Shown: positions 1 to 64,000 of the stretch, piece after piece
Layout of the letters: the number at the start of each line of letters is the position of its first letter
Position numbering within the stretch: position 1 is the stretch's first letter
Translations under genes and position numbers: made by a program
Assembly: GCF_000378305.1 (NCBI RefSeq)
Contig: NZ_KB899538.1
Span: forward strand, 310,001-374,000
Reading direction: 5' to 3'
Source: Thioalkalivibrio sp. ALJ12
GTDB lineage: Bacteria; Pseudomonadota; Gammaproteobacteria; Ectothiorhodospirales; Ectothiorhodospiraceae
DNA length: 64,000 bases
The notes under the pieces: model-generated
Told to the model about the DNA's origin: nothing
The model's input: only the letters and a program-made list of their open reading frames with translations
Databases searched by the model: none

Positions 1-1131
1 GCCGGTGGCACGCTGGCGATCTACGGGTTGCTCACGGCCAGCAGCGTACTGACACCGACGATCGTGGGCAGTGGGGCGGTGATCCTGCTGGCAAGCCTGA
101 CGGCCGAGCGCAGCCTCTTTCGCGGGCTGTCGGAGACCGATGCCTTCAAGCGGCGCATCCTGGTCCTGGGCACGGGCAGCCGCGCGCGCTCACTGGAGGT
201 ACGCCATGCCGGACCCGACGGGGGCGATGCCACCTATCAGGTCGTCGGGTATGTGGCGACCGAGCGCGAGACCGACCGGCTGGTGGACCAGCAGCGACTC
301 CGGGTGCTGGACGACAAGACCAGCCTGCTGGATGTGGCGCGCTCGCTGCGGGTAGAGGAGATCGTGGTGGGCATGCGCGAGCGCCGCGAGAACCTGCCGG
401 TCAACCAACTGCTGGAATGCAAGCTCAACGGCATTCGCATCACGGATCTGTCGACCTTCTTTGAACGCGAGGACCGCCAGCTCCAGCTGGACGGGATCAA
501 CACCAGCTGGCTGGTGTTTGGCGAGGGCTTCCGCCAGCACCGCGCACGCGCCGTGGTCAAGCGCAGCTTCGATCTACTGGCGAGCACGGCCCTGCTGGTG
601 GCAACCCTGCCGGTGATGCTGCTGACCGCGATCGCCATCAAGCTCGACAGCCCGGGGCCGGTCCTCTACTGGCAGACCCGGGTCGGCCAGGGCAACACGC
701 CGTTCGAGATCTGCAAGTTCCGCAGCATGCGCAGCGATGCCGAGGGGGACGGCGTGGCCCGCTGGGCAAGCGGCGACGACGACCGCATCACGCGCGTGGG
801 CCGGGTAATCCGCAAGCTGCGCATCGACGAGCTGCCGCAGATCATCAACGTATTTCAGGGGCGTATGTCGTTCGTAGGGCCGCGCCCGGAGCGCCCCGTG
901 TTTGTGGAACAGCTCAGCGAGGAGATCCCGTATTTCCTCGCCCGCCACAGCATCCGCCCCGGCATCACCGGCTGGGCGCAGGTGCGCTACGCCTACGGCG
1001 CGTCGGTCGAGGATGCCCGGCAAAAGCTCCAGTACGACCTGTACTACGTCAAGAACCACAGCCTGTTTATGGATCTGATGATCCTGTTCGAGACGGTCCG
1101 CGTCGTCCTGTTTGGCCGCGGGGCCCGCTGA
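1..1131 (+). CDS. Initiating sugar transferase of the PEP-CTERM/XrtA locus (5' end missing)
   Basis: The reading frame is open to the left edge, so the true start lies outside; 376 residues are visible. This is a polyprenyl-phosphate sugar-1-phosphate transferase that would load the first sugar on undecaprenyl phosphate at the inner membrane. The middle has a nucleotide-binding-like segment (RILVLGTGSRA). The C-terminal half is a complete bacterial sugar transferase domain: KRSFDLL before a membrane helix, SPGPVLYWQTRVGQG, KFRSMRSDAEGD, RKLRIDELPQ, SFVGPRPERP, PGITGWAQV and DLYYVKN. Its position directly before prsK-prsR-prsT is the usual order in XrtA loci (TIGR03013-type enzyme). The sugar transferred cannot be read from the sequence. 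The next gene follows after 3 bases, so they are probably co-transcribed. Confidence 0.92.
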   Translation, partial: AGGTLAIYGLLTASSVLTPTIVGSGAVILLASLTAERSLFRGLSETDAFKRRILVLGTGSRARSLEVRHAGPDGGDATYQVVGYVATERETDRLVDQQRLRVLDDKTSLLDVARSLRVEEIVVGMRERRENLPVNQLLECKLNGIRITDLSTFFEREDRQLQLDGINTSWLVFGEGFRQHRARAVVKRSFDLLASTALLVATLPVMLLTAIAIKLDSPGPVLYWQTRVGQGNTPFEICKFRSMRSDAEGDGVARWASGDDDRITRVGRVIRKLRIDELPQIINVFQGRMSFVGPRPERPVFVEQLSEEIPYFLARHSIRPGITGWAQVRYAYGASVEDARQKLQYDLYYVKNHSLFMDLMILFETVRVVLFGRGAR

Positions 1132-1134
1132 GCC

Positions 1135-3201
1135 ATGAATCTCGCTGCGCCCAGCTATCTCCTGGCCACCCTCGCCTTCCTCGTCCTGGCAGTGCTGGCC
1201 CTGTGGACCTGGCGGCAGCGCCCGGGAAGCCTTTGGGTCGCGGGTGCCGCGCTGTTATCCGTGATCTGGGCGCTGCACATGGCGCTCGTGGCGCACGCGA
1301 TCGGCGAGGCCCCGGTCTCCGGCGGGGCCTTCGAGGTGCTGCGCAACGCCGGGTGGTTCGCGGTCCTGTTCGCGCTGCTCGCGCGCCGCGGCGAGCCGAG
1401 CACGCGTCCACCCGCACCTTTGCGCACGGCGATGATCGTCACCGCCGCACTGATGTTCGGGCTGTTCGCGGCTCTGGCCCTGCCGCTCCCGCTGACCTAT
1501 GGCGCCTGGGTGGGCACTGCGATGCTGGGCATGGCGGTGCTGGGTCTGGTCCTGGTCGAGCAGGTCTTTCGCAATACGCCCCTGCAACGGCGCTGGGAGA
1601 TCAAGTTCCTGAGCCTGGGCCTCGGGGCGATGTTCGCCTTCGACCTGTTCCTGTTTGCCGATCTCGTGCTGTTCGGGGCGATCAACAGCCCCGTCTGGCA
1701 AGCCCGCGGCCTGGTGAATGGCCTGGTCGTGCCATTGATCGCGATTTCCCTGGCCCGCCGGCCGCTGCAGGCCCGCGAGGCCCCGGTGGTCTCGCGCCAC
1801 CTGCTGTTTCACACCGCGGCGCTGATCGGCGCCGGGCTTTATCTGTTCGCCATCGGGGCCGCCGGGTACTACCTGCGACATGTCGGGGGCGATCTGGGTG
1901 CCTTCCTGCAGGTAGTGTTTCTGTTCGGCGCCGCATTGCTGCTGGCCGTCATCGTCGCCTCGGGCAGTCTGCGGTCGCGTCTGCGCGTCTTCCTGGCCAA
2001 GCACTTCTTTCGCTACTCGTTCGATTACCGCCAGGAGTGGCTGCGATTTACCGGCACGCTCTCGGCCGAGGATGACGAGATCCCGTTCCGCCAGCGCGCC
2101 ATCCAGGCGATCGGCGAGCTGGTGGACAGCCCCGGGGGGCTGCTGTGGGTGCGCGACCGCAACGGCCCCTACGCCCTGGAGGGAGTGCTGAACCTGGGCG
2201 ATCCGAGTTATCCCCCGGAGGAGCCCGACGGGGCGTTGGTGGAGTTCGTCGCGCGCACCGGCTGGGTGATCGACCTCAACGAATATCGCCGGGACCCCGA
2301 GCTGTATCAGGGCCTGCAACTGCCGGAATGGCTGGCACAGAACACGCGCCTGTGGGTGGTGGTGCCGCTGCTCAAGGGCGAGCGCCTGCAGGGGTTCGTC
2401 GTGCTCGCCCAGCCGCGCGCGCCGCGCAAGATCGACTGGGAGGAACGCGACCTCCTGAAGACCGCCGGGCGCCAGCTCGCGGTGTATGTCGCGCTGGTGC
2501 AGACCGACGAGGCCCTGCTGGAGGCCCGCCAGTTCGAGGCCTTTCACCGGCTGGCGGCGTTTCTGGTGCACGACCTCAAGAACGTCTCGGCCCAGTTGTC
2601 CCTGGTGTGTTCCAACGCGGAGCGTCACCTGTCCAATCCGGACTTTGTCCGCGACGCCCTGAATACGGTGAGCAATGCCCGCGACCGGCTGGAACGAACC
2701 CTGGCCCAGCTGCGCCACGCGCAGGCCACGCCCGACACACCGAGCCGCATCATCCCGCTGGACCGGCTGCTCGCCGAGGTCTCCGAGGCCAGCAGCCATC
2801 GCTCGCCCCTGCCGCGGCTGGACCTGCGCGAATCCGCGGCCGTCATCGGCGACCAGGAAGGTCTTAAAAATGTACTACTCAATCTTGTAAGAAACGCTCA
2901 AGAAGCTACGCCGGATGACGGCTCAATCAATCTCAATCTTTACACCGAAGGGGGTTGGGCTATTGTTCAAATTGAAGACACGGGGAGCGGTATGGAGCCG
3001 GCTTTTCTAAAAAATCGGCTCTTCAAGCCCTTTCAAACCACCAAGGGAAATGCAGGGATGGGGATTGGTTTATATGAGGCGCGGGATCGTGTTTTGCGCA
3101 TGGGCGGACGCATCACCGTCGACAGCGAGGCCGGCGTCGGAACGATCTTTACCCTGAAGCTCCCCTTGCAGATCGCACCGGCCATGGCTGAACCGTCATG
3201 A
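1135..3201 (+). CDS. prsK: PEP-CTERM system sensor histidine kinase PrsK
   Basis: A 688-residue membrane sensor kinase, partner of PrsR. The N-terminal ~290 residues are a run of hydrophobic helices, followed by a GAF-like sensory region (about 300-460). The phosphoacceptor is in the H-box FLVHDLKN (His about 479). The ATPase lobe carries the N-box (LLNLVRNAQEA, about 580), DTGSGM and GMGIGLYEA, so the kinase looks intact. This long N-terminal membrane part plus GAF plus HK layout is typical of PrsK (TIGR02916). Oddity: the stretch encoding the N and G boxes (about 2865-3105) has much lower GC than the rest; my count is 86/180 at 2881-3060, against 45/60 at 2701-2760. The stop overlaps a possible upstream start of prsR (ATGA). 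The signal sensed is unknown. Confidence 0.93.
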   Translation: MNLAAPSYLLATLAFLVLAVLALWTWRQRPGSLWVAGAALLSVIWALHMALVAHAIGEAPVSGGAFEVLRNAGWFAVLFALLARRGEPSTRPPAPLRTAMIVTAALMFGLFAALALPLPLTYGAWVGTAMLGMAVLGLVLVEQVFRNTPLQRRWEIKFLSLGLGAMFAFDLFLFADLVLFGAINSPVWQARGLVNGLVVPLIAISLARRPLQAREAPVVSRHLLFHTAALIGAGLYLFAIGAAGYYLRHVGGDLGAFLQVVFLFGAALLLAVIVASGSLRSRLRVFLAKHFFRYSFDYRQEWLRFTGTLSAEDDEIPFRQRAIQAIGELVDSPGGLLWVRDRNGPYALEGVLNLGDPSYPPEEPDGALVEFVARTGWVIDLNEYRRDPELYQGLQLPEWLAQNTRLWVVVPLLKGERLQGFVVLAQPRAPRKIDWEERDLLKTAGRQLAVYVALVQTDEALLEARQFEAFHRLAAFLVHDLKNVSAQLSLVCSNAERHLSNPDFVRDALNTVSNARDRLERTLAQLRHAQATPDTPSRIIPLDRLLAEVSEASSHRSPLPRLDLRESAAVIGDQEGLKNVLLNLVRNAQEATPDDGSINLNLYTEGGWAIVQIEDTGSGMEPAFLKNRLFKPFQTTKGNAGMGIGLYEARDRVLRMGGRITVDSEAGVGTIFTLKLPLQIAPAMAEPS

Positions 3202-3227
3202 AGGCCGCTGGTGATTGTGAGGGTTCC

Positions 3228-4565
3228 ATGCTGAAGCTTCTCATCGTCGAAGACGATCAGGGTCTGCGCAACCAACTGAGCTGGTGTTTTGAGGGATACG
3301 AGATCCTGGAGGCCGAGGACCGCGAAAGTGCCATGTCCAGGATGCGCCGCCATCAGCCGGAGTTGGTGACGCTGGACCTGGGCCTGCCGCCGGACCCGGC
3401 CAACGCCTCCGAGGGCCTGGCCCTGCTGCAGGACATCCTGGCGATGGACCCGGAGACCAAGGTCATTGTCGTCACTGGGAATGACGATCGCGAGAACGCG
3501 CTCAAGGCCGTGGCCCTGGGGGCCTACGACTACTACATCAAACCGGTCGAATCCGACCTGCTGCGGATGATCGTCGATCGCGCCGCTCACCTGTACGAGC
3601 TCGAGGCGGAGAACCGCAAGCTGGCACGCAGGCCCGGGGCATCCCTGAGCGGGGTCATCACCGCCGACCCGGGGATGCTGGATGTCTGCCGGGTGGTCGA
3701 GCGTGTCGCGCCCTCGGATGCCACCGTGCTGCTGCTGGGCGAGAGCGGCACCGGGAAGGAGGTGCTGGCGCGCGCCCTGCACGACCTGAGCGGGCGCGCC
3801 AGTGAACGCTTCGTGGCGATCAACTGCGCGGCGATCCCGGAGAACCTGCTGGAAAGCGAACTGTTCGGGTACGAGAAGGGCGCCTTTACCGGGGCCACGC
3901 GGCAGACCATCGGCCGCATCGAACACGCCAACAACGGGACCCTGTTCCTGGACGAGATTGGCGACCTGCCGCACAGCCTGCAGGCCAAGCTGCTGCGCTT
4001 TCTGCAGGAGCGCAAGATCGAACGCCTGGGCGGTCGCAGCGAGATCCCGGTCAACGTGCGCATCATCGGCGCCACGAACCAGGACCTGAAGGCGCTGATC
4101 CAGCGGGGCGAGTTCCGCGAAGACCTGTATTACCGCATCAGCGAGATCTCGGTCTCGATCCCCCCGCTGCGCGAGCGCAAAGGGGATGCAACGCTGCTGG
4201 CGCACTACCTGCTCGACCGCTTCACCCAGGATCAGCGACGGCCGCGCCGCGGCTTCACCCAGGATGCCACCCACGCGATCGAGGCCTACGACTGGCCGGG
4301 CAACGTGCGCGAGATGGAAAACCTGATCCGCCGCGCCGTGATCATGGCCGACAGCCAGTTGATTACCGCAAAGGACCTGGGCCTGGAGCCCCCCGAGGGC
4401 GAGGCCCCGGCGGTACGACTACGCGACATCCGCGACAGCGCGGAACACGAGGCCATCCTGAAGGCGATGGCCCGCAGCAAGAACAACATTGCCCAGGCCG
4501 CCGACCAGCTCGGAATCACACGGCCGACGCTCTACAGCCTGCTCGACAAATTTGGCCTGAGGTAA
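3228..4565 (+). CDS. prsR: PEP-CTERM-box response regulator PrsR, sigma-54 activator
   Basis: A 445-residue NtrC-family activator. The receiver domain begins MLKLLIVEDD, with the phosphoacceptor Asp50 in VTLDLGLPP. The central AAA+ domain has Walker A GESGTGKE (about 171), the sigma-54-contacting GAFTGA loop (about 218-223) and Walker B TLFLDEIGD. The C-terminus is a Fis-type helix-turn-helix (NNIAQAADQLGITRPTLYSLL). With GAFTGA present it should activate RpoN promoters, and two strong -24/-12 promoters lie downstream (8246, 12492). Start: I chose the ATG at 3228 because the family begins right at the receiver fold and a GAGGG lies just upstream. The in-frame ATG at 3198 overlaps the prsK stop and would add ten residues. 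Paired with PrsK. Confidence 0.93.
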   Translation: MLKLLIVEDDQGLRNQLSWCFEGYEILEAEDRESAMSRMRRHQPELVTLDLGLPPDPANASEGLALLQDILAMDPETKVIVVTGNDDRENALKAVALGAYDYYIKPVESDLLRMIVDRAAHLYELEAENRKLARRPGASLSGVITADPGMLDVCRVVERVAPSDATVLLLGESGTGKEVLARALHDLSGRASERFVAINCAAIPENLLESELFGYEKGAFTGATRQTIGRIEHANNGTLFLDEIGDLPHSLQAKLLRFLQERKIERLGGRSEIPVNVRIIGATNQDLKALIQRGEFREDLYYRISEISVSIPPLRERKGDATLLAHYLLDRFTQDQRRPRRGFTQDATHAIEAYDWPGNVREMENLIRRAVIMADSQLITAKDLGLEPPEGEAPAVRLRDIRDSAEHEAILKAMARSKNNIAQAADQLGITRPTLYSLLDKFGLR

Positions 4566-4572
4566 ACCCGCC

Positions 4573-7380
4573 ATGAAGACTCCCCGTTCTGTATCCCGTG
4601 TAGTGGGCTCGCCCCGCCGCACCCTCCCGCGCCTGGCCCCGTTGCTGATGGCGCTGACCCTGGTCGGTTGCGATGCCCTGGGCACCCCGACCGAGGCCGA
4701 GCACCGCGAACGTGCCGAGCGCCACATGGAGGCGGGCGAATATGCCGCAGCCACCATCGAATATCGCAACGCGCTGCAGCACAACCCGGACCCCGAGGTG
4801 CGCGGCCGCCTGGGCCTCGCCTATCTGCGCGACCAGCAGCCGGAACCGGCCGTGCGCCACCTGCAACGAGCCCTGGAGACCGGCGCGGACCCGAACGAGT
4901 ACGCCCTGCCCCTGGCGCGGCTGCTGTTCATGCTGGGCGGCAGTGGGGCAATCGCCGAGATCCCCGAGGCCGATGGCCTGGAAGGCGAGGATGCCGCGCG
5001 CCTGCTGGCCTATCGGTCGCTGGCGGCCTATCAGGCGGGAGACGCCACTGCCGGGTCGGATTATCTTGAGGTCGCCCGCGAGGCGCAGGACGACCTGGTC
5101 GAGATTCATCTGGCGCGCGCCTACAAGGCGATGTCCGATGGCGACGCCGAGCAGGCCATGAAGATGACCGACGCGGCCCTGGAAACGGACCCCGAGTTTT
5201 CCCCTGCCTGGTCCCTCAAGGGCGATCTGGAACGGGTGCAGGGCGACCCCGAGGCCGCGCTCAAAGCCTTTAGCCGTGCCGTCGAGCTGCGCCCGGATGC
5301 GATCGCGGAACGCCTGAAACGCGGGCTGATGCACGTCGAACTGGGGCAGTTCGACGAGGCCCGGGCCGATGCCAAATTCCTCAAGGATGGCGCACCCAAC
5401 CACGCCGGTGGCCACTTCCTGATGGGGCTGATCGAGTTCGAGACGGGTGAACCCCTGCAGGCTCGTCCCCATCTGGAAGAGGCGCTGGCGGCCTCGGCCA
5501 ACTACCGTCTCGCGATGCCCTATCTGGCGGCGATCCAGCTGGAAGAAGGCAACTGGTCCCAGGCGGAGCGTCTGCTGGAGCGCCATCATGCGCTGGGCCC
5601 GCCGAATGCGATGAGCTACCGGCTGCTGGCCCAGTTGCGCATCGAACAGGGCCGCACGCAGGAGGCGCGACGGATCCTGGCCGAGGCACTGAGCGAACGG
5701 CCCGACCTGATCGAGGCCCTGGGCGATCAGCTGGCCGCGCTGTACATCGGCGAGGGCGACACCGAAAGCGGGATCGAGGTCCTGCGCGAGGCCCTGGCCA
5801 ACCGCGCGGACCGCCCGGAGCTGCAGGAGATGCTGGGGATTGCCCTGGTGCGGCACGGCGATCACGAGCAGGGCATGGCGCTGCTGCACCGGGTCGCCAG
5901 CGAAAGCGCGGATGTACGTCTGGCCGACTACTCTGTGGCCCTGGCACATATCCGGGATGGGCAGTACGAGCAGGCCCTGGAGGCCACTCAGCGCCTGCGC
6001 GACAAGGACCCGGAAAACCCGCAGGGCTTCAACCTGATGGGCGCCGCCCTGCTGGGGCTGGGCGAAATCCACGAGGCCCGCCTGATCTACCAGGAAGGAT
6101 TGTCGCTCCACCCGGACAACAGCACCCTGGCACTGAACCTGAGCTCGCTCGAGGTCCGCCAGGGCAACCTGGAGACGGCCCGCGAGATCCTCGAGGACCT
6201 GCAGGAACGCGACCCCGGGCATTCCACTTCGGCGATTCGGCTGGCAACACTGCACTTTCAGCAGGGCGAGATGGAAGCCGGCAAGCGTTGGCTGCAGGAC
6301 GCAATCGAGGCACACCCGGATCGGATCGAGCCCTACCTGATGCTGGCACGCGCCCAGAACCAGCAGGAGGATCACGCCGCCGCCCGATCCACCCTGGAAA
6401 AAGCACGCGAACATCACCCCAACGACACCCGAGTGCTGGGCCTGCTGGTCGATCTGCAGGAACGCGAAGGGGACTTCGCGGGCGCGGCACAGACGCTTGG
6501 GCACCTGGCCATATTGCGGCCGGATGCCGCGGAGCTGCGCTTCCGGCAGGCGCGTAATCTCGCCGCGCTGGGCGAGACCGAGCAGGCGGTCACGGCCCTG
6601 CGCGAGACGCTGTCGATCGACTCCAGCCACATGAGCGCGCGCATGGTGCTGACCCGCCACCTGAGTCTGGCCGGCGAGGTCGACGAGGCGCGTCAGGTCT
6701 TCGAGCCCGTCGCGGAACGCGCCCCGGAGGCGGCGCAGGTGATCGCGCAGCAGGCCTGGTTCGACGCGCAAGCCGGCGAGCTCGAAAAAGCGATCGAAGG
6801 CTACGAACGCGCCCTTGAGCGCGAGTCCCGACGCGACTGGCTGGTGGAGAAATACCAGGCTCAGCAGCGCGCCGGCCATTCCGAGGCGGCCCTGGAGACG
6901 CTGAAGGGCTGGCTGCAGGACCACCCGGAAGATGCGGCCTCGCGCCACCTGCTCGGCTCGGCACAGATCAACGCCGGCCACGAGGCCGAGGCCCTGGAAA
7001 CCTACGAAACAGTGCTGGAACAGCGGCCCAACGATGTCATCGCGCTGAACAATGCGGCGTGGCTGGCCCGCGAGACCGACAACCCTCGCGCCCGCGAGTA
7101 CGCCCAGCGAGCCGTCGAGCTGGCCCCGGATCAGCCCGCGATTCTCGACACCCTGGGCGTGGTGCTGCTGGAGGGCGGCGACACCGAGAGCGCCCTGGAG
7201 ACCCTGCAGCGAGCCTACCGGATGAGCCCGCAGGCACCGGATATCGGGTTCCATCTGGCACAGGCCTACCAGGCCAGCGGCGAAACCGAACAGGCGCGCG
7301 CCCTGCTGACGGAGCTACTGGAGGCCCACGAAGACTTCCCGGAACGCGAACGGGCCCAGTCGCTGCGCGAGTCGCTATAG
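4573..7380 (+). CDS. prsT: PEP-CTERM system TPR-repeat lipoprotein PrsT
   Basis: A 935-residue envelope lipoprotein. The N-terminus has a basic region, a hydrophobic stretch and a lipobox (LTLVGC, Cys33), predicting lipid attachment after signal peptidase II cleavage. Nearly all the rest is degenerate TPR repeats of about 34 residues with the usual small/aromatic pattern (for example AAWLARETDNPRAREYAQ and YQASGETEQARALLTELL). Length and composition match PrsT (TIGR02917), the third member of the prsK-prsR-prsT set. It probably scaffolds the envelope assembly complex, but its partner is not known. It starts 7 bases after prsR and ends before a strong hairpin at 7409. A very long antisense frame exists here but is a GC artefact. 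Confidence 0.93.
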   Translation: MKTPRSVSRVVGSPRRTLPRLAPLLMALTLVGCDALGTPTEAEHRERAERHMEAGEYAAATIEYRNALQHNPDPEVRGRLGLAYLRDQQPEPAVRHLQRALETGADPNEYALPLARLLFMLGGSGAIAEIPEADGLEGEDAARLLAYRSLAAYQAGDATAGSDYLEVAREAQDDLVEIHLARAYKAMSDGDAEQAMKMTDAALETDPEFSPAWSLKGDLERVQGDPEAALKAFSRAVELRPDAIAERLKRGLMHVELGQFDEARADAKFLKDGAPNHAGGHFLMGLIEFETGEPLQARPHLEEALAASANYRLAMPYLAAIQLEEGNWSQAERLLERHHALGPPNAMSYRLLAQLRIEQGRTQEARRILAEALSERPDLIEALGDQLAALYIGEGDTESGIEVLREALANRADRPELQEMLGIALVRHGDHEQGMALLHRVASESADVRLADYSVALAHIRDGQYEQALEATQRLRDKDPENPQGFNLMGAALLGLGEIHEARLIYQEGLSLHPDNSTLALNLSSLEVRQGNLETAREILEDLQERDPGHSTSAIRLATLHFQQGEMEAGKRWLQDAIEAHPDRIEPYLMLARAQNQQEDHAAARSTLEKAREHHPNDTRVLGLLVDLQEREGDFAGAAQTLGHLAILRPDAAELRFRQARNLAALGETEQAVTALRETLSIDSSHMSARMVLTRHLSLAGEVDEARQVFEPVAERAPEAAQVIAQQAWFDAQAGELEKAIEGYERALERESRRDWLVEKYQAQQRAGHSEAALETLKGWLQDHPEDAASRHLLGSAQINAGHEAEALETYETVLEQRPNDVIALNNAAWLARETDNPRAREYAQRAVELAPDQPAILDTLGVVLLEGGDTESALETLQRAYRMSPQAPDIGFHLAQAYQASGETEQARALLTELLEAHEDFPERERAQSLRESL

Positions 7381-7408
7381 GCGAGACAAGCGGGAAGGAT
7401 GCCCTGAC

Positions 7409-7440
7409 CTGAAGCCCACGCTCGCGTGGGCTTCAGTGTT
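7409..7440. terminator. Hairpin terminator between prsT and a convergent methyltransferase gene
   Basis: A 12-bp perfect stem (7409-7420 with 7425-7436) closes a CTCG tetraloop and is followed by TGTTT. It lies 29 bases after the prsT stop and 13 bases beyond the end of the minus-strand methyltransferase gene, so it can serve both. The T-tract is short on the plus side and absent on the minus side, so efficiency is uncertain. Confidence 0.65.
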
Positions 7441-7452
7441 TCTCCGGGACGA

Positions 7453-8118
7453 TTACGGTCGCTTCAACAGCAGATTGTAGCAGTTGCCCGAGATCGAGGA
7501 GTCGACCACCTGGAATCCGGCGCTGGTGAAGCGGCTCAGGATATCGCGGGCCTCGTACGGGGTATGCAGGATGCCCTTGCGCATGCCCCAGCGGTTGATG
7601 CGTTCGGCAATCGCCTTGAGTGGTTGCGGCGTGCGCGGGTACAGCAGGACGTTCGCAGCCAGGGTGCCCCCCGGCTTGAGCACCCGAAAGGCCTCGTGGA
7701 TGGCGCCGTCCACATCCGGAAAGCAGTGCACGGAGTTGGCGATATTGGCCGTATCGAACTCGCCGTCGGCGAACGGCAGCTCCGCAGCGTCGGCGTGTTT
7801 GACAGTCACGTGCTCGTCCTTTGCGAAGCGATGGCGCGCGCCCGCCAGCATGGATTCGGCGTAATCCACGCCGACGACCTCGCTCTCCGGCAGTTTGCGG
7901 CGGCGCCGCCACTTGATCGCCATCTCCAGCAACGTCCCGGTGCCGCAGCCGATCTCCAGATGCCGGGCCCCCATATTGCCGCCGAAAAACCGGATCTGGG
8001 CGCCCAGGGTGCTGTTGTAGGCAAAGGTCAGGATGAAAAACCCCCGCGCGTCGTACCACCACGGTGGCGACTTGTAGGCCTCGGCAATCTCGTCGCGGGT
8101 CTTGGCACGCTTGGACAT
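7453..8118 (-). CDS. Class I SAM-dependent methyltransferase
   Basis: A 221-residue Rossmann-type methyltransferase. Motif I is HLEIGCGTGTLLEM (residues 53-66), an acidic motif II lies in EVVGVDYAESML, and later motifs read EFDTANIANSVHCFPDVDGAIHEAF and VLKPGGTLAANVLLY, the ubiE/arsM-like pattern. There is no signal peptide, so it should be cytoplasmic. The substrate is not identifiable. The start ATG at 8118 has GAAGGAGATGTCAC upstream, a good ribosome site. It sits between prsT (convergent) and the PEP-CTERM gene (divergent) and may not belong to either transcription unit. A role in modifying the polysaccharide or a lipid is guesswork. Confidence 0.85.
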   Translation of the reverse strand: MSKRAKTRDEIAEAYKSPPWWYDARGFFILTFAYNSTLGAQIRFFGGNMGARHLEIGCGTGTLLEMAIKWRRRRKLPESEVVGVDYAESMLAGARHRFAKDEHVTVKHADAAELPFADGEFDTANIANSVHCFPDVDGAIHEAFRVLKPGGTLAANVLLYPRTPQPLKAIAERINRWGMRKGILHTPYEARDILSRFTSAGFQVVDSSISGNCYNLLLKRP

Positions 8119-8175
8119 GTGACATCTCCTTCACGGAAAGAACGGCCGAACCCCCAACCCCCGCCGTCCGTTTTT

Positions 8176-8242
8176 TTTACATGGCCCCTTTACAAGACCA
8201 GAACCAAAACATGAAAACCTCTGTTAAATCCTACAGTTAAAT
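8176..8242 (+). repeat. Short repeated motifs upstream of the sigma-54 promoter (possible activator sites)
   Basis: Two TTTACA hexamers (8176-8181 and 8189-8194) lie about 52-70 bases upstream of the -24 element. Two copies of GTTAAAT (8223-8229 and 8236-8242), 13 bases apart, lie directly upstream of the promoter. The first TTTACA overlaps a T8 run at 8171-8178. NtrC-type activators bind repeated sites in such positions, but the PrsR site is not known to me and AT-rich hexamers can recur by chance. Confidence 0.3.
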
Positions 8243-8245
8243 GGT

Positions 8246-8262
8246 TTGGCACGCAGCCTGCT
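8246..8262 (+). promoter_or_regulatory. Sigma-54 (RpoN) -24/-12 promoter of the PEP-CTERM gene
   Basis: The sequence TTGGCACGCAGCCTGCT matches the RpoN consensus YTGGCACGrNNNTTGCW almost base for base. GG is at 8248-8249 and GC at 8260-8261, with exactly ten bases between. Transcription would begin near 8273, giving a leader of about 80 bases before the ATG at 8356. The sigma-54 activator PrsR is encoded 3.7 kb away. Confidence 0.88.
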
Positions 8263-8355
8263 TTACTTCACTCGCAAGACAGGACGACTAGCAAATTGAA
8301 GTGGAAGTAAGCGTTAACCCAAACACATTGAAGCTAACTGGTGGAGGATTTCAAC

Positions 8356-9186
8356 ATGGAAAGGTTCAAGCAAACAGCGCTGGGGGCGGTACTGGCAATA
8401 GCCAGTCTGGGGCTTGCGGGCACCGCACATGCCGGCGTCTTTACGATTGATGATTCGCAGCTCGATCTCTCGACGATCGCAGTCGGCGAACGTCAGGTTG
8501 ACCGTATTACCGGCGGGTATGAGGAGCTGCTGACCCTCGATACCGACGGTTCCTTCGACGCGGCGGCCTACTGGAACGTAGGTCAGTACTTCCTTGGGGG
8601 TACAAGCGTCAGCAATCGCCTGGGCGCCAGCGGGGACGATGGTGATCTGTTCTATGGCCTGTATGCCGTGTTCCAGTCCTCCGGGACTTTCGACGCGGGC
8701 ACGGGCGAATTCACCGGCACCACCGGCTCGATCGCGCTCTACCTGGACCCGGACCTGAATACCACGTTCGGGTTTACCTCGGGCGATGCGGCCGACGGTG
8801 TGGCCCTGGGCGGCACGGGCGACGACATCCTCGTCGGCTGGTCCGACATCTTCGAGCGGGGTGCTGGTCGCTTTGAACCCGGCTCGGACGATATCGGCAG
8901 CTTCGCGCTGATCTTCAACGAGTGGATGCTGACGGATGAAGGCAAGCAATTCTTCACCAGCCCGGACCCGTTCTACATGAATGTCCGTGTATCGGGCCAG
9001 TTCGACTTTATCGAGGGTTTCGAGGAAGTCGATCAGCGCACTACGTTTGATGTGGTCGGCTCCGCCGACGCCCGGTGGTACGGGGTCCCCGAGCCGGGCA
9101 TGCTGCTTCTGCTGGGAACCGGACTGGTATTGCTCGGCTTCGTCGCCACGCGACGCCGCCGCCGCGACACCGGCCTGGCTGCCTAG
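8356..9186 (+). CDS. PEP-CTERM sorted surface/secreted protein, resembles flocculation-associated PepA
   Basis: A 276-residue exported protein and the likely substrate of the exosortase encoded at 21230. It has an N-terminal signal peptide (MERFKQTALGAVLAIASLG, cleavage probably after AHA near residue 26). The mature part is acidic and glycine-rich. The C-terminus has the sorting signal: VPEP, then a hydrophobic helix (GMLLLLGTGLVLLGFVA), then an arginine cluster (RRRRR). Internal features (GGYEELL, a YGLYAVFQSSGTF segment, LYLDPDLNTTFGF) recall the PepA proteins needed for floc formation in Zoogloea; I hold that sub-assignment with moderate confidence. The start ATG at 8356 was chosen over a GTG at 8341 because GGTGGAGG (8340-8347) is its ribosome site. 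Transcription is likely RpoN/PrsR dependent. Confidence 0.9.
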   Translation: MERFKQTALGAVLAIASLGLAGTAHAGVFTIDDSQLDLSTIAVGERQVDRITGGYEELLTLDTDGSFDAAAYWNVGQYFLGGTSVSNRLGASGDDGDLFYGLYAVFQSSGTFDAGTGEFTGTTGSIALYLDPDLNTTFGFTSGDAADGVALGGTGDDILVGWSDIFERGAGRFEPGSDDIGSFALIFNEWMLTDEGKQFFTSPDPFYMNVRVSGQFDFIEGFEEVDQRTTFDVVGSADARWYGVPEPGMLLLLGTGLVLLGFVATRRRRRDTGLAA

Positions 9187-9239
9187 CAGCCCTTGTGGTT
9201 GGGCCTTCTGCTCCCCCCTGGGTGGAAAGCCTCTCCCGG

Positions 9240-9268
9240 CCCCTCGTCTTCGGACGAGGGGTTTTTTT
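9240..9268 (+). terminator. Intrinsic terminator after the PEP-CTERM gene
   Basis: A perfect 9-bp GC-rich stem (9240-9248 with 9253-9261) closes a TTCG tetraloop and is followed by seven T residues (9262-9268). It lies 53 bases after the stop of the PEP-CTERM gene. Together with the sigma-54 promoter this makes that gene a single-gene transcript. It is a textbook factor-independent terminator. Confidence 0.93.
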
Positions 9269-9308
9269 ATGTCTGGATATACGAAACGCGAGGCTGGATG
9301 TCGGCTGT

Positions 9309-10184
9309 TCAGACCTGAGCCCGCAGGCGCGCGAGCCGGCGGCGGCCGATGGCCAGTAGCAGGCGTTGCAGGGGGTTGCGATTGCCACCGGGGCGCCAGG
9401 TGCGGGCGAGGCGCTGGCGGTAGGCATCGAAGTGAACGCCGTGCGGGGCCCAGACGACACGGCCGCGTCCCAGCAGGATCTTCAGGGCCTCGGTACCCAT
9501 CACCCCGGCGCACAGCTCGCAGGCCATCACGGTGGACGGGCCATGCTGCGCCCTCAGGTCGACGGCGGCAGGATCGGCCAGATAGCCCATCTGCATCATC
9601 GACGGGGCCAGGCCCATCATGAAACGCAGCGCCAGCTCCTCGTCGGGCAATCCATCGCGCAGGTCGAAGTAGTCATCGAACGACAGACCACCCGGGCGGA
9701 AATTGAGCAATGCGGCCCCCATGCCGAGCGGGGCCACGGTGATCGCCGGGATCCCCCGCTCCGCGCACGCGGCGAAGACCTCGCGGCGGACCTGAAACAC
9801 GAAAAAGTCGAGCCCGTCGACGTAGAGATCCACACCCTGCAGGAAGGCCTCCAGATTGTGCTGGTACACCCCCTCCGGGAATGTGGTGATCTCGAGCTCC
9901 GGATTGATGTCCAGCGCCATCTCGCGCAGGACCTCGACCTTGGGTCGGCCCAAACGGGACATGCCGGCCCCCGCCTGGCGGTTCATGTTGTGCAGCTCGA
10001 AGCAGTCGAAATCCGCGATATGAAAGCGCCCCACCCCCAGGCGGGCGAGCGTCAGCAGATGGCTCCCGCCGACACCGCCAAGACCGGCGATCGCCACCCG
10101 CGCACCGCGCAGGCGTTCCATCTCCGGCCAGGTGACCCAGCCGTGGGTGCGCCGGAACGCCGCGTGATAGTCGAACTCAGGCAT
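9309..10184 (-). CDS. ThiF/MoeB/E1-like adenylyltransferase of the PEP-CTERM acyltransferase operon
   Basis: A 291-residue E1-like Rossmann protein. Residues 34-40 give the ATP-binding GLGGVGG, followed by the acidic IADFD, the NMNRQ segment with the conserved Arg and Gln, and a later substrate-side region. Only one CxxC (CELC) is visible, whereas MoeB and ThiF normally carry two zinc CxxC pairs, and no obvious thioester Cys stands out. The family adenylates the C-terminal carboxylate of a ubiquitin-like protein or a small acid; the partner here is unknown and no beta-grasp protein is encoded in this window. Its ATG overlaps the stop of the upstream acyltransferase (ATGA), so the two are translationally coupled. 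It is the last gene of the PilZ-acyltransferase operon. Confidence 0.88.
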   Translation of the reverse strand: MPEFDYHAAFRRTHGWVTWPEMERLRGARVAIAGLGGVGGSHLLTLARLGVGRFHIADFDCFELHNMNRQAGAGMSRLGRPKVEVLREMALDINPELEITTFPEGVYQHNLEAFLQGVDLYVDGLDFFVFQVRREVFAACAERGIPAITVAPLGMGAALLNFRPGGLSFDDYFDLRDGLPDEELALRFMMGLAPSMMQMGYLADPAAVDLRAQHGPSTVMACELCAGVMGTEALKILLGRGRVVWAPHGVHFDAYRQRLARTWRPGGNRNPLQRLLLAIGRRRLARLRAQV

Positions 10185-10960
10185 CAGGCCGCGCTGGCAA
10201 TAGCGTCCCAGAGAGAGTCGGAGGGATGAGGGTCGGAGAGATTGGTATAGGAGTGTGCATACAGCTGGCTCAGCGATGGAGAACGGTGAATCCCGGACAG
10301 GGCTGTAAGCAGACTAATATGAAATGGCGCGCGGCGACCGTGGTAGTTCTGAAGCGTGCCGATCTGCTTCACCTTCAGGCCGTGGCGCCGCAGGATGCGC
10401 GCCAGCGACGGCTCCATCATGGCGAAGGCATGCGAGCGGCCCTGGATCTCCATCATGGCGACCGCACTCATGAACAGGCTCAACGCCAGCAGCGGGAAGG
10501 TGCGCGCCTGCTCCAGAGGCACATTCAGCAGGTGCAGGTCCCCGACAGGCGTGACCGACTCCCCCAGACGTCGCCGGAACAGGCCATTGACGGCCAGCCG
10601 GGAGACCTCGCAGATCGCGTCCCGCTCCAGCCGGTCCGGGCGAAATTCGGTCTCGTAAAAGCAGTTATCGCAGTGGCGCTCCATCGGGAGTTCGTGGATC
10701 TTCTGACGCGCGTCGACATGCACGACCCGGACGCATCCCGCGTGGGTACCGCTCACCACATGCTCCAGCAGGCAATGCGTGGACTGGGCGTCATATTCGT
10801 CGATCTCGCGCTCGCCCGGGCAGTTCTCCGGAGACTCGTAACGAAACTCTCGGCAGTAGACCTCGTAGCGCAGTCGGTACACCGCCTCCAGTTGCTCCTT
10901 GTCCGGCTTCACCAGAGAAAAATAGCGGCAGAATGCCGTGATGAGCGGGTCATCCTGCAC
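10184..10960 (-). CDS. PEP-CTERM/exosortase system-associated acyltransferase, second copy
   Basis: A 258-residue protein of the LuxI-like N-acyltransferase family found with exosortase loci (TIGR03694-like). The N-terminal third has the autoinducer-synthase signature layout: LRYEVYCREFRYE (Arg31, Glu38), then an acidic EIDEYDAQSTH segment (residues 52-62) that parallels the conserved acidic pair of LuxI. Later come ICEVSRLAV and a FAMMEPSLARIL core. LuxI relatives take an acyl group from acyl-ACP or acyl-CoA; the acceptor is unknown here. Start: GTG at 10960 with GGAAG six bases upstream, giving an 11-base overlap with the preceding gene. A longer frame up to 11068 would overlap the neighbour by 119 bases and is unlikely. 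Paralogue of the gene just upstream. Confidence 0.85.
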   Translation of the reverse strand: MQDDPLITAFCRYFSLVKPDKEQLEAVYRLRYEVYCREFRYESPENCPGEREIDEYDAQSTHCLLEHVVSGTHAGCVRVVHVDARQKIHELPMERHCDNCFYETEFRPDRLERDAICEVSRLAVNGLFRRRLGESVTPVGDLHLLNVPLEQARTFPLLALSLFMSAVAMMEIQGRSHAFAMMEPSLARILRRHGLKVKQIGTLQNYHGRRAPFHISLLTALSGIHRSPSLSQLYAHSYTNLSDPHPSDSLWDAIASAA

Positions 10961-11807
10961 AGGGCACTTCCATAGCCCTTGGGGCGTGATACACACGCGG
11001 GCGCCAGCAACGCTTGTACCCCGGCGCCGCGCGGTACGGGAACGGTGGGTGCCCGGCCAGTTGCGCATAGTGGGGACGCGCCGGTGCGTCGCCCAGCCCC
11101 AGCCGGCGGCGCCAGGCGGACAGCGCCACGCCGGACTCGGCAGTCAATGCACGAAACGGCAGCCGCAGCCCCCGGTGATCACAGGCCTCGCCACACAGCT
11201 CGATGGGGATATGGTGGCGCTGGAGCAGACGCGCGAGGGCTGGTCGAATCATGAACAGCAGAAAGTCATACCCGTGGTCTTCGGCATAGGCCTGGGCGGC
11301 CTGGCAAAGGTGATACAGCAAACGCGGCGATCCGCGTTCCGGTGAACCACGAGCAATCAGACGGGAAACCTCGAGCACCCGCGGGGACTCGACCCTGGGC
11401 GTCGCGAAGGCATCCTCAAACAGATGCCCGGCGGCCATGGTCGGGAGGAGACCCGCCTCCGGCCGGATCAGACGCATGGCGCCAACCCAGTGCCCACCGT
11501 CGTACAGCCCGCCCATCCGCACCAGAAAATGAGCGGCGTGCTCGTCGTGGATGTCGCGCTCGAAACCTTCCGGGTAACGCTCGGCCGCTTCGAAACCAGT
11601 CTCCAGACAGTACACCGCGTAGCGCATCCGATAGTGGATGCGACGCGCCCGGGCGCCCGTGGCGAGATACACCTGATAGGACGGGGAGTGCCCATCCGGC
11701 AGGCAACGATCTGAGGTGGGGCGTCCCGGTTCGACGCCAGCATGGGTATACAAACGTTCGTCCTCCATTGCGTAATTCAATACGGATTTCCCCGGCCAGA
11801 GGCGCAT
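10950..11807 (-). CDS. PEP-CTERM/exosortase system-associated acyltransferase, first copy
   Basis: About 285 residues, same LuxI-like acyltransferase family as its downstream neighbour. The shared landmarks are MRYAVYCLETGFE, the acidic DIHDEHAAHFL, VLEVSRLIARG and FLLFMIRPALARLLQRHHIPIELCG. The two copies are well diverged, so this is an old duplication or two separate recruitments. The start is uncertain: I chose the ATG at 11807, four bases after the PilZ gene stop; ATGs at 11846 (overlapping PilZ by 34 bases) and 11768 are possible. No signal peptide or membrane helix is evident, so it should act in the cytoplasm. Having two copies suggests two acyl donors, two acceptors, or a heteromeric enzyme. 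Confidence 0.83.
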   Translation of the reverse strand: MRLWPGKSVLNYAMEDERLYTHAGVEPGRPTSDRCLPDGHSPSYQVYLATGARARRIHYRMRYAVYCLETGFEAAERYPEGFERDIHDEHAAHFLVRMGGLYDGGHWVGAMRLIRPEAGLLPTMAAGHLFEDAFATPRVESPRVLEVSRLIARGSPERGSPRLLYHLCQAAQAYAEDHGYDFLLFMIRPALARLLQRHHIPIELCGEACDHRGLRLPFRALTAESGVALSAWRRRLGLGDAPARPHYAQLAGHPPFPYRAAPGYKRCWRPRVYHAPRAMEVPCAG

Positions 11808-11811
11808 GCCT

Positions 11812-12405
11812 TCAAGCCGTCGTGTCGATGCGTTGACCCGGACCATTGCGCCTGAGAAAACGCAGGCCCAGACCCACTCGGCGATCGGATACCACGACGG
11901 CATCGAAGGTCCCGGCGGTCGGGAGCATTAGCTGCAAGGCGGTATCCGGCGGCAAATACGGGTACTGCCCGACCAGCGCAATCCGCGCGCCACCACGCGA
12001 AAGATCCATCAGGCGGCACTTGCGCCACTCCTTTCGGATGCCGATCTCGGTCAGCAGGTTGACCGCATACCGAGGCCAGCAGCGCTGCTCGGGCCGGCCG
12101 GGTGTCTTGCGGCCGTAGCGCCAGGCGAATGCGGCCGACCAGTGCCTCGGGTTCGGCGAACAGGCGTAGAGATCGGCCTGAGCCGGATCCGTAATCGGGG
12201 GTTCCCCGAGTCGGTCGATTACGGCCTCCACCAGCTGTCCGGCCCAGGACTCGTACTCTTCGTCACTGGCACTGAACCGATGGAGCTGTCGGTAGATGTC
12301 GTTCATCAGCGCGAGGCGCTCGCTCCAGTTCCGCTTGAGCATGGCGGGATGCCAGAACTCCGCCAGATTCTGCGCGAGACTTCTCTGGCCCAGATCGTCG
12401 TGCAT
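11812..12405 (-). CDS. PilZ-domain protein (cyclic-di-GMP binding)
   Basis: A 197-residue cytoplasmic protein, first gene of a four-gene operon. The C-terminal part is a PilZ domain: the c-di-GMP binding RxxxR is RCWPR (Arg108, Arg112), followed by a beta-strand (YAVNLLTEIGI) and DLSRGGARI (residues 134-142), matching D/NxSxxG. The N-terminal ~100 residues are helical and not recognised; they may be the output or partner-binding part. The start ATG at 12405 is supported by GGAGGG eight bases upstream. Because both PilZ motifs are intact, it probably senses c-di-GMP and ties the acyltransferase/E1 operon, or the polysaccharide machinery, to biofilm signalling. A sigma-54 promoter lies 71-87 bases upstream. 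Confidence 0.88.
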   Translation of the reverse strand: MHDDLGQRSLAQNLAEFWHPAMLKRNWSERLALMNDIYRQLHRFSASDEEYESWAGQLVEAVIDRLGEPPITDPAQADLYACSPNPRHWSAAFAWRYGRKTPGRPEQRCWPRYAVNLLTEIGIRKEWRKCRLMDLSRGGARIALVGQYPYLPPDTALQLMLPTAGTFDAVVVSDRRVGLGLRFLRRNGPGQRIDTTA

Positions 12406-12475
12406 TTGAGAATCCCTCCCAACCGCCAGGCCACCCCCCTGCCGCAGCCGTTTCGAGCCTAATCGAACAAAGCCC

Positions 12476-12492
12476 AGCAAACTGCGTACCAG
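12476..12492 (-). promoter_or_regulatory. Sigma-54 (RpoN) -24/-12 promoter of the PilZ-acyltransferase-ThiF operon
   Basis: Read on the minus strand the sequence is CTGGTACGCAGTTTGCT. It fits the RpoN consensus with one -24 mismatch and a perfect TTGCT at -12; GG (12490-12489) and GC (12478-12477) are separated by exactly ten bases. It shares TGG-n-ACGCAG and TGCT with the promoter at 8246-8262. Transcription would start near 12465, 60 bases before the PilZ ATG. Confidence 0.82.
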
Positions 12493-12564
12493 TTAACGTA
12501 AACCCCTGATCCGTTATAAAACCGCGAAAATTTATTAGAAAACTCAGCTTCAAAATTTTTTCAG

Positions 12565-12591
12565 GTGTAAACATTCTCGACACGTGTAGAC
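12565..12591. repeat. Direct repeat GTGTAAAC / GTGTAGAC, possible activator site
   Basis: Two 8-base copies (12565-12572 and 12584-12591) differ at one base and start 19 bases apart; the second overlaps an ACACGTGT palindrome. They lie about 75-100 bases upstream of the minus-strand sigma-54 promoter, where an enhancer-binding regulator such as PrsR would bind. The core read in the promoter's direction (TTTACA) also occurs twice upstream of the other sigma-54 promoter. Suggestive only. Confidence 0.3.
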
Positions 12592-12759
12592 AAGGGAAAA
12601 CAAACGATCTTCAATAGCCCTAGACGTCTCCCGAGGTGGGGCTCAAGCAAGGTGCCAATCGACCTTGCGGGGAACCCTTTTACCGGAGAACTGTTACTCC
12701 GTTCGAAGACCCACAAGGCGTCATTGAACGTCAAAGGGTTTAACAGGGGGCAACAAGAA

Positions 12760-14316
12760 ATGGAAAAGATTGTTCAGGATTTTGTTCAGCGGGCGCGCGC
12801 CACCTGGCGCCGCCGCTGGTGGATTCTGCCGATTGCCTGGATTGTGTGTCTGGGCGGATGGGCTTACATCCAGAGCCTCCCGGATACCTATCAGGCTAAT
12901 GCGCAGGTATTCGTCAACACTCAGTCCGTCCTGAACCCGCTGCTGCGCGGGATGACGGTGCGCCCGGATACAGAAGAGCGGCTGCGGATGGTGACGCGCA
13001 CCCTGCTCAGCCGCGACAACCTGGAGACCATCGCCCGGCAAAGCGACCTGGACGTCTACATGGGTAGTGCCGACCTCGACGCGCAGGTCAGCCTGCTGCG
13101 CAGCAGGCTGACCCTGGACGGCGAACGGCGCGAAAACATCTTCACGGTGCGTTTTCGCCACAGCAATCCTGATGTGGCCGAGCGCGTGGTCCGCGAGACG
13201 GTGAATCTGTTCATGGAGCGCGGCCTGGGCGACTCGCGCCTGGATCTGAGCACCTCGCAGCGATTCATCGAGCGCCAGATCGAGATCTACGAGCGCCAGC
13301 TGCAGGCCAGGGAAGCCGAGATCGAAGACTTCAAGCGGCAGAATGCGCGCTTTATCAGCGGCGACGGCAACTTCTATTCGCGCCTGGAACGCGGCCGCGA
13401 ACAGGTGGCCCAGGCAGAGCTGCAACTGCGCGAGGCCCACAGCCGCCTGGCCGCATTGCAGCGCCGTGCCGAGGAGAGCCGGTCGGGTGGCGGCACGGTG
13501 AGGGCGCAGTACCGCAACCCGGAGCTGGACCGCCGGATCAACGACCTGCAGGAAAACATCGATGCCATGCGGCATCGCTACACCGACGACCACCCCGACA
13601 TCGTCGCCGCAAGGCGCATCCTCTCGGAGCTGGAAGAGCGCCGCTCGCGCGAAGCCGCCGACTACGCGCGCAACCCGGCGGTCGTACCCATTGGGGCTAC
13701 CGGGGGTGGCGACGCGCTGCAGGCCGCGATCACCGACGCCGAGAGCGAGATCGCGATGCTGGAGACCCGTATCGAGGAGTTCCAGGCGCGGGTCGCGCGG
13801 CTGGAACAGGACGTCGACCGCGCTCCGGCCGTGGAGTCGGAGCTGACCGCGCTGACCCGCAACTACGACGTACTGCGCGACTCCTACCGCCAGCTCCAGA
13901 GCCGCCGCGAACAGGCGATCATGTCGGGCGCGGTGGAGTCGGAAACCGACTCGGTCGATTTCCGCGTCCTCGAGCCGCCGCGCCGACCGACAGCCCCCTC
14001 GGCACCCGACCGCCCACTGATGGCCACCGGCATCCTGCTGGTCGGTCTGGGCGCGGGCACGGGCTTCGCCTTCCTGCTTTCACAGCTGCGGCGGACGGTC
14101 AGCAATCGGCGGCAGCTCGCGGAGATCGCCGGTCGCCCGGTTCTGGGCACCATCTCGGCCGTACGCACACCCCAGATACGGCGCCGCCGCAGGCTGGAGC
14201 TGTCGGCCTTTTCAATCGCCCTGGCCACCCTCCTTCTGGTGTATGCCGTGGTCATGGGTCTTTACCTCACCGGATCGGCCGGTGTTCTCGACGAACTGCT
14301 GAGCCTGTTGCGATGA
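12760..14316 (+). CDS. XrtA-system polysaccharide chain-length determinant (Wzz/GumC-type)
   Basis: A 518-residue inner-membrane polysaccharide co-polymerase. A first membrane helix follows RRRWWILPIAWIVCLGGW near the N-terminus. A long periplasmic part rich in heptad-like coiled coil (about 190-400) follows, with the conserved proline-rich APSAPDRPLMATGILLVG segment preceding the C-terminal membrane region (about 455 on) and a last hydrophobic helix near 500. It controls chain length and links to the tyrosine kinase encoded next (TIGR03007-like). Start: the ATG at 12760 has AGGGGG about ten bases upstream. An upstream in-frame start at 12652 would add 36 atypical residues. It is the first gene of the long core operon running to 30677. 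The usual export porin gene is not next to it. Confidence 0.92.
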   Translation: MEKIVQDFVQRARATWRRRWWILPIAWIVCLGGWAYIQSLPDTYQANAQVFVNTQSVLNPLLRGMTVRPDTEERLRMVTRTLLSRDNLETIARQSDLDVYMGSADLDAQVSLLRSRLTLDGERRENIFTVRFRHSNPDVAERVVRETVNLFMERGLGDSRLDLSTSQRFIERQIEIYERQLQAREAEIEDFKRQNARFISGDGNFYSRLERGREQVAQAELQLREAHSRLAALQRRAEESRSGGGTVRAQYRNPELDRRINDLQENIDAMRHRYTDDHPDIVAARRILSELEERRSREAADYARNPAVVPIGATGGGDALQAAITDAESEIAMLETRIEEFQARVARLEQDVDRAPAVESELTALTRNYDVLRDSYRQLQSRREQAIMSGAVESETDSVDFRVLEPPRRPTAPSAPDRPLMATGILLVGLGAGTGFAFLLSQLRRTVSNRRQLAEIAGRPVLGTISAVRTPQIRRRRRLELSAFSIALATLLLVYAVVMGLYLTGSAGVLDELLSLLR

Positions 14317-14433
14317 ACGGCCGCGGCCATCGGCCCGGTGTATCGCACGCAACGCATCAGGGACCGGGATGCATTTGTTCCATGGAGGCGCGGGCCCTGC
14401 GGGCCGGCGCACGGCAAGGGGAGCCAGACGCTC

Positions 14434-15327
14434 ATGAGCATCATTGAAAAAGCCCTCGACAAGAGCCGGTCGGCTCCCATACAGCCCCTGCCCGCCGACG
14501 CAGCATCCGGACACACGGACCGGGAAGCGGGGGGCACGGAGGCCCCGGCATCCGGGCACGGCGAGCACTCGGCGGCAGCTCGCATCGACTTCGGGCACCT
14601 GCGGCGGCAGGGGCTGATCGTGCCCGGCGACCAGCGCTCCACCCTGGCCGAAGAGATCCGCATGATGAAGCGGCCGCTCTTGAACAACGCGTTCGGGCGC
14701 CACTCCGCAATGCGGATACCCCGCGGACGGCTGATCATGGTGACCAGCTCGCTGCCACGCGAGGGCAAGACCTTTCTGACCACCAACCTGGCGATCAGCA
14801 TGGCGATGGAGGTCGACCGCACGGTATTGCTGGTCGACGCCGATGTGGCCCAGCCGACCGTTCCGAGGGTCCTCGGGTTCGAGGCCGAGCGCGGGCTGAT
14901 GGATGTCCTCACGGAGCCGGACCTTGGCATCCCCGATGTCCTGATGCGGACCAACATCGAGAACCTCTCGGTGCTGCCCGCCGGGCGCCCGCACGGGCGA
15001 TCCACCGAGATCCTGGCCAGTGACGGGATGCGGGCCTTGCTGGACGAACTTCACGATCGCTATCAGGACCGCATCATCCTGTTCGATTCCCCCCCGCTAC
15101 TGGCCACCAGCGAGCCGGGCGTGCTGGCCGCCGGGATGGGACAGGTCGTGATGGTGGTCGACGCCGAGCGCACCCCGGCCGCCTCCGTGGAGAACGCGAT
15201 GCAGCAGCTCGCCGGCTGCGATGTGGTCCTGACTGCACTCAACCGAGCGCCCTCCACCCCGGGGCTTGGCTATGGCACGGGCTACTATCACGAGCGCCCG
15301 TACGGGGAGGTGAGCCATGAGCACTAA
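14434..15327 (+). CDS. XrtA-associated tyrosine autokinase (BY-kinase)
   Basis: A 297-residue cytoplasmic P-loop kinase that works with the chain-length protein. The N-terminus MSIIEKALDK is typical. Walker A is SSLPREGKT (about 105-113), Walker A' VLLVDADVAQPT, and Walker B IILFDSPPLL. The C-terminus carries the tyrosine cluster GYGTGYYHERPYG, the autophosphorylation sites. In BY-kinases cycles of phosphorylation control oligomerisation and polymer export. Family TIGR03018-like. The ATG at 14434 has AAGGGGAG upstream. The end overlaps the next gene by 11 bases, indicating coupling. Separate kinase and chain-length polypeptides, as here, are normal for XrtA loci. Confidence 0.93.
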   Translation: MSIIEKALDKSRSAPIQPLPADAASGHTDREAGGTEAPASGHGEHSAAARIDFGHLRRQGLIVPGDQRSTLAEEIRMMKRPLLNNAFGRHSAMRIPRGRLIMVTSSLPREGKTFLTTNLAISMAMEVDRTVLLVDADVAQPTVPRVLGFEAERGLMDVLTEPDLGIPDVLMRTNIENLSVLPAGRPHGRSTEILASDGMRALLDELHDRYQDRIILFDSPPLLATSEPGVLAAGMGQVVMVVDAERTPAASVENAMQQLAGCDVVLTALNRAPSTPGLGYGTGYYHERPYGEVSHEH

Positions 15328-16858
15328 CCAGGGACGGGTGCGGGTCACACACCGCAGGGAGGCCCCGGTACGGAACGGCCGGGCGATCTGTCTGATCGCC
15401 GTGCTGGGCGGCGGCACGCTGGCGCTGCCCGCCTCGGGCCTGGCCACCGAGTGGGACTTCACCCCGCGAGTCACGGTGGGGGTGGAGGCGACCGACAACG
15501 TCCGCCTGGCCCCCCGCGGGCAGGAGGATGCGGACCTGATCGGGCATGCGCGCCCCGGCTTCACCCTGCGCCGGGACGGCGTGCGCAATGACACCCGCGT
15601 GGACTACCAGCTCAACCATCGCACCCACCTGTCCGAGTCGAGCGAAGACCGCACGACCCACATGCTGCGCGCCCGCAACCAGACCGAGGTCATCGAGGAC
15701 ACGTTCTTTGTCGACGTGACCGCCTCGCGCCGGGAACAGGCCACCTCGCTGCTGGACCCGGTCGGCATCGGCGGCAGCACGCCACGCAGCAACATCGAGG
15801 AGACCTCGTATTACAGCGTGTCGCCCAACCTGCAGAACGAGTTCGGCACCTTTGCCCGCCAGGACATTCGCTACACCTACGACGAGCGGCACTACCACCG
15901 CAGCAACCGGGCCAGCAGCACGGGCAACCGCGCGGAATACACCCTGGACAGCGGCCCGGCTTTTGATCGCGTGTTCTGGCAGCTGGCGGGCTTCTACGAC
16001 CGGCTGAAGTACGAAGACGGGCTGGAGGGCGAGTTCAGCGAGATCAGCGCAACCCTCGGGTACAACATTGGCCGCACCCTGCGCGTATTTGGCGTCGTGG
16101 GCGAGGAGTTCAACGACTACGAAACCCTGCGCGACGACGACGATGGCAGCTTCTGGGAGGTCGGTGTCGGCTGGACCCCGACACCGGTGACCTCCGTCGA
16201 GGCACGTTATGGCGAACGCTTCTTCGGCACAACACGAGCCCTCAGCGCGACACACCGCAGCCGCCGCGCCAGCTACGGCGTCAGCTATTCCGAGGGCATC
16301 AGCTCGACCCGCGATCGGCGCGAATTCATGTTCCTTGACGTGTCCCAACTGGCCGAACTGGAGGGCATGACGTTCGAGGAGATCTTCGACCAGTACACCT
16401 TCGAAGAGCTCCAGTTACTGTTCACGAGCGCGCTGGTTACGCAAGAAGCGCTGATCGAGGGGTTCTATCTGACACGCAGTGCCCGTGCGAACTGGCGCTA
16501 CGATACCGGGCGCAGCGTGTTCGGGGTTACCGGCTACCAGACCCGACGCGAGGCCGAGTTCGACACCGGTGCCGGCATTTTCGAGGACGACAATCGCCGC
16601 ACCGGCGTGATCGCCTTCTGGGAGCTGACACTGGGGCCGCGCACCACCACGGAGCTGAGCTCCGGGGTCTCGCGCACGGAGTTTCTGGGCAGCGACCGCG
16701 AAGACGACTTCTTCTACTTCCGCGCCAGCCTGAACCGCCAGTTCGCCCCGGACCTGCGGGGCAGCCTGGCCTATCGCTATCAGCAGCGGGATTCGAACAG
16801 CCGGGTCAACGAATACCGGGAAAACTCGATCATCGCGCTGATCACCAAGGAGTTCTGA
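15317..16858 (+). CDS. PEP-CTERM system-associated outer-membrane beta-barrel protein
   Basis: A 513-residue exported protein. A basic N-terminus and a hydrophobic segment (ICLIAVLGGGTLALPASGLA) form the signal peptide. The mature part begins with WDFTPRVTVGVEATDNVRL and continues as alternating beta-strands with aromatic girdles, ending in a C-terminal Phe (ITKEF), the outer-membrane insertion signature. It matches the TIGR03016 family that accompanies XrtA loci. It could be the outer-membrane channel or anchor for polysaccharide export, which would fit the absence of a Wza-type gene here, but that is inference. It overlaps the kinase gene by 11 bases and precedes the ATPase by 2. Confidence 0.9.
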   Translation: MSTNQGRVRVTHRREAPVRNGRAICLIAVLGGGTLALPASGLATEWDFTPRVTVGVEATDNVRLAPRGQEDADLIGHARPGFTLRRDGVRNDTRVDYQLNHRTHLSESSEDRTTHMLRARNQTEVIEDTFFVDVTASRREQATSLLDPVGIGGSTPRSNIEETSYYSVSPNLQNEFGTFARQDIRYTYDERHYHRSNRASSTGNRAEYTLDSGPAFDRVFWQLAGFYDRLKYEDGLEGEFSEISATLGYNIGRTLRVFGVVGEEFNDYETLRDDDDGSFWEVGVGWTPTPVTSVEARYGERFFGTTRALSATHRSRRASYGVSYSEGISSTRDRREFMFLDVSQLAELEGMTFEEIFDQYTFEELQLLFTSALVTQEALIEGFYLTRSARANWRYDTGRSVFGVTGYQTRREAEFDTGAGIFEDDNRRTGVIAFWELTLGPRTTTELSSGVSRTEFLGSDREDDFFYFRASLNRQFAPDLRGSLAYRYQQRDSNSRVNEYRENSIIALITKEF

Positions 16859-16860
16859 GC

Positions 16861-17922
16861 ATGTACGAGAACTTCTATGGGCTGCAGGGCAAGCCCTTCG
16901 CCCTCAGCCCGGACCCGAAATTCTTCTACGCCAGCAAGGGCCATCGGCGGGCCATGGCCTACCTCGAATACGGCGTGCAGCAGCAGGAGGGTTTCATCGT
17001 CATCACCGGCGAGGTCGGGGCCGGCAAGACGACCCTGGTGCGCAGCCTGTTCGAGACACTCGGCACCAAGCGGGTACTCGCGGCACAACTGGTCAGCACT
17101 CAGCTGGATGCCGAGAACCTGCTGCGCTCGGTGTGCCTGGCCTTCGGCCTGGAAGGAACCGGCGACGACAAGGCCAGCCAGCTGCGCCACATGGAGCGCT
17201 TCCTGCTGAACACGCGTTCACGCGGGCAGCGCGCGCTGCTGGTCGTGGACGAGGCGCAGAACCTGAGCATGGATGCGGTGGAAGAGCTGCGCATGCTGTC
17301 CAATTTTCAGGGCGTTGACGGGCCGCTGTTGCAGAGCTTCCTGCTGGGCCAGCCCGAATTTCGCGACATCCTGCGCAGCGAAAACATGCAGCAGCTGCGC
17401 CAGCGGGTGATCGCCACCTATCACCTGGGCCCGATGGACGAGGGCGACACCCGGGCCTACGTCGAGCACCGCCTGTCGCGCGTGGGCTGGGAGGGAACGC
17501 CCCACTTCGCCACCGATATCTGGCCCGTGATCCATGAGTTCACCGGCGGCATCCCGCGCAAGGTGAACACCCTGTGCGACCGCCTGCTGCTGATGGGCTA
17601 TCTCGAGGAGCGCTACGACCTCGACGCCGACGAGGCCCGCCGGGTGATCGACGAGATCGAGGAGGACTTTGGCGCGCAGCAGGAGACGGCCGAGCCGAAA
17701 CCCGGGAACGCCGTGAATGGCGTGATCGATACCGAACGCGCCGTTGCCAACGAGCTGACCCTGATCCGTCTGGAAGACAGCTACGAGGCGATGGAAAAAC
17801 GCCTGGACCGGATCGAGCACGCCCTGGCGATCAACTACCGACAGTCGCAGCGCATCCTCGACGCCCTGGACTCGCTGGACAAGTTTTCGGGCTTCGACCA
17901 CAAGGAGCTCGCCCGGCACTAG
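16861..17922 (+). CDS. XrtA-associated ATPase (ExeA-like AAA)
   Basis: A 353-residue AAA ATPase. The start MYENFYGLQGKPFALSPDP is the hallmark of the ExeA/GspA-like group. Walker A is GEVGAGKTT (50-58), Walker B ALLVVDEAQNL, with an arginine-rich sensor region (QRVIATYHLGPM). The C-terminal ~80 residues are helical (LEDSYEAMEKRLDRIEHAL), probably a coiled-coil oligomerisation or docking part. Family TIGR03015, always found with XrtA polysaccharide clusters. It may energise assembly of the export apparatus, by analogy with ExeA, which helps assemble a secretin through peptidoglycan. It lies 2 bases after the outer-membrane protein gene, which fits such a partnership. Confidence 0.92.
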   Translation: MYENFYGLQGKPFALSPDPKFFYASKGHRRAMAYLEYGVQQQEGFIVITGEVGAGKTTLVRSLFETLGTKRVLAAQLVSTQLDAENLLRSVCLAFGLEGTGDDKASQLRHMERFLLNTRSRGQRALLVVDEAQNLSMDAVEELRMLSNFQGVDGPLLQSFLLGQPEFRDILRSENMQQLRQRVIATYHLGPMDEGDTRAYVEHRLSRVGWEGTPHFATDIWPVIHEFTGGIPRKVNTLCDRLLLMGYLEERYDLDADEARRVIDEIEEDFGAQQETAEPKPGNAVNGVIDTERAVANELTLIRLEDSYEAMEKRLDRIEHALAINYRQSQRILDALDSLDKFSGFDHKELARH

Positions 17923-17938
17923 TGCCGGGGAAACCGCC

Positions 17939-18847
17939 ATGCCGTCCGCACCGCCCACCGTAGCCAATGCCCTGACCGTCGATGTCGAAGACTATTTTCA
18001 GGTCTCGGCCCTGGCGCCGCATTTCCCGAGCCATTGCTGGGAGAGCCAGGAGTGCCGCGTGGAGTACAACCTCGAGCGGATCCTGGCGCTGTTCGATCAT
18101 CACCGCGTGCGCGCGACCTTCTTTACCCTTGGCTGGATCGCCGAGCGCTATCCCCAGGCGGTGCGCCGAATCGTCGACGCCGGGCACGAGCTGGCCAGCC
18201 ACGGTTACGGGCACCAGCGGGTGACCGAACTGGAGCCTCAGGCATTTCGCGCGGACATCGTCCGCGCCAAGGCCATCCTGGAAGACATCGCCGGTGTCGA
18301 GGTGCGCGGCTATCGCGCCCCCAGCTTCTCGATCGGCGAGGGCAACCTGTGGGCGCTCGACCTGCTGGCCGAAACGGGCCACACCTACAGCTCGAGCATC
18401 TATCCGGTCCAGCACGATCACTACGGCACGCCGACCGCGCCGCGTCACCCCTATCGCCCGCGGGGCCCCCAGGGCGTGCTGGAACTGCCCCCGGCCACCC
18501 TGCGCGTTGCTGGCCGCAATCTGCCGGCGGCCGGTGGCGGCTACTTTCGGCTGCTGCCCTATGCGGTCTCCCGCCAGGCGTTACGGAGGATCAATAACAA
18601 AGACGGTTTGTCCGGGGTGTTCTATTTCCACCCCTGGGAGATCGATCCCGGACAACCGCGTGTCCCCGGCGTGAGTGCCAGGACGCGTTTTCGTCACTAC
18701 CTCAACCTCGGGCGTACGGAACGTCGACTGCAGCGGCTGCTGCAGGACTTCCGCTGGGGCCGCATGGACCAGGTCTTTGCCCACCTCCTCGCCACTCCGG
18801 CGCCGCCAACTCCGACGACAGCGAACAGCCATGCTCAAGTCCACTGA
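17939..18847 (+). CDS. XrtA-system polysaccharide deacetylase (NodB-like)
   Basis: A 302-residue NodB-fold deacetylase (TIGR03006-like). Metal-site motif 1 is LTVDVEDYF (residues 12-20), the zinc-binding SHGYGHQ gives the HxxxH pair, YRAPSFS is motif 3, and FYFHPWEID near the C-terminus completes the site. It would remove N-acetyl groups from the nascent polymer or an intermediate. No signal peptide is apparent, as is common in this subfamily, so lipid-linked intermediates in the cytoplasm are possible substrates. All catalytic motifs are present. It overlaps the FemAB gene by 17 bases. Confidence 0.92.
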   Translation: MPSAPPTVANALTVDVEDYFQVSALAPHFPSHCWESQECRVEYNLERILALFDHHRVRATFFTLGWIAERYPQAVRRIVDAGHELASHGYGHQRVTELEPQAFRADIVRAKAILEDIAGVEVRGYRAPSFSIGEGNLWALDLLAETGHTYSSSIYPVQHDHYGTPTAPRHPYRPRGPQGVLELPPATLRVAGRNLPAAGGGYFRLLPYAVSRQALRRINNKDGLSGVFYFHPWEIDPGQPRVPGVSARTRFRHYLNLGRTERRLQRLLQDFRWGRMDQVFAHLLATPAPPTPTTANSHAQVH

Positions 18848-19901
18848 CCAGCGACCCACGACTACGCGCGCGACCGCGTTGCGGGTCCAGGACCTCACGC
18901 CTGCCGATGTTGCCCGGTGGGATGCCTTTGTCGAGACCTGCCCGGTGGCGACGTTCTTCCATCGCGCGGGCTGGCAGACGGTCATCGAACAGGCCTTCGG
19001 GCACTCGACCCATTTCCTGTTTGCCGAAGGCCCGAACGGGATCGAGGGTGTCCTGCCCCTGGCGCGCGTGCGCAGCTTTCTGTTCGGCCATTCCCTGGTT
19101 TCGCTGCCGTTCTGTGTGTACGGCGGCATCGCCGCGCGCACCGAAGAGGCCTTCGTGGCCCTGGACAACCGGGCCCGGGAGCTCGCGCAGCAATACAAGG
19201 TGGATTATCTCGAGTACCGCCATATGGCGCCCTACCACCCGGACCGACCGACCAAGCACCTGTATGTGACCTTTCGCAAGGAGATGGCGAAAGAGGTCGA
19301 AGAGAACCTGGAGGCGATCCCGCGCAAACAGCGGCGCATGGTGCGCAAGGGCATCAAGGCCGGCCTGGTCAGCGAGATCGACCGGGACATCGAGCGATTC
19401 TTCCCGATCTATGCGGCCAACGTGCATCGCATGGGGACGCCCGTGTTCAGCCGGCGCTACTTCCGCATCCTGCGCACCGTGTTCGGCGACGACTGCCGGA
19501 TCCTGACCGTCACCGACGCGGGGACCCCTGTGGCCAGCGTGCTCAACTTCTACTTCCGCGACCAGGTCCTGCCCTACTACGGCGGCGGCACGCCGCGCGC
19601 CCGCGAGGTGGCCGGGTATGACTTCATGTACTGGGAGGTGATGCGCCGGGCCTGCGAGTCGGGTCTGCGCCTCTTCGATTTTGGCCGCAGCAAGCGCGAT
19701 ACCGGGTCATTCAGCTTCAAGAAGAACTGGGGCTTCGAGCCCCAGCCCCTGTACTACGAATACGACCTGGTGCGTGCCCGGGCCATGCCCGACGTGAACC
19801 CGCTCAACCCGAAGTACCGCTACTTCATCCAGGCGTGGCAGCGACTGCCGCTGGCGGTGGCCAACCGGGTGGGGCCCTGGCTGTCCCGCAATCTCGGGTA
19901 G
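18831..19901 (+). CDS. FemAB-family PEP-CTERM system-associated protein
   Basis: A 356-residue GNAT-fold protein of the FemAB type (TIGR03019-like). Typical features are FVETCPVATFFHRAGWQTVIE near the N-terminus, RKQRRMVRKGIKAGL in the middle and LRLFDFGRSKRDTGSFSFKKNWGFEPQPL at the C-terminus, the conserved end block of the family. FemAB enzymes move an aminoacyl group from aminoacyl-tRNA to an amine; relatives in polysaccharide loci may acylate or aminoacylate sugars. Start: the ATG at 18831 was chosen because upstream in-frame codons lie inside the deacetylase gene. The acceptor is unknown. Co-transcribed with the deacetylase, which could expose the amine it uses. Confidence 0.88.
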   Translation: MLKSTDQRPTTTRATALRVQDLTPADVARWDAFVETCPVATFFHRAGWQTVIEQAFGHSTHFLFAEGPNGIEGVLPLARVRSFLFGHSLVSLPFCVYGGIAARTEEAFVALDNRARELAQQYKVDYLEYRHMAPYHPDRPTKHLYVTFRKEMAKEVEENLEAIPRKQRRMVRKGIKAGLVSEIDRDIERFFPIYAANVHRMGTPVFSRRYFRILRTVFGDDCRILTVTDAGTPVASVLNFYFRDQVLPYYGGGTPRAREVAGYDFMYWEVMRRACESGLRLFDFGRSKRDTGSFSFKKNWGFEPQPLYYEYDLVRARAMPDVNPLNPKYRYFIQAWQRLPLAVANRVGPWLSRNLG

Positions 19902-19991
19902 TGCTCGTGACCGTTATTCAACACCCCAGCACACCCGGGGACGGGTCGCACCGGGGCTTCCGTTTCGACCGCAGCAGCGGGTGAGCTTGCA

Positions 19992-21233
19992 ATGGATGCC
20001 GTACTTTATCTGACCCATCGAATCCCGTGGCCGCCCAACAAGGGCGACAAGATTCGCTCGTACCATATCCTGCGCGATCTGACGCGGCGCTACCGGGTCT
20101 ACCTGGGCACCTTTATCGACGACCCGGCCGACGCGGCCTACGTCAAAGAGCTGGAGCGCTGCTGCGCGGGCGTCTGCGTGCGCCCGCTCCCGCCGGGGCG
20201 CGCAAAATGGCGCGCCCTGCGCGGCCTGCTGACACAGGAGCCGCTGACCCTCCCCTGGTATCGCGATTCGGAACTGCAGCACTGGGTCGACCGGGTACTG
20301 GAGCAGCAGGAGATCTCGCGCGCGCTGGTGTTCTCCTCGGCCATGGCGCAATACCTCCCGCCCCGGGCCCGCCTGACGCGGGTGGTGGACTTCGTCGATG
20401 TCGACTCCGACAAGTGGACCCAGTACGCCGCCAGCAAGCCCTGGCCGATGAGCGCGATCTACCGCCGCGAAGGACGCCAGTTGTTGCGCTATGAACGACA
20501 GGTCGCGGCGCGCAGCGAGGCCAGCCTGTTCGTATCACCGGACGAAGCCGCGGCATTTCGGGCCCTGGCGCCGGAGAGTGCCGAGCGGGTGCATGCACTG
20601 AACAACGGCGTCGATGCGGCGTACTTCGACCCGCAGCACCTCCCGAAGAAAGGCCCCTATCCGGACCGGGTCCAGCCGATCGTGTTCAGCGGGGCCATGG
20701 ACTACTGGCCGAACGTGGAGGCGGTGGTCTGGTTCGCGGAATCCGTCCTGCCACGCATTCGCCAGGTTCACCCAGATGTGCGTTTTTACATTGTCGGCAG
20801 CCGGCCCGCGCCGGAGGTCCGCGAACTGGAGCGCCAGCCGGGCGTCGAGGTCGTGGGACCAGTGGAAGACATGCGCCCCTGGGTCGGCGGTGCCGCGGTT
20901 TCGGTGGCGCCCCTGCGGATCGCGCGCGGAGTCCAGAACAAGGTGCTCGAGGCCATGGCGCTGGCGCGGCCGGTCGTGGCCTCCCCGCAGGCGCTCGAGG
21001 GGATCACCGCCGTACGCGATGACGAGGTGATCGAGGCCGAGACCGACCCCGAGGTGTTCGCCCGCGCGGTCCTGCAGTGCCTGGAACAGCCCGATCCCGA
21101 GATGGCCGCCCGCGCCCGCCGACGCATCACCACGGACTACGACTGGGGCCGCAACCTCGCGTGCCTGCACGACTATCTCGAGAGCGGGCTGGCGCACGAG
21201 GGCGAGGCGATCGTCTCCCGGGGGGATGCATGA
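19992..21233 (+). CDS. PEP-CTERM/XrtA system glycosyltransferase, TIGR03087-like
   Basis: A 413-residue GT-B glycosyltransferase. The N-terminus (LTHRIPWPPNKGDKIRSYH) is diagnostic for this XrtA-specific family (also called stp1). The donor-binding half includes VFSGAMDYWPNVEAVVWFA and the run RIARGVQNKVLEAMALARPVV, with the family 1/4 acidic residue in KVLEAMA. It should add a sugar to the lipid-linked intermediate on the cytoplasmic side. A 90-base gap with no clear signal separates it from the FemAB gene. Its stop overlaps the exosortase start (ATGA), so translation of glycan and sorting genes is coupled. Donor and acceptor are unknown. Confidence 0.92.
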   Translation: MDAVLYLTHRIPWPPNKGDKIRSYHILRDLTRRYRVYLGTFIDDPADAAYVKELERCCAGVCVRPLPPGRAKWRALRGLLTQEPLTLPWYRDSELQHWVDRVLEQQEISRALVFSSAMAQYLPPRARLTRVVDFVDVDSDKWTQYAASKPWPMSAIYRREGRQLLRYERQVAARSEASLFVSPDEAAAFRALAPESAERVHALNNGVDAAYFDPQHLPKKGPYPDRVQPIVFSGAMDYWPNVEAVVWFAESVLPRIRQVHPDVRFYIVGSRPAPEVRELERQPGVEVVGPVEDMRPWVGGAAVSVAPLRIARGVQNKVLEAMALARPVVASPQALEGITAVRDDEVIEAETDPEVFARAVLQCLEQPDPEMAARARRRITTDYDWGRNLACLHDYLESGLAHEGEAIVSRGDA

Positions 21234-22774
21234 GCACGCCGGCCACTGTGATGTCCCAGCCGCTGGTGCAACGGTGGTGGGCGCCCGTGCTGGCACTGGC
21301 CGCCCTGATTGCGACCACGCTGGTTGTGTTCGCGCCCACATTCGTCTCGATGGTGGATACCTGGGCGCGTTCGGATACCTTCGCGCATGGATTCCTGGTC
21401 GTACCGATCGTCCTGTTTCTGGTCTATCTCAAGCGTGACGAGCTGGCGGCTGTATCGCCGCGCCCCTATCCCCTGGCGCTGGTCCCGATCGTGCTGCTGG
21501 GGCTCGCCTGGGTCATGGGCGAGCTGGTGGATGTCATCTCGGTGCGCCAGTTCGCCGCAACCCTGATGATCCCCTTCCTGGTGTGGCTGGTCATGGGCAC
21601 CACAGTCGTGCGCGTCCTGCAGTTCCCGCTGGCCTACCTGCTGTTCGCCGTCCCGCTGGGCGAATTCCTGGTGCCTCCGCTGATGGACTTCACCGCGGAG
21701 TTCACCGTCGCGGCGGTTCAACTGTCCGGGATACCGATCTACCGCGACGGCCTGCACTTCGAACTGCCGACCGGACGCTGGTCGGTGATCGAGGCCTGCA
21801 GCGGTGTGCGCTATCTGATTGCGTCGGTCGCGCTGGGGACGCTGTACGCCTATCTGATGTACCGCAGCCTCTGGCGGCGGCTGGCCTTTGTCGGTGTCGC
21901 GATCATCGTGCCGATCATCGCCAATGGCCTGCGCGCCTACATGATCGTGATGATCGGACACCTGAGCGACATGGAGTATGCCGCGGGCGTCGACCACCTG
22001 ATCTACGGGTGGGTCTTCTTCGGTGTCGTGATCTTTCTGATGTTCTGGATCGGGGCCTTCTGGCGCGAGGATGGGGCAGCCGGGGAGCCCGCCCGCCGAG
22101 TCCCGGCACGAGCCCAGCAAACCGGGGCCATGGGCTTTGCTCATATGGCCGTGATCGCCGCGCTGGTGGTCACACTGGGTCCCGTCTATGCCCACTGGAT
22201 GGACACCCGGGATCTCGGCCCGATACAGGGCCTGGGCACCGGACCGATCGTTCCTTCCGGCTGGACCGCCGTGCCCGCTCGGGAGCGGCCCGGCTGGCAG
22301 CCCGGCTACCAGTTCATGCGTGCGGAGCGCGGGGGCTGGGTCGTAAACGATTCACAGGTGGAGGTCGGCATGCACGTAGGCTTCTACCGCGAACAGGCGC
22401 GCCACGGAAACATGCTCGGCTGGCACAACACGCTGGCGGGCCGGGAGCGGGCCGAATGGAGCCAGGCCCGGCGCGGCCAGGCGGAGGTCGCGGGCTATCC
22501 CGATCCGCAGCGGGTCCTGCTGCGCGGGCGCCAGCAGCAGATGGTGGCCTGGCAGTGGTACTGGGCGAACGGGCATCTCACCACCCGGCCCTTCGAGGTC
22601 AAGGCCCGCGAGGCCATTAGCCGACTGCTGGGCGGGCGCGACGACGCCGCGCTGATCGTAATCTACGCCGAATACCACGACGAACCGCAGCAGGCCGAGG
22701 ATGCGATACGCGCCTATGTGGAGGCCGCGATGCCGCAGGTGCTGGAACGGCTGCAGGACGTGAACCAGCGATGA
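21230..22774 (+). CDS. xrtA: Exosortase A fused to EpsI (XrtA-EpsI)
   Basis: A 514-residue protein. The N-terminal ~280 residues are the polytopic exosortase with the catalytic triad visible: Cys190 in EACSGVRY, Arg235 in NGLRAY and His256 in DHLIYGWVFF. It would cleave PEP-CTERM proteins near the VPEP motif at the inner membrane, and may transfer them onto a carrier. After a linker and another helix (about 300-325) comes an EpsI domain (about 330-500), a periplasmic region rich in Trp and Tyr (GWTAVP, WQWYWANGHLT). In other loci EpsI is a separate gene. Start: ATG at 21230 overlaps the upstream stop. It is the defining gene of the locus; the substrate in this window is the protein at 8356. 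Confidence 0.95.
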   Translation: MSTPATVMSQPLVQRWWAPVLALAALIATTLVVFAPTFVSMVDTWARSDTFAHGFLVVPIVLFLVYLKRDELAAVSPRPYPLALVPIVLLGLAWVMGELVDVISVRQFAATLMIPFLVWLVMGTTVVRVLQFPLAYLLFAVPLGEFLVPPLMDFTAEFTVAAVQLSGIPIYRDGLHFELPTGRWSVIEACSGVRYLIASVALGTLYAYLMYRSLWRRLAFVGVAIIVPIIANGLRAYMIVMIGHLSDMEYAAGVDHLIYGWVFFGVVIFLMFWIGAFWREDGAAGEPARRVPARAQQTGAMGFAHMAVIAALVVTLGPVYAHWMDTRDLGPIQGLGTGPIVPSGWTAVPARERPGWQPGYQFMRAERGGWVVNDSQVEVGMHVGFYREQARHGNMLGWHNTLAGRERAEWSQARRGQAEVAGYPDPQRVLLRGRQQQMVAWQWYWANGHLTTRPFEVKAREAISRLLGGRDDAALIVIYAEYHDEPQQAEDAIRAYVEAAMPQVLERLQDVNQR

Positions 22775-24006
22775 GCGCCCTGGCATCCAAGGGGAGTGCC
22801 GCCGACCCGCGCCCATGCGTGGCCCATGTCATCCATCGCCTGGATGTCGGCGGCATGGAGAACGGACTGGTCAACCTGCTCAACCACATGCCCGCCGAGC
22901 GCTACCGGCACGCGATCATCTGCATGACCGACTACACGCGGTTCAGCGAGCGCCTGCAGCGGGAGGACATCAGCCTGCATGCCCTGCACAAGCGCGAGGG
23001 CAAGGACCTGGGCGTACACCGGCGCCTGTGGCGGCTGCTGCGCGAACTGCGCCCCGCGATCGTCCACACCCGCAATCTGGCAACACTGGAGGGGCAGGTC
23101 ACCGCCGCCCTGGCCGGCGTGCGCGCCCGGGTACATGGCGAGCACGGCTGGGACATCGCCGACCTCGATGGCTCCCGCGACAAGCATCGTTACATGCGAC
23201 GGTTGGTGCGCCCCCTGGTCGGCCGGTACATCGCCCTGTCGCGCCATCAGATGGACTACCTGCAGCAACGGGTTGGTGTCGGAACCAAGCGGCTGACGCA
23301 CATCTGTAACGGGGTGGATACCGGGCGATTCCACCCGCGCGAGGGCACCCGCACAGGCCCCTGGCCCCCGGGCTTTGCCGGCCCGGAGGACATCGTGATC
23401 GGGAGCGTGATGCGGATGCAGGCAGTGAAGGCCCCGCTGGACCTGGTAGAGGCATTCATTGCCCTGCGCGAAAACACCCCGGTGCCCTTCGACCGTCTTC
23501 GCCTGGTGATCGTGGGAGACGGCCCGCTGAGGGAACAGGCCCGCCAGCGCCTGGAGGCCGCCGGAGTCGCGCAACAGGCATGGCTGCCGGGGGCCCGCGA
23601 GGACATCCCGCAGTGCCTGCGGGCGATGGACCTCTTTGTCCTCCCCTCTCTGGCCGAGGGGATCTGCAACACCATCCTCGAGGCCATGGCCTCCGGGCTT
23701 CCGGTGATCGCGACCGACGTTGGCGGCAATCCTGACCTGGTGACCCCCGGAAACACGGGGGCCCTGGTCCCCGCAGGGGCGCCGGCCGCCCTCGCCGAGG
23801 CCATCCGTGATGCGCTCGCCAGTCCGGATACCCGCAAGCGCATGGGACAGGCGGCCCGCATTCGCGCCGAGGCCGCATTCAGCATGGACGCCATGGTGGC
23901 CGGCTACCTCGGGGTCTACGACAGCCTGCTGGACAGGGCCAACGCCCGAACCCCCTCGGTTCGGGCAAGGGGCCGCCGGCGACAACACGAAACGATGGGG
24001 CGCTGA
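22771..24006 (+). CDS. PEP-CTERM/XrtA system glycosyltransferase, TIGR03088-like
   Basis: A 411-residue GT4-type glycosyltransferase (stp2 group). The N-terminus VAHVIHRLDVGGMENGLVNL is the family hallmark. The C-terminal half has the retaining GT-B signature: LVIVGDGPLREQ, then DLFVLPSLAEGICNTILEAMASGLPVIATDVGGNPDLV with the key Glu of the EG(x)7E-like motif. The start overlaps the xrtA stop (ATGA). It elongates the lipid-linked oligosaccharide; donor sugar unknown. The last ~20 residues are basic. One base separates it from the amidotransferase gene. Confidence 0.92.
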   Translation: MSALASKGSAADPRPCVAHVIHRLDVGGMENGLVNLLNHMPAERYRHAIICMTDYTRFSERLQREDISLHALHKREGKDLGVHRRLWRLLRELRPAIVHTRNLATLEGQVTAALAGVRARVHGEHGWDIADLDGSRDKHRYMRRLVRPLVGRYIALSRHQMDYLQQRVGVGTKRLTHICNGVDTGRFHPREGTRTGPWPPGFAGPEDIVIGSVMRMQAVKAPLDLVEAFIALRENTPVPFDRLRLVIVGDGPLREQARQRLEAAGVAQQAWLPGAREDIPQCLRAMDLFVLPSLAEGICNTILEAMASGLPVIATDVGGNPDLVTPGNTGALVPAGAPAALAEAIRDALASPDTRKRMGQAARIRAEAAFSMDAMVAGYLGVYDSLLDRANARTPSVRARGRRRQHETMGR

Positions 24007-24007
24007 C

Positions 24008-25939
24008 ATGTGCGGTATCGCCGGTATTTTCGATCTGCACGGGCGGCGCCCGATTGACCGCGCCTGTCTGGAGGGCATGAATGCCAGCCAGTTCCACCGG
24101 GGCCCGGACGAAGGCGGTATCCACCTGGAGCCCGGGGTCGGGCTGGCGCATCGCCGCCTGTCGATCATCGACCTTGCCAGTGGCCAGCAGCCACTGTTCA
24201 ACGAGGATGGAAGCGTCGTCGTCACCTACAACGGCGAGATCTACAACTTCCCGGAGTTGACCCATGAACTCCAGCGGGCGGGCCATCGCTTTCGTACCCA
24301 CTGCGATACGGAAGTCATCGTGCACGCCTGGGAGGAATGGGGCGAGGACTGCGTCCAGCGCTTTCGCGGGATGTTCGCTTTCGCCCTCTGGGACCGCCAC
24401 ACCCAGACCCTGTTTCTGGCCCGCGATCGCCTGGGCATCAAGCCGCTTTACTACAGCACGCTGCCGGATGGCCAGCTGATCTTTGGCTCCGAACTCAAGG
24501 TCCTGCTGGCCCATCCCGGGCAGACACGCGAGCTCGACCCCTGCGCGGTAGAGGAATACTTCGCGTATGGCTATGTGCCCGAGCCGCGCAGCATTCTGGG
24601 CGGCGTCCACAAGCTTCCACCGGGGCATACGCTGACCGTACGGCGCAACCAGCGCTCCGCCGCCAGCCCGCGTGCGTACTGGGATGTCCCCTTTGCGACA
24701 ACCGCCCCCATCGGCATGTCGGAGGCGGCGGAGGAGTTGACCGAACGCCTGCGCGAGGCCGTGCGCATCCGCATGGTGGCCGAGGTGCCGCTGGGCGCCT
24801 TCCTGTCGGGGGGCGTGGATTCCAGCGCCGTGGTGGCGATGATGGCCGGGCTCTCCACCGAGCCCGTGCGCACCTGTTCCATCGGCTTTGCCGACCCCGC
24901 CTATGACGAGTCGCGCTATGCCCGGGAGGTCGCCGAGCGTTACGCGACAGAGCATCACAACCGCGAGGTCGACCCCGATGACTTTGCCCTGCTGGGACGC
25001 CTGGGCGATCTCTACGATGAACCCTTTGCCGACAGCTCGGCCCTGCCGACCTACCGCGTCTGCGAGCAGGCCCGCCGACAGGTCGTGGTCGCGCTGTCCG
25101 GTGACGGGGGCGACGAAAACCTGGCGGGCTATCGCCGGTATCGGCACCACCTGGCCGAGGAACGCCTGCGCAACCCGCTGCCCCTGGGCCTGCGGCGGGT
25201 CCTGTTCGGCAGCCTGGCCCAGGTCTATCCCAAGGCGGACTGGGCGCCGCGCCCGCTGCGCGCCCGGGCGACCTTCCAGGCACTGGCGCGGGATGCGGTC
25301 GAGGGATACTTCCAGGGCGTGTCGGTGCTGCGCGACGAGCAGCGCAACTCTCTGTTCTCGCCCGCACTCCGCCGCGAGCTGCAGGGCTACGGGGCGGTCG
25401 AGGTGCTGCGCGCCCATGCCGGGCGGGCCCCGACCGATGACCCGCTCTCGCTGGTGCAGTACCTGGACCTCAAGACCTACCTCCCGGGCGACATCCTGAC
25501 CAAGGTCGACCGCGCAAGCATGGCGCACTCGCTGGAGGTCCGCGTGCCGCTGCTGGATCACCCGCTGGTGGAGTGGGCCTCCACGCTCGCACCGGAACTG
25601 AAGCTGCGCGACGGCGAAGGCAAGGCGGTCCTGAAAAAGGCGATGGAACCCTACCTGCCCCACTCGATTCTCTATCGGCGCAAGCGGGGCTTCGCCGTAC
25701 CCCTGGCCAACTGGTTCCGGGGGCCACTGCGCGAGGCGATGCACGAGCGGGTGCTGGGCGAGCAGATGCGTGATTCCGGCCTGTTCGACGAACGCACCCT
25801 CAAGCGTCTGGTCGACGAGCATGGCCGGGGCGCGCGCGATCACAGCGCGGCGTTGTGGTCACTGATGATGTTCCAGACCTTTCTGGACAAGGTACAACCG
25901 ACCAGCCCGCGCAGCGGCTGCGTCCTGCCTGGAGCCTAG
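24008..25939 (+). CDS. XrtA-system amidotransferase (asparagine synthetase homologue)
   Basis: A 643-residue two-domain enzyme (TIGR03108-like). The glutaminase half is intact: it starts MCGIAGIFDL, so Cys2 becomes the N-terminal nucleophile, with HRGPDEGG and YNGEIYNF following. The synthetase half has the ATP-pyrophosphatase loop FLSGGVDSSAV (about 265-275) and LSGDGGDENLAGYRRYR. It should use glutamine-derived ammonia to amidate a carboxylate, plausibly a uronic acid of the polysaccharide, since a UDP-sugar dehydrogenase is encoded at 59731. Of the three asparagine-synthetase homologues in this window, this is the only one with a normal N-terminal Cys. Length is normal. Confidence 0.93.
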   Translation: MCGIAGIFDLHGRRPIDRACLEGMNASQFHRGPDEGGIHLEPGVGLAHRRLSIIDLASGQQPLFNEDGSVVVTYNGEIYNFPELTHELQRAGHRFRTHCDTEVIVHAWEEWGEDCVQRFRGMFAFALWDRHTQTLFLARDRLGIKPLYYSTLPDGQLIFGSELKVLLAHPGQTRELDPCAVEEYFAYGYVPEPRSILGGVHKLPPGHTLTVRRNQRSAASPRAYWDVPFATTAPIGMSEAAEELTERLREAVRIRMVAEVPLGAFLSGGVDSSAVVAMMAGLSTEPVRTCSIGFADPAYDESRYAREVAERYATEHHNREVDPDDFALLGRLGDLYDEPFADSSALPTYRVCEQARRQVVVALSGDGGDENLAGYRRYRHHLAEERLRNPLPLGLRRVLFGSLAQVYPKADWAPRPLRARATFQALARDAVEGYFQGVSVLRDEQRNSLFSPALRRELQGYGAVEVLRAHAGRAPTDDPLSLVQYLDLKTYLPGDILTKVDRASMAHSLEVRVPLLDHPLVEWASTLAPELKLRDGEGKAVLKKAMEPYLPHSILYRRKRGFAVPLANWFRGPLREAMHERVLGEQMRDSGLFDERTLKRLVDEHGRGARDHSAALWSLMMFQTFLDKVQPTSPRSGCVLPGA

Positions 25940-25941
25940 CC

Positions 25942-26889
25942 ATGTATGGACGCCGCCCGGTTGCCGATGCCTCGCGAGCCACCCGCGCGATCCTCAGCAA
26001 CCTCCTGGCCCGGGGCGCCCCCGGACTCTATGTCCGTCTGACCCACGAGACCGGCCGTGGCCGTGGCGCGGAGACGGCGGAATCCGTGGCGCAGTACTTC
26101 ACCACCTGTTTCTTCGACTACTTCGATCAGCTGGGGGTCCCGCCCGAGGCGATCGAGGACGCCCTTCGCGACAAGCACCTGCTGGAGTACGGGCCCGGCG
26201 ACGTGCCCGGCGTGGCGCTGCTAATGCTGGCCCATGGCGCGGCCCGGGTAACCTGCGTTGACCGCTTTGCGCTGTCGCAGCGCAGCCCCTTTCAGCTGGA
26301 GGTCCTGCAGTGCCTGCTGGACGGCCTGGGCCCCGAGGCCCACGAACGGGCGGCCGCGTGCTTCGAGCGCCCCGGCGATCCGGCCTCGGGGTTTCGCAGC
26401 GAGCGGCTGGAATACCGCGTGACCCGGGATGGGCTGTCGGGCCTGAACGCCGAGGTCGACCTGATCTATTCGCGCGCGGTGCTGGAACACGTCAATGACC
26501 TGGAAGCGACCTTTCGCGACATGGCGACGGCCCTGAAACCAGGGGCGCTGGCGGTCCATCAGGTGGACCTCAAGAGCCATGGCCTGCACCGCGAAAACCC
26601 GCTCGACTTTCTCACCTGGCCGGTGGGCCTGTGGCACTGGATGTATGCCGGCAAGGGTGTCCCGAACCGCTGGCGTCTGGACCGCTACCGGCAGGCAATC
26701 AAGCGTGCAGGACTCGTGGTTCGGCATCTCGAGTCCACGGCCGAGGCACTGGACGAGGATGTGGCTGCAGTGGCCCCTTATCTGGCCGAACCATTTCGCG
26801 GGCTCGACAAGGCCACGCTGCGCTGCCTGGGATTCTGGCTCGTGGTGACCCGCCCGGCGCCCGACGACGAAGCGAGGGCTGCAGCATGA
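25942..26889 (+). CDS. SAM-dependent methyltransferase in the glycosyltransferase operon
   Basis: A 315-residue protein with a class I methyltransferase core. Motif I is the degenerate LLEYGPGDVPGVALLML (about 89-105), followed by RVTCVDRFAL and LIYSRAVLEHVNDLEATFRDMATALKPGALAVHQVDL, the usual motif 4-6 region. There is no signal peptide. It starts 2 bases after the amidotransferase gene and overlaps the next glycosyltransferase (ATGA), so it is part of the core operon and most likely methylates a sugar or a chain end. A chain-terminating methylation, as in some O-antigens, is one possibility. Substrate not recognised. Confidence 0.85.
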   Translation: MYGRRPVADASRATRAILSNLLARGAPGLYVRLTHETGRGRGAETAESVAQYFTTCFFDYFDQLGVPPEAIEDALRDKHLLEYGPGDVPGVALLMLAHGAARVTCVDRFALSQRSPFQLEVLQCLLDGLGPEAHERAAACFERPGDPASGFRSERLEYRVTRDGLSGLNAEVDLIYSRAVLEHVNDLEATFRDMATALKPGALAVHQVDLKSHGLHRENPLDFLTWPVGLWHWMYAGKGVPNRWRLDRYRQAIKRAGLVVRHLESTAEALDEDVAAVAPYLAEPFRGLDKATLRCLGFWLVVTRPAPDDEARAAA

Positions 26890-28103
26890 AGATCCTCCAC
26901 GTCCTCGACCATTCCATCCCGCTGCACAGCGGGTACACCTTCCGCACTGCGGCCATCCTGCGCGAGCAGCGCCGCAGGGGCTGGCAGACCTGCCACCTGA
27001 CCAGCCCCAAGCATACCGGCGCGAACGCGGACGAGGAGACGATCGACGGCCTGCATTTCTACCGCACGGCCTACAACCCGAGCGCGATCCCGGGGATCGA
27101 GCAATGGGGGTTGATGCAGGCACTGACCCAGCGGCTGACCCGCGTCGCCTGCCAGGTCGCGCCCGACGTCATCCATGCGCACTCGCCCGCGCTGAATGCC
27201 CTGCCGGCCCTGCGTGCCGGTCGCCGGCTGGGCATCCCGGTGGTCTACGAGGTGCGGGCATTCTGGGAGGACGCCGCGGTCGACCATGGCACCGCCCGCG
27301 AATATGGCCTGCGCTACCGCCTGACGCGAGAGCTGGAGACCTATGCCCTTAAGCGCGTGGGACATGTCACCACCATCTGCGAGGGACTGCGCCGCGACAT
27401 CATCGCGCGCGGCATCCCGGCCGAGCGGGTCACCGTGATCCCCAATGCGGTGGACGCGGATGACTTCCACCTGGGCGGCCAGCCCGATCCCGCCCTGAAG
27501 GCCGAACTGGGTCTGGGTGACGCCCGTGTGCTCGGCTTTCTCGGGTCTTTTTATGCCTACGAGGGACTGGATACCCTGCTCGAGGCCTTTCCGCTTATCC
27601 AGGCCCGGGCGCCCGACGTGCGCATCCTGCTGGTCGGGGGCGGCCCGCAAGCCGAGCGCCTGAAGGCCCAGGCCGAACGCCTCGGCATCCAGGACCGCGT
27701 CATCTTCACCGGGCGCGTCCCGCATCACCAGGTGCAGCGCTACTACGACCTGGTCGACCTGCTCGTGTATCCACGCCATTCGATGCGCCTGACCGACCTG
27801 GTCACGCCGCTGAAACCACTGGAGGCAATGGCCCAGGGGCGCCTGCTGGTGGCATCGGACGTGGGCGGGCACCGGGAGCTGATCCGGGATGGCGAGACCG
27901 GCTGGCTGTTCCCGGCCGACAACCCCGAGGCCCTGGCCGCCCGGGTGCTGGAGACGCTCGAGCACCCCGAACACTGGCCACGGGTGCGGGAGAACGGACG
28001 GCGTTTCGTGGAACAGGAGCGCACCTGGGCGGCGAGTGTCGCACGCTACCAGTCGGTCTACGACGGGCTGCGCGCCCGCCCGGAGGTGCTGCGTGCCGGA
28101 TGA
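26886..28103 (+). CDS. PEP-CTERM/XrtA system glycosyltransferase, TIGR04063-like
   Basis: A 405-residue GT4 glycosyltransferase. The N-terminus MKILHVLDHSIPLHSGYTFR is characteristic of this XrtA-linked family. The donor site includes LGFLGSFYAYEGLDTLLEA, ILLVGGGPQAERLK and LVYPRHSMRLTDLVTPLKPLEAMAQGRLLVASDVGGHREL. It probably adds a sugar to the lipid-linked repeat unit in the cytoplasm. Start: the ATG at 26886 overlaps the stop of the methyltransferase gene; longer upstream frames lie inside that gene. Its 3' end overlaps the next glycosyltransferase by 11 bases. Confidence 0.92.
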   Translation: MKILHVLDHSIPLHSGYTFRTAAILREQRRRGWQTCHLTSPKHTGANADEETIDGLHFYRTAYNPSAIPGIEQWGLMQALTQRLTRVACQVAPDVIHAHSPALNALPALRAGRRLGIPVVYEVRAFWEDAAVDHGTAREYGLRYRLTRELETYALKRVGHVTTICEGLRRDIIARGIPAERVTVIPNAVDADDFHLGGQPDPALKAELGLGDARVLGFLGSFYAYEGLDTLLEAFPLIQARAPDVRILLVGGGPQAERLKAQAERLGIQDRVIFTGRVPHHQVQRYYDLVDLLVYPRHSMRLTDLVTPLKPLEAMAQGRLLVASDVGGHRELIRDGETGWLFPADNPEALAARVLETLEHPEHWPRVRENGRRFVEQERTWAASVARYQSVYDGLRARPEVLRAG

Positions 28104-29328
28104 CGGGCGCCCACGTCTGGTGGTCTACACGCGCGTGTACCCGAACGCGGCGCAACCCAATCTGGGACTGTTCGTGCGCGAGCGCATGCGCCGTGTCGCC
28201 GAACATCTCGACCTGGTCGTCGTGGCCCCGGCGCCCTGGTTCCCGTTCCAGAACTGGCTGGGGCGCCTGCGTCCGCACGCCCGACCACCGCTGCCGGCCT
28301 TCGAGCGGCAGGGGTCGATTCACGTCTACCACCCCCGTTTCCTGTGTATCCCGGGCCTGTTCAAGTGGACCGACGGCTTCTTTCAGGCGCTCGGCAGTCT
28401 GCGCCTGATGCGTCGGCTGCAGCGCGAGTTCGGCTTCGACGTAATCGATGCCCATTTCATCTATCCCGACGGGGTCGCCGCGCGCTGGCTGTCACGCTGG
28501 TTGAACCGCCCCTGCACCATCACCCTGCGCGGCAGCCTGAACCGTTTCCGCGACCGGCCGCTGCACCGGACGCAGATTCGCCGGGCACTGGAGGATGCGG
28601 CGCGGGTGTTCTCGGTGGCCGGCGCGCTGAGGGACGAGGCGCTGGACTGGGGCATCGAGCCCGACCATGTGCAGGTCGTGGGGAACGGGGCCGATCTCGA
28701 CCGCTTCAAGCCTGAGGACCGGGCCGAGGCCCGGCAGCGCCTGGGCCTTCCCGCCGAGGGGCGGTTCCTGATCTCCGTCGGGGGGCTGTCCGAGCGCAAG
28801 GGCTTCCACCGGGTGATCGCGACCCTGCCGGAACTACTGCAACAGCACCCGGACCTGCATCTGGTGATTGCCGGAGGCGGCACCCCCGAAGGCAACAACG
28901 AAGCCGAACTGCGCCAGCAGGTCCAGTCGCTGGGGCTGCAGGACCGGGTATGGTTCCTCGGGCCCGTCGCGCCCGACGAGCTGCGGTTCGTGTACTCCGC
29001 GGGGGACTTGTTCGTACTGGCCACGCGCTTTGAAGGCTGGGCGAATGTCTTCCTGGAGGCCTCGGCCTGCGGGCTGCCCATTGTCACCACGGATGTGGGG
29101 GGCAACGCCGAGGTCGTCGCCTCGGAGCAGGTGGGGCTGATCGTCCCGTACGGGGATCATGACGCACTGCGCGCGGCGATCCACGAGGCCCTGGGTCGCG
29201 AGTGGGACCGCGCGGCGATCCTGGCCCATGCGCGGGCGAATGACTGGCGGGTGCGGATCCCCGAACTGGTCGCGGCCTTCGAGACGATCGCCGGGCCCGT
29301 CGGACATCGCCTGCCACGGCGCGCCTGA
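28093..29328 (+). CDS. Glycosyltransferase family 4
   Basis: A 411-residue GT-B glycosyltransferase. The N-terminus LVVYTRVYPNAAQPNLGLFVRER resembles the GT4 group found after the TIGR04063 gene in XrtA loci. The catalytic half has FLISVGGLSERKGFHRVIATL, LVIAGGGTPEGNNEAELRQQ and LFVLATRFEGWANVFLEASACGLPIVTTDVGG, with the Glu of the EGWANVFLEA motif. Start: GTG at 28093, supported by GGAGG 6-7 bases upstream, giving an 11-base overlap with the preceding gene. Cytoplasmic face of the inner membrane; sugar unknown. Confidence 0.91.
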   Translation: MPDDGRPRLVVYTRVYPNAAQPNLGLFVRERMRRVAEHLDLVVVAPAPWFPFQNWLGRLRPHARPPLPAFERQGSIHVYHPRFLCIPGLFKWTDGFFQALGSLRLMRRLQREFGFDVIDAHFIYPDGVAARWLSRWLNRPCTITLRGSLNRFRDRPLHRTQIRRALEDAARVFSVAGALRDEALDWGIEPDHVQVVGNGADLDRFKPEDRAEARQRLGLPAEGRFLISVGGLSERKGFHRVIATLPELLQQHPDLHLVIAGGGTPEGNNEAELRQQVQSLGLQDRVWFLGPVAPDELRFVYSAGDLFVLATRFEGWANVFLEASACGLPIVTTDVGGNAEVVASEQVGLIVPYGDHDALRAAIHEALGREWDRAAILAHARANDWRVRIPELVAAFETIAGPVGHRLPRRA

Positions 29329-29330
29329 AG

Positions 29331-30677
29331 ATGGGACTGTACACCTCGCTGGTCGCGCATGGCGCGTTTCCCGTGCACGAACGGCTGAAGGGGCACCCGA
29401 CGGTGCCCCTGCGCAAGGCGCTGGAGGCGACCCAGTGGTGGGCACCCGAGGCACTGGAGAACCTGCAGCTGACCCGCCTGCAGCTCCTGCTCGAACGCGT
29501 GGCCCAACAGATACCGTTCTACCGCCAGTGGTTCGCCGACCAGGGCTGGTCACCCCGCGCACTGACGAGCCTTGCGGATCTTGAACGCCTACCGGTCATC
29601 GACAAGGCCGTGCTGCGCCAGGCAGGCCATGAGTGGCGAGCGGACGGAGCACAACACCTGGTCGCGCAACGTACCAGCGGTTCGACCGGCGAACCGCTGG
29701 CCTTCTGGCTGGGGCGCGAGCGCATTGCGATGGACATCGCCGCCAAGTGGCGCGCGACCCGCTGGTGGGGCGTCGACATTGGCGATCGCGAGCTGGTCCT
29801 GTGGGGCGCACCGAACGAGACCGACGTACAGAATCGCCTGCGGTCCTGGCGCGACCGCGTGCTGCGGTCGCGCCTGGTCCCGGCCCGCGACCTCGACCGG
29901 GCACGGGTCGATGCCATCATTGACCAGACTCGCGAGTTCCGCCCGCGCATGATCTTCGGCTATCCCTCCGTACTGGCACGGGTCTGCGCGCACGCGCGGG
30001 AACAGGGCCGGCGCTTGGATGATCTGGGTATTCGGGTGGCCTTTACCACGTCGGAGGTCCTGCGCCCGGAGTGGCGGGCGATCATCACCGACGTACTGGG
30101 CTGTGGGGTCGCGAACGAGTATGGCGGCCGGGATGCCGGCCTGATCGCACGCGAGTGCCCGCATGGCGGGCTGCACCTGACGGCCGAGGCGCTGATCGTC
30201 GAGATCCTGGACGATGCCGGGCGACCGCTTCCGGCCGGCGAGACCGGGCAGATCGTGGTGACCAACCTGATGGGCCCGGAGTATCCCTTCATCCGCTACC
30301 GCACCGGTGATCGTGGCGCGCTGGACCCGGCGCCCTGCCCATGCGGGCGCGGCCTGCCGCTGCTGCGGGAGATCGAGGGGCGGGCCAACGACGGCCTGAT
30401 CGCGCTCGATGGCCGCTGGGTGCACGGCAGTCATTTCAACTACTGCCTGCGCGAGATCGCGGGCCTGCGCTCGTACAAGATCATCCAGCACGCGCCGGAC
30501 CGGGTCGAGCTGTTGCTGGTCCTCGACGAGCCCCTGGCCGAGACCGTGGAGCAGCGCCTGCGGCGTGCCTTCACACAGGCCCTGGGGGAATCCTTGACGG
30601 TGGAAATCCGCCAAGTCGAGGCGATCGCCCCGGAAGCCGGCGGCAAGCACCGGCACGTGGTCTGCCGGGTTCAGTAA
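29331..30677 (+). CDS. PaaK/CapK-like adenylate-forming enzyme
   Basis: A 448-residue protein of the phenylacetate-CoA-ligase-like group common in capsule loci (CapK). The ATP motif is RTSGSTGEPLAFWLGRE (about 108-124), with later motifs VANEYGGRDAG, EYPFIRYRTGDRG and CGRGLPLLREIEGRANDGL. The C-terminal subdomain is present. Relatives activate a carboxylic acid as acyl-AMP and then form a thioester; the acid here is unknown. The gene starts 2 bases after a glycosyltransferase and closes the core operon, overlapping the convergent asparagine-synthetase homologue by 7 bases. It is one of three adenylate-forming enzymes here (also 36526 and 41495), which suggests acyl or amino-acyl decoration of the polymer. 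Confidence 0.88.
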   Translation: MGLYTSLVAHGAFPVHERLKGHPTVPLRKALEATQWWAPEALENLQLTRLQLLLERVAQQIPFYRQWFADQGWSPRALTSLADLERLPVIDKAVLRQAGHEWRADGAQHLVAQRTSGSTGEPLAFWLGRERIAMDIAAKWRATRWWGVDIGDRELVLWGAPNETDVQNRLRSWRDRVLRSRLVPARDLDRARVDAIIDQTREFRPRMIFGYPSVLARVCAHAREQGRRLDDLGIRVAFTTSEVLRPEWRAIITDVLGCGVANEYGGRDAGLIARECPHGGLHLTAEALIVEILDDAGRPLPAGETGQIVVTNLMGPEYPFIRYRTGDRGALDPAPCPCGRGLPLLREIEGRANDGLIALDGRWVHGSHFNYCLREIAGLRSYKIIQHAPDRVELLLVLDEPLAETVEQRLRRAFTQALGESLTVEIRQVEAIAPEAGGKHRHVVCRVQ

Positions 30678-32533
30678 CCGCCCGCCTGGGCGCGCGCTTC
30701 GGCTGGCATCTCGCTCGGCGGGGCGTGCAGCCAGAGATCCAGCATCATCAGCACCCACACCATGTCGCCGTAATAGGCCGCGTGTCCGTCGCGGTGCAGA
30801 GAAATCAGTTCGTCGATGAACTGCGGCCGCAGAAAGCCCTGCCCCTTGAGCCGCAGCAGGCTGTCATAGGCCAGTTCGCGCAGCGGCGCGTGGTCGTGCA
30901 TCCACACCCCGAAGGGCAGGCCAAAGCCATGTTTCTTCTTGTCGATGATGGCGTCGGGCAGAAAGCCCTGCATCGCCTCCTTGTAGAAGTGGCGCAGCCG
31001 CTGCCCGCGCAGTTTCTGGTCGGACGGGATGCCCAGGGAGAACTCCACCACGTCGTCGTCCAGCATCGGAAAGACGACATCCACGCCGGCCAGCTCGCAC
31101 ATGCGGGTCACCTTGCGCAGATCGTTGTCGGCCAGGGTCTGCTGCCAGTCCAGGTACATCATGCGATTGAGCGGCGAGGCGTGTGCCGGCTGGTCGTGGA
31201 TCTCGCGCATCAGATCCCACGGGGCCTGGGTATCCACCGCCGAGAGAAAGTCCGGCTCGAACATCGCCGTGGGCGAGAGGTGATACAGGTAGTTGTAGGT
31301 CTGCAGCCGATCGGGCAGCGGGATGCGCGCCTGCTCCACGTAGCGGCGCGCCTTGCTCAACCAGCCGGCCCCCTGCGGGATGCGGGTCGCCAGGGGTTCC
31401 AGCATGCCCTGGCGCAAGGGGCGCGGCAGGCGCTGCCAGTGCTCGAACAGGCCCTGCTTGGCATAGCGTGCGTTGCCGGCAAACAGCTCGTCGCCACCAT
31501 CGCCGGCCAGCATCCGTGTCACGCCCGCCTGTGCCGCCATGCGTGCACAGAAATAGGCAGGCAGCGCCGAGGAGTTGCCAAAGGGCTCGTCGTAACTGCC
31601 GGCAATCAGGGGGACAGCGGCGACGACATCGTCCGGCGTCACGTAGTACTCGTTCGCCTGGGTCGCAAAGTGCCGGGCCGCGATGCGGGCGTACTCCATC
31701 TCGTCGTAACCCGGGGCATCGAAACCGATGCTGAAGGTCGGCGGCGGCTCGGGGGTCGTCTCGGCCAGGAGCCCGGCCACGGTCGAGCTGTCCAGCCCAC
31801 CGCTGAGAAAGGCCCCCGGCTTCGGCGTCTCCCGCTGCTGCTTGACGGCATTGCGCAGCTGATCCCGCAGGGCCGTCCCCATCTCGGCGGCATCGCCCAT
31901 GCGCGCCTCGCGGAAATGCGGGAGCCAGTAGGGCTTCACGCGGATTGTGTCCGCCTGACCGTCCAGGTAATGCGCGGCGCGCAGCTTCTCGACGCCCGCG
32001 AACACACTGACCGGTGCGGGCAGCATGTGAAAGAAGAGATAGTGATAAAGCCCCGAGGGGGTCGGATCGCGGCTCAGACCGGGATAGCGAACTACACTGC
32101 CGGCCGTTGTCCCGAAGGCCACCCCGCCCGGCACCGCCGCCCAGTGCAGCGAGGCCTGCCCCATGCGGTCCACGCCCGCGAGCAGGCGCGGCCGCTGCGG
32201 GTCCAGGATCGCCACCACGAAATCCCCCGCCACCTGGCTGAACAGGGCATCGCCGAAACGCCGGTAGGCGTCGAGCAAGGCATGGGCGGGCGACTGCTCC
32301 AGCGCCAGGCGCTGCAGGCCGCGCTCCCGCCACCGGGGGTGGCCGGCGATGGCCGCGATCAGCCCATCCGGGGCCTGGGCCACCCAGCCGCCCTGGACCA
32401 GACACCCGCCCCGGGGGCCATCGCAGCGCGCGCTGGACTCACCCGGGACCGAAGGGAGCCCCGCCTCCTGCAGGCCGAGGATATCGCCCGCCTCCCCCCT
32501 GGGCGCTCCAAACCATCCACATAGTCCCGCCAT
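30671..32533 (-). CDS. Asparagine-synthetase homologue with displaced N-terminal Cys
   Basis: A 620-residue protein with an AsnB-type layout. The synthetase half has the ATP-pyrophosphatase loop FLSGGLDSSTV (about 242-252) and LAGDGGDELFAGNARYA. The N-terminal glutaminase-like region starts MAGLCGWFGAP: the Cys is residue 5, not 2, and no other start codon would expose it, so glutamine hydrolysis is doubtful unless the N-terminus is trimmed. It may use free ammonia or an amine, as beta-lactam synthetase-type relatives do for amide bond formation. It converges with the PaaK-like gene (7-base overlap) and is divergent from the carrier-protein gene 32814. A carboxylate-amine ligation role in the carrier-protein sub-cluster is plausible but inferred. 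Confidence 0.88.
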   Translation of the reverse strand: MAGLCGWFGAPRGEAGDILGLQEAGLPSVPGESSARCDGPRGGCLVQGGWVAQAPDGLIAAIAGHPRWRERGLQRLALEQSPAHALLDAYRRFGDALFSQVAGDFVVAILDPQRPRLLAGVDRMGQASLHWAAVPGGVAFGTTAGSVVRYPGLSRDPTPSGLYHYLFFHMLPAPVSVFAGVEKLRAAHYLDGQADTIRVKPYWLPHFREARMGDAAEMGTALRDQLRNAVKQQRETPKPGAFLSGGLDSSTVAGLLAETTPEPPPTFSIGFDAPGYDEMEYARIAARHFATQANEYYVTPDDVVAAVPLIAGSYDEPFGNSSALPAYFCARMAAQAGVTRMLAGDGGDELFAGNARYAKQGLFEHWQRLPRPLRQGMLEPLATRIPQGAGWLSKARRYVEQARIPLPDRLQTYNYLYHLSPTAMFEPDFLSAVDTQAPWDLMREIHDQPAHASPLNRMMYLDWQQTLADNDLRKVTRMCELAGVDVVFPMLDDDVVEFSLGIPSDQKLRGQRLRHFYKEAMQGFLPDAIIDKKKHGFGLPFGVWMHDHAPLRELAYDSLLRLKGQGFLRPQFIDELISLHRDGHAAYYGDMVWVLMMLDLWLHAPPSEMPAEARAQAGGY

Positions 32534-32813
32534 TGGCCTTCCTGTCGCCTGAAGCGGCGTTCAAGGAAACAGCAGCAAGTGCCCGCCTGTGATGGCTCCC
32601 GTGGGCATGCCGATATTCAAGTTTCCGCGTTTACCTTCCAGCAAACCAAAAATCCCGGCAAAAGGTAAAACTCAATGATGGAGGGACTGCCGACCACTTT
32701 AAAGTATTGATTATTTGGTACCCGCAAGGTCTCCAGTTGTCGGCCACAAACTTTCACAATAGGGCTTCTGGAAGTATGTGGAATGCGCCACCAGGGAACA
32801 GGAGATCTGCATC

Positions 32814-33065
32814 ATGTCGACGCTCGAGCACATCAAGGCCTTGCTTGACAGCGCCCTCGGCCTGAACGGCCGCGCCCAGCACTTTGACCGCTCCACCCCC
32901 CTGCTGGGCGGGGTCCCCGAACTGGACTCCATGGCGGTGGTTTCCTTGATCAACGAGATGGAAGAACAGTTCGACATCGTGATCGATGACGATGACGTCA
33001 GTGCGGAGACCTTCGAGACCGTCGGCGCCCTGGTCGATTTCGTTGAACACAAGAATGGTGCCTAG
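32814..33065 (+). CDS. Acyl carrier protein of the XrtA locus
   Basis: An 83-residue acidic helical protein. The phosphopantetheine attachment site is Ser39 in GVPELDSMAVVSLI, the DSM/DSL motif of carrier proteins. Four-helix spacing and length are normal. It needs a 4'-phosphopantetheinyl transferase from elsewhere. Start: ATG at 32814 with AGGAGA upstream; an ATG at 32778 would add twelve residues without a good ribosome site. It is followed directly by two XrtA-associated hydrolases (0-base gap, then a 4-base overlap) and has adenylate-forming enzymes nearby (36526, 41495), so it probably carries the activated acid or amino acid used by this sub-cluster. The 280-base upstream region shows no clear promoter. 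Confidence 0.92.
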   Translation: MSTLEHIKALLDSALGLNGRAQHFDRSTPLLGGVPELDSMAVVSLINEMEEQFDIVIDDDDVSAETFETVGALVDFVEHKNGA

Positions 33066-33893
33066 ATGGACGCCAGTTTCCTGCCGGGCTGCGCCGGACC
33101 GATCTTTTATGTCCTGCACCCGGCCGCCCGGGCCCCTGCCCGCGGGCGGGTCCTGTTCGTACCCCCGTTTGCCGAGGAGCTGAACAAGGCCCGGCGCATG
33201 GTGGCGCTGCAGGCCCGGCGCATGGCCCGCGAGGGGTACACCGTCCTGCTGCCGGACCTGTACGGCTGCGGCGACAGCGGTGGCGATTTTGGCGATGCGC
33301 GCTGGGAGATCTGGCTCGACGACCTCTCGCGCTGCCTGGATCACCTGGAGGCGGCATCCGACGGCCAGGGCCCCCTGATCCTCTGGGGACTGCGCGCGGG
33401 CGCCCTGCTGATCAGCGACCTTCTGGCCACACGCGCCCCGTCGGTGGCGGCGACCGTGTTGTGGCAACCGGTTACCAACGGCGAACAGCACCTGACGCAG
33501 TTCCTCCGCCTGCGCATGGCCGCCGCCATGATGGGCGGGGAGAAGGAAAGCACGGGGCAGTTGCGCGGCCGACTGGAGGCGGGAGAAGCCATCGAGGTCG
33601 CGGGCTATACCCTGGCGCCGGCACTGGCAGAGGCACTGGCAAAGGCCCGCCTGGCACCACCTCCACACGTGCCGGTGTACTGGTTCGAGGTCAGCGACAG
33701 CGAGGGCGCTGCTCTGTCCCCGGGGAGCACCCGGACGCTGGATGCGTGGCGCGAGCAGGGGGTGGAAGCTCACGCCTCCGTTGTCCTCGGCGAACCCTTC
33801 TGGAATGCGCCGGACATCCTCGAGGTCCCGGCCCTGCTGGAACACACCATGGATTGCCTGGAACACACGGTATCCCTGGGGCAGGCGGCGTGA
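33066..33893 (+). CDS. Exosortase A system-associated hydrolase 2
   Basis: A 275-residue alpha/beta-hydrolase fold protein (TIGR03101-like). The fold is recognised from VLFVPPFAEELNKARRM, VLLPDLYGCGDSGGDFGDARW and the nucleophile-elbow region LILWGLRAGALL. Where a hydrolase has GxSxG, this protein has G-L-R-A-G with Arg110 in the nucleophile position, so classical serine hydrolysis is not expected. It may bind rather than cleave, or act only with its neighbour. It starts one base after the carrier-protein stop and overlaps hydrolase 1 by 4 bases, implying a carrier-bound substrate. Cytoplasmic, no signal peptide. Confidence 0.9.
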   Translation: MDASFLPGCAGPIFYVLHPAARAPARGRVLFVPPFAEELNKARRMVALQARRMAREGYTVLLPDLYGCGDSGGDFGDARWEIWLDDLSRCLDHLEAASDGQGPLILWGLRAGALLISDLLATRAPSVAATVLWQPVTNGEQHLTQFLRLRMAAAMMGGEKESTGQLRGRLEAGEAIEVAGYTLAPALAEALAKARLAPPPHVPVYWFEVSDSEGAALSPGSTRTLDAWREQGVEAHASVVLGEPFWNAPDILEVPALLEHTMDCLEHTVSLGQAA

Positions 33894-34774
33894 ACGAGCG
33901 CGCGGTCGTCTTCCGGCTGGACAGGGATGAGCTGCTCGGCATCCTTCACCCTGGCGCCGCCGGGGCCGCACGGGGCGTCCTGATCGCCGTGGGCGGTCCG
34001 CAGTATCGCGTCGGCAGTCATCGCCAGTTTCTGCTCCTGGCCCGCGACCTGGCGGCTCGGGGGATCCCGGTGTTCCGCTTCGATTTTCGCGGCATGGGCG
34101 ACGCGTCCGGCGCCCAGCGCGATTACGAAGAGGTGCACGATGACCTGCGCGCGGCGATGGATACCTTCTCGGCCGAGGTGCCGGGAATGCGCGAGGTCGT
34201 GATCTGGGGTCTGTGCGGTGCGGCCTCCGCTGCCTTGTTCTATGCCTGGCGCGACCCCCGGGTGGCGGGCCTGGTGCTGGCCAACCCGTGGGTCCGCACC
34301 GACGAAGGCCTGGCCCGCGCCTACCTGAAGACCTACTACCTCCAGCGGCTTGTTTCGCGCGACTTCTGGTCAGGCGCCCTGAAGGGGCGTTTCAACCCCT
34401 GGGCCTCCCTGCGCTCCCTGGGACGGATGGTCGGCACGGTACTGGGCCGTGGTACCGGGGCATCCCCGGCTGCGACCGACGAGGGCCGCGTCGATGTTTC
34501 GTCTGCGCCCCTGCCGGACCGGATGGCCGAGGGCTGGTGCCGCTTTCGCGGGCCGATCCTGCTGGTCCTGAGCGGAGAGGACCTGACGGCCGCCGAGTTT
34601 CGGGATGTGGCCAGCCATGCACCGGCCTGGGACGGCTTGCTGCGACAGCCTCGCGTGACCCTGCGCGAACTGCCGGACGCGAACCACACCTTTTCCCGTC
34701 GCGAATGGCGCGACCAGGTTGCGACATGGACGCATGACTGGCTGCGCCAGGCGCCAGGGCCCAGCCCGGGATGA
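33890..34774 (+). CDS. Exosortase A system-associated hydrolase 1
   Basis: A 294-residue alpha/beta-hydrolase (TIGR03100-like). Key segments are GVLIAVGGPQYRVGSHRQF, FRFDFRGMGDASG and the elbow VIWGLCGAASA, placing Cys109 in the nucleophile position, as in dienelactone-hydrolase-like thiol enzymes. The late Asp (SGEDLTAAEF) and His (PDANHTFSRREW) that complete a triad are visible. It could act as a thioesterase or acyl transferase on the carrier protein two genes upstream. Start: GTG at 33890 overlapping the stop of hydrolase 2. The stop overlaps the following GT2 gene (ATGATG). Confidence 0.9.
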   Translation: MNERAVVFRLDRDELLGILHPGAAGAARGVLIAVGGPQYRVGSHRQFLLLARDLAARGIPVFRFDFRGMGDASGAQRDYEEVHDDLRAAMDTFSAEVPGMREVVIWGLCGAASAALFYAWRDPRVAGLVLANPWVRTDEGLARAYLKTYYLQRLVSRDFWSGALKGRFNPWASLRSLGRMVGTVLGRGTGASPAATDEGRVDVSSAPLPDRMAEGWCRFRGPILLVLSGEDLTAAEFRDVASHAPAWDGLLRQPRVTLRELPDANHTFSRREWRDQVATWTHDWLRQAPGPSPG

Positions 34775-35784
34775 TGCCGCCCATGGAAGCTTCCCTGGCG
34801 CACAACGTACTCCCGGCCGAGCCGGAGAGGCTCCCCCGCAAGCCACTGGTGTCGGTGATCATGCCGGCCTTCAACACGGCGGCCTACATTGCCGAATCCG
34901 TCGACAGCGTCCTGGATCAGGACTACCCCGGCATCGAACTCATCGTGGTGGACGACGGCTCGACCGACGGGACGGTCGAGATCCTGCGCGGGTATGGCGA
35001 TCGTCTGACGCTGCTGACCCAGCAGAACCAGGGGGCGGCCGTAGCCCGCAATACCGGCATCGCGGCTGCCCAGGGCGACTTCATCGCCTTTATCGATTCC
35101 GACGATGTCTGGCTGCCCGGCAAGCTGACCGCCCAGGTGCTGTACATGCAGCAGCACCCGGAGATCGGCCTGGTGCACACGGATTTTCTGGCGTGGAAGC
35201 CCGATGCCAGCGGACAGTTCGCCCCGCCCCATACCCTGGCCGATCCCCCGGTTCCGGTGACCGAGGTGCCGGAGATTGTCCCAGAGGGTTCGGGCTGGGT
35301 GTACAACCAGCTGTTAATGGAATCCCTGCCGCATACGATCACGGTGATGATGCGGCGCGAGCTGGTGGAACAGGTCGGCCCGTTCGACCCGCAGCTCAAG
35401 CGCGGCCAGGACTATGACTACTGGATTCGAGCCTCGCGACTGACCGAGTACCGCCAGCTGGACCGGGTCACCGCCCTTTATCGCCTGCACGGGCGTGGCT
35501 GCATGACCCGATACCCGGACGTGAACTACGAGGTCGAAGTGGTCCAGCGGGCGCTGGGTCGCTGGGGTCTGGTGGGGCCCAATGGCGAAAAGACCCCCTG
35601 GCCCCGGGTCCGCGAGCGCCTGGGTGATGCCTGTTTCACCTTCGGCTACCACCATTACTGGGAGGGAGACCCACGGATCGCCCGGCGCGCGTTCTTTCAG
35701 GCCCTGGTGCGCCGACCGGGACGCATGAAGACCTGGGGGTATCTGGGGGCCAGTACGGTGAAGGCCCTGTTCGCCCGGAGCTAA
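34771..35784 (+). CDS. Family 2 glycosyltransferase
   Basis: A 337-residue GT-A inverting glycosyltransferase. The N-terminal domain has VSVIMPAFNTAAYIAESVDSV, ELIVVDDGSTDGT, QGAAVARNTGIAAAQGDFIAF and the DxD-type IDSDDVWLPGKL that binds metal and UDP-sugar. QDYDYWIRASRL contains a likely catalytic acid region (the ED/QDYD motif). No membrane helix is evident, so it is soluble or peripheral. The start may be 34771 or the ATG at 34783. It ends 4 bases into the convergent methyltransferase gene. Grouped with the carrier protein and hydrolases, it may transfer the sugar that they decorate. Confidence 0.9.
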   Translation: MMPPMEASLAHNVLPAEPERLPRKPLVSVIMPAFNTAAYIAESVDSVLDQDYPGIELIVVDDGSTDGTVEILRGYGDRLTLLTQQNQGAAVARNTGIAAAQGDFIAFIDSDDVWLPGKLTAQVLYMQQHPEIGLVHTDFLAWKPDASGQFAPPHTLADPPVPVTEVPEIVPEGSGWVYNQLLMESLPHTITVMMRRELVEQVGPFDPQLKRGQDYDYWIRASRLTEYRQLDRVTALYRLHGRGCMTRYPDVNYEVEVVQRALGRWGLVGPNGEKTPWPRVRERLGDACFTFGYHHYWEGDPRIARRAFFQALVRRPGRMKTWGYLGASTVKALFARS

Positions 35785-36482
35785 TCTCGGCGGTTTCGAT
35801 AAACCGCGACACGGCCGATCGGCATCTTTCGCAGCCGCCTGGTGCGGTACTCCCGGTAGGCCACGCGCTCCAGAAATGGGGCCTCGTCCAGCAGCCTTCG
35901 CTGGGTCGGGTTCTGGTACACGACCAGCACGTCCCGCTCTCCGTCGGCCTGCAGGGCGCTCTCGAGGTTCGCGAGCACGCGCTCCATGATCGCGGCCTTG
36001 AAGGGATTGAACAGGTAGATCAGCAGGTCGCCCGGCGGCAACCCGAACGCGCCGGCGTCGCCACAGACGGTCTCGATCCGGTGCATGCAGCGCTCGGGGT
36101 GCCGGTAGATCCGCGCATTCGCGGCGGCGATCGCGTCCAGGCGGGAGTTGTATTCGACCCCGATGATCCGGCGAAACGGATGATGCGATGCGAGCAGCAG
36201 CGCCTTTCCCTTGCCCGACCCCAGATCAATGAACGCATAGCGCGCGGGGGCGATGCCCAGGGAGCGGATGATCCTGTGGAACAGACGCGGCGGGGCCCCC
36301 TCGTATCCCTCGTGCTCCTGCGGCAGACCCGCGTCGTCCCCGGCCTGGATGCCCGTATTGGTGCCATGCTTGCGGTCGAAGTCCGTCAGCCGGAACAGGA
36401 CGTTCCGCGGGATGAGGGCCAGGGTGCGCCACCAGCCATGCCGGTGCAGGGAGGAGCGCAACTGAACCAGCGCATCCATCAT
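35781..36482 (-). CDS. Class I SAM-dependent methyltransferase
   Basis: A 233-residue methyltransferase-fold protein. Motif I is FIDLGSGKGKALLLAS, followed by RIIGVEYNSRLDAIAAANARIY, and DLLIYLFNPFKAAIMERVLANLE as motif 4-5. The block PRLFHRIIRSLGI before motif I is seen in small histone-methyltransferase-like (DOT1-type fold) bacterial proteins; substrate unknown. No signal peptide. It converges with the GT2 gene (4-base overlap). The adenylation gene lies upstream on the same strand with a 43-base gap, so the two may be co-transcribed. Confidence 0.82.
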   Translation of the reverse strand: MMDALVQLRSSLHRHGWWRTLALIPRNVLFRLTDFDRKHGTNTGIQAGDDAGLPQEHEGYEGAPPRLFHRIIRSLGIAPARYAFIDLGSGKGKALLLASHHPFRRIIGVEYNSRLDAIAAANARIYRHPERCMHRIETVCGDAGAFGLPPGDLLIYLFNPFKAAIMERVLANLESALQADGERDVLVVYQNPTQRRLLDEAPFLERVAYREYRTRRLRKMPIGRVAVYRNRRD

Positions 36483-36525
36483 CTCGCTGCCCTCGCAGTG
36501 GCAGGGCCTGAAAGCGCTGGGTTAT

Positions 36526-38133
36526 TCACGCTTCGGCCGCCTGCAGCATATCGACGAGCACCTTGCGATCGACCTTGCCATTCGCGTTCAGCGGCAGTTC
36601 GTCCAGAAGATGGATCTCCCGCGGCACCATTACGGTGGGGAGCCGCTGCCTCAGTCGTTCACGAATCGCCTCCACGTCCAGGTGTTCGGCGACCACAAAG
36701 GCGATGATGCCGGAGGCTCCACTTGCGGTACGCGGCCAGCCGACCGCAACGGCCTGGTCGGTCGCCGCAGCCTCGCGCAGGGCCTGCTCGACTTCTCCCA
36801 GCTCGATGCGCACGCCGCCAATCTTGATCTGGTGATCGAAGCGTCCGAGGAACTGCAGGGGCTCTCCGGGATACGGGCGCCGCACGAGATCGCCCGTGCG
36901 GTAATACAGGGTGCTGTCGTCCCCGAGCCGGATGAATGCGGCCGCGGTGCGCTCCGGGTCCTTCCAGTACCCGGCGCTGACCTGCGGCCCGCTGATCAGG
37001 AGTTCGCCCTCGCCCCCTTCCGGCACCTCGTGAAAGGCCTCGTCGACCACAAGAACCCCGACCTGGTTGCCCGGATAGCCGATGGGGGCCATCCCGTGGG
37101 TGCACTCGGCAGGCGAACGCGCCGGGTCCCAACGGTAGAAACAGGCATCGACGGTGCACTCGGTCGGCCCGTAGGCATTGTCGATCGTGGCGTTGGGGGC
37201 GGCGGCCGCCATGATCCTGGCCAGTTCCGCCGACAGGGCCTCGCCGCCAAAGCGACACAGCCGCAGCTGGGGGAAACGGCCGGGGGCCCAGCCGTTGCGG
37301 CGACTCATGCCGTGGCCGGCCGACGGCGTGATGTCGATGACGGTCAGGGTCTTGTCGGCGATGTAGCGGTTGGGGTTGAACCACTCGCGGGCGGAGGGGC
37401 AGCAAAGACACGCCCCGTAGGCCCATCCCACGTACAGGTCGAACATCGAGGAGTCGAAGGTAATGTCGTAGAACTGCGAGAAACGATCGTTCTCGCTCAG
37501 CCCCAGAGGGTCATAGCGCTCCCGCGACATGGCGACGAACCGGGCCGCATTGCGATGACGCACGGCCACGCCCTTGGGTACACCGGTACTGCCCGAGGTG
37601 AAGAACAGACAGGCGAGATCGTCGGGATTGACCCGTGCCGGCGACCATCCCTCGGGGGGCGAGGCCGCGTCCAGGGCATAAAAGGCATGCCCGGGCCAGC
37701 GGGACTGAAAGGCATCGCAGTCCTCCCGGGTCGGCAGCCAGATCGCACAGTCGGAATGCTCCGGCCCCAGCCAGCCATCCAGCGACTGCATCCCCGTGGC
37801 ATCCACGACCAAGGCCCCCAAGCCGGCCAGATCGACCATCCGCCGTGTTCGCTCGGGGGGGAAGGACGGGTTCAGGGGTACCAGCGTGTGCCCGGCCATC
37901 AGCACCCCCAGAAGGCCCTGGTACAGGATGCGCGAGCGCTGGGCCAGGACGCCGATCGTCCGCGGCCCGTCGGCGGGCAGGACGGCCTGCAGGCCCGAAG
38001 CCAGGCTGGCACTGGCGGCGTAGAGATCCCGGTAGCGGATCTCGCCCCCCTCCACATCCAGCGCCGGGCGGTCCGCGAACTGCCTAGCCGCGCGCAGGAA
38101 ACCGGCGTGCAAACCGAACTCGTCCATGGCCAT
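36526..38133 (-). CDS. Amino-acid adenylation enzyme (DltA/NRPS A-domain type)
   Basis: A 535-residue stand-alone adenylation domain. Core motifs: A3 FFTSGSTGVPKGVAV, A4 ITFDSSMFDLYVG, A5 NAYGPTECTVDA, A7 YYRTGDLV, A8 GRFDHQIKIGGVRIELGEVE and A10 NGKVDRK with the catalytic Lys. The Asp in A4 (FDSS) is the residue that binds the alpha-amino group in amino-acid-activating domains, so an amino acid substrate is likely; which one is unclear. It would load a carrier protein, and the obvious candidate is the protein at 32814. No condensation domain is attached. Start: ATG at 38133 with AAGGAG seven bases upstream. It reads away from the ABC transporter across a 298-base gap. Confidence 0.9.
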   Translation of the reverse strand: MAMDEFGLHAGFLRAARQFADRPALDVEGGEIRYRDLYAASASLASGLQAVLPADGPRTIGVLAQRSRILYQGLLGVLMAGHTLVPLNPSFPPERTRRMVDLAGLGALVVDATGMQSLDGWLGPEHSDCAIWLPTREDCDAFQSRWPGHAFYALDAASPPEGWSPARVNPDDLACLFFTSGSTGVPKGVAVRHRNAARFVAMSRERYDPLGLSENDRFSQFYDITFDSSMFDLYVGWAYGACLCCPSAREWFNPNRYIADKTLTVIDITPSAGHGMSRRNGWAPGRFPQLRLCRFGGEALSAELARIMAAAAPNATIDNAYGPTECTVDACFYRWDPARSPAECTHGMAPIGYPGNQVGVLVVDEAFHEVPEGGEGELLISGPQVSAGYWKDPERTAAAFIRLGDDSTLYYRTGDLVRRPYPGEPLQFLGRFDHQIKIGGVRIELGEVEQALREAAATDQAVAVGWPRTASGASGIIAFVVAEHLDVEAIRERLRQRLPTVMVPREIHLLDELPLNANGKVDRKVLVDMLQAAEA

Positions 38134-38431
38134 CCGACCACTCCTTGAAGTCACAAATGTACGGGATGGAGGCCGCTCCTGCTGGCGGCAGTTTTTACTT
38201 GAATACTGGCCGAAAGCTGGCTGTCCACCCTCTTCTGGGAGAATCCGGAAACCGGTTAAATCACGCAATCCCGACCGCGGGGGATTTACCTGATATTCCG
38301 GTTTGGACGGCCGCATGAGTTTTGTAATTAACGGACCATTCCGCCCCGTCAGGCCTCACTTTCCCGTTTCCACGAGGGTAAAAAAACGCTATACGTCATA
38401 GGGGTCCCGATGCTGAAAACCGGTTGATTAC
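38134..38431. other. 298-base divergent intergenic region
   Basis: No gene is seen. The region separates the minus-strand adenylation gene from the plus-strand ABC flippase and is less GC-rich than the coding sequence. A GG-N10-GC pair occurs at 38208-38221, but its -24 and -12 boxes fit RpoN poorly. No convincing sigma-70 promoter could be assigned, although both flanking genes need one. Confidence 0.4.
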
Positions 38432-40231
38432 ATGTTCAGAACCTTGCGCAAGTTGAACGCCCTTTTGCACCCCCGGGATCGCCGCAAGGTCGGGCTGCTG
38501 GTGATCCTGATGATCGTCGCGGCGTTCATGCAGACCGTGGGCGTCGCCTCGGTGATGCCGTTTCTCGCGGTGCTGTCCGATCCGGACATGGTTCACGGCC
38601 ACGCGCTGTTAAACGAGGCGTACAACACCCTCGGTTTCGAGTCGACCGGAGAGTTTCTCTACTTTCTGGGGGTAGCCGCGTTTGTAATGTTCATGCTCGG
38701 GACGCTGCTGCAGGCGCTGACGCAGTGGTCGATCACGCGCTTCTCCCACATGCAGCAGTACGAACTGTCGCGCCGCCTGATGGCCGACTATCTGCGACGG
38801 CCCTACACCTTCTTCCTGCACCGCAATTCGGGCGACCTGGCCAAGACGATCCTGCAGGAGACCACGCACGCGATCAGTGGCGCGGTGATGCCGGCCATGC
38901 GCCTGGTCAGCCAGGGTCTGCTGGCGGTCTCGATCATCGCCCTGCTCATCCTGGTCGAGCCGTGGCTCGCGCTCATCGTGGCCCTGGGTCTGGGCAGCGT
39001 CTATGCGGCCATCTACATCGTGGCCCGGATCTGGCTGAACCGGATCGGGCAGGACCGGGTGGAGGCCAACCGCGAGCGCTTCACGGCGGCGGCCGAGGCC
39101 TTCGCGGGCGCCAAGGAGATCCGCCTGCTAGGACGCGAGCGCGACTACCTGGAACGCTACCGCCACCCGTCCAGGCGCTACGCCCGGCACCAGGCGAACG
39201 CGGTGCTCCTGCAGGACACCCCGCAGTACGCGATCGAGGCGATCGCCTTTGGTGGTGTACTGCTGCTCGTGCTGTACCTGATGGCCGGCGACGGGGGGCT
39301 CGCCCAGGCCCTCCCCCTGCTCGGCCTGTATGCGCTGGCGGGCAAGCAACTGATTCCCGCCTTCCAGAAGATCTTCCAGAACGTGGCCGCCCTGCGCTTC
39401 AATTTTGCGGCGGTCGACAACATCCTGAAGGATCTGGGTGATCGCGGCGGCGACGTCTTGCCCCCGCGCGGCGAGGCCTCTGCTGCACTGGCGCCGCAGC
39501 AGGCCATTCGGGTCGAGGGCGTGACCTATCGCTACCCCCAGCATGACCGCGTTGCGCTGGATCACCTCTCGCTGGAGATCCCGGCCCGCACGACCATCGG
39601 GCTGGTGGGCTCGTCCGGGGCCGGCAAGAGCACACTGGTGGACGTCCTGCTCGGGCTGCTGGAACCCGACGAGGGAGCGATTCTGGTCGACGGGCAGCCA
39701 CTCACCGCAGCGAACGTGCGGCAGTGGCAGGCGGCACTCGGCTATGTCCCGCAGCACATCTTCCTGGCCGACCAGAGTGTCGCCGCCAATATCGCCCTGG
39801 GCGTACCGGAGGCCGAGATCGATCATGCCGCGGTGGAGCGGGCCGCGCGCCTGGCCAACCTGCACGACTTCGTGATGAACGACCTCCCGCACGGCTACGA
39901 CACCCTGATCGGGGAACGCGGGACCCGCCTGTCCGGCGGACAGCGTCAGCGCATCGGCATTGCCCGGGCCCTCTACCGCGACCCGGCGGTGCTGTTCTTC
40001 GACGAGGCCACCAGCGCCCTGGACAACGCCACCGAACGCGCCGTGATGGACGCCATTCACAACCTGAGCGGCGACAAGACGATCATCCTGGTCGCGCACC
40101 GGCTGAGCACCGTCAAACCCTGCGATCAGATCTACGTGCTCGATAGCGGGCGTCTGGTCGACCAGGGCCGCTGGGAGATGCTGGTCGACGGCAGCACGCA
40201 CTTCCAGCAGCTGGCGGCCGGGCACGCCTGA
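38432..40231 (+). CDS. ABC transporter, PglK-like lipid-linked oligosaccharide flippase
   Basis: A 599-residue half-transporter with fused membrane and ATPase domains. The N-terminal ~330 residues have six hydrophobic helices; the opening (LNALLHPRDRRKVGLLVIL, then MQTVGVASVMPFLAVL) resembles Campylobacter PglK. The ATPase has Walker A GSSGAGKS (393-400), signature LSGGQRQRIGIARAL, Walker B VLFFDEATSALD and the switch His in VAHRLST, all intact. PglK flips a lipid-linked oligosaccharide across the inner membrane. No Wzx-type flippase is visible in this window, so this protein is a good candidate for that step. It ends 16 bases before the convergent decarboxylase gene. Confidence 0.9.
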   Translation: MFRTLRKLNALLHPRDRRKVGLLVILMIVAAFMQTVGVASVMPFLAVLSDPDMVHGHALLNEAYNTLGFESTGEFLYFLGVAAFVMFMLGTLLQALTQWSITRFSHMQQYELSRRLMADYLRRPYTFFLHRNSGDLAKTILQETTHAISGAVMPAMRLVSQGLLAVSIIALLILVEPWLALIVALGLGSVYAAIYIVARIWLNRIGQDRVEANRERFTAAAEAFAGAKEIRLLGRERDYLERYRHPSRRYARHQANAVLLQDTPQYAIEAIAFGGVLLLVLYLMAGDGGLAQALPLLGLYALAGKQLIPAFQKIFQNVAALRFNFAAVDNILKDLGDRGGDVLPPRGEASAALAPQQAIRVEGVTYRYPQHDRVALDHLSLEIPARTTIGLVGSSGAGKSTLVDVLLGLLEPDEGAILVDGQPLTAANVRQWQAALGYVPQHIFLADQSVAANIALGVPEAEIDHAAVERAARLANLHDFVMNDLPHGYDTLIGERGTRLSGGQRQRIGIARALYRDPAVLFFDEATSALDNATERAVMDAIHNLSGDKTIILVAHRLSTVKPCDQIYVLDSGRLVDQGRWEMLVDGSTHFQQLAAGHA

Positions 40232-40247
40232 CAGCGGACCCCTCGCG

Positions 40248-41480
40248 TCAGACGAGGATCTCCGCCGGCTCCGGGTGGCTGAGGAAACCCCTGGGGCTGG
40301 CCGTGTAGCCATAGGCCCCGGACTGGAAGACCACCACCAGATCGCCGATCTCCGCGCGAGGCAGTTCCATCTGCTGACCCAGGACGTCCAGCGGGGTGCA
40401 CAGCGGCCCGACGACGTCCACGACTTCGGTTTCCGTCTCCCCCATGCGGTTGCCGATGGCGACCGGGTAGTTCTTGCGGATCACCTGGCCAAAGTTGCCC
40501 GAAGCCGCCAGGTGATGATGGAGCCCTCCATTGGTGACGAGGAATACCCGGCCGCGCGAGACCTTGCGGTCCAGTATCTCGGCGACGTAAACGCCCGCCT
40601 CCCCCACCAGATAGCGGCCCAGCTCGAGGATGATCTCGGCCTGCGGCATCCGCGCGCGAACCTCCGGCAGGCGTTTCTCGAGCTGCTCGGCGATGGGGCC
40701 CAGGGTCAGCGGTTGATCGCCCGGGAAATAGGGGATCCCGAAACCGCCCCCGATGTTCAGCGTCTCCACCGGCCCCGGGGCATGGTCGGCCAGGCGCAAT
40801 GCCAGGTCGAGGGTCAGGCCCTGGGCCTCCACCAGCGACTCGGCGCGCAGATTCTGCGAGCCGGCAAAGATGTGAAACCCGCGAAAGTGCAGCCCCAGCT
40901 CGCCAATGCGCCCCAGCATCTCGGGCACGCACTCGGCATCCACGCCGAATACCTTGGGGCCGCCACTCATCTTCATGCCCGAGGTCTTCAGCTCGAAGTC
41001 GGGGTTCACACGCACCGCGACGCAGGGCGCCCTGCCGGTGCGCTCGGCAATCGCCGCGACCCGCGTCAGTTCGGTATCGGACTCGAGGTGGATGGTGATC
41101 CCCGCGGCTACCGCCATCTCCAGCTCGGCCGGGGACTTGCCCGGCCCGGCGAAGCTGATATCGGCCGCGGACACCCCGGCGTCCAGGGCAATCTGCAGTT
41201 CGCGCCCGGAGGCGACATCCAGGCCATCGACCAGCGAGGCCATATGCCCCACGACCGCCGGCATCGGGTTCGCCTTGATCGCGTAGTGGATCGACAGGTC
41301 CCGGGGCAGGGCCTGGCGCAGGGCCTGGACGCGGCGCGTCATGACCTGTCGGTCATAGACATAGAACGGGGTCCGGCCCGCGCGGCGGGCGATCTCGGTC
41401 AGGGGGATCCCGCCGATCAGCAGCGAGTGGTCGCGCACCTCGAAGGCCGCCATCGCCGCATGACGGGGGGCGGACGTCAT
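40248..41480 (-). CDS. Exosortase A system-associated PLP-dependent decarboxylase
   Basis: A 410-residue fold-type III PLP enzyme (TIGR03099-like), related to diaminopimelate and ornithine decarboxylases. The PLP Lys is in HYAIKANPMPAVV (about Lys69). The phosphate-binding glycines are in NIGGGFGIPYFPGD, the substrate-side motif is ELGRYLVGEAG, and the CxxxD-type element is GPLCTPLD. It should decarboxylate an amino acid, free or carrier-bound, giving an amine that could be attached to the polymer. Start: ATG at 41480 is preferred because GGGAGG lies five bases upstream; an ATG at 41498 overlapping the ligase stop is the alternative. Cytoplasmic and coupled to the ligase gene. Confidence 0.91.
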   Translation of the reverse strand: MTSAPRHAAMAAFEVRDHSLLIGGIPLTEIARRAGRTPFYVYDRQVMTRRVQALRQALPRDLSIHYAIKANPMPAVVGHMASLVDGLDVASGRELQIALDAGVSAADISFAGPGKSPAELEMAVAAGITIHLESDTELTRVAAIAERTGRAPCVAVRVNPDFELKTSGMKMSGGPKVFGVDAECVPEMLGRIGELGLHFRGFHIFAGSQNLRAESLVEAQGLTLDLALRLADHAPGPVETLNIGGGFGIPYFPGDQPLTLGPIAEQLEKRLPEVRARMPQAEIILELGRYLVGEAGVYVAEILDRKVSRGRVFLVTNGGLHHHLAASGNFGQVIRKNYPVAIGNRMGETETEVVDVVGPLCTPLDVLGQQMELPRAEIGDLVVVFQSGAYGYTASPRGFLSHPEPAEILV

Positions 41481-41494
41481 GGATACCTCCCGGT

Positions 41495-43093
41495 TCATGA
41501 CAGGGCGACCGCCTGGAACAGGCCCTCGAACTCGGCCGCCAGCGCCTTGCGGTCAATCTTGCCATTGCCATTGCGGGGCAGGGACTGCGACCGCAGCTCC
41601 AGGTGGCTGGGCACCATGAAGGCCGGCAAGCGCTCGCGCAGCAGCGCCATCAGCTGGTCATGGGTCACCGAGGGTTCGGCGGGCAGCGCGACCAGGACGA
41701 CCGCCTGGCCCAGCTGCGGATGCGCGATACCCAGCGCCGCCCCCTCGGTCACCAGCCCCGTGGCATAGGCGACCTCCTCGATCTCCACCGGGCTCACCCG
41801 GTACCCCGAGGTCTTGATCATCTCGTCGCGCCGGCCGACGAAGTACAGATATCCGTCCTCGTCCATCCGCACCGTGTCCCCGGACCACACGGCCATCTCC
41901 TGGCCCGGCAGGCCTTCGGGTTGTCCCGGCGCGGGACGGAAGCGCTGGGCCGTGCGCGCGGCATCGTTCCAGTAGCCCATCGCGACCAGGGCCCCGCGAT
42001 GGACCAGTTCCCCGGGCTCTCCGGGGGCGCAGCGGCTGCCGTCCTCGCGCACGACCATGACCTCGGCATTGGGTATGGCCCGCCCCATGGAGTCGGGGCG
42101 ACGATCGACCTCCTCGGGCGGCAGATAGGTCGAACGGAAGGCCTCCGTGAGGCCGTACATCAGATAGACCTGGGTGCGCGGCAGGTGCGCCCGCAGGCGC
42201 TTCAGGGTCTTCAGGGGCATCGCGCCGCCCGAGTTCGTGATGTAGCGCAGGGATCGCCGCGCGGCCTCCGGCCACTCCATCTCGGCCAGCTGGATCCACA
42301 GCGGTGGCACCGCCGCCAGCCCGGTGATCCCGCCCTGCCCAACAGCCTTCAGAACGTCGCGGGGCAGGAGGTAATTGAGCAGGGTGGCATGGGCCCCGGT
42401 CAGGAACGCGGTGGTCAACTGACTGAAGCCGTAATCGAAGCTGAACGGCAGCACGCAGAGGATGCGGTCCTCCGCACGATTGTGCAGATAGTGCGCGACG
42501 CTTTGCGCACCGGCCACCAGGTTGCGGTGCGACAGCACCACGCCCTTGGGTCGCCCGGTGCTGCCGGAGGTGTAGAGGATCGCCGCCATGTCCGTGTCGA
42601 TGACCCGATGGGCCGGCCTGCCCAGCCCGAAATCCGCCGCCGACTGCCAGGCCTCGAGCCGCGGCCCGCCCGATGTTTCGGCGTCAGGCGGTGTGTCCAC
42701 GAACAGGATGGTGTCCAGTTCCGGACATTGCGCCAGGGCATCGCGCAGCGCGGCATAGCGCACTGCGGACGTGACCAGGATTCGCACCCGGCAGTCCTGA
42801 AGGATGTGCGCGACCTGCGAGGCCTTCAGCAGCGGGTTGACGGGGACCATCACCCCTCCCGCCCGCGAGGCCCCGAACATCGCATGGACCGCCTCCGGAC
42901 ATTTGTCCAGATACACCGCAACCCGGTCCTGTCGCTGAAGCCCGGTGGCGAGCAGCCGTCGGGCTGCGTTCTCGATGTCGCTGGCGGCCGCCTCGTATGA
43001 CTGCGTGACCCCCCGATGGGTGATGGCCGAGGCCATTGGGTTTCGCTCGGCGCTGTGCAAAACGCCTTCGTGCAGCAGGGTGGTGTGACGCAT
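41495..43093 (-). CDS. Exosortase A system-associated acyl-CoA ligase-like (AMP-forming) enzyme
   Basis: A 532-residue adenylate-forming enzyme (TIGR03098-like). Motifs: ILYTSGSTGRPKGVVLSHRN, LPFSFDYGFSQL, LMYGLTEAFRSTYL, WSGDTVRMDEDGYLYFVGR, IKTSGYRVSPVEIEEV and NGNGKIDRKAL with the catalytic Lys. Its A4-like segment contains SFDYG, so an amino acid substrate is possible here too. It would activate the acid before transfer to carrier protein or CoA, followed by the PLP decarboxylase encoded immediately downstream. Start: ATG at 43093; a TTG 21 bases further upstream has no ribosome site. It diverges from the O-antigen-ligase gene. Confidence 0.9.
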   Translation of the reverse strand: MRHTTLLHEGVLHSAERNPMASAITHRGVTQSYEAAASDIENAARRLLATGLQRQDRVAVYLDKCPEAVHAMFGASRAGGVMVPVNPLLKASQVAHILQDCRVRILVTSAVRYAALRDALAQCPELDTILFVDTPPDAETSGGPRLEAWQSAADFGLGRPAHRVIDTDMAAILYTSGSTGRPKGVVLSHRNLVAGAQSVAHYLHNRAEDRILCVLPFSFDYGFSQLTTAFLTGAHATLLNYLLPRDVLKAVGQGGITGLAAVPPLWIQLAEMEWPEAARRSLRYITNSGGAMPLKTLKRLRAHLPRTQVYLMYGLTEAFRSTYLPPEEVDRRPDSMGRAIPNAEVMVVREDGSRCAPGEPGELVHRGALVAMGYWNDAARTAQRFRPAPGQPEGLPGQEMAVWSGDTVRMDEDGYLYFVGRRDEMIKTSGYRVSPVEIEEVAYATGLVTEGAALGIAHPQLGQAVVLVALPAEPSVTHDQLMALLRERLPAFMVPSHLELRSQSLPRNGNGKIDRKALAAEFEGLFQAVALS

Positions 43094-43160
43094 GATCAGA
43101 ACGGACTCCGTCAAGGTGGATTCGGCACGCAGCCGAGTACGAATCTTTTACAACCCCATA

Positions 43161-43197
43161 CCCACTCGCTCGGTAAATAGGCTACTCTTCGAGTGGG
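43161..43197. repeat. Inverted repeat in the divergent region
   Basis: CCCACTCG (43161-43168) and CGAGTGGG (43190-43197) are perfect 8-base inverted copies separated by 21 bases. They lie between the ligase gene (minus, start 43093) and the O-antigen-ligase gene (plus, start 43275), so they could be an operator for a dimeric regulator or a weak hairpin. No regulator can be named. Confidence 0.4.
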
Positions 43198-43220
43198 CCG
43201 AACACTATCGCCGTTTTCAT

Positions 43221-43242
43221 GTGTCGAAACTCGAATCGACAC
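43221..43242 (+). repeat. Inverted repeat / hairpin upstream of the O-antigen-ligase start
   Basis: GTGTCGA (43221-43227) and TCGACAC (43236-43242) are perfect 7-base inverted copies around an 8-base loop. The hairpin ends 32 bases before the ATG at 43275, in the leader or promoter of that gene, so it could be an operator or an mRNA stem affecting translation. Confidence 0.4.
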
Positions 43243-43274
43243 GCACGTACTGCTGTATAGCGGAATTCTCTGCG

Positions 43275-44666
43275 ATGCGCGACTACCTGCTGTTTTTTAT
43301 AATAATGGTGTTGATCCCGGTGATCCTGGCAAGGCCCTGGGTCGGCATCCCCGCCTGGTTCTGGGTCGGCCTGATGGCCCCGCATGGCCTCACCTGGTCG
43401 TTCATGCGCAGCTTCCCCGTAGCCGCCGTCATTGGCATGACAACGCTGGCCGCGCTGTTTCTGGCCAAGGATCGACGGCCGATGCCGATGACGCGCGAGA
43501 TGGTGATGTTATGGGTGTTTCTCGGCTACATCACCATGACTTCGTATTTTGCGGTAAATTCCAGCGGTGCATGGGACTTCTGGCAGCACGTTTTTAAGAT
43601 CCTCTTGATTACATTTATCACACCCATGCTGATATTCGGTCAGCTTCGCATCGTCTGGCTGTTATTAGTTATTACATTCTCCATCGCATTTTTCGGGTTC
43701 AAGGGCGGCCTGTTCACGCTGTCCACGGGCGGGCAGTACATGGTGCTGGGCCCTCCGGGCTCCTATCTGTCCGGGAACACGTACATCGGGCTGGCAATGG
43801 TGATGGTGCTGCCGCTGATCCTGATCAGCGCGCGGCTGTTCCGCGAGCGCTGGGTGGATCTCGAGATCCCGGGCCTGGAGCGCTTCTACCGGCCGATCAG
43901 CTGGGGCGTATACGGCGTGTTCTGGCTGACTGCCATCGCGATCCTCGCGACCTATTCCCGCGGGGCCCTGCTGGGGATCCTGGTGGTCGCGCCGTTCCTG
44001 TTCTGGCACATGCGCCACAAGCTGGCGATGGTGATGGCCGGCGTGCTGGTCTTCGGGGTGATTGGAGTGACCGCGCCGGATCGTCTTCTGGATCGCTGGG
44101 GCACGATCGAGACCTACGAGGAAGACCGTTCCGCCATGCAGCGCATCCAGGCGTGGGGCGTGAACTGGAACATGGCCACCGAGCGACCGCTTACCGGGAT
44201 GGGCTTTCGCAACCACCACCTCGGCTATGACTGGTGGGTCGGCTACGCGAATTTCGAGGGGGACTGGCGCCACGTGCTGTCGCCGCACAGCATCTATTTC
44301 GGCCTGATGGGCGAACATGGCTTTGGTGGACTCGCCACCTTCCTGCTGCTGGTCGGCTTCACGTTCTTTTCGCTGAACCGGATCCGCAAGCGAGCCCGGC
44401 TCGAGACGGGGCAGATCTGGCTGGCGGAATACGCCTGGGCCATCCAGGTGGGGTTGCTCGGCTACCTGGCTGCCGGGGCCTTCCTCGACGTGATCTACTT
44501 CAACCTGCTGTTCGCGTTCATCGCCCTGGCCGTCATCATGCGCCGCGAACTGGAAGAAGCACCCCGCGTGGCCGAGGCGCCCGTGTCCGCACCAGTCCAG
44601 GCGAACACGTTCCCGACGCGAGCCGAGCCCGACAGCGCCGCCGGGGCGCCCGGCATCTCGCGCTAG
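43275..44666 (+). CDS. Putative O-glycosylation ligase / polymerase, exosortase A system-associated (Wzy/WaaL type)
   Basis: A 463-residue polytopic membrane protein (TIGR03097-like) with about ten to twelve hydrophobic helices. It starts MRDYLLFFIIMVLIPVILARPWVG and has LMAPHGLTWSFM, the family N-terminal block. The periplasmic loop carries conserved polar groups (RGALLGIL, GMGFRNHHLGYDWW, SPHSIYFGLMGEHGFGG), typical of the Wzy_C domain. It could ligate glycan to protein or polymerise repeat units; the two cannot be told apart here. Start: ATG at 43275 matches the family; an in-frame ATG at 43092 would add 61 residues absent from relatives. The hydrophilic C-terminal tail is about 40 residues. 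Confidence 0.92.
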   Translation: MRDYLLFFIIMVLIPVILARPWVGIPAWFWVGLMAPHGLTWSFMRSFPVAAVIGMTTLAALFLAKDRRPMPMTREMVMLWVFLGYITMTSYFAVNSSGAWDFWQHVFKILLITFITPMLIFGQLRIVWLLLVITFSIAFFGFKGGLFTLSTGGQYMVLGPPGSYLSGNTYIGLAMVMVLPLILISARLFRERWVDLEIPGLERFYRPISWGVYGVFWLTAIAILATYSRGALLGILVVAPFLFWHMRHKLAMVMAGVLVFGVIGVTAPDRLLDRWGTIETYEEDRSAMQRIQAWGVNWNMATERPLTGMGFRNHHLGYDWWVGYANFEGDWRHVLSPHSIYFGLMGEHGFGGLATFLLLVGFTFFSLNRIRKRARLETGQIWLAEYAWAIQVGLLGYLAAGAFLDVIYFNLLFAFIALAVIMRRELEEAPRVAEAPVSAPVQANTFPTRAEPDSAAGAPGISR

Positions 44667-44696
44667 GGAAACACGGATTCATGTACACGCACGCTC

Positions 44697-46538
44697 ATGG
44701 GTAAGGTCGTCACCTTGGGCGCCTCCACGCTCCAGCCGTGGGCCGAGCGCCTTGCCCAGGCGGTCGCAGCCCATGTGCGACCGGACACCGGGCTCTGGGA
44801 CCCCATCGAGCAGGCGCCGAGCCCCGCGGACCATTACGGCCAGACCAGTGCGACCCTGGCGCTGTACCTGCAGGGTGGCCCCGAGATGGAACAGTGGGGC
44901 TGGCCATTGCGGGCCTGGCTCACGCGCTGTGGCCGCCACGCCGGGCACGCACCGTTCAACCGCCTGTTGCTGCTGTTGTTGCGGGAACGGGTCATCGCGG
45001 GGGTACAACCTGTCACGCCCGCACTGGAAACGATGCTCGACGAGGCGCTGCAACGGTGCCATCCGAGTCGACACTATCCGTCGAATAACTGGACCCTGCT
45101 GGCCCAGCTTTGCCGTCTGGTTGAGGCCCGGCCCGGCCGCCCACGCGACCATGCGGCGGCTCGGCTGGCCGCATTGCTGGAACGCTGGACGACCGCCAGC
45201 GGCGGTTTTATCGACTATCCGGCCCGCCCGGGGCCACGGGGCGTGGCCACCCCGATGGCGTACCACCACAAGGCTTTGCTGATCGCCTCGATTGCGCTGT
45301 GTTACGCACCCACGCCCGCGCTGGCAACGCTCACCCAGCGCCTATATGGCTGGGTCGCGCTGACCTGGGACGGCGGAGAGTACGCGGGAGGTCTTGGCCG
45401 CAGCACCCACTCCCTGTTCGGCGACGCCTGCCTGGTGGGCAGCCTGGATCTGCTCGGGCTGGCCGGGGCACAGCAGACGGACGCCCCGGCCGGGCAGATG
45501 CTGCGTGGCGTGCTGGCGCGATGGGAGCGGCAACGCAGAGGCGACGGTCTGCTGGGTCTGACGCCCGCGGATCGTGCCTCCACACCCGGGAACCGTCCCG
45601 CGGGATGGGACAACTACATGCACCTGTCGGTCTACAACGCCTGGGCCGCTGCGGTCCTGGCATGGGCCGGCGACCGGCGGCGCCGCGAGGGGACGCCGGA
45701 GATCGTCGAGGATCTTCAATGGGCAGGAGGGCGGACCGGCGCCTGCCAGCAGGATCTGCAGGCGGGCGTACTGTGCGCCCGGGCCGGGCCGGACCTGTGT
45801 GCCCTGATCAGCACCCGCGGGCAGGCGCCACAGGCGTTCAGCCGCGACGTGGCCGAGCTGCGCTATGCCGGTGGTCAGCCCTTTCACATTCGCCACCGCG
45901 ACCGGATCCTGTGCCCGCCGGCGGTACGGGTCGAGGCCGAAGCGCTGCTGCGCAACCCCGCCCTGGCCGGCTGGGTACCTTTGTTTCAGATCGGCGACCA
46001 ACTCTGGGCGCTGGCCGATTTTCGCTCGGTGACGGTGGATACGCCGGGGGCCACCGTGCGGGTACGGCTGGAAGATGGCCACGCGGTCCCCGTACTTCGG
46101 GCAGCGGCCCGCACCCTCTGGAGGCGCGGCCTGGCCGCGCTGGACTGGCGCTGGTTCGGCGGGGCCGTCGGACGCGGGGAGGCCCTGCGGCGCCCGCGCT
46201 CGTCCGTCCTGTTCGGCCGCATCACGTTCTGGCTGGACCCCGCCGGGCCCACACTGCGCCAGGAGGTCGCGCTGGAATGCCGAGGCGAGGTCCCGGTCCA
46301 CTACCTGAACCCGGGCGGCCATGCGCTGGTGGTCGACAACGGCCCGAGTGTGCGGCGCTTTCAGCAGCAGGATCCGGTGACCGGTCAGTGGACCGAAGTG
46401 CTCTTTCCCGCATCCGGACGCTCGATCGTCCAGATCCCCCTGCCCTCGACCATCCCCGGCCTGGGCTGCGCACTACCGCCGAAACCGCTGCCCCCGGGCC
46501 CCTATGCCCACCGACTGACGCTTGGCTGGAGCGACTGA
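44697..46538 (+). CDS. Uncharacterised protein, helical toroid-like with C-terminal beta region
   Basis: A 613-residue protein I do not recognise. The first ~350 residues are amphipathic helices with repeating aromatic turns (HYGQTSATLALYL, NRLLLLLLRERV, YPSNNWTLLAQLCRL, PMAYHHKALLIASIALCY, WDNYMHLSVYNAWAAAVLAWAG), resembling an (alpha/alpha) toroid as in heparinase-type lyases. The rest looks beta-rich (ALADFRSVTVDTPGATVRVRL, SSVLFGRITFWLDPAGPT), as in the C-terminal domain of such enzymes. No signal peptide is visible, which is odd for a lyase. It starts 30 bases after the O-antigen-ligase gene and is probably co-transcribed. A glycan-binding or trimming role is a guess from fold-like features and context only. 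Confidence 0.75.
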   Translation: MGKVVTLGASTLQPWAERLAQAVAAHVRPDTGLWDPIEQAPSPADHYGQTSATLALYLQGGPEMEQWGWPLRAWLTRCGRHAGHAPFNRLLLLLLRERVIAGVQPVTPALETMLDEALQRCHPSRHYPSNNWTLLAQLCRLVEARPGRPRDHAAARLAALLERWTTASGGFIDYPARPGPRGVATPMAYHHKALLIASIALCYAPTPALATLTQRLYGWVALTWDGGEYAGGLGRSTHSLFGDACLVGSLDLLGLAGAQQTDAPAGQMLRGVLARWERQRRGDGLLGLTPADRASTPGNRPAGWDNYMHLSVYNAWAAAVLAWAGDRRRREGTPEIVEDLQWAGGRTGACQQDLQAGVLCARAGPDLCALISTRGQAPQAFSRDVAELRYAGGQPFHIRHRDRILCPPAVRVEAEALLRNPALAGWVPLFQIGDQLWALADFRSVTVDTPGATVRVRLEDGHAVPVLRAAARTLWRRGLAALDWRWFGGAVGRGEALRRPRSSVLFGRITFWLDPAGPTLRQEVALECRGEVPVHYLNPGGHALVVDNGPSVRRFQQQDPVTGQWTEVLFPASGRSIVQIPLPSTIPGLGCALPPKPLPPGPYAHRLTLGWSD

Positions 46539-46560
46539 ATACCCGCCCCCGGAACGTGAG

Positions 46561-46588
46561 GGAGACGCGGGATTCAATCCGCGTCTCC
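46561..46588. terminator. Hairpin between convergent genes
   Basis: A perfect 10-bp stem (46561-46570 with 46579-46588) around an 8-base loop lies between the end of the toroid-like gene (46538) and the end of the convergent propeller gene (46588). Neither strand has a clear T-tract, so it may act as a barrier or mRNA-end stabiliser more than a classical terminator. Confidence 0.5.
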
Positions 46589-48810
46589 TAGTCGCCTTCG
46601 GGCAAGCGCTGCAGGATGATCCCGCGGCGCAGGTCGGACCAGATCAGCACATCCGTCCCGGGCAGTGGGGTGACGCGATGCCAGTTCTCGTAGCGGTCAA
46701 ACGGGCGATCGGCAAAGTCCACCTGCTGCCAGTTGTACATCAGCCGCCAGGGTTTGCCGCGGGGCGGATCGCCGATGTACATCTGCCGGGCATTGTTCTG
46801 CAGCAGGATGTAGTCCCCGGTCTTCGGGTGATAGGTCAGCCGGCTGCCGCCGGCAACATAGGCCTGTCCGGAGGCCCCGTGCCGCTGGAATCGGCCCTCG
46901 CGGTCGATGGTGGCCGTGGCCTCGGCGCCGCGGCGGTGGTTGCCGCCGTACTGGGTCATGCCCCCATAGATCAGCACCTCGCGATGCACCGGGTTGTAGA
47001 GCATGGTTCCGCCATACCCGGAGGACTGGGTGCGGCCCTCGGGGCCTCGATAATCCGGGTGATTCCGGGGATAGGTCCACGCCCGATCGCCATGCCCCCA
47101 GACACGGACCTGCCCCATCGTGTGGGCCTCGATGCCGTCACCCGGTATAAGGTCGTAGCTGGCGGAGCCCAGCGTATAGAGGACGAATTTCTCGATGTCG
47201 GGATGCCACACGGTCGAGTGATCGCCGACTGCATGCGCATTGCCCTGGCCGGCACCCAGGCCGACCTCCTCCCAGGCCGTCGGGTCGGTGTACGGGGCGC
47301 GCACCAGGCGGCCAATGTCGGAGCGGCGCGGCTCGCTCGGCGAGAAGTACAGGTAGCCATCACCGCCATCCATCAGGCGGTTGTACGGGCGCCGTTCGCC
47401 CCCGTCATAATCGAGCCCCGGCGGGGCCACGACGCCGGCCCAGGTCAGATCCGGCTCCAGCCAGGTCACCGAGCGGACGGAATTGTCGCGCATCAGGATA
47501 TTGAACAGCCGCCCGGTCTCCGGATCGAAGATGTGGCGGTCGGTCCAGCCCACCCCGAAGGTGCCGCGCTTGTCCGGGTCATGCCACTGGGTGTTGTTCA
47601 TGCGCGCCATGTCCGGGACTCCGTCCGGCAGCTGGGTCTCCACGCGGCGGAACTCGCCCGGTTCCAAGGTCTCGGCGATGTCGTACAGCTGTGAACGTCG
47701 CTCCGGCGCGGGTTCGCTCGCCGAGATCCAGAGGAACTCCGCTCGCCCATCGGCCGGTGGTGGCAACGTGACCCCCGTGCGCTCCTGCCCGAACGCGGAC
47801 TGATGGCGGTGCAGCAGCGGGCCGGCCTGGTTGAGCCAGAGGATGACACCGTGGTCGTCTATCGGCACCGGCACGATCCCGCCATAACGATCAAAGGGCC
47901 AGCGCTGCCCCCCCCAATCGGCGGCCTTGCGCCATTCGTCCCGATCCGGATCGAGCTCCCACAACTCCCGCGCCCGCCCGGCCCGCAGCACCAAGTAGTT
48001 CCCCGTTTGCGGATCGTAGGTCAGGCTTCCGTTCATGATGCCGAACACGAACGGCGCATCGCCAAGATCGCGCACTGCGCCATTCGCATCGAGCAGGGAG
48101 ACCTTGTTGCGCGACTTGTTGCCGCCGATGAACAGCATCTCGTCGCGCACGCGGTTGTACTGGGCCGAAGAGTGATAGCCATCGACCGCGACCTTGCCGT
48201 GTTCAGTCCAGCGACCATCGCGGAGGCCGTAAACCTGGTTCTCGCGGATGTAGATCAGCTGGTCCAGTGCGTCGTGCCACTCGATCGGATCGGTGTGCTC
48301 CCACCCCCCGCCGGGCCCGGGCAGACTGCGCGTCGCGAGTTCCCAGCGATCCTCCGCAATGGAATAGCGATGCAGAGTGCGCTGCGAGCGGCCGGCACTG
48401 ATCTTGTAGTAATGGCCCCGCTCGGGGTCGAGCGCCACACCACCATAGACATGCGCGAAGGGGGGCGGGCCCTCGGCAGACAGATACCGCCACTCATGTT
48501 GATCCTCGCTATAGGTAATGAACACCGGCGTGGATCCTCGGTCACCAAACATGAAGGCCTGGCGTCGCTCGGGGTCCCAGTGAGCGCTGTCGTTCCAGGT
48601 ATCCGGATCAATCGAGTAGGCGCGCAGAAAGTCATGATAGCGCTGGAACCCCTCGGGCAAACCGGCATCAAGGGGGGCCAGTTCCCCCGGCTGCAGGCTC
48701 GCCGCCATCCGCCCCAACGCGCTTTCACTGGCCGCTGCCTGGCTGGTCGCAAGCGCCAGCGCGAGGATGGCCGGCAACCAGACGGTGCTTCGACGCGCGA
48801 GCCGGCGCAT
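46588..48810 (-). CDS. Secreted duplicated beta-propeller-like protein
   Basis: A 740-residue exported protein. It has a signal peptide (MRRLARRSTVWLPAILALAL, cleavage near residue 28). The mature part is made of beta repeats of kelch/propeller type with phrases such as WHDALDQLIYI, YDPQTGNYLVL, FDPETGRLFNIL, WHPDIEKFVLYTL, YNPVHREVLIYGG and YHPKTGDYILLQ. The two halves start with similar text (LQPGELAPLDAGLPEG near 39 and LEPGEFRRVETQLPDG near 380), so it looks like an internal duplication. It probably binds or acts on the polysaccharide outside the inner membrane; no catalytic residues can be named. Its ATG overlaps the stop of the upstream gene (ATGA). Confidence 0.82.
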   Translation of the reverse strand: MRRLARRSTVWLPAILALALATSQAAASESALGRMAASLQPGELAPLDAGLPEGFQRYHDFLRAYSIDPDTWNDSAHWDPERRQAFMFGDRGSTPVFITYSEDQHEWRYLSAEGPPPFAHVYGGVALDPERGHYYKISAGRSQRTLHRYSIAEDRWELATRSLPGPGGGWEHTDPIEWHDALDQLIYIRENQVYGLRDGRWTEHGKVAVDGYHSSAQYNRVRDEMLFIGGNKSRNKVSLLDANGAVRDLGDAPFVFGIMNGSLTYDPQTGNYLVLRAGRARELWELDPDRDEWRKAADWGGQRWPFDRYGGIVPVPIDDHGVILWLNQAGPLLHRHQSAFGQERTGVTLPPPADGRAEFLWISASEPAPERRSQLYDIAETLEPGEFRRVETQLPDGVPDMARMNNTQWHDPDKRGTFGVGWTDRHIFDPETGRLFNILMRDNSVRSVTWLEPDLTWAGVVAPPGLDYDGGERRPYNRLMDGGDGYLYFSPSEPRRSDIGRLVRAPYTDPTAWEEVGLGAGQGNAHAVGDHSTVWHPDIEKFVLYTLGSASYDLIPGDGIEAHTMGQVRVWGHGDRAWTYPRNHPDYRGPEGRTQSSGYGGTMLYNPVHREVLIYGGMTQYGGNHRRGAEATATIDREGRFQRHGASGQAYVAGGSRLTYHPKTGDYILLQNNARQMYIGDPPRGKPWRLMYNWQQVDFADRPFDRYENWHRVTPLPGTDVLIWSDLRRGIILQRLPEGD

Positions 48811-50276
48811 CAGGCAGCCTTTCCGGTTGGGTGGGCAGCCGCCTGGTGGCGGTGAGGGTCGACCCCCAGCTCCTGAACCGCCTGGAGGAGCGGCATCACC
48901 TTGACGAAGGTCGGCGTGAGCGGGCGGATATGGCCCGTGCGCAGAGCCTCGAGGGTGTACCCGACGACCCGCTCCGGGCGCGTAAAGGCATTGAACAACG
49001 GCCGCGCCAGATGCGAAACCCTGCGGCTGAGACTCGCCCACTCGACCCGTGGCGGTGACCCCGTGGCCTTCTGGCTGTACGGGATATGCGCGGCGTGGGG
49101 ATAACGGCTCCGGATCACCTCATCGTGGAACGCGCGCGTCGCGAACGACTGCCACGGCAGGCTCAGCAGGAACTCCAGCACGTCCGGGTCTGGATAGGGC
49201 AGGCAGACGGCCTGCTGCTGTCCGGCCATGGCGATCGGCAACAGGGCGATCTCGCGGCGGATCCGGTTCCAAAACAGGAACGACTTAACCGGGTCGGGCG
49301 CGCCGGCGTGCATGGCCAACTCGCGGATGATCGCATCATGAGCGACCTGCAGGCGCCAGCGGTCCTGAAACGGCCGCTTCAGAAACGATGTGTAACTGCC
49401 CGCCATCAGCACACGATTCGCCGCCCCTTCGAGATCACCGGCATCCAGGCACTCGGCCGTTCGCGGGTCGAAATAGTTGCCGTTGCTCAAGGCGTCACCG
49501 GCCAGGCCATCGAATACCGGGCCGTCCAGATGCGGCATCAACGCGAGGTACCAGCTGTTCTCGTCGGTGGAGTAGTGGTTCAGGCGGTTTTTCTGTCGCT
49601 CCGCGGCGATACAATCCTGGGGATTGTCGATCACCTGACATTCAATCCCCAGGTGCTGGGACAGCGCACACGCCACGCCACTCTCGTCCCCTCTCTTCGC
49701 CCGCAGGACCAGGGTTCGGGGTGGTGGGGTGTCCTGTTGCGCCAGCTCCAGACAGATATGGCGCGAGTCGCGGCCCCCGGACAGCGGCAGGCGCCCCACA
49801 CCGCCAGCGGCACGCCGCTCGATCGCCCGCGCAAAGAGTTCCGCGAACCGTGTCCGCGCCTCGTGCGGGTCTCCGGGGAAAGCGGCCATCAGGGGGATGG
49901 CGGGGCGCTCGCCGGAGAGCACACCCTCACGCCACAGCAGGGTCTCCCCGGGCATCAGAACCTTCACGCCCGCCAGCGGAGTCTGGTCACCCACGAGATA
50001 ACCCAGCGCCATGAAGACCGCGATGGCCTCGTCGTCAAAGGCGGGGGCCGACAAGCGCGCCGCGGCCTCCCGCAGGGAGTCGGCCACGATCAGGCGACGG
50101 CCCTCACGGGCATAGAACAACGGAATAAACCCGAGCCGATCGGCTGAGACGGACAGACTCGCCCCGTCGAATGACCAGCCCGCGACGAGCGTCGGGCCTC
50201 CGGCTACCCAGTCGAAGTCCAGGTGATGGGACGCCTGCCCCAGGCACTGGCGACCAATGACCTCTACGAAAGCCAT
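48810..50276 (-). CDS. Asparagine-synthetase homologue lacking the glutaminase Cys
   Basis: A 488-residue protein. The synthetase-like half has the ATP-pyrophosphatase loop LPLSGGRDSRHICLEL (about 163-178) and FDGLAGDALSNGNYF. The N-terminal part resembles the second half of an Ntn glutaminase (VSADRLGFIPLFYAREGRRLIVADSL) but has no N-terminal Cys, so it cannot release ammonia from glutamine in the usual way. It may ligate an amine to a carboxylate or be non-catalytic. Start: ATG at 50276 with GGGGGAA upstream; an ATG at 50345 has no ribosome site. Its stop overlaps the propeller gene start, so the two are coupled. A small gene upstream overlaps its start by 13 bases. Confidence 0.85.
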   Translation of the reverse strand: MAFVEVIGRQCLGQASHHLDFDWVAGGPTLVAGWSFDGASLSVSADRLGFIPLFYAREGRRLIVADSLREAAARLSAPAFDDEAIAVFMALGYLVGDQTPLAGVKVLMPGETLLWREGVLSGERPAIPLMAAFPGDPHEARTRFAELFARAIERRAAGGVGRLPLSGGRDSRHICLELAQQDTPPPRTLVLRAKRGDESGVACALSQHLGIECQVIDNPQDCIAAERQKNRLNHYSTDENSWYLALMPHLDGPVFDGLAGDALSNGNYFDPRTAECLDAGDLEGAANRVLMAGSYTSFLKRPFQDRWRLQVAHDAIIRELAMHAGAPDPVKSFLFWNRIRREIALLPIAMAGQQQAVCLPYPDPDVLEFLLSLPWQSFATRAFHDEVIRSRYPHAAHIPYSQKATGSPPRVEWASLSRRVSHLARPLFNAFTRPERVVGYTLEALRTGHIRPLTPTFVKVMPLLQAVQELGVDPHRHQAAAHPTGKAA

Positions 50277-50647
50277 CGCTTCCCCCGCCAGGGCCACGGG
50301 TGGTCCTGAATGCGGTCTCGCTGGTTCACATGCTTGTTGCGACATAGCGGCGCATGCGACGAATTGACAGCGAACTGGAACCCTTGCACGCGCTCATCGC
50401 CAGCATTGGCCAACCGCTCGTGCATCGGAACACGCTTGTTCCGCAGCCCTCGAAACAGCACCTCACCAGACAGAAAGCGGGCGGCCCCGTACAACCGCAG
50501 CACCCTCCGGGCGATGACCGGGACCGACGGACCATAGTGGTCGGCGACCGCCTGAAACTGTCCCCAGACATCGGAACGGAAAAAGTGCCCAACGATATGA
50601 TTGGAACGATAGAGCGCGGATACCATCAACCCGAACACTTTACCCAC
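50264..50647 (-). CDS. Small protein of unknown function, possibly a truncated ATP-grasp N-terminal segment
   Basis: A 127-residue frame. The GTG start at 50647 has an excellent ribosome site (GGGGAGGG with four bases of spacing), which argues that it is translated. The middle (VPVIARRVLRLYGAARFLSGEVLFRGL) vaguely resembles the N-terminal segment of sugar-transfer-associated ATP-grasp proteins, several of which are encoded 1-5 kb away; the rest has no recognisable match and is rich in His, Asn and Arg, like out-of-frame sequence. It may be a decayed remnant whose 5' end still leads into the next gene. It overlaps that gene by 13 bases. Confidence 0.4.
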   Translation of the reverse strand: MGKVFGLMVSALYRSNHIVGHFFRSDVWGQFQAVADHYGPSVPVIARRVLRLYGAARFLSGEVLFRGLRNKRVPMHERLANAGDERVQGFQFAVNSSHAPLCRNKHVNQRDRIQDHPWPWRGKRWLS

Positions 50648-51039
50648 GATACCCTCCCCAAACAAAAACAAACGCGCGACCGCACCCGGCCTCTTCGTTG
50701 CAAGAACGCCCTATTTGTCCCGCCTGATTGAGTGATCTCATTGCCCCTGAACAAACCTGATCCGGACATTTCAGCCTAGCAGCTTGAAACGGCGCCGAAA
50801 GGGCTTTCGCGTACCAAAAAAACCGTACCGACAATCGCAACGTGGCGATATATGCTAGGGAGACACTGATTAATGATCGCTTCCTGTCGAAATATGAAAT
50901 CACAGCCAGAACCGGCCTCCAGGATCGATTTATCAAAACCGCATCGTCAAACTGCACTTGCGTCATGGCGTGCGTCGAAAGCCAGGGCGGCCATATCGGG
51001 TGATTGCCTGGGTCGCGAAGGGCGTAATAGGGGAAGCGT
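50648..51039. other. 392-base divergent intergenic region
   Basis: No gene is supported. The sequence is clearly lower in GC than its neighbours, with A-rich runs near 50660 and 50815. It must contain promoters for the minus-strand small gene/asparagine-synthetase unit and the plus-strand GNAT/ATP-grasp unit, but I find no convincing -35/-10 or RpoN element. A GG-N10-GC pair with TTGCA at 50688-50701 has a poor -24 box. The GNAT ribosome site (AGGGGAA) is at its right end. Confidence 0.45.
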
Positions 51040-51615
51040 GTGGCCACCGTCAATGTTTATAGTCCGCGCAGCCTTTTAAAGGAGGCCCTGCACCTGGGGC
51101 TGGGCGATTACCAGTACTGGAAGGTCTTTTATATCGATCTCCCGCAACCCGCGGCCGAACTGCCCGAAGGTATCCGGGTCGAGCCGATCACCCCCGAGGA
51201 CCTGGACGGCGTGGTGGATGAAGGGATGCTCCAGCGTCGGGAATTCGGCGGCGAAGGGGCCCAGGGGTTCGGCCTTTTTCGCGACGATGAGCTCGTGGCA
51301 GTGCAATGGTACTGGTGGGGGGCGCGTTACGAGGCCGAACGCCAGGGGCGCAGTTGGAGACTGCCCGAGGGGGCGGCGAAATCGACCGGGCTGTACACCC
51401 TGCCCCAGCATCGCGGGCAGGGGTATGCGGCCCTGCTGAAAAGGCAGACGGCCTACCTGATGTCGCAACGGGGCTTCACCCGCCTGTACAGCCGGATCTG
51501 GCACAGCCACAAGAGTTCGATCCGGGTGAGCGAAAAAACCGGCTGGCGGGTCGCCGGCTCCTATATCGAGATCTGCCCGTTCTCCCGGCGCATTCAACTT
51601 CGCCTGCCGGTATGA
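51040..51615 (+). CDS. GNAT-family N-acetyltransferase
   Basis: A 191-residue GNAT-fold protein. The acetyl-CoA binding segment is LPQHRGQGYAALLKRQTAYLM, with the R/Q-x-x-G-x-A motif visible as HRGQGYA, followed by RLYSRIWHSHKSSIRVSEKTGWRVAGSY, a common late block. The N-terminal part (GLGDYQYWKVFYIDL) is family-specific. Start: GTG at 51040 preceded by AGGGGAA. It should acetylate an amine of a sugar, amino acid or small molecule in the cytoplasm. Its stop overlaps the ATP-grasp gene (ATGA), suggesting the two enzymes act on the same compound. Confidence 0.85.
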   Translation: MATVNVYSPRSLLKEALHLGLGDYQYWKVFYIDLPQPAAELPEGIRVEPITPEDLDGVVDEGMLQRREFGGEGAQGFGLFRDDELVAVQWYWWGARYEAERQGRSWRLPEGAAKSTGLYTLPQHRGQGYAALLKRQTAYLMSQRGFTRLYSRIWHSHKSSIRVSEKTGWRVAGSYIEICPFSRRIQLRLPV

Positions 51616-52694
51616 CCGAAAGCCCCATGCCGCAGCGCGTCGCGGTGCTCTCCGACGGTTCGCCGCTTGCCCTGAAAGTGCTGTACTGCCTGCAGCGCAT
51701 CGCCGCCGAGATCCACCTGCTGGAGCTCAAGTCCCCGGGGGCCGCCCGTCACTCCCGGTACCGCGATCGCTACCAGCGCATGCCCCTGCCGGACACCCAG
51801 CCGGAAACCCTGGAAGCCTTTGGCGACCACCTGCGCGACTACTGCACACAAAACCGGATCGACGGGATGGTCGGGGCCGACATCCTGGGGGCCGGCGTAG
51901 TCCACGCGCTTGCACCGCGCCTGCCGGGCGTGACGGCCTTTCCCTCCAGCAGCCTGGAGGTGCTGGGCATGCTGGACGACAAATGGACCTTTCAACGTTT
52001 CATGGAGACCCATGGAATCCCGTGTCCAAGGGCACTGCGCCTGGAAGGCCCCGAAGACCTGGAGCACCTGCAGGATGCCGGGATGGCGTTCCCAGTCGTG
52101 GTCAAACCGCTGTACGGCGAATCCAGCCATGGAATCCTTCAGGCGAAGCGGCTCGATGACATCGAGGCCCACCTGGAGAGAGGTGGACGCCATGCCCAAT
52201 TCCCACTGGTGGTGCAGGAATATGTGCCCGGATTCGACGCGGACCTGAGCCTGTTGGCCCGGAATGGGGACGTGGTCTGCCATCTCCTGCAATCGCGCCG
52301 GAATCCCTGTTCACTGGAATTCTTCACCGACGAGCGGCTGCTGGAGATCGGTCGCCGGATCGTCCGGGCGGCGCACTATACCGGCGTGGCGAATATCGAC
52401 CTGCGCGTGGACGAATCGACCGGGGAGGTTCGCGTACTCGAGTGCAATCCGCGCTTCTGGTACACCCTGCAGGCCTCGCTGTGGGCAGGGATCAATTTCG
52501 TCGAGGCGGGTTTTGCGCTCGCCGCGGGTGGCTCGGCTGTACAGCCCTCCCCCGTAGCCGGCGCCTACCACCTGCACAGCCACCTGATTAAACACCTGCT
52601 CTGGAAACCCGGCCAGTGGCGAGGAATCGCCCCGTACAACCTGCGCGGCCTGTGGCAGGCGATGAGCGACCCCCGACCTTTTCTAATGCGTTGA
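51612..52694 (+). CDS. ATP-grasp ligase (carbamoyl-phosphate-synthase-like)
   Basis: A 360-residue ATP-grasp enzyme. The preATP part is VAVLSDGSPLALKVLYCLQRI. The ATP-binding lysines and glycine-rich loop are in FPVVVKPLYGESSHGIL, the purine/lid segment is PLVVQEYVPGFDADLSLLARNG, and the metal-binding end is NIDLRVDESTGEVRVLECNPRFWYT (ExNPR). Family members ligate a carboxylate, through an acyl-phosphate, to an amine or thiol. The C-terminal ~60 residues (GAYHLHSHLIKHLLWKPGQW) are typical of ATP-grasp proteins in polysaccharide and peptide-antibiotic loci. It is coupled to the GNAT gene upstream. Substrate unknown. Confidence 0.87.
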   Translation: MTESPMPQRVAVLSDGSPLALKVLYCLQRIAAEIHLLELKSPGAARHSRYRDRYQRMPLPDTQPETLEAFGDHLRDYCTQNRIDGMVGADILGAGVVHALAPRLPGVTAFPSSSLEVLGMLDDKWTFQRFMETHGIPCPRALRLEGPEDLEHLQDAGMAFPVVVKPLYGESSHGILQAKRLDDIEAHLERGGRHAQFPLVVQEYVPGFDADLSLLARNGDVVCHLLQSRRNPCSLEFFTDERLLEIGRRIVRAAHYTGVANIDLRVDESTGEVRVLECNPRFWYTLQASLWAGINFVEAGFALAAGGSAVQPSPVAGAYHLHSHLIKHLLWKPGQWRGIAPYNLRGLWQAMSDPRPFLMR

Positions 52695-52819
52695 CGGCGC
52701 ATGCTGAACATGTCTGAGACGAATCAAATTTAATGGGCAAGGCGGAGCCAACCGACAAGACTTGAACATTCTGACTGGGCCCAGCGCACGCTGCCCGGAC
52801 AGTTAATGGAGATAGCCCT

Positions 52820-53974
52820 GTGAACATAGATAAAACACGGATATTGGGTAGCGGATTCACCCGCCGGGAATACTCCTTGTACGGGTTTGAGAACCTTGGA
52901 AATCCCCAGCTGGCCATGCGCTACCTGTCATTTGAGGAGAATCACCGCCGTTACCACCCCTGCATCAATATTGGCTACGAGAAGCACCTCCTTGACGACA
53001 AGTGGATGACGCATCAGGTCCTTTCCGCGCTGGCGGTACCCGTGCCGCAGACCCTGGGGCTCTACCATCCGGTTGTAGGCCTAACTGCCAGCGGTGACCC
53101 ATTGCGGAACCCAGAGGACCTGGGTGCGTTGCTGCGCGCTAGCGATGTAGCAGAACTGATCTTCAAGCCGCGCGGCGGATGGCGCGGGGACAGCATTATG
53201 AAAGCGACCATCCGGAGGCGGGCGGATGGCATGCAGGATGTTGAGTATGATGGTCGGACCGTACTGGTTACGGAATTTGCCGCCGGTCTCGCCGAAGATG
53301 TGTTCGACGTCCATACGAACCGCTATCCCGGCTGGATTATTCAAGAGTTCTTGCGGCAACACCCGTTTCTGGCTGAACTCAATCCCAGCAGCGTCAATAC
53401 CTTGCGGATCGTGACCTTCATGGATACCGAAGGCAACGTCCACATACACCATTCCATTCTAAGGGTCGGTTGCGGCGACAACGCGACCGATAACTGGGAC
53501 AAGGGTGGGCTGTCGATCCGGGTTGACCCCAGCACGGGGCAGCTTGGCAAGGGTGTTCGGAAGGCCGAGTTCGGGGGCGAATGGAGCGCGTCCCATCCAG
53601 AAACAGGAGCTCCGTTCGAAGGCCTTCGGATTCCCGAGTGGAATGCCACCCTGGAACTATGTGAACACGCGGCGCGGATATTCTCCGGGGCACGGTCGAT
53701 TGGTTGGGATATCGCTCTGACTGTCGACGGACCGGTCATTGTGGAGGCTAATGCCGACTGGGGCCTCCCTTCCGTCCAGGTTCACGGAGATGGATATCTC
53801 TCCGACGCAATCCGCGACCAACTGAGGGCCTATGGGGCCGCCTTCCCCACGAGGTTGAGACCACTGCCGCTGGCAGTGCTACACCTGGTACGCAGACGAT
53901 GGGGGCGTTCCCGAGGGCCACGCCTCCTTTCGTCTCTGCGCCGCAGCATCTCGCGTGGGAGCGGGAGACTTTGA
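52820..53974 (+). CDS. Sugar-transfer-associated ATP-grasp protein
   Basis: A 384-residue ATP-grasp protein of the type found in polysaccharide loci (PF14397-like). It starts after GFTRREYSLYGFENLGN, then HLLDDKWMTHQVLSALAVPVPQTLGLY, FKPRGGWRGDSIMKA, WIIQEFLRQHPFLAELNPSSVNTLRIVTFMD and the metal site IGWDIALTVDGPVIVEANADWGLPSVQ. This gene and its flanks have distinctly lower GC than the locus; my counts are 25/60 at 52801-52860 and 32/60 at 53221-53280, against about 40/60 in the adjacent ATP-grasp gene. Codon choice is also less biased, so it may be a transferred gene. The C-terminal tail is basic. Function beyond carboxylate-amine type ligation is unknown. Confidence 0.86.
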   Translation: MNIDKTRILGSGFTRREYSLYGFENLGNPQLAMRYLSFEENHRRYHPCINIGYEKHLLDDKWMTHQVLSALAVPVPQTLGLYHPVVGLTASGDPLRNPEDLGALLRASDVAELIFKPRGGWRGDSIMKATIRRRADGMQDVEYDGRTVLVTEFAAGLAEDVFDVHTNRYPGWIIQEFLRQHPFLAELNPSSVNTLRIVTFMDTEGNVHIHHSILRVGCGDNATDNWDKGGLSIRVDPSTGQLGKGVRKAEFGGEWSASHPETGAPFEGLRIPEWNATLELCEHAARIFSGARSIGWDIALTVDGPVIVEANADWGLPSVQVHGDGYLSDAIRDQLRAYGAAFPTRLRPLPLAVLHLVRRRWGRSRGPRLLSSLRRSISRGSGRL

Positions 53975-54224
53975 ACGGATTTGCTCGCGCCGCCGTAGGC
54001 ATAGGCAAGGCACTATCGAGTGCCCACCCACCCTCTAACCGCCCACGTTCAGCAAGGGTGGCATCGTTATCAGTCGGAAGAACCGAGGCTACTTGCGCCC
54101 CACAAAGGACGTGTCAGTCGGTACTTGTTACCACCTCATGGCGCATACGTGTGGGCCTTGCGGAGGATATGGCTTTCAACGTCATTTCTTGATCAGCTCC
54201 CGATCTTGATCGGGCGGAAGAATG
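53975..54224. other. 250-base low-GC intergenic region between convergent ATP-grasp genes, with a gene-junction scar
   Basis: No gene is supported; a 97-codon plus frame here is not gene-like. The segment 54181-54204 copies a GNAT/ATP-grasp gene junction found at 55339-55362. CCCGATC and GATCGGG form a short palindrome at 54199-54214 without a T-tract. The region separates convergent genes and probably holds their transcription ends. Confidence 0.5.
54181..54204 (-). pseudogene. Remnant of a GNAT-end/ATP-grasp-start gene junction
   Basis: This 24-base stretch matches 55339-55362 at 23 positions. At 55339 it is the end of the GNAT/FemAB-like gene (last residues REVIKK, TGA) overlapping the ATG of the ATP-grasp gene (MTLK). 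The copy at 54181 reads, on the minus strand, RELIKK-stop overlapping an ATG that begins MTLK and then hits a stop after about 23 codons. It lies just past the end of the intact ATP-grasp gene, as expected after duplication and deletion of such a pair. Confidence 0.55.
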
Positions 54225-55343
54225 TTACCCACGAAAGATCTGCTCCATTTCCTGCTTGAACCCGCGCTGGTGCGCGACCTGAAGACTGGCCAGCCCATAG
54301 GTCGTATTGCCCTCGACGATCATTGGTCCCTCGGGAGTGATCGCGATATCCCAGCCAATCGTCTTGACCTTGGGCAGGCTGCGCTGGGCCTGCAGCGCGA
54401 GTGACTTGACGTCCTCCCACAACGGCAACCGGGTACCTTCGATGCGCCTGCCCGTGTCCGGATGCTCGGACACCGGCTGAATGACCGGCCAGGCAGGACT
54501 GCGCGAGGCATAGCCAACCGACATTCGACCACTATCAATGTCCACTGCCGCAACTACATTGCCAGTGGTCCCCAGCATGAAGTTGTCGATATCTCCCTCC
54601 CCTGCGGTCAGCTTGATCTCCGAACGAAAGACATGGGCCTCGCCATCCTTCATGTAGGTCACGATCCGCACACAGCCCACGGCCGTGGGCGACATCAGAT
54701 GCCGGAGCCCGTGATGGATATGGATGCGTGACTGGGCGATGTAGGGGCTGCGCCTCTGGTTGGCGCGCTCCCTGATGTAATGGAACAGGCCGCTGAGCGG
54801 CGTGGCCCTACCGCAGTATTCCCAGCGATCGCCCCGCCGAGTGGCTAACAACGCCCCATCACCATACGAGCCGTCATCGGTCTTGATAAACAGGTCATCG
54901 TTGCAATCGCCAAGGCACTCCAGCCAGTGCTGGACAGTTGGCGTAACCGGCCCGGAAGTATCGAGACCATCAGCTCCCGGCATGGCTGCACTCGTCGGGA
55001 TAATGGCCCGCAACGCCGGGGTGAGCAGACCATGGCGCTGGCAGTGTTCAGAAAACAGGCTCTTGTGGTTGAGGATGCGCCGGTACTGTTCAGCGCTACA
55101 AGCGCGGAAGCGGTCTCGATAGTGATCGTTGTCGATCACGTAGTCGTCCCACCGCGCGGGATCGACTGCTGCCAGGCGGAAGACGGAGTAATAGCGCGGA
55201 CTGATTCCGTGCCAGAGGCGAGCCTTGAGGACACCGTGCAGCCGGGTCGTGACGCGCGGGGCGTCCGGGGTTGGTTGCGATACCGCCAGGTAGTAACGCC
55301 TGGCGCAGATATAGACCTCGCGCAAATGACGTTTCAGGGTCAT
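54225..55343 (-). CDS. Sugar-transfer-associated ATP-grasp protein
   Basis: A 372-residue ATP-grasp protein of the same group as the product of 52820. Landmarks are HKSLFSEHCQRHGLLTPALRAI, DDLFIKTDDGSYGDGALLATRR, SPYIAQSRIHIHHGL, VGCVRIVTYMKDGEAHVF and the metal end TIGWDIAITPEGPMIVEGNTTYGLASLQ. It is preceded by a basic N-terminal segment (MTLKRHLREVYICARRYYL). The start ATG at 55343 overlaps the stop of the upstream GNAT-like gene (ATGA), so they form one unit. The two ATP-grasp paralogues of this window converge on each other. Substrate unknown; a ligase that modifies sugars or amino-sugar side chains is likely from context. Confidence 0.87.
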   Translation of the reverse strand: MTLKRHLREVYICARRYYLAVSQPTPDAPRVTTRLHGVLKARLWHGISPRYYSVFRLAAVDPARWDDYVIDNDHYRDRFRACSAEQYRRILNHKSLFSEHCQRHGLLTPALRAIIPTSAAMPGADGLDTSGPVTPTVQHWLECLGDCNDDLFIKTDDGSYGDGALLATRRGDRWEYCGRATPLSGLFHYIRERANQRRSPYIAQSRIHIHHGLRHLMSPTAVGCVRIVTYMKDGEAHVFRSEIKLTAGEGDIDNFMLGTTGNVVAAVDIDSGRMSVGYASRSPAWPVIQPVSEHPDTGRRIEGTRLPLWEDVKSLALQAQRSLPKVKTIGWDIAITPEGPMIVEGNTTYGLASLQVAHQRGFKQEMEQIFRG

Positions 55344-56338
55344 TTCTTGATCACCTCCCGATTGCGCTCCGTGGGCCGGCCGGAACCGCCGCGGCGCAGG
55401 AAACGCTTCAGCGATTGCTTGAGGCCGAGCCGGGACAGAGCCGCGGAGACGGCGTCCGAACCCAGCGTGGTAGCGGCATGGGCAAGACCCAGGGCGAGCG
55501 GGCGCGGGCGACGCCGCAGGTAATAGACATCCGCACACAGCTGGTGGGCGGAGCCGAACAGGGCCTTGTGCGGACTGTCGCCCGGGGCGAAATCGAAATA
55601 GCGAAACCGACCCTCCTGGAACAGGGATTCCAGCATCAGCCATTGCAGTACCGTGCCCGGCGACAGGGCGGCCACCTTCGGGTGGTAGCCCAGGTAGGCG
55701 TAGAGCAGGGCCGAGTCGCGGGCCGGGCAATACAGATAGGCCACCGGCTCGTCATTCAGGAACAGGAGGTAGGCCCGCACCTGGTCGGCGGCGGCCAGCC
55801 GCGCGCTGCGCTCGGCGAACGCGTCATCGTCCGGGAGGCCGGCGTTCAGCAGGCGCTCCTGGTAGGTCAGCCGCGAGACCTCGCGCGCGAGGCTGCGAAA
55901 GGTCTCGATCTCCTCCGGTGTGCGATAGGTGCGCCAGTCGATCGTGCCCCCGGAGGCATCGGCGAACTTGCGCACCTTGCGCCGCATCGTCTGGCGGGAC
56001 TTGGAGGAGAACTTCGCCTGATAACCCGCCCAGCCCATGTCGAGATCGATGTAGTGGCGCATGTACTGGCTGGGGACGTAGCGCAGATAGCCCGCCACCC
56101 ACGACAGCCGCGGCAACGGCCCCTCGACGGGCTGCGAGCGGGCCAGGTGGCCATCGGCGACGGCATCCCCGGCGTACGGTGCCTGGGCCGCCGGGCGCTG
56201 CAGGAAATGGCGGTTGTCGACCGACATTCGCAGCGAGACGTCGCCCAGCGTGATCTCGCCGATGCGCAGGGCGAGACGGACCCGCTCGACCGGATAGCGG
56301 GCCACCGAATGTCCGGCCATTGGATGGTCGGCTTTCAT
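55340..56338 (-). CDS. GNAT/FemAB-like (Acetyltransf_6 type) acyltransferase
   Basis: A 332-residue protein with a FemAB/CelD-like GNAT fold. Typical text: YIDLDMGWAGYQAKFSSKSRQTMRRKVRKF in the middle, then RAYLLFLNDEPVAYLYCPARDSALLYAYLGYHPKVAALSPGTVLQWLMLESLF and FRYFDFAPGDSPHKALFGS, the conserved late block of Acetyltransf_6 proteins found beside polysaccharide deacetylases. It probably moves an acyl or aminoacyl group to an amino sugar. Its start overlaps the deacetylase stop upstream (ATGA) and its stop overlaps the ATP-grasp start, so deacetylation, acyl transfer and ligation are coupled. Confidence 0.87.
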   Translation of the reverse strand: MKADHPMAGHSVARYPVERVRLALRIGEITLGDVSLRMSVDNRHFLQRPAAQAPYAGDAVADGHLARSQPVEGPLPRLSWVAGYLRYVPSQYMRHYIDLDMGWAGYQAKFSSKSRQTMRRKVRKFADASGGTIDWRTYRTPEEIETFRSLAREVSRLTYQERLLNAGLPDDDAFAERSARLAAADQVRAYLLFLNDEPVAYLYCPARDSALLYAYLGYHPKVAALSPGTVLQWLMLESLFQEGRFRYFDFAPGDSPHKALFGSAHQLCADVYYLRRRPRPLALGLAHAATTLGSDAVSAALSRLGLKQSLKRFLRRGGSGRPTERNREVIKK

Positions 56339-57330
56339 CCCCAGAACACCCGCTGACTGGTCCAGTTCTCCAGGGCGCGCAGTGCCGCCTGGGCTGCGGG
56401 GACGGTGAGCATGGGCGTCGCCTCCCGAGGCGTGGGCGTGGCCAGCACGTCAGCCATGCAGGCCGGGGTGAATCCTGGTTCCGACCGCAGGAATCGGCAC
56501 AGTCGCCCCAGGCGGCGGCGGGTCAGCGGATTGATGCCGGGTGTCGGCTGATCGTCCCGATAGCGCACGAACTCGAACGGGTGGGTCAGCACGACCACGT
56601 CGCTAAGCCCCTGGCGCCGGGCCTGGAACAGCAGCCTGCGCATCTCCGGCCAGGAGGTGCCGGTAATGGTGAGCGACTTCAGATGGGTCCGCGGCCCCCA
56701 CTGGAAATCGGTGTAGGTGGTCACCGGGAACTCGAGTACCCCGTCGATCACATGGCAGCCGCCCCGCAACTGCAGCTCCGGCTCGGCCGGCGGATAGATC
56801 GCGAGCCCGATATTGGAGGCCCGGGGGAGCCCGGCCTGCCGCATGGCAGCGTAGACCTTCAGGTCGACCTTGAGCCCGCCGGTACGCAGCACGCTGGGGG
56901 CATCCAGCCCCCAGCGGCGGAACGTCGCCCTTCCCTGTTCGATCAGGTCGGCCAGTTCCTCGACGCTGCGCCGGGTGACATTGTCGTTCGGCGGGTCGGT
57001 TTGCAGCCGCTGAACCCAGTCCGGGTGTCCGAAGTACGTCCAGCAGGGGTGCAGGTGGAGCTGGATATCGTGCCCGCGGCCGGCGATCGCGTGGGCGATC
57101 TCGCCCATCGGCTCGTCGCCGAAATAAATCGTGTTCAGCGTCTCGACAAAGAAGGTGGCACGAATCGCATACCGGTCGAGGGTGTCCAGCAGATAACCAA
57201 GACCCTCCGAGCGCCCGTTACGATGGCAGTAGACCGACGGCGGCCCGACCGGTTGGTGGGTTTGCGGCTCGCGAAAGGCCCCGGCGATGCTGAACTCGGT
57301 ATCAACGGTCAAATGGACGCGGGTCGTCAT
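56335..57330 (-). CDS. Polysaccharide deacetylase-like protein
   Basis: A 331-residue NodB-related protein. Motif 1 is HLTVDTEFSIAG, the helix after it has YAIRATFFVETLN, and the metal-binding His pair lies in GHDIQLHLHPCW. Later motifs are SVLRTGGLKVDLKVY and VVVLTHPFEFVRY, which supplies the last His. It lacks a signal peptide. It resembles the deacetylase-like proteins that accompany FemAB-type enzymes in exopolysaccharide loci. The start ATG at 57330 is 14 bases after the upstream deacetylase stop. Whether it deacetylates the same sugar as the proteins at 17939 and 57344 is unknown. Confidence 0.86.
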   Translation of the reverse strand: MTTRVHLTVDTEFSIAGAFREPQTHQPVGPPSVYCHRNGRSEGLGYLLDTLDRYAIRATFFVETLNTIYFGDEPMGEIAHAIAGRGHDIQLHLHPCWTYFGHPDWVQRLQTDPPNDNVTRRSVEELADLIEQGRATFRRWGLDAPSVLRTGGLKVDLKVYAAMRQAGLPRASNIGLAIYPPAEPELQLRGGCHVIDGVLEFPVTTYTDFQWGPRTHLKSLTITGTSWPEMRRLLFQARRQGLSDVVVLTHPFEFVRYRDDQPTPGINPLTRRRLGRLCRFLRSEPGFTPACMADVLATPTPREATPMLTVPAAQAALRALENWTSQRVFWG

Positions 57331-57343
57331 CGTGTTCGCACCT

Positions 57344-58291
57344 TCAGTGGGCTGAAGCCAGATTGCGCGCAAGCCGCAGGCCAAAGCGCAGAGGTGTTCG
57401 ATCCCAGGGGGTAAAACGCGGGAGTTGCAGCGGATCCGTGTCGCGGCCGGCGGCACCGGCCATGGTTGATACGGCGGCGTCGAACCCACTGGCACGCACC
57501 ATCTCGACATGCTCCGGCGCATAGTCCTTGCCGGGACGACCGTTGGGATAGGCAAACAGGCGCACGGGACGCCCCACCAGGGCCTCGAGTTCGGCCTTGC
57601 CCTCCGCAATTTCCTGCTGCGCGGTCTCCGCATCGGTCTCCGCCAGAATCGGGTGCAGGACCGTGTGCCCGCCGATCCCCATGCCGGCATCGGCCAGCTC
57701 GCGAACCTGGTCATCGGTCATCATCAGGTCGCCGGGGGGCATGATGTGGAAGCGCGCGCCCAACGCCTCGGCGCGACGGCTGCGTTCGGCCAGCGGCCGA
57801 TATTTGAGGGCCCCGATCAGGGCGTGGATCGTGGCGCGGCGCTGCGCCATGGACTCCAGTGGACGCGTGCCCAGTCCCTCCGGGGCCAGGTCCACTGCCA
57901 TGGAGGGAATCCGGCGAACCGTTTCGATCAGCATGTCGTTGAACATGCAGCCGCCATTCAGATAGCCGGTGGCGACAAAGAACGTTGCCGGCACCCCCTC
58001 CTCGCGCAGGATCGGCAACGCGATCTCCGCGTTGTCGGCATAACCATCGTCGAAGGTGACCGCTACGGCCCGGGCGGGGAGCCGGCCTTCCTGCAGGCGC
58101 TCGATGGCCTCGTCCAGCGGCAGCGGGTTCATCTCCCTTGCCAGCAGGCGCATCTGCCAGCGAAAGGTCTCGGCCACCGGGTCTTCCGGTCGCAGCGGGT
58201 CGGGGTCCGCCAGCACGCGGTGATAGGCGAGGATCGTCAGGCGTGCGCGCCGGCCTTGCGGCGACAGCATGGACAGCGGTACTCGCAGCAT
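57344..58291 (-). CDS. Polysaccharide deacetylase (NodB domain)
   Basis: A 315-residue NodB-type deacetylase. Motif 1 is AVAVTFDDGYADN, the following helix has VPATFFVATGYL, and the second motif IGGHTVLHPIL gives the HxxxH zinc pair. A later motif is VRLFAYPNGRPGKDY. These identify a metal-dependent N-deacetylase; the opening LTILAYHRVLADPDPLRPED is typical of deacetylases in capsule and O-antigen regions. Start: ATG at 58291 with AGGAG nine bases upstream; a GTG two codons earlier is spaced too close. It is separated by 57 bases from the epimerase gene on the same strand, so the genes 59491 to 54225 are probably one operon. Confidence 0.9.
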   Translation of the reverse strand: MLRVPLSMLSPQGRRARLTILAYHRVLADPDPLRPEDPVAETFRWQMRLLAREMNPLPLDEAIERLQEGRLPARAVAVTFDDGYADNAEIALPILREEGVPATFFVATGYLNGGCMFNDMLIETVRRIPSMAVDLAPEGLGTRPLESMAQRRATIHALIGALKYRPLAERSRRAEALGARFHIMPPGDLMMTDDQVRELADAGMGIGGHTVLHPILAETDAETAQQEIAEGKAELEALVGRPVRLFAYPNGRPGKDYAPEHVEMVRASGFDAAVSTMAGAAGRDTDPLQLPRFTPWDRTPLRFGLRLARNLASAH

Positions 58292-58348
58292 GCGCACGAT
58301 CTCCTGAACCCGCTCGGGGCGTCGGTCGGGGGAGCGCGAACGTACCGG

Positions 58349-59491
58349 TCAGGATTTTCTTGCGTGATTCAGCCAGTCAGCCACGACGGCCACGATGCGT
58401 TCTGCGGCATTGCCGTCCCAGTACTCCGGGATGCGCCCCTGTTTGCCCCCATGGTCCATGACCTCGCGGAAAGACTCCATCAGTCGTTGCGGATCATTGC
58501 CTACTAAAATATTGGTACCTTCATCGATCGTGATCGGCCGTTCCGTGTTCTCGCGCAGGGTGATGCAGGGCACCCCGAGGGCGGTGGTCTCCTCCTGCAT
58601 ACCGCCGGAGTCGGTGAGCACGACACGGGCATCCTTCATCAGTCCCAGCATCTCCAGATAGCCGGCCGGCGGCAGCACGGCGATCGGTGCCTCGCGCAGC
58701 GCAGACTCCAGCCCGAAACCTTGCAGACGGGCCTGGGTGCGGGGGTGCAGCGGGAATACCAGCGGGAGCTCCCGGGCGATGGTCACCAGGCTGTCGACCA
58801 GACGCTCCATCACCGGTGCATGATCGACGTTGGAGGGGCGGTGCAGGGTCAGCACGCCGTAGGCCCCGCTGTCGGAAAACGTATCGGCCTCCATCCCGGC
58901 CGCCCGCAGGGTCTCCTGCCACGGTACGGCACGGTCCAGGTTGTACAGCTGGGTATCGATCATCACGTTGCCGACAAAGTGCACCCGATCGGGGGCGATA
59001 CCCTCGCGCGCCAGGTTGTCGCGGGCGTGGCGTTCGGTGATGAACAGCAGATCCGAGATCTGGTCGGTGAGCACCCGGTTCACCTCCTCCGGCATGCTGC
59101 GATCGAAGCTGCGCAACCCCGCCTCCACGTGGATGACCCCGACCCCCTTCTTGGCCGCCACCAGGGCACAGGCAATCGTGGAGTTCACATCGCCCACCAC
59201 GAGAATGGCGCGAGGCTGCACACGGTCCAGCACGCCCTCGAAACGCATCATCACCTCGGCCGTTTGCACGGCATGCGAGCAGGAACCCACCTCGAGGTTG
59301 ATATCGGGATACGGGATTTGCAGATCGGTAAAGAAGCGCTCGTTCATCGCCGGGTCGTAATGCTGCCCCGTGTGCACAAGCTGCGCCGGTATCTCGGCTT
59401 GCTGCAGGGCCCGCATCACCGGGCCGATCTTCATGAAGTTGGGGCGCGCGCCCACCACGCACAGGATGTCGCATTGCGAATCTGTAGACAT
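58349..59491 (-). CDS. wecB: UDP-N-acetylglucosamine 2-epimerase (non-hydrolysing)
   Basis: A 380-residue enzyme that interconverts UDP-GlcNAc and UDP-ManNAc in the cytoplasm. Signature motifs are DILCVVGARPNFMKIGPVM, VHTGQHYDPAMNERFF, VVGDVNSTIACALVAAKK, GVIHVEAGLRSFDRSMPEEVNR, SDLLFITERHARDNL and LTDSGGMQEETTALGVPCITLRENTERPIT, all intact. Length is normal. Start: ATG at 59491; a GTG at 59518 would add nine residues. It feeds ManNAc units to the polymer, and the UDP-sugar dehydrogenase divergently encoded at 59731 could oxidise the product to the uronic acid. No clear promoter is visible in the 239-base divergent gap. Confidence 0.95.
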   Translation of the reverse strand: MSTDSQCDILCVVGARPNFMKIGPVMRALQQAEIPAQLVHTGQHYDPAMNERFFTDLQIPYPDINLEVGSCSHAVQTAEVMMRFEGVLDRVQPRAILVVGDVNSTIACALVAAKKGVGVIHVEAGLRSFDRSMPEEVNRVLTDQISDLLFITERHARDNLAREGIAPDRVHFVGNVMIDTQLYNLDRAVPWQETLRAAGMEADTFSDSGAYGVLTLHRPSNVDHAPVMERLVDSLVTIARELPLVFPLHPRTQARLQGFGLESALREAPIAVLPPAGYLEMLGLMKDARVVLTDSGGMQEETTALGVPCITLRENTERPITIDEGTNILVGNDPQRLMESFREVMDHGGKQGRIPEYWDGNAAERIVAVVADWLNHARKS

Positions 59492-59730
59492 ATAGAGATC
59501 CCGTCGACCCCCCGACACGCCGGTTTGGCTGGGGCATTAGCGCCCAATGTAGTTCGAATTGAGGGAAATGGGCATAGGACGAAAGGACGAAATTTGTGCA
59601 GATTTTTCATCATTGTCCCGCCATCCATGTTGTGCCTAAGCTCGCAATACCGTGGCTTCCCAGGCGCAAAAGGCACTGACCTGGTGAGACGCCCTGCCAC
59701 TCAACTCGCTGCACGGAAGAGCCCTCACTC

Positions 59731-61020
59731 ATGCATGCACTCCCCTCATCGGAAGAGATTCGCCTCGGGGTTATCGGACTGGGTTATGTCGGGCTGCCGC
59801 TGGCGGTCGAGTTCGGCCGGGTCTGGCCGACCCTGGGATTCGACATCCAGCCCGGCCGCATCCAGGACCTGAAGAACGGCATCGACCGCACCCGCGAGGT
59901 CGAGCCGGAAGATCTCGCTGCCGCGACGCAGCTGGACTACACCACGGAACTCGGGGCGCTGCGCGCGTGCAATGTGTTCGTGGTGACCGTGCCGACGCCG
60001 ATCGATGCCCACCGCCGACCGGACCTGCGCCCCCTGCTCGGGGCCACCCATACCGTGGGCCAGGTGCTCAAGCGCGGTGACGTGGTGATCTACGAGTCGA
60101 CGGTCTATCCGGGGGCGACGGAGGAAGACTGCGTCCCGATCCTGGAACGGGAATCCGGGCTGACCCACAACGAGGATTTCTTCACCGGCTACAGCCCCGA
60201 GCGGATCAACCCCGGGGACAAGGCGCATCGGGTCACCTCCATCAAGAAGGTCACCTCGGGCTCGCTACCGGAGGTGGCGGACTTCGTCGACGCCCTGTAT
60301 GCGCGCGTCATCACCGCCGGTACGCACAAGGCCGAGAGCATCCGTGTCGCCGAGGCCGCCAAGGTGATCGAGAACACCCAGCGCGACGTGAACATCGCCC
60401 TGATCAACGAGCTGGCGCTGCTGTTCGAGCGCCTGGGCCTCGATACGGAAGCGGTCCTGCAGGCCGCCGGGACCAAATGGAACTTCCTGCCGTTCCGGCC
60501 CGGCCTGGTGGGCGGGCACTGCATCGGGGTGGACCCGTACTACCTGACCCACAAGGCCCAGGCCGTCGGGCACCACCCGGAGATGATCCTGGCCGGGCGC
60601 CGCGTGAATGACGCGATGGGGGCGCACATCGCGGACGCGACCATCCGGGCGCTGGTGCGCAAGGGGATCAATCCGGTGGGGGCGCGCATCCTGCTGATGG
60701 GCCTGACCTTCAAGGAAAACTGCCCGGACCTGCGCAATACGCGCGTGATGGACATCTACCATACGCTGAGCGGGTACAACACGGAGGTCGTCGTGTTTGA
60801 TCCCTGGGTCGACCCGGAGGAGGCCGAGCACGAATACGGCATCACCCCGATCACCGCGCCTCCCGAGGCGGACTCGTTTGACGCCATCATCGTGGCGGTG
60901 CCCCACCAGGCGTTCCTGGACATGGGAGTGGAAGCGATCCGTGCACTCGCGCACCCGCAAGCGGTCCTGTTCGATGTGAAATCGGTCTTCCCTCGCGAGG
61001 CCAGCGACCTGCGCCTGTGA
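59731..61020 (+). CDS. UDP-N-acetyl-hexosamine/UDP-sugar 6-dehydrogenase (WbpA/TviB/WecC type)
   Basis: A 429-residue nucleotide-sugar dehydrogenase. The NAD-binding site is [12 protein letters not shown] (14-25); the catalytic Cys264 is in [15 protein letters not shown], the usual dehydrogenase motif; the middle block is [22 protein letters not shown], and the C-terminal block is [16 protein letters not shown]. It oxidises C6 of a UDP-sugar with two NAD+, giving a uronic acid; closest in feel to TviB/WbpA (UDP-GlcNAc or UDP-GalNAc), or to WecC with the neighbouring epimerase. A uronic acid would provide the carboxylates that the amidotransferase and ATP-grasp enzymes need. Convergent with the beta-helix gene. 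Confidence 0.93.
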
Positions 61021-61032
61021 CCGCGCGGGCCG

Positions 61033-62430
61033 CTACCGGGCTGCCGGCCCGACGCCTTCGCGCCGCCCCGGATTGGCCTCGTAGCCGCCCGCGTAGGCCC
61101 CGAATCGGGGCTGACTGCGATCGCGGTCGTTGTAGTCGCGACCCAGACCGGGAGGTAGAGGACTTTGGAACTCGGGCAAACCTTCGTACCCCGGCATCCC
61201 TTCCAGCGGGAACAGATCGAGCTCCGCAAGCGGCCCGCGCGGGCGCACCAGGTAGGCCGAAGCCCGTTCGAAGCCGGCCTCGTGGTTGATTTCCGTTTGC
61301 GCCGTGCGCGCGGCATCAATCGCGGGGTCGGCGAAGACCGCATTCCCGGCAATGACCTGTTCATAGCGCCGATCGCCGGGAACCAGTCGTATCCCGAACT
61401 CTCGTGCGACCACGGTGTTGTGGACGATCAGGACATCCTTCGGGATGTGGTTGTGCGGCTGCACGATCAGGGCACTGCCGGCATCGTTGAAAAACAGGTT
61501 GTTGTACAGGGCCAGACGGCCTTCGCCCTGAAAGAGGCGCTGGTGGGGGTTCTGGTAGAAGAGGTTGCCGTAGATCCAGTACCAGTCGTGCTGCCCGGGT
61601 CCTTCGGGCGGGAAGTGCCCTACCAGCAGGTTGGGCCGCGCGCGATGGCCGCTGCTCGCGCGCTCCGCCTTGCTGAACACATTGTGACGGATGATGGTGG
61701 CATGGGGTTCGGTCGGCATCCCCGCACGCGGGGCTCGCGGACGCTGGTGCTTGATCTGCATGTTGTAGCCCAGGGTACGGCCAATGAAGTTGTGCTCGAT
61801 CAGGCCCGCGACAAACGGCCCCGTACCATCCGGCCGACCGAGATACATGCCGGTGCCGACATCGCGAATGTCGTTGTGGCGGATGGTCCAGTTCCAGGCG
61901 GCGGCACGGGTGGTGATGCCGCTGTTGCCCTGCGAACGGTCGTAGCCGCGTATGGTCAGGTGCTCCAGCGTGATGTCGTGGGCGTATTCACTGTCGTGCT
62001 CGACCACGACCCCGGCAATGTTGTGCCCGCCCCCCTCCAGGGTCAGGTGCCGGATCACCAGGTGCGCGGCATTGATCAGGCGAATGGTATTGCTGCCCGA
62101 ACGACCGCGGAGGATGGCCGGGTCTCCAGAATCCGGGCCGGTGATCACGATTGGCCGCTCGGCCGTCCCGCTAACGCCTCGCAGCACCAGCGGCTCCGGG
62201 TATTCGCCCGGGGCGAGCTGAAGATGATCGCCAGGGCGCAGCTGGCGCACGGCACGGCGCAATCCCTCCGGGTCGGTCTGCAGCACGCGGGTCGCGGCTG
62301 CGGGGGCCTCGGACGCCCCGCCCGGTCGTGGCATGTCGGCGCCCGCCGTCATCATGGCCAGCAACATCACGCCCGCCAGCACCCATGTCCGGGACACAAG
62401 CGAGTGGAACATTGACCGCCCTGCCGTCAT
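61033..62430 (-). CDS. Secreted right-handed beta-helix protein (possible polysaccharide lyase or epimerase)
   Basis: A 465-residue exported protein. It has a signal peptide with hydrophobic core WVLAGVMLLAMMTAGA. The mature part contains many short parallel-beta-helix coils: HLVIRHLTLEGGGHNIAGVV, DITLEHLTIRGYDRSQGNSGIT, WTIRHNDIRDVGTGMYLG, LIEHNFIGRTLGYNMQIKH and VLIVHNTVVAREFGIRLV, with the lyase-like QLRPGDHLQLAPGEY near the start, the opening seen in alginate-lyase-like (PL6) and NosD-type helices. It could cleave or epimerise the polymer in the periplasm or outside. Start: ATG at 62430 with AGGGAG seven bases upstream; 62412 is an alternative. It ends 13 bases from the dehydrogenase gene. 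Confidence 0.86.
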   Translation of the reverse strand: MTAGRSMFHSLVSRTWVLAGVMLLAMMTAGADMPRPGGASEAPAAATRVLQTDPEGLRRAVRQLRPGDHLQLAPGEYPEPLVLRGVSGTAERPIVITGPDSGDPAILRGRSGSNTIRLINAAHLVIRHLTLEGGGHNIAGVVVEHDSEYAHDITLEHLTIRGYDRSQGNSGITTRAAAWNWTIRHNDIRDVGTGMYLGRPDGTGPFVAGLIEHNFIGRTLGYNMQIKHQRPRAPRAGMPTEPHATIIRHNVFSKAERASSGHRARPNLLVGHFPPEGPGQHDWYWIYGNLFYQNPHQRLFQGEGRLALYNNLFFNDAGSALIVQPHNHIPKDVLIVHNTVVAREFGIRLVPGDRRYEQVIAGNAVFADPAIDAARTAQTEINHEAGFERASAYLVRPRGPLAELDLFPLEGMPGYEGLPEFQSPLPPGLGRDYNDRDRSQPRFGAYAGGYEANPGRREGVGPAAR

Positions 62431-62545
62431 CACCGCACTCCCTGCCCGGGGCCTGCGAAACCAGCCCGCGCTCTGGCGATTGGAGGGGCCATACTCCGGT
62501 GTATGCCCCCTTGTCAGGTTAGACCATGTGCGAGCGCGGCAACCC

Positions 62546-64000
62546 ATGACACGCAGACGCGAACCACTGGCCCTGTGGACCTGTGTCATCGGGGCGTGGC
62601 TGTCCCTGGGATTTGCCCTCTACCTGACGTTGCTGCCGTTCGAGTTCGGCGGGATGGGTCTGGAGGAGGCGTGGTCACTCTACCGCGACATGAGCCTGCA
62701 GGGACCCGGCGCCAGCGGGCGCGCCCAGTTCATGGCCAATGCCATGATGTTCATGCCGCTGGGCTTTTTCTGGATGGCCTGGCTCACCTATGGCCGCAGT
62801 CACCTTGTATGGCACCTGGGTGCCCTCGCGCTGGTCGCCCTTCTGGGGCTGGCGGCCACGGCAACGGTGGAGTTCCTGCAGATCTGGCTGCCCTATCGCT
62901 ATCCGGCCGGGGCGGACATCGCGGGCAATTTCCTCGGTGCGGTGGTCGGGGCCCTGATGTGGTGGGGACTGCGCCGGCCGCTGCTGCGCTGGCGAGGCCA
63001 GCTCGCAGGCCCAAACCGTGTCACCGTGCCTGCCGTCCTGATCGCCTATGCGATCCTGTACGTCGCGATCGGCCTGGCCCCATTCGACCTGGTCCTGTCC
63101 ACCGCCGAGTGGAGTCAGCGCCTCGACTCCGACACCTGGGGCCTGTGGGTCGCAGCCGGGGCCTGTACGTCCGGTCTTCGCTGTATCTCCGAGCTGGGCC
63201 TGACACTGGTAGCCAGTGTGCCCGTCGGGATCCTGCTCGCGTACGGACTCGGACGGCGCCCGTCCGCGAACGGGACCGTGCTGGTGACCCTGGCCGCGCT
63301 CCTGGCCATCCTGCTGGAGGCCCTGAATCTTGCCACGCTCTCGGGGATCGCGGAGGGCCGATCGGCCGTGCTGCGGGGCGCCGGATTTGCCACAGGCATG
63401 CTCCTGTACGAGTACCTCTCGCCGCCGCAGGTGATGCAGACCCTGCGGCGTGCCGCGATCCCGCTCCTGGTCGTTGCGACGCCACTCTACGGGGTCGCGC
63501 TGCTCGCCCTGAACCACGACCTGGGCCCCTACCAGTGGGACCGGGCGGCCATCTCGGCGCAATGGGCCCAGCTCAATCTCTGGCCGTTCTATTACCACTA
63601 CTTCGTCGGCGAGACCGTGGCCCTGCGTAGTGCGGCACTGCATGTGGCCATGTACCTGCCGCTGGGCGCGCTGATATGGCTGGCGCAGATCCGGCGCCCG
63701 CTGCATCCGCGCCAGTTGCAGTGGCTGGCCGCCCTCGGCGGGCTGCTCGCGGCTCTGCTGATGGAAGGTGGCAAGCTGCTGGTCGTGGGGCTGCGGCCCG
63801 ACCCGGCCAGCCTGGTCCTGGCCACATTGGCCGCCTGGGGCATGGCGACCGCGCTGCACTTCCTGACGCGCCTTGCTACCGAAGCCAGTACCACGAGCCA
63901 CACCCGGGCCCGGCCACCCGGTTCGGCGCCAGTCACGGCCGAGCGGTCTACAGTCATCAGCGAACCATCCAGGCGGGAACACGAGCGTGACGAACTCCAG
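62546..64000 (+). CDS. VanZ-like polytopic membrane protein (3' end missing)
   Basis: The frame from ATG 62546 runs 485 codons without a stop to the right edge, so the gene is incomplete. It encodes about ten hydrophobic helices. The first third is VanZ-like: FALYLTLLPFEF, then QFMANAMMFMPLGFFWMAWL, VEFLQIWLPYRYPAGADIAGNFLGAVVGAL, with the characteristic N...F.PLG and acid-containing helices. A second similar pattern occurs later (HVAMYLPLGALIWLAQ, LLMEGGKLLVVGLRPDPASLVLATLAAWG), so it may hold two VanZ-like units. The C-terminal part in view is hydrophilic. VanZ-type proteins are linked to teicoplanin resistance and appear in XrtA loci; the role here is unknown. Longer frames on both strands at this place are shadows. 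Confidence 0.83.
   Translation, partial: MTRRREPLALWTCVIGAWLSLGFALYLTLLPFEFGGMGLEEAWSLYRDMSLQGPGASGRAQFMANAMMFMPLGFFWMAWLTYGRSHLVWHLGALALVALLGLAATATVEFLQIWLPYRYPAGADIAGNFLGAVVGALMWWGLRRPLLRWRGQLAGPNRVTVPAVLIAYAILYVAIGLAPFDLVLSTAEWSQRLDSDTWGLWVAAGACTSGLRCISELGLTLVASVPVGILLAYGLGRRPSANGTVLVTLAALLAILLEALNLATLSGIAEGRSAVLRGAGFATGMLLYEYLSPPQVMQTLRRAAIPLLVVATPLYGVALLALNHDLGPYQWDRAAISAQWAQLNLWPFYYHYFVGETVALRSAALHVAMYLPLGALIWLAQIRRPLHPRQLQWLAALGGLLAALLMEGGKLLVVGLRPDPASLVLATLAAWGMATALHFLTRLATEASTTSHTRARPPGSAPVTAERSTVISEPSRREHERDELQ

What the first reader, a model, noticed from the sequence alone, without database searches (positions are those of the whole stretch)
8246..12492. Two matching RpoN promoters beside prsK/prsR define a compact PEP-CTERM regulon
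TTGGCACGCAGCCTGCT (8246, plus) precedes the PEP-CTERM gene, and CTGGTACGCAGTTTGCT (12492 to 12476, minus) precedes the PilZ-acyltransferase-ThiF operon. Both have GG-N10-GC spacing and agree with each other at 14 of 17 positions, all three differences being C/T. PrsR has an intact GAFTGA loop, so one kinase/activator pair may switch on both a sorted surface protein and its modification enzymes. The second target would be a less expected member of the regulon.
Basis: partly seen in the sequence, partly recalled or inferred. Interest (0 to 1): 0.72.

Follow-up and report, generated by a model that had tools for sequence, protein, structure and literature searches.

The report
PrsR/RpoN promoters of a surface-protein regulon
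Two divergent gene units next to a surface-protein-sorting cluster carry the same complete two-part switch (activator site plus RpoN promoter); the switch was described in 2006, but one of the units it drives here, a c-di-GMP-receptor/lipid-amide operon, appears to be a new target, and its two parts turn out to be spaced in whole turns of the DNA helix.

Summary
Both -24/-12 sites exist at the stated places, but match at 13 of 17 positions, not 14. Alone they prove little: similar sites are no commoner in the genome than a reversed control (34 vs 29). Each is preceded, 64 and 73 nt upstream, by the 17-bp YGTC-N7-TTTACA site that Haft et al. (2006) assigned to PrsR. A model trained on PEP-CTERM promoters finds exactly these two sites in the 64-kb window. 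Site 1 drives pepA, from a known RpoN-dependent family. Site 2 drives PilZ + two N-acyl-amino-acid-synthase-like enzymes + a ThiF/E1-like protein. Site 2 is conserved before that operon in all 11 other Thioalkalivibrio loci examined, so the second target is supported; "modification of the sorted protein" is not. Following the element through 370 Gammaproteobacteria: (i) activator-promoter spacing is quantized at about 51/62/73/84/95 bp, helical turns of about 11 bp; (ii) an IHF-like site often sits between; (iii) another non-PEP-CTERM target is the uncharacterised HPr-rel-A cassette, present just beyond the window. The regulatory kind is known; the operon target, phasing and HPr-rel-A link were not found in the library searched.

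The parts
1135..3201 (+). prsK, sensor histidine kinase
   Evidence: TIGR02916 716 bits, cutoff 300
3198..4565 (+). prsR, sigma-54-dependent response regulator with intact GAFTGA
   Evidence: TIGR02915 708 bits, cutoff 502.6; sequence
4573..7380 (+). prsT, TPR protein of the XrtA/PEP-CTERM system
   Evidence: TIGR02917 587 bits
8165..8181 (+). PrsR-type activator site (motif 1) of pepA: CGTCCGTTTTTTTTACA
   Evidence: matches Haft motif 1; conserved in relatives L078, L082
8246..8262 (+). -24/-12 RpoN promoter of pepA: TTGGCACGCAGCCTGCT, 64 nt after motif 1
   Evidence: identical in L078 and conserved in L082; its TGGCAC and CTGCTT hexamers equal the mapped pepA promoter of Aquincola
8356..9186 (+). 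pepA, flocculation-associated PEP-CTERM protein
   Evidence: NF033554 175 bits, cutoff 80; PEP-CTERM tail PF07589
9309..10184 (-). ThiF/E1-like adenylyltransferase-fold protein
   Evidence: NF006077 490 bits, PF00899
10184..11068 (-). N-acyl-amino-acid-synthase-like acyltransferase 2
   Evidence: TIGR03694 203 bits, cutoff 112; PF13444, PF21926 FeeM; start codon uncertain
10950..11903 (-). N-acyl-amino-acid-synthase-like acyltransferase 1 (divergent copy)
   Evidence: TIGR03694 103 bits (below cutoff), PF13444, FeeM; start codon uncertain
11812..12405 (-). PilZ-domain protein, first gene of the operon, with DxSxxG c-di-GMP signature
   Evidence: PF07238; DxSxxG in all eight orthologs checked
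12476..12492 (-). -24/-12 RpoN promoter of the PilZ operon: CTGGTACGCAGTTTGCT, 73 nt after motif 1
   Evidence: conserved in front of all PilZ orthologs examined
12499..12511 (-). IHF-like site GATCAGGGGTTTA (one mismatch to WATCARNNNNTTR) between motif 1 and the promoter
   Evidence: kept in L078 and L082
12566..12582 (-). PrsR-type activator site (motif 1) of the PilZ operon: TGTCGAGAATGTTTACA
   Evidence: TGTCG-N4-TGTTTACA kept in all eight aligned relatives, at 73-75 nt in seven; the eighth (L074) has a TGTT variant copy at 73

Best explanation
The two sites are genuine enhancer-dependent RpoN promoters of the PrsK/PrsR regulon. PrsR, phosphorylated by PrsK, binds the 17-bp site YGTC-N7-TTTACA upstream of each promoter. 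The DNA is looped, probably with IHF's help, and PrsR's AAA+ domain opens RpoN-RNA polymerase at the -24/-12 element. One signal thus switches on pepA (a matrix protein sorted by the exosortase) and, divergently, an operon of a PilZ c-di-GMP receptor, two N-acyl-amino-acid-synthase-like enzymes and an E1-like protein. Most likely the operon makes a c-di-GMP-tuned lipo-amide or related small product that accompanies the matrix, rather than modifying PepA. Shown by sequence: both elements, their spacing, their conservation, the co-occurrence with PrsK. Inferred: PrsR binding, IHF action, actual transcription, and the product of the operon.
For: A PWM trained on PEP-CTERM promoters only ranks the pepA site first and the PilZ site second; no other composite in 64 kb passes the scan. 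Motif 1 occurs only 8 times in the genome; these include pepA, the PilZ operon, and sites in front of both other PEP-CTERM genes. Composite 46 vs 1 control in 47 family genomes; all 20 positive genomes have PrsK (28 of 47 do), none of the 19 without. 11 of 11 PilZ-operon loci from other Thioalkalivibrio keep motif 1 + -24/-12 at 73-75 nt although PilZ itself is down to 40% identity. ThiF homolog in 21 genomes, all PrsK+. pepA promoter hexamers equal those mapped in Aquincola, where pepA needs RpoN1. Spacing is phased to helical turns across 93 genomes.
Against: No binding or expression data for this organism. The genome has other RpoN activators, so PrsR is assigned by motif and co-occurrence only. 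The PilZ-operon promoter was found only in Thioalkalivibrio. pepA's IHF-like site is weak (two mismatches). In Aquincola a prsK or prsKR plasmid did not restore flocs in a prsK mutant, so the PrsK step is unproven even there.
Confidence: 0.86

Rival explanations
1. The pepA site is a real PrsR/RpoN promoter, but the PilZ-side -24/-12 is a chance match in AT-rich intergenic DNA.
For: -24/-12 matches alone are not enriched in the genome (34 vs 29 control).
Against: Composite score 41.2 bits vs 23.1 maximum in shuffles; both elements and their 73-75 spacing kept in 11 other loci while the rest of the spacer diverged.
Confidence: 0.04
2. Both are RpoN promoters but answer to another RpoN activator, or to several (for example a PrsR paralogue).
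For: Other sigma-54 activators exist in the genome (L066 hits); some relatives have a PrsR-like activator whose own gene carries the element (L097/L117).
Against: The activator site matches the PEP-CTERM motif 1, whose distribution tracks PrsK (Haft 2006).
Confidence: 0.08
3. The operon's enzymes covalently modify PEP-CTERM proteins, for example acylation after E1-type activation. This rival concerns the operon's job, not the promoters.
For: Predicted co-regulation, adjacency to pepA, and ThiF seen only in PrsK+ genomes.
Against: The acyltransferase family (PF13444/FeeM/TIGR03694; nearest solved structures are AHL synthases) is known to make free N-acyl amino acids (Craig et al. 2011, cited in PMC11511702 and PMC9762135); nothing here shows a protein substrate.
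Confidence: 0.15

Closest known systems
PEP-CTERM cis-regulatory element (motif 1 + sigma-54 motif 2) with PrsK/PrsR, Haft et al. 2006, PMC1569441
   Same: Same 17-nt motif ending in TTTACA, same -24/-12 motif, spacing within its range, same regulators beside the EPS locus.
   Different: Haft gave the spacer as mean 62.8, SD 10.6; here it is a series of discrete phases about 11 bp apart. Haft mentioned a few sites before other, unnamed genes; here two such target classes are named.
RpoN1-dependent pepA promoter of Aquincola tertiaricarbonis RN12, PMC9850573
   Same: PepA gene, TGGCAC and CTGCTT hexamers at the mapped -24/-12, RpoN dependence, predicted enhancer upstream.
   Different: No PilZ/acyltransferase/ThiF target reported there; the window has no experimental data.
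[quoted passage not shown] known here through citing papers)
   Same: Same acyltransferase family beside an exosortase system.
   Different: Here they lie in a PilZ-led operon with ThiF under a PrsR/RpoN-type promoter; that control was not found in the library.

Membership tests
PrsR/RpoN PEP-CTERM promoter element | 17-nt motif 1 ending in TTTACA | tested here: met
   Both promoters
PrsR/RpoN PEP-CTERM promoter element | motif 1 to motif 2 spacing of 32-92 nt | tested here: met
   64 and 73 nt
PrsR/RpoN PEP-CTERM promoter element | -24 GG / -12 GC motif at 23-221 nt before the start codon | tested here: met
   93 nt (pepA) and 70 nt (PilZ)
PrsR/RpoN PEP-CTERM promoter element | genome encodes PrsK, PrsR and RpoN | tested here: met
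PrsR/RpoN PEP-CTERM promoter element | precedes a PEP-CTERM gene | tested here: inconclusive
   Met for pepA; not met for the PilZ operon, though Haft already saw a few sites before other genes
PrsR/RpoN PEP-CTERM promoter element | PrsR binds motif 1 and RpoN transcribes from motif 2 | not testable with these tools
   Needs footprinting and start-site mapping
[quoted passage not shown]
   Acyltransferase 2 over cutoff (203 vs 112); acyltransferase 1 below it (103)
[quoted passage not shown]
   Invariant R46, D69, D72, R93, E133, R136 in alignment A1 of acyltransferase 2; equivalence to LuxI residues is from memory of that family
[quoted passage not shown]
   Needs expression and mass spectrometry
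PepA (flocculation-associated PEP-CTERM protein) | NF033554 above cutoff with PEP-CTERM tail | tested here: met
   175 bits vs 80

The most novel reading that the evidence does not exclude
The PrsK/PrsR/RpoN system is a general matrix-assembly switch whose enhancers are locked to one face of the helix (spacings 51/62/73/84/95 bp, often with an IHF-like site between), and which drives, besides PEP-CTERM proteins, a c-di-GMP-receptor/N-acyl-amino-acid/E1-like operon in Thioalkalivibrio and the orphan HPr-rel-A peptide cassette in several Gammaproteobacteria.
Probability: 0.65. Interest if true: 0.66.

Novelty: new member of a known kind. Interest (0 to 1): 0.5.

Why it matters
It ties N-acyl amino acid synthases and an E1-like enzyme, long noted beside exosortases, to the same switch as the sorted surface proteins, and puts a c-di-GMP receptor at the head of that operon. 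The quantized spacing turns a loosely described 2006 motif pair into a precise architecture that can be searched and tested, and it gives the orphan HPr-rel-A cassette a first regulatory context.

Tried and rejected
Judging the promoters from -24/-12 matches alone: rejected, no enrichment over the reversed pattern. The TTTACA copy nearest the pepA promoter (about 49 nt upstream) as the activator site: rejected, not conserved in relatives, whereas the copy at 8165-8181 is. One family-wide search used a wrong spacing (N7 instead of N6) and was repeated. Apparent 650-720-aa ThiF 'fusions' in Thioalkalivibrio are only open frame upstream of the match; in Ectothiorhodospira the frame really continues past the ThiF domain to about 650 aa. 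Composite hits inside coding sequence (L067 in prsT, L099 in a transporter gene) are treated as probable chance. Acyltransferase operons outside Thioalkalivibrio: no strict composite in front of them among 80 loci; there the element precedes nearby PEP-CTERM genes. Craig 2011 is not held, so it is cited through other papers.

Full report
OBSERVATION. They share 13 of 17 bases, with four C/T differences, not 14. PrsK, PrsR (GAFTGA intact), PrsT, a PepA-family PEP-CTERM protein, a PilZ protein, two TIGR03694/PF13444-type acyltransferases and a ThiF protein are confirmed. The genome (2.78 Mb; nearest named relatives are Thioalkalivibrio) has one RpoN gene.

CHANCE. The decisive element lies upstream. 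Haft et al. 2006 (PMC1569441) described a 17-nt motif ending in TTTACA, a spacer of 62.8 +/- 10.6 nt, then a sigma-54 motif, upstream of 99 of 167 proteobacterial PEP-CTERM genes, tracking PrsK/PrsR/PrsT. Here YGTC-N7-TTTACA lies 64 nt before the pepA promoter (8165-8181) and 73 nt before the PilZ promoter (12566-12582, minus). A weight-matrix model trained only on PEP-CTERM sites, which include pepA itself, gives 47.3 bits for pepA and 41.2 for the PilZ site (not in the training set), no other passing hit in the window, and at most 23.1 in 60 shuffled windows.

GENOME. GTC-N7-TTTACA occurs eight times in the genome (control 2). These include pepA, the PilZ operon and sites in front of the only other two PEP-CTERM genes (contig C3). 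For the first of those two a nearer copy with a changed last base, TGTCACACTTTTTTACG, lies 83 nt before ATGGCACCGTTTCTGCA and is the better candidate; the second has TGTCCGGTTTTTTTACA 86 nt before ATGGCACGAAGCGTGCT. A further site (C1:374787) lies before an HPr-rel-A operon, with a weak -24. So the predicted regulon is five units, not two.

CONSERVATION OF THE SECOND TARGET. PilZ-acyltransferase-acyltransferase-ThiF, divergent from the chain-length gene, is conserved in Thioalkalivibrio. Aligned upstream regions keep TGTCG-N4-TGTTTACA and a -24/-12 at 73-75 nt while the rest drifts; in L074/L148 (T. halophilus) the copy in phase reads TGTT rather than TGTC. All 11 PilZ loci in the named collection have the pair, with PilZ identity down to 40%. 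The strict composite occurs in 20 of 47 family genomes, 46 hits vs 1 control, all 20 with PrsK above cutoff. The ThiF homolog occurs in 21 genomes, all PrsK+. Outside Thioalkalivibrio the element near acyltransferases precedes PEP-CTERM genes instead (30 hits in all vs 0 control in 80 loci).

HELICAL PHASING. In 370 Gammaproteobacteria genomes two searches gave 212 composite sites in 93 genomes, against nine control hits. The spacer lengths are not a broad bell: they cluster at 50-52, 61-64, 72-74, 84-86 and about 93-95, with nothing at 55-58 and one at 66-68. Rayleigh R is 0.685 near 11 bp, null maximum 0.22; with one site per genome R is 0.69, null maximum 0.30. No fuller correction for relatedness was made. 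pepA (64) and PilZ (73-75) sit on neighbouring turns. This is what an activator that must contact the polymerase from a fixed face of a short loop would leave.

IHF-LIKE SITE. 57% of spacers hold a match to WATCARNNNNTTR with at most one mismatch, against 14% in shuffles. Excluding the PilZ group it is 54 of 94 against a Markov-null mean of 12.6 and maximum of 24, with matches concentrated 30-32 or 42-43 nt (one orientation) or 18-19 nt (the other) before the promoter. The PilZ promoter has one (one mismatch, 12499-12511); pepA's is weak. No paper in the library holds both PEP-CTERM and IHF. IHF genes were not searched for.

WHAT THE OPERON MAY DO. Both acyltransferases match PF13444 and the FeeM N-acyl amino acid synthase model; alignment A1 keeps R46, D69, D72, R93, E133 and R136, and the nearest solved structures are AHL synthases. 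PEP-CTERM-linked members make long-chain N-acyl amino acids (Craig 2011, cited in PMC11511702 and PMC9762135). ThiF resembles ThiF/MoeB and, more weakly, the peptide-adenylating MccB/PaaA. The PilZ protein keeps DxSxxG in all eight orthologs. I infer a c-di-GMP-tuned small lipo-amide product rather than modification of PepA, with moderate confidence.

HPr-REL-A. Eight further composite sites outside this genome precede a secreted-looking protein with an Arg-Arg signal and Cys residues; four members tested in each of NCBIfam and Pfam had no match. In this genome the next genes are TIGR04353 (PqqD-type) and TIGR04352 (HprK-related kinase A, 410 bits). TIGR04352 also follows in the six other loci tested (L255, L262, L267, L275, L276, L213; genes cut by the locus end in five, three of them under the cutoff). 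This is a second recurrent non-PEP-CTERM target class. No paper in the library links the two.

VERDICT. The control system is known. New, as far as the held library shows: the PilZ/NAS/ThiF target, the helical phasing with an IHF-like site, and the HPr-rel-A target. Transcription itself is untested.

Noticed in passing
L137:4784-8120 (genome C1:374784-378120, starting 0.8 kb beyond the window's right end): HPr-rel-A cassette (secreted RRR-signal protein, PqqD-type chaperone TIGR04353, HprK-related kinase A TIGR04352) behind a PrsR-type site and a weak -24/-12, spacer 82; same arrangement in L255, L262, L267, L275, L276, L213, and the first gene also in L100 and L107.
   Followed up: partly
L097, L117 (Ectothiorhodospira loci): The PrsR/RpoN element precedes a gene for a PrsR-like sigma-54 activator (393 bits to TIGR02915, below cutoff, N-terminal 99 residues unmatched), suggesting a cascade or feedback.
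   Followed up: no
L098, L118: Composite element, spacer 96, in front of what reads like a polysaccharide-export (Wza-like) gene in two family genomes, so EPS export itself may join the regulon there.
   Followed up: no
window 12582-12640 (minus): Further conserved blocks upstream of the PilZ activator site (TGTCYACA and an ATTGAAG-GTTT block) shared by nearly all of the eight aligned relatives; possibly a second PrsR dimer site or part of the divergent gene's promoter.
   Followed up: no
L083, L072 (Ectothiorhodospira): ThiF homologs continue into a C-terminal part of about 360 aa not present in the window's protein.
   Followed up: partly
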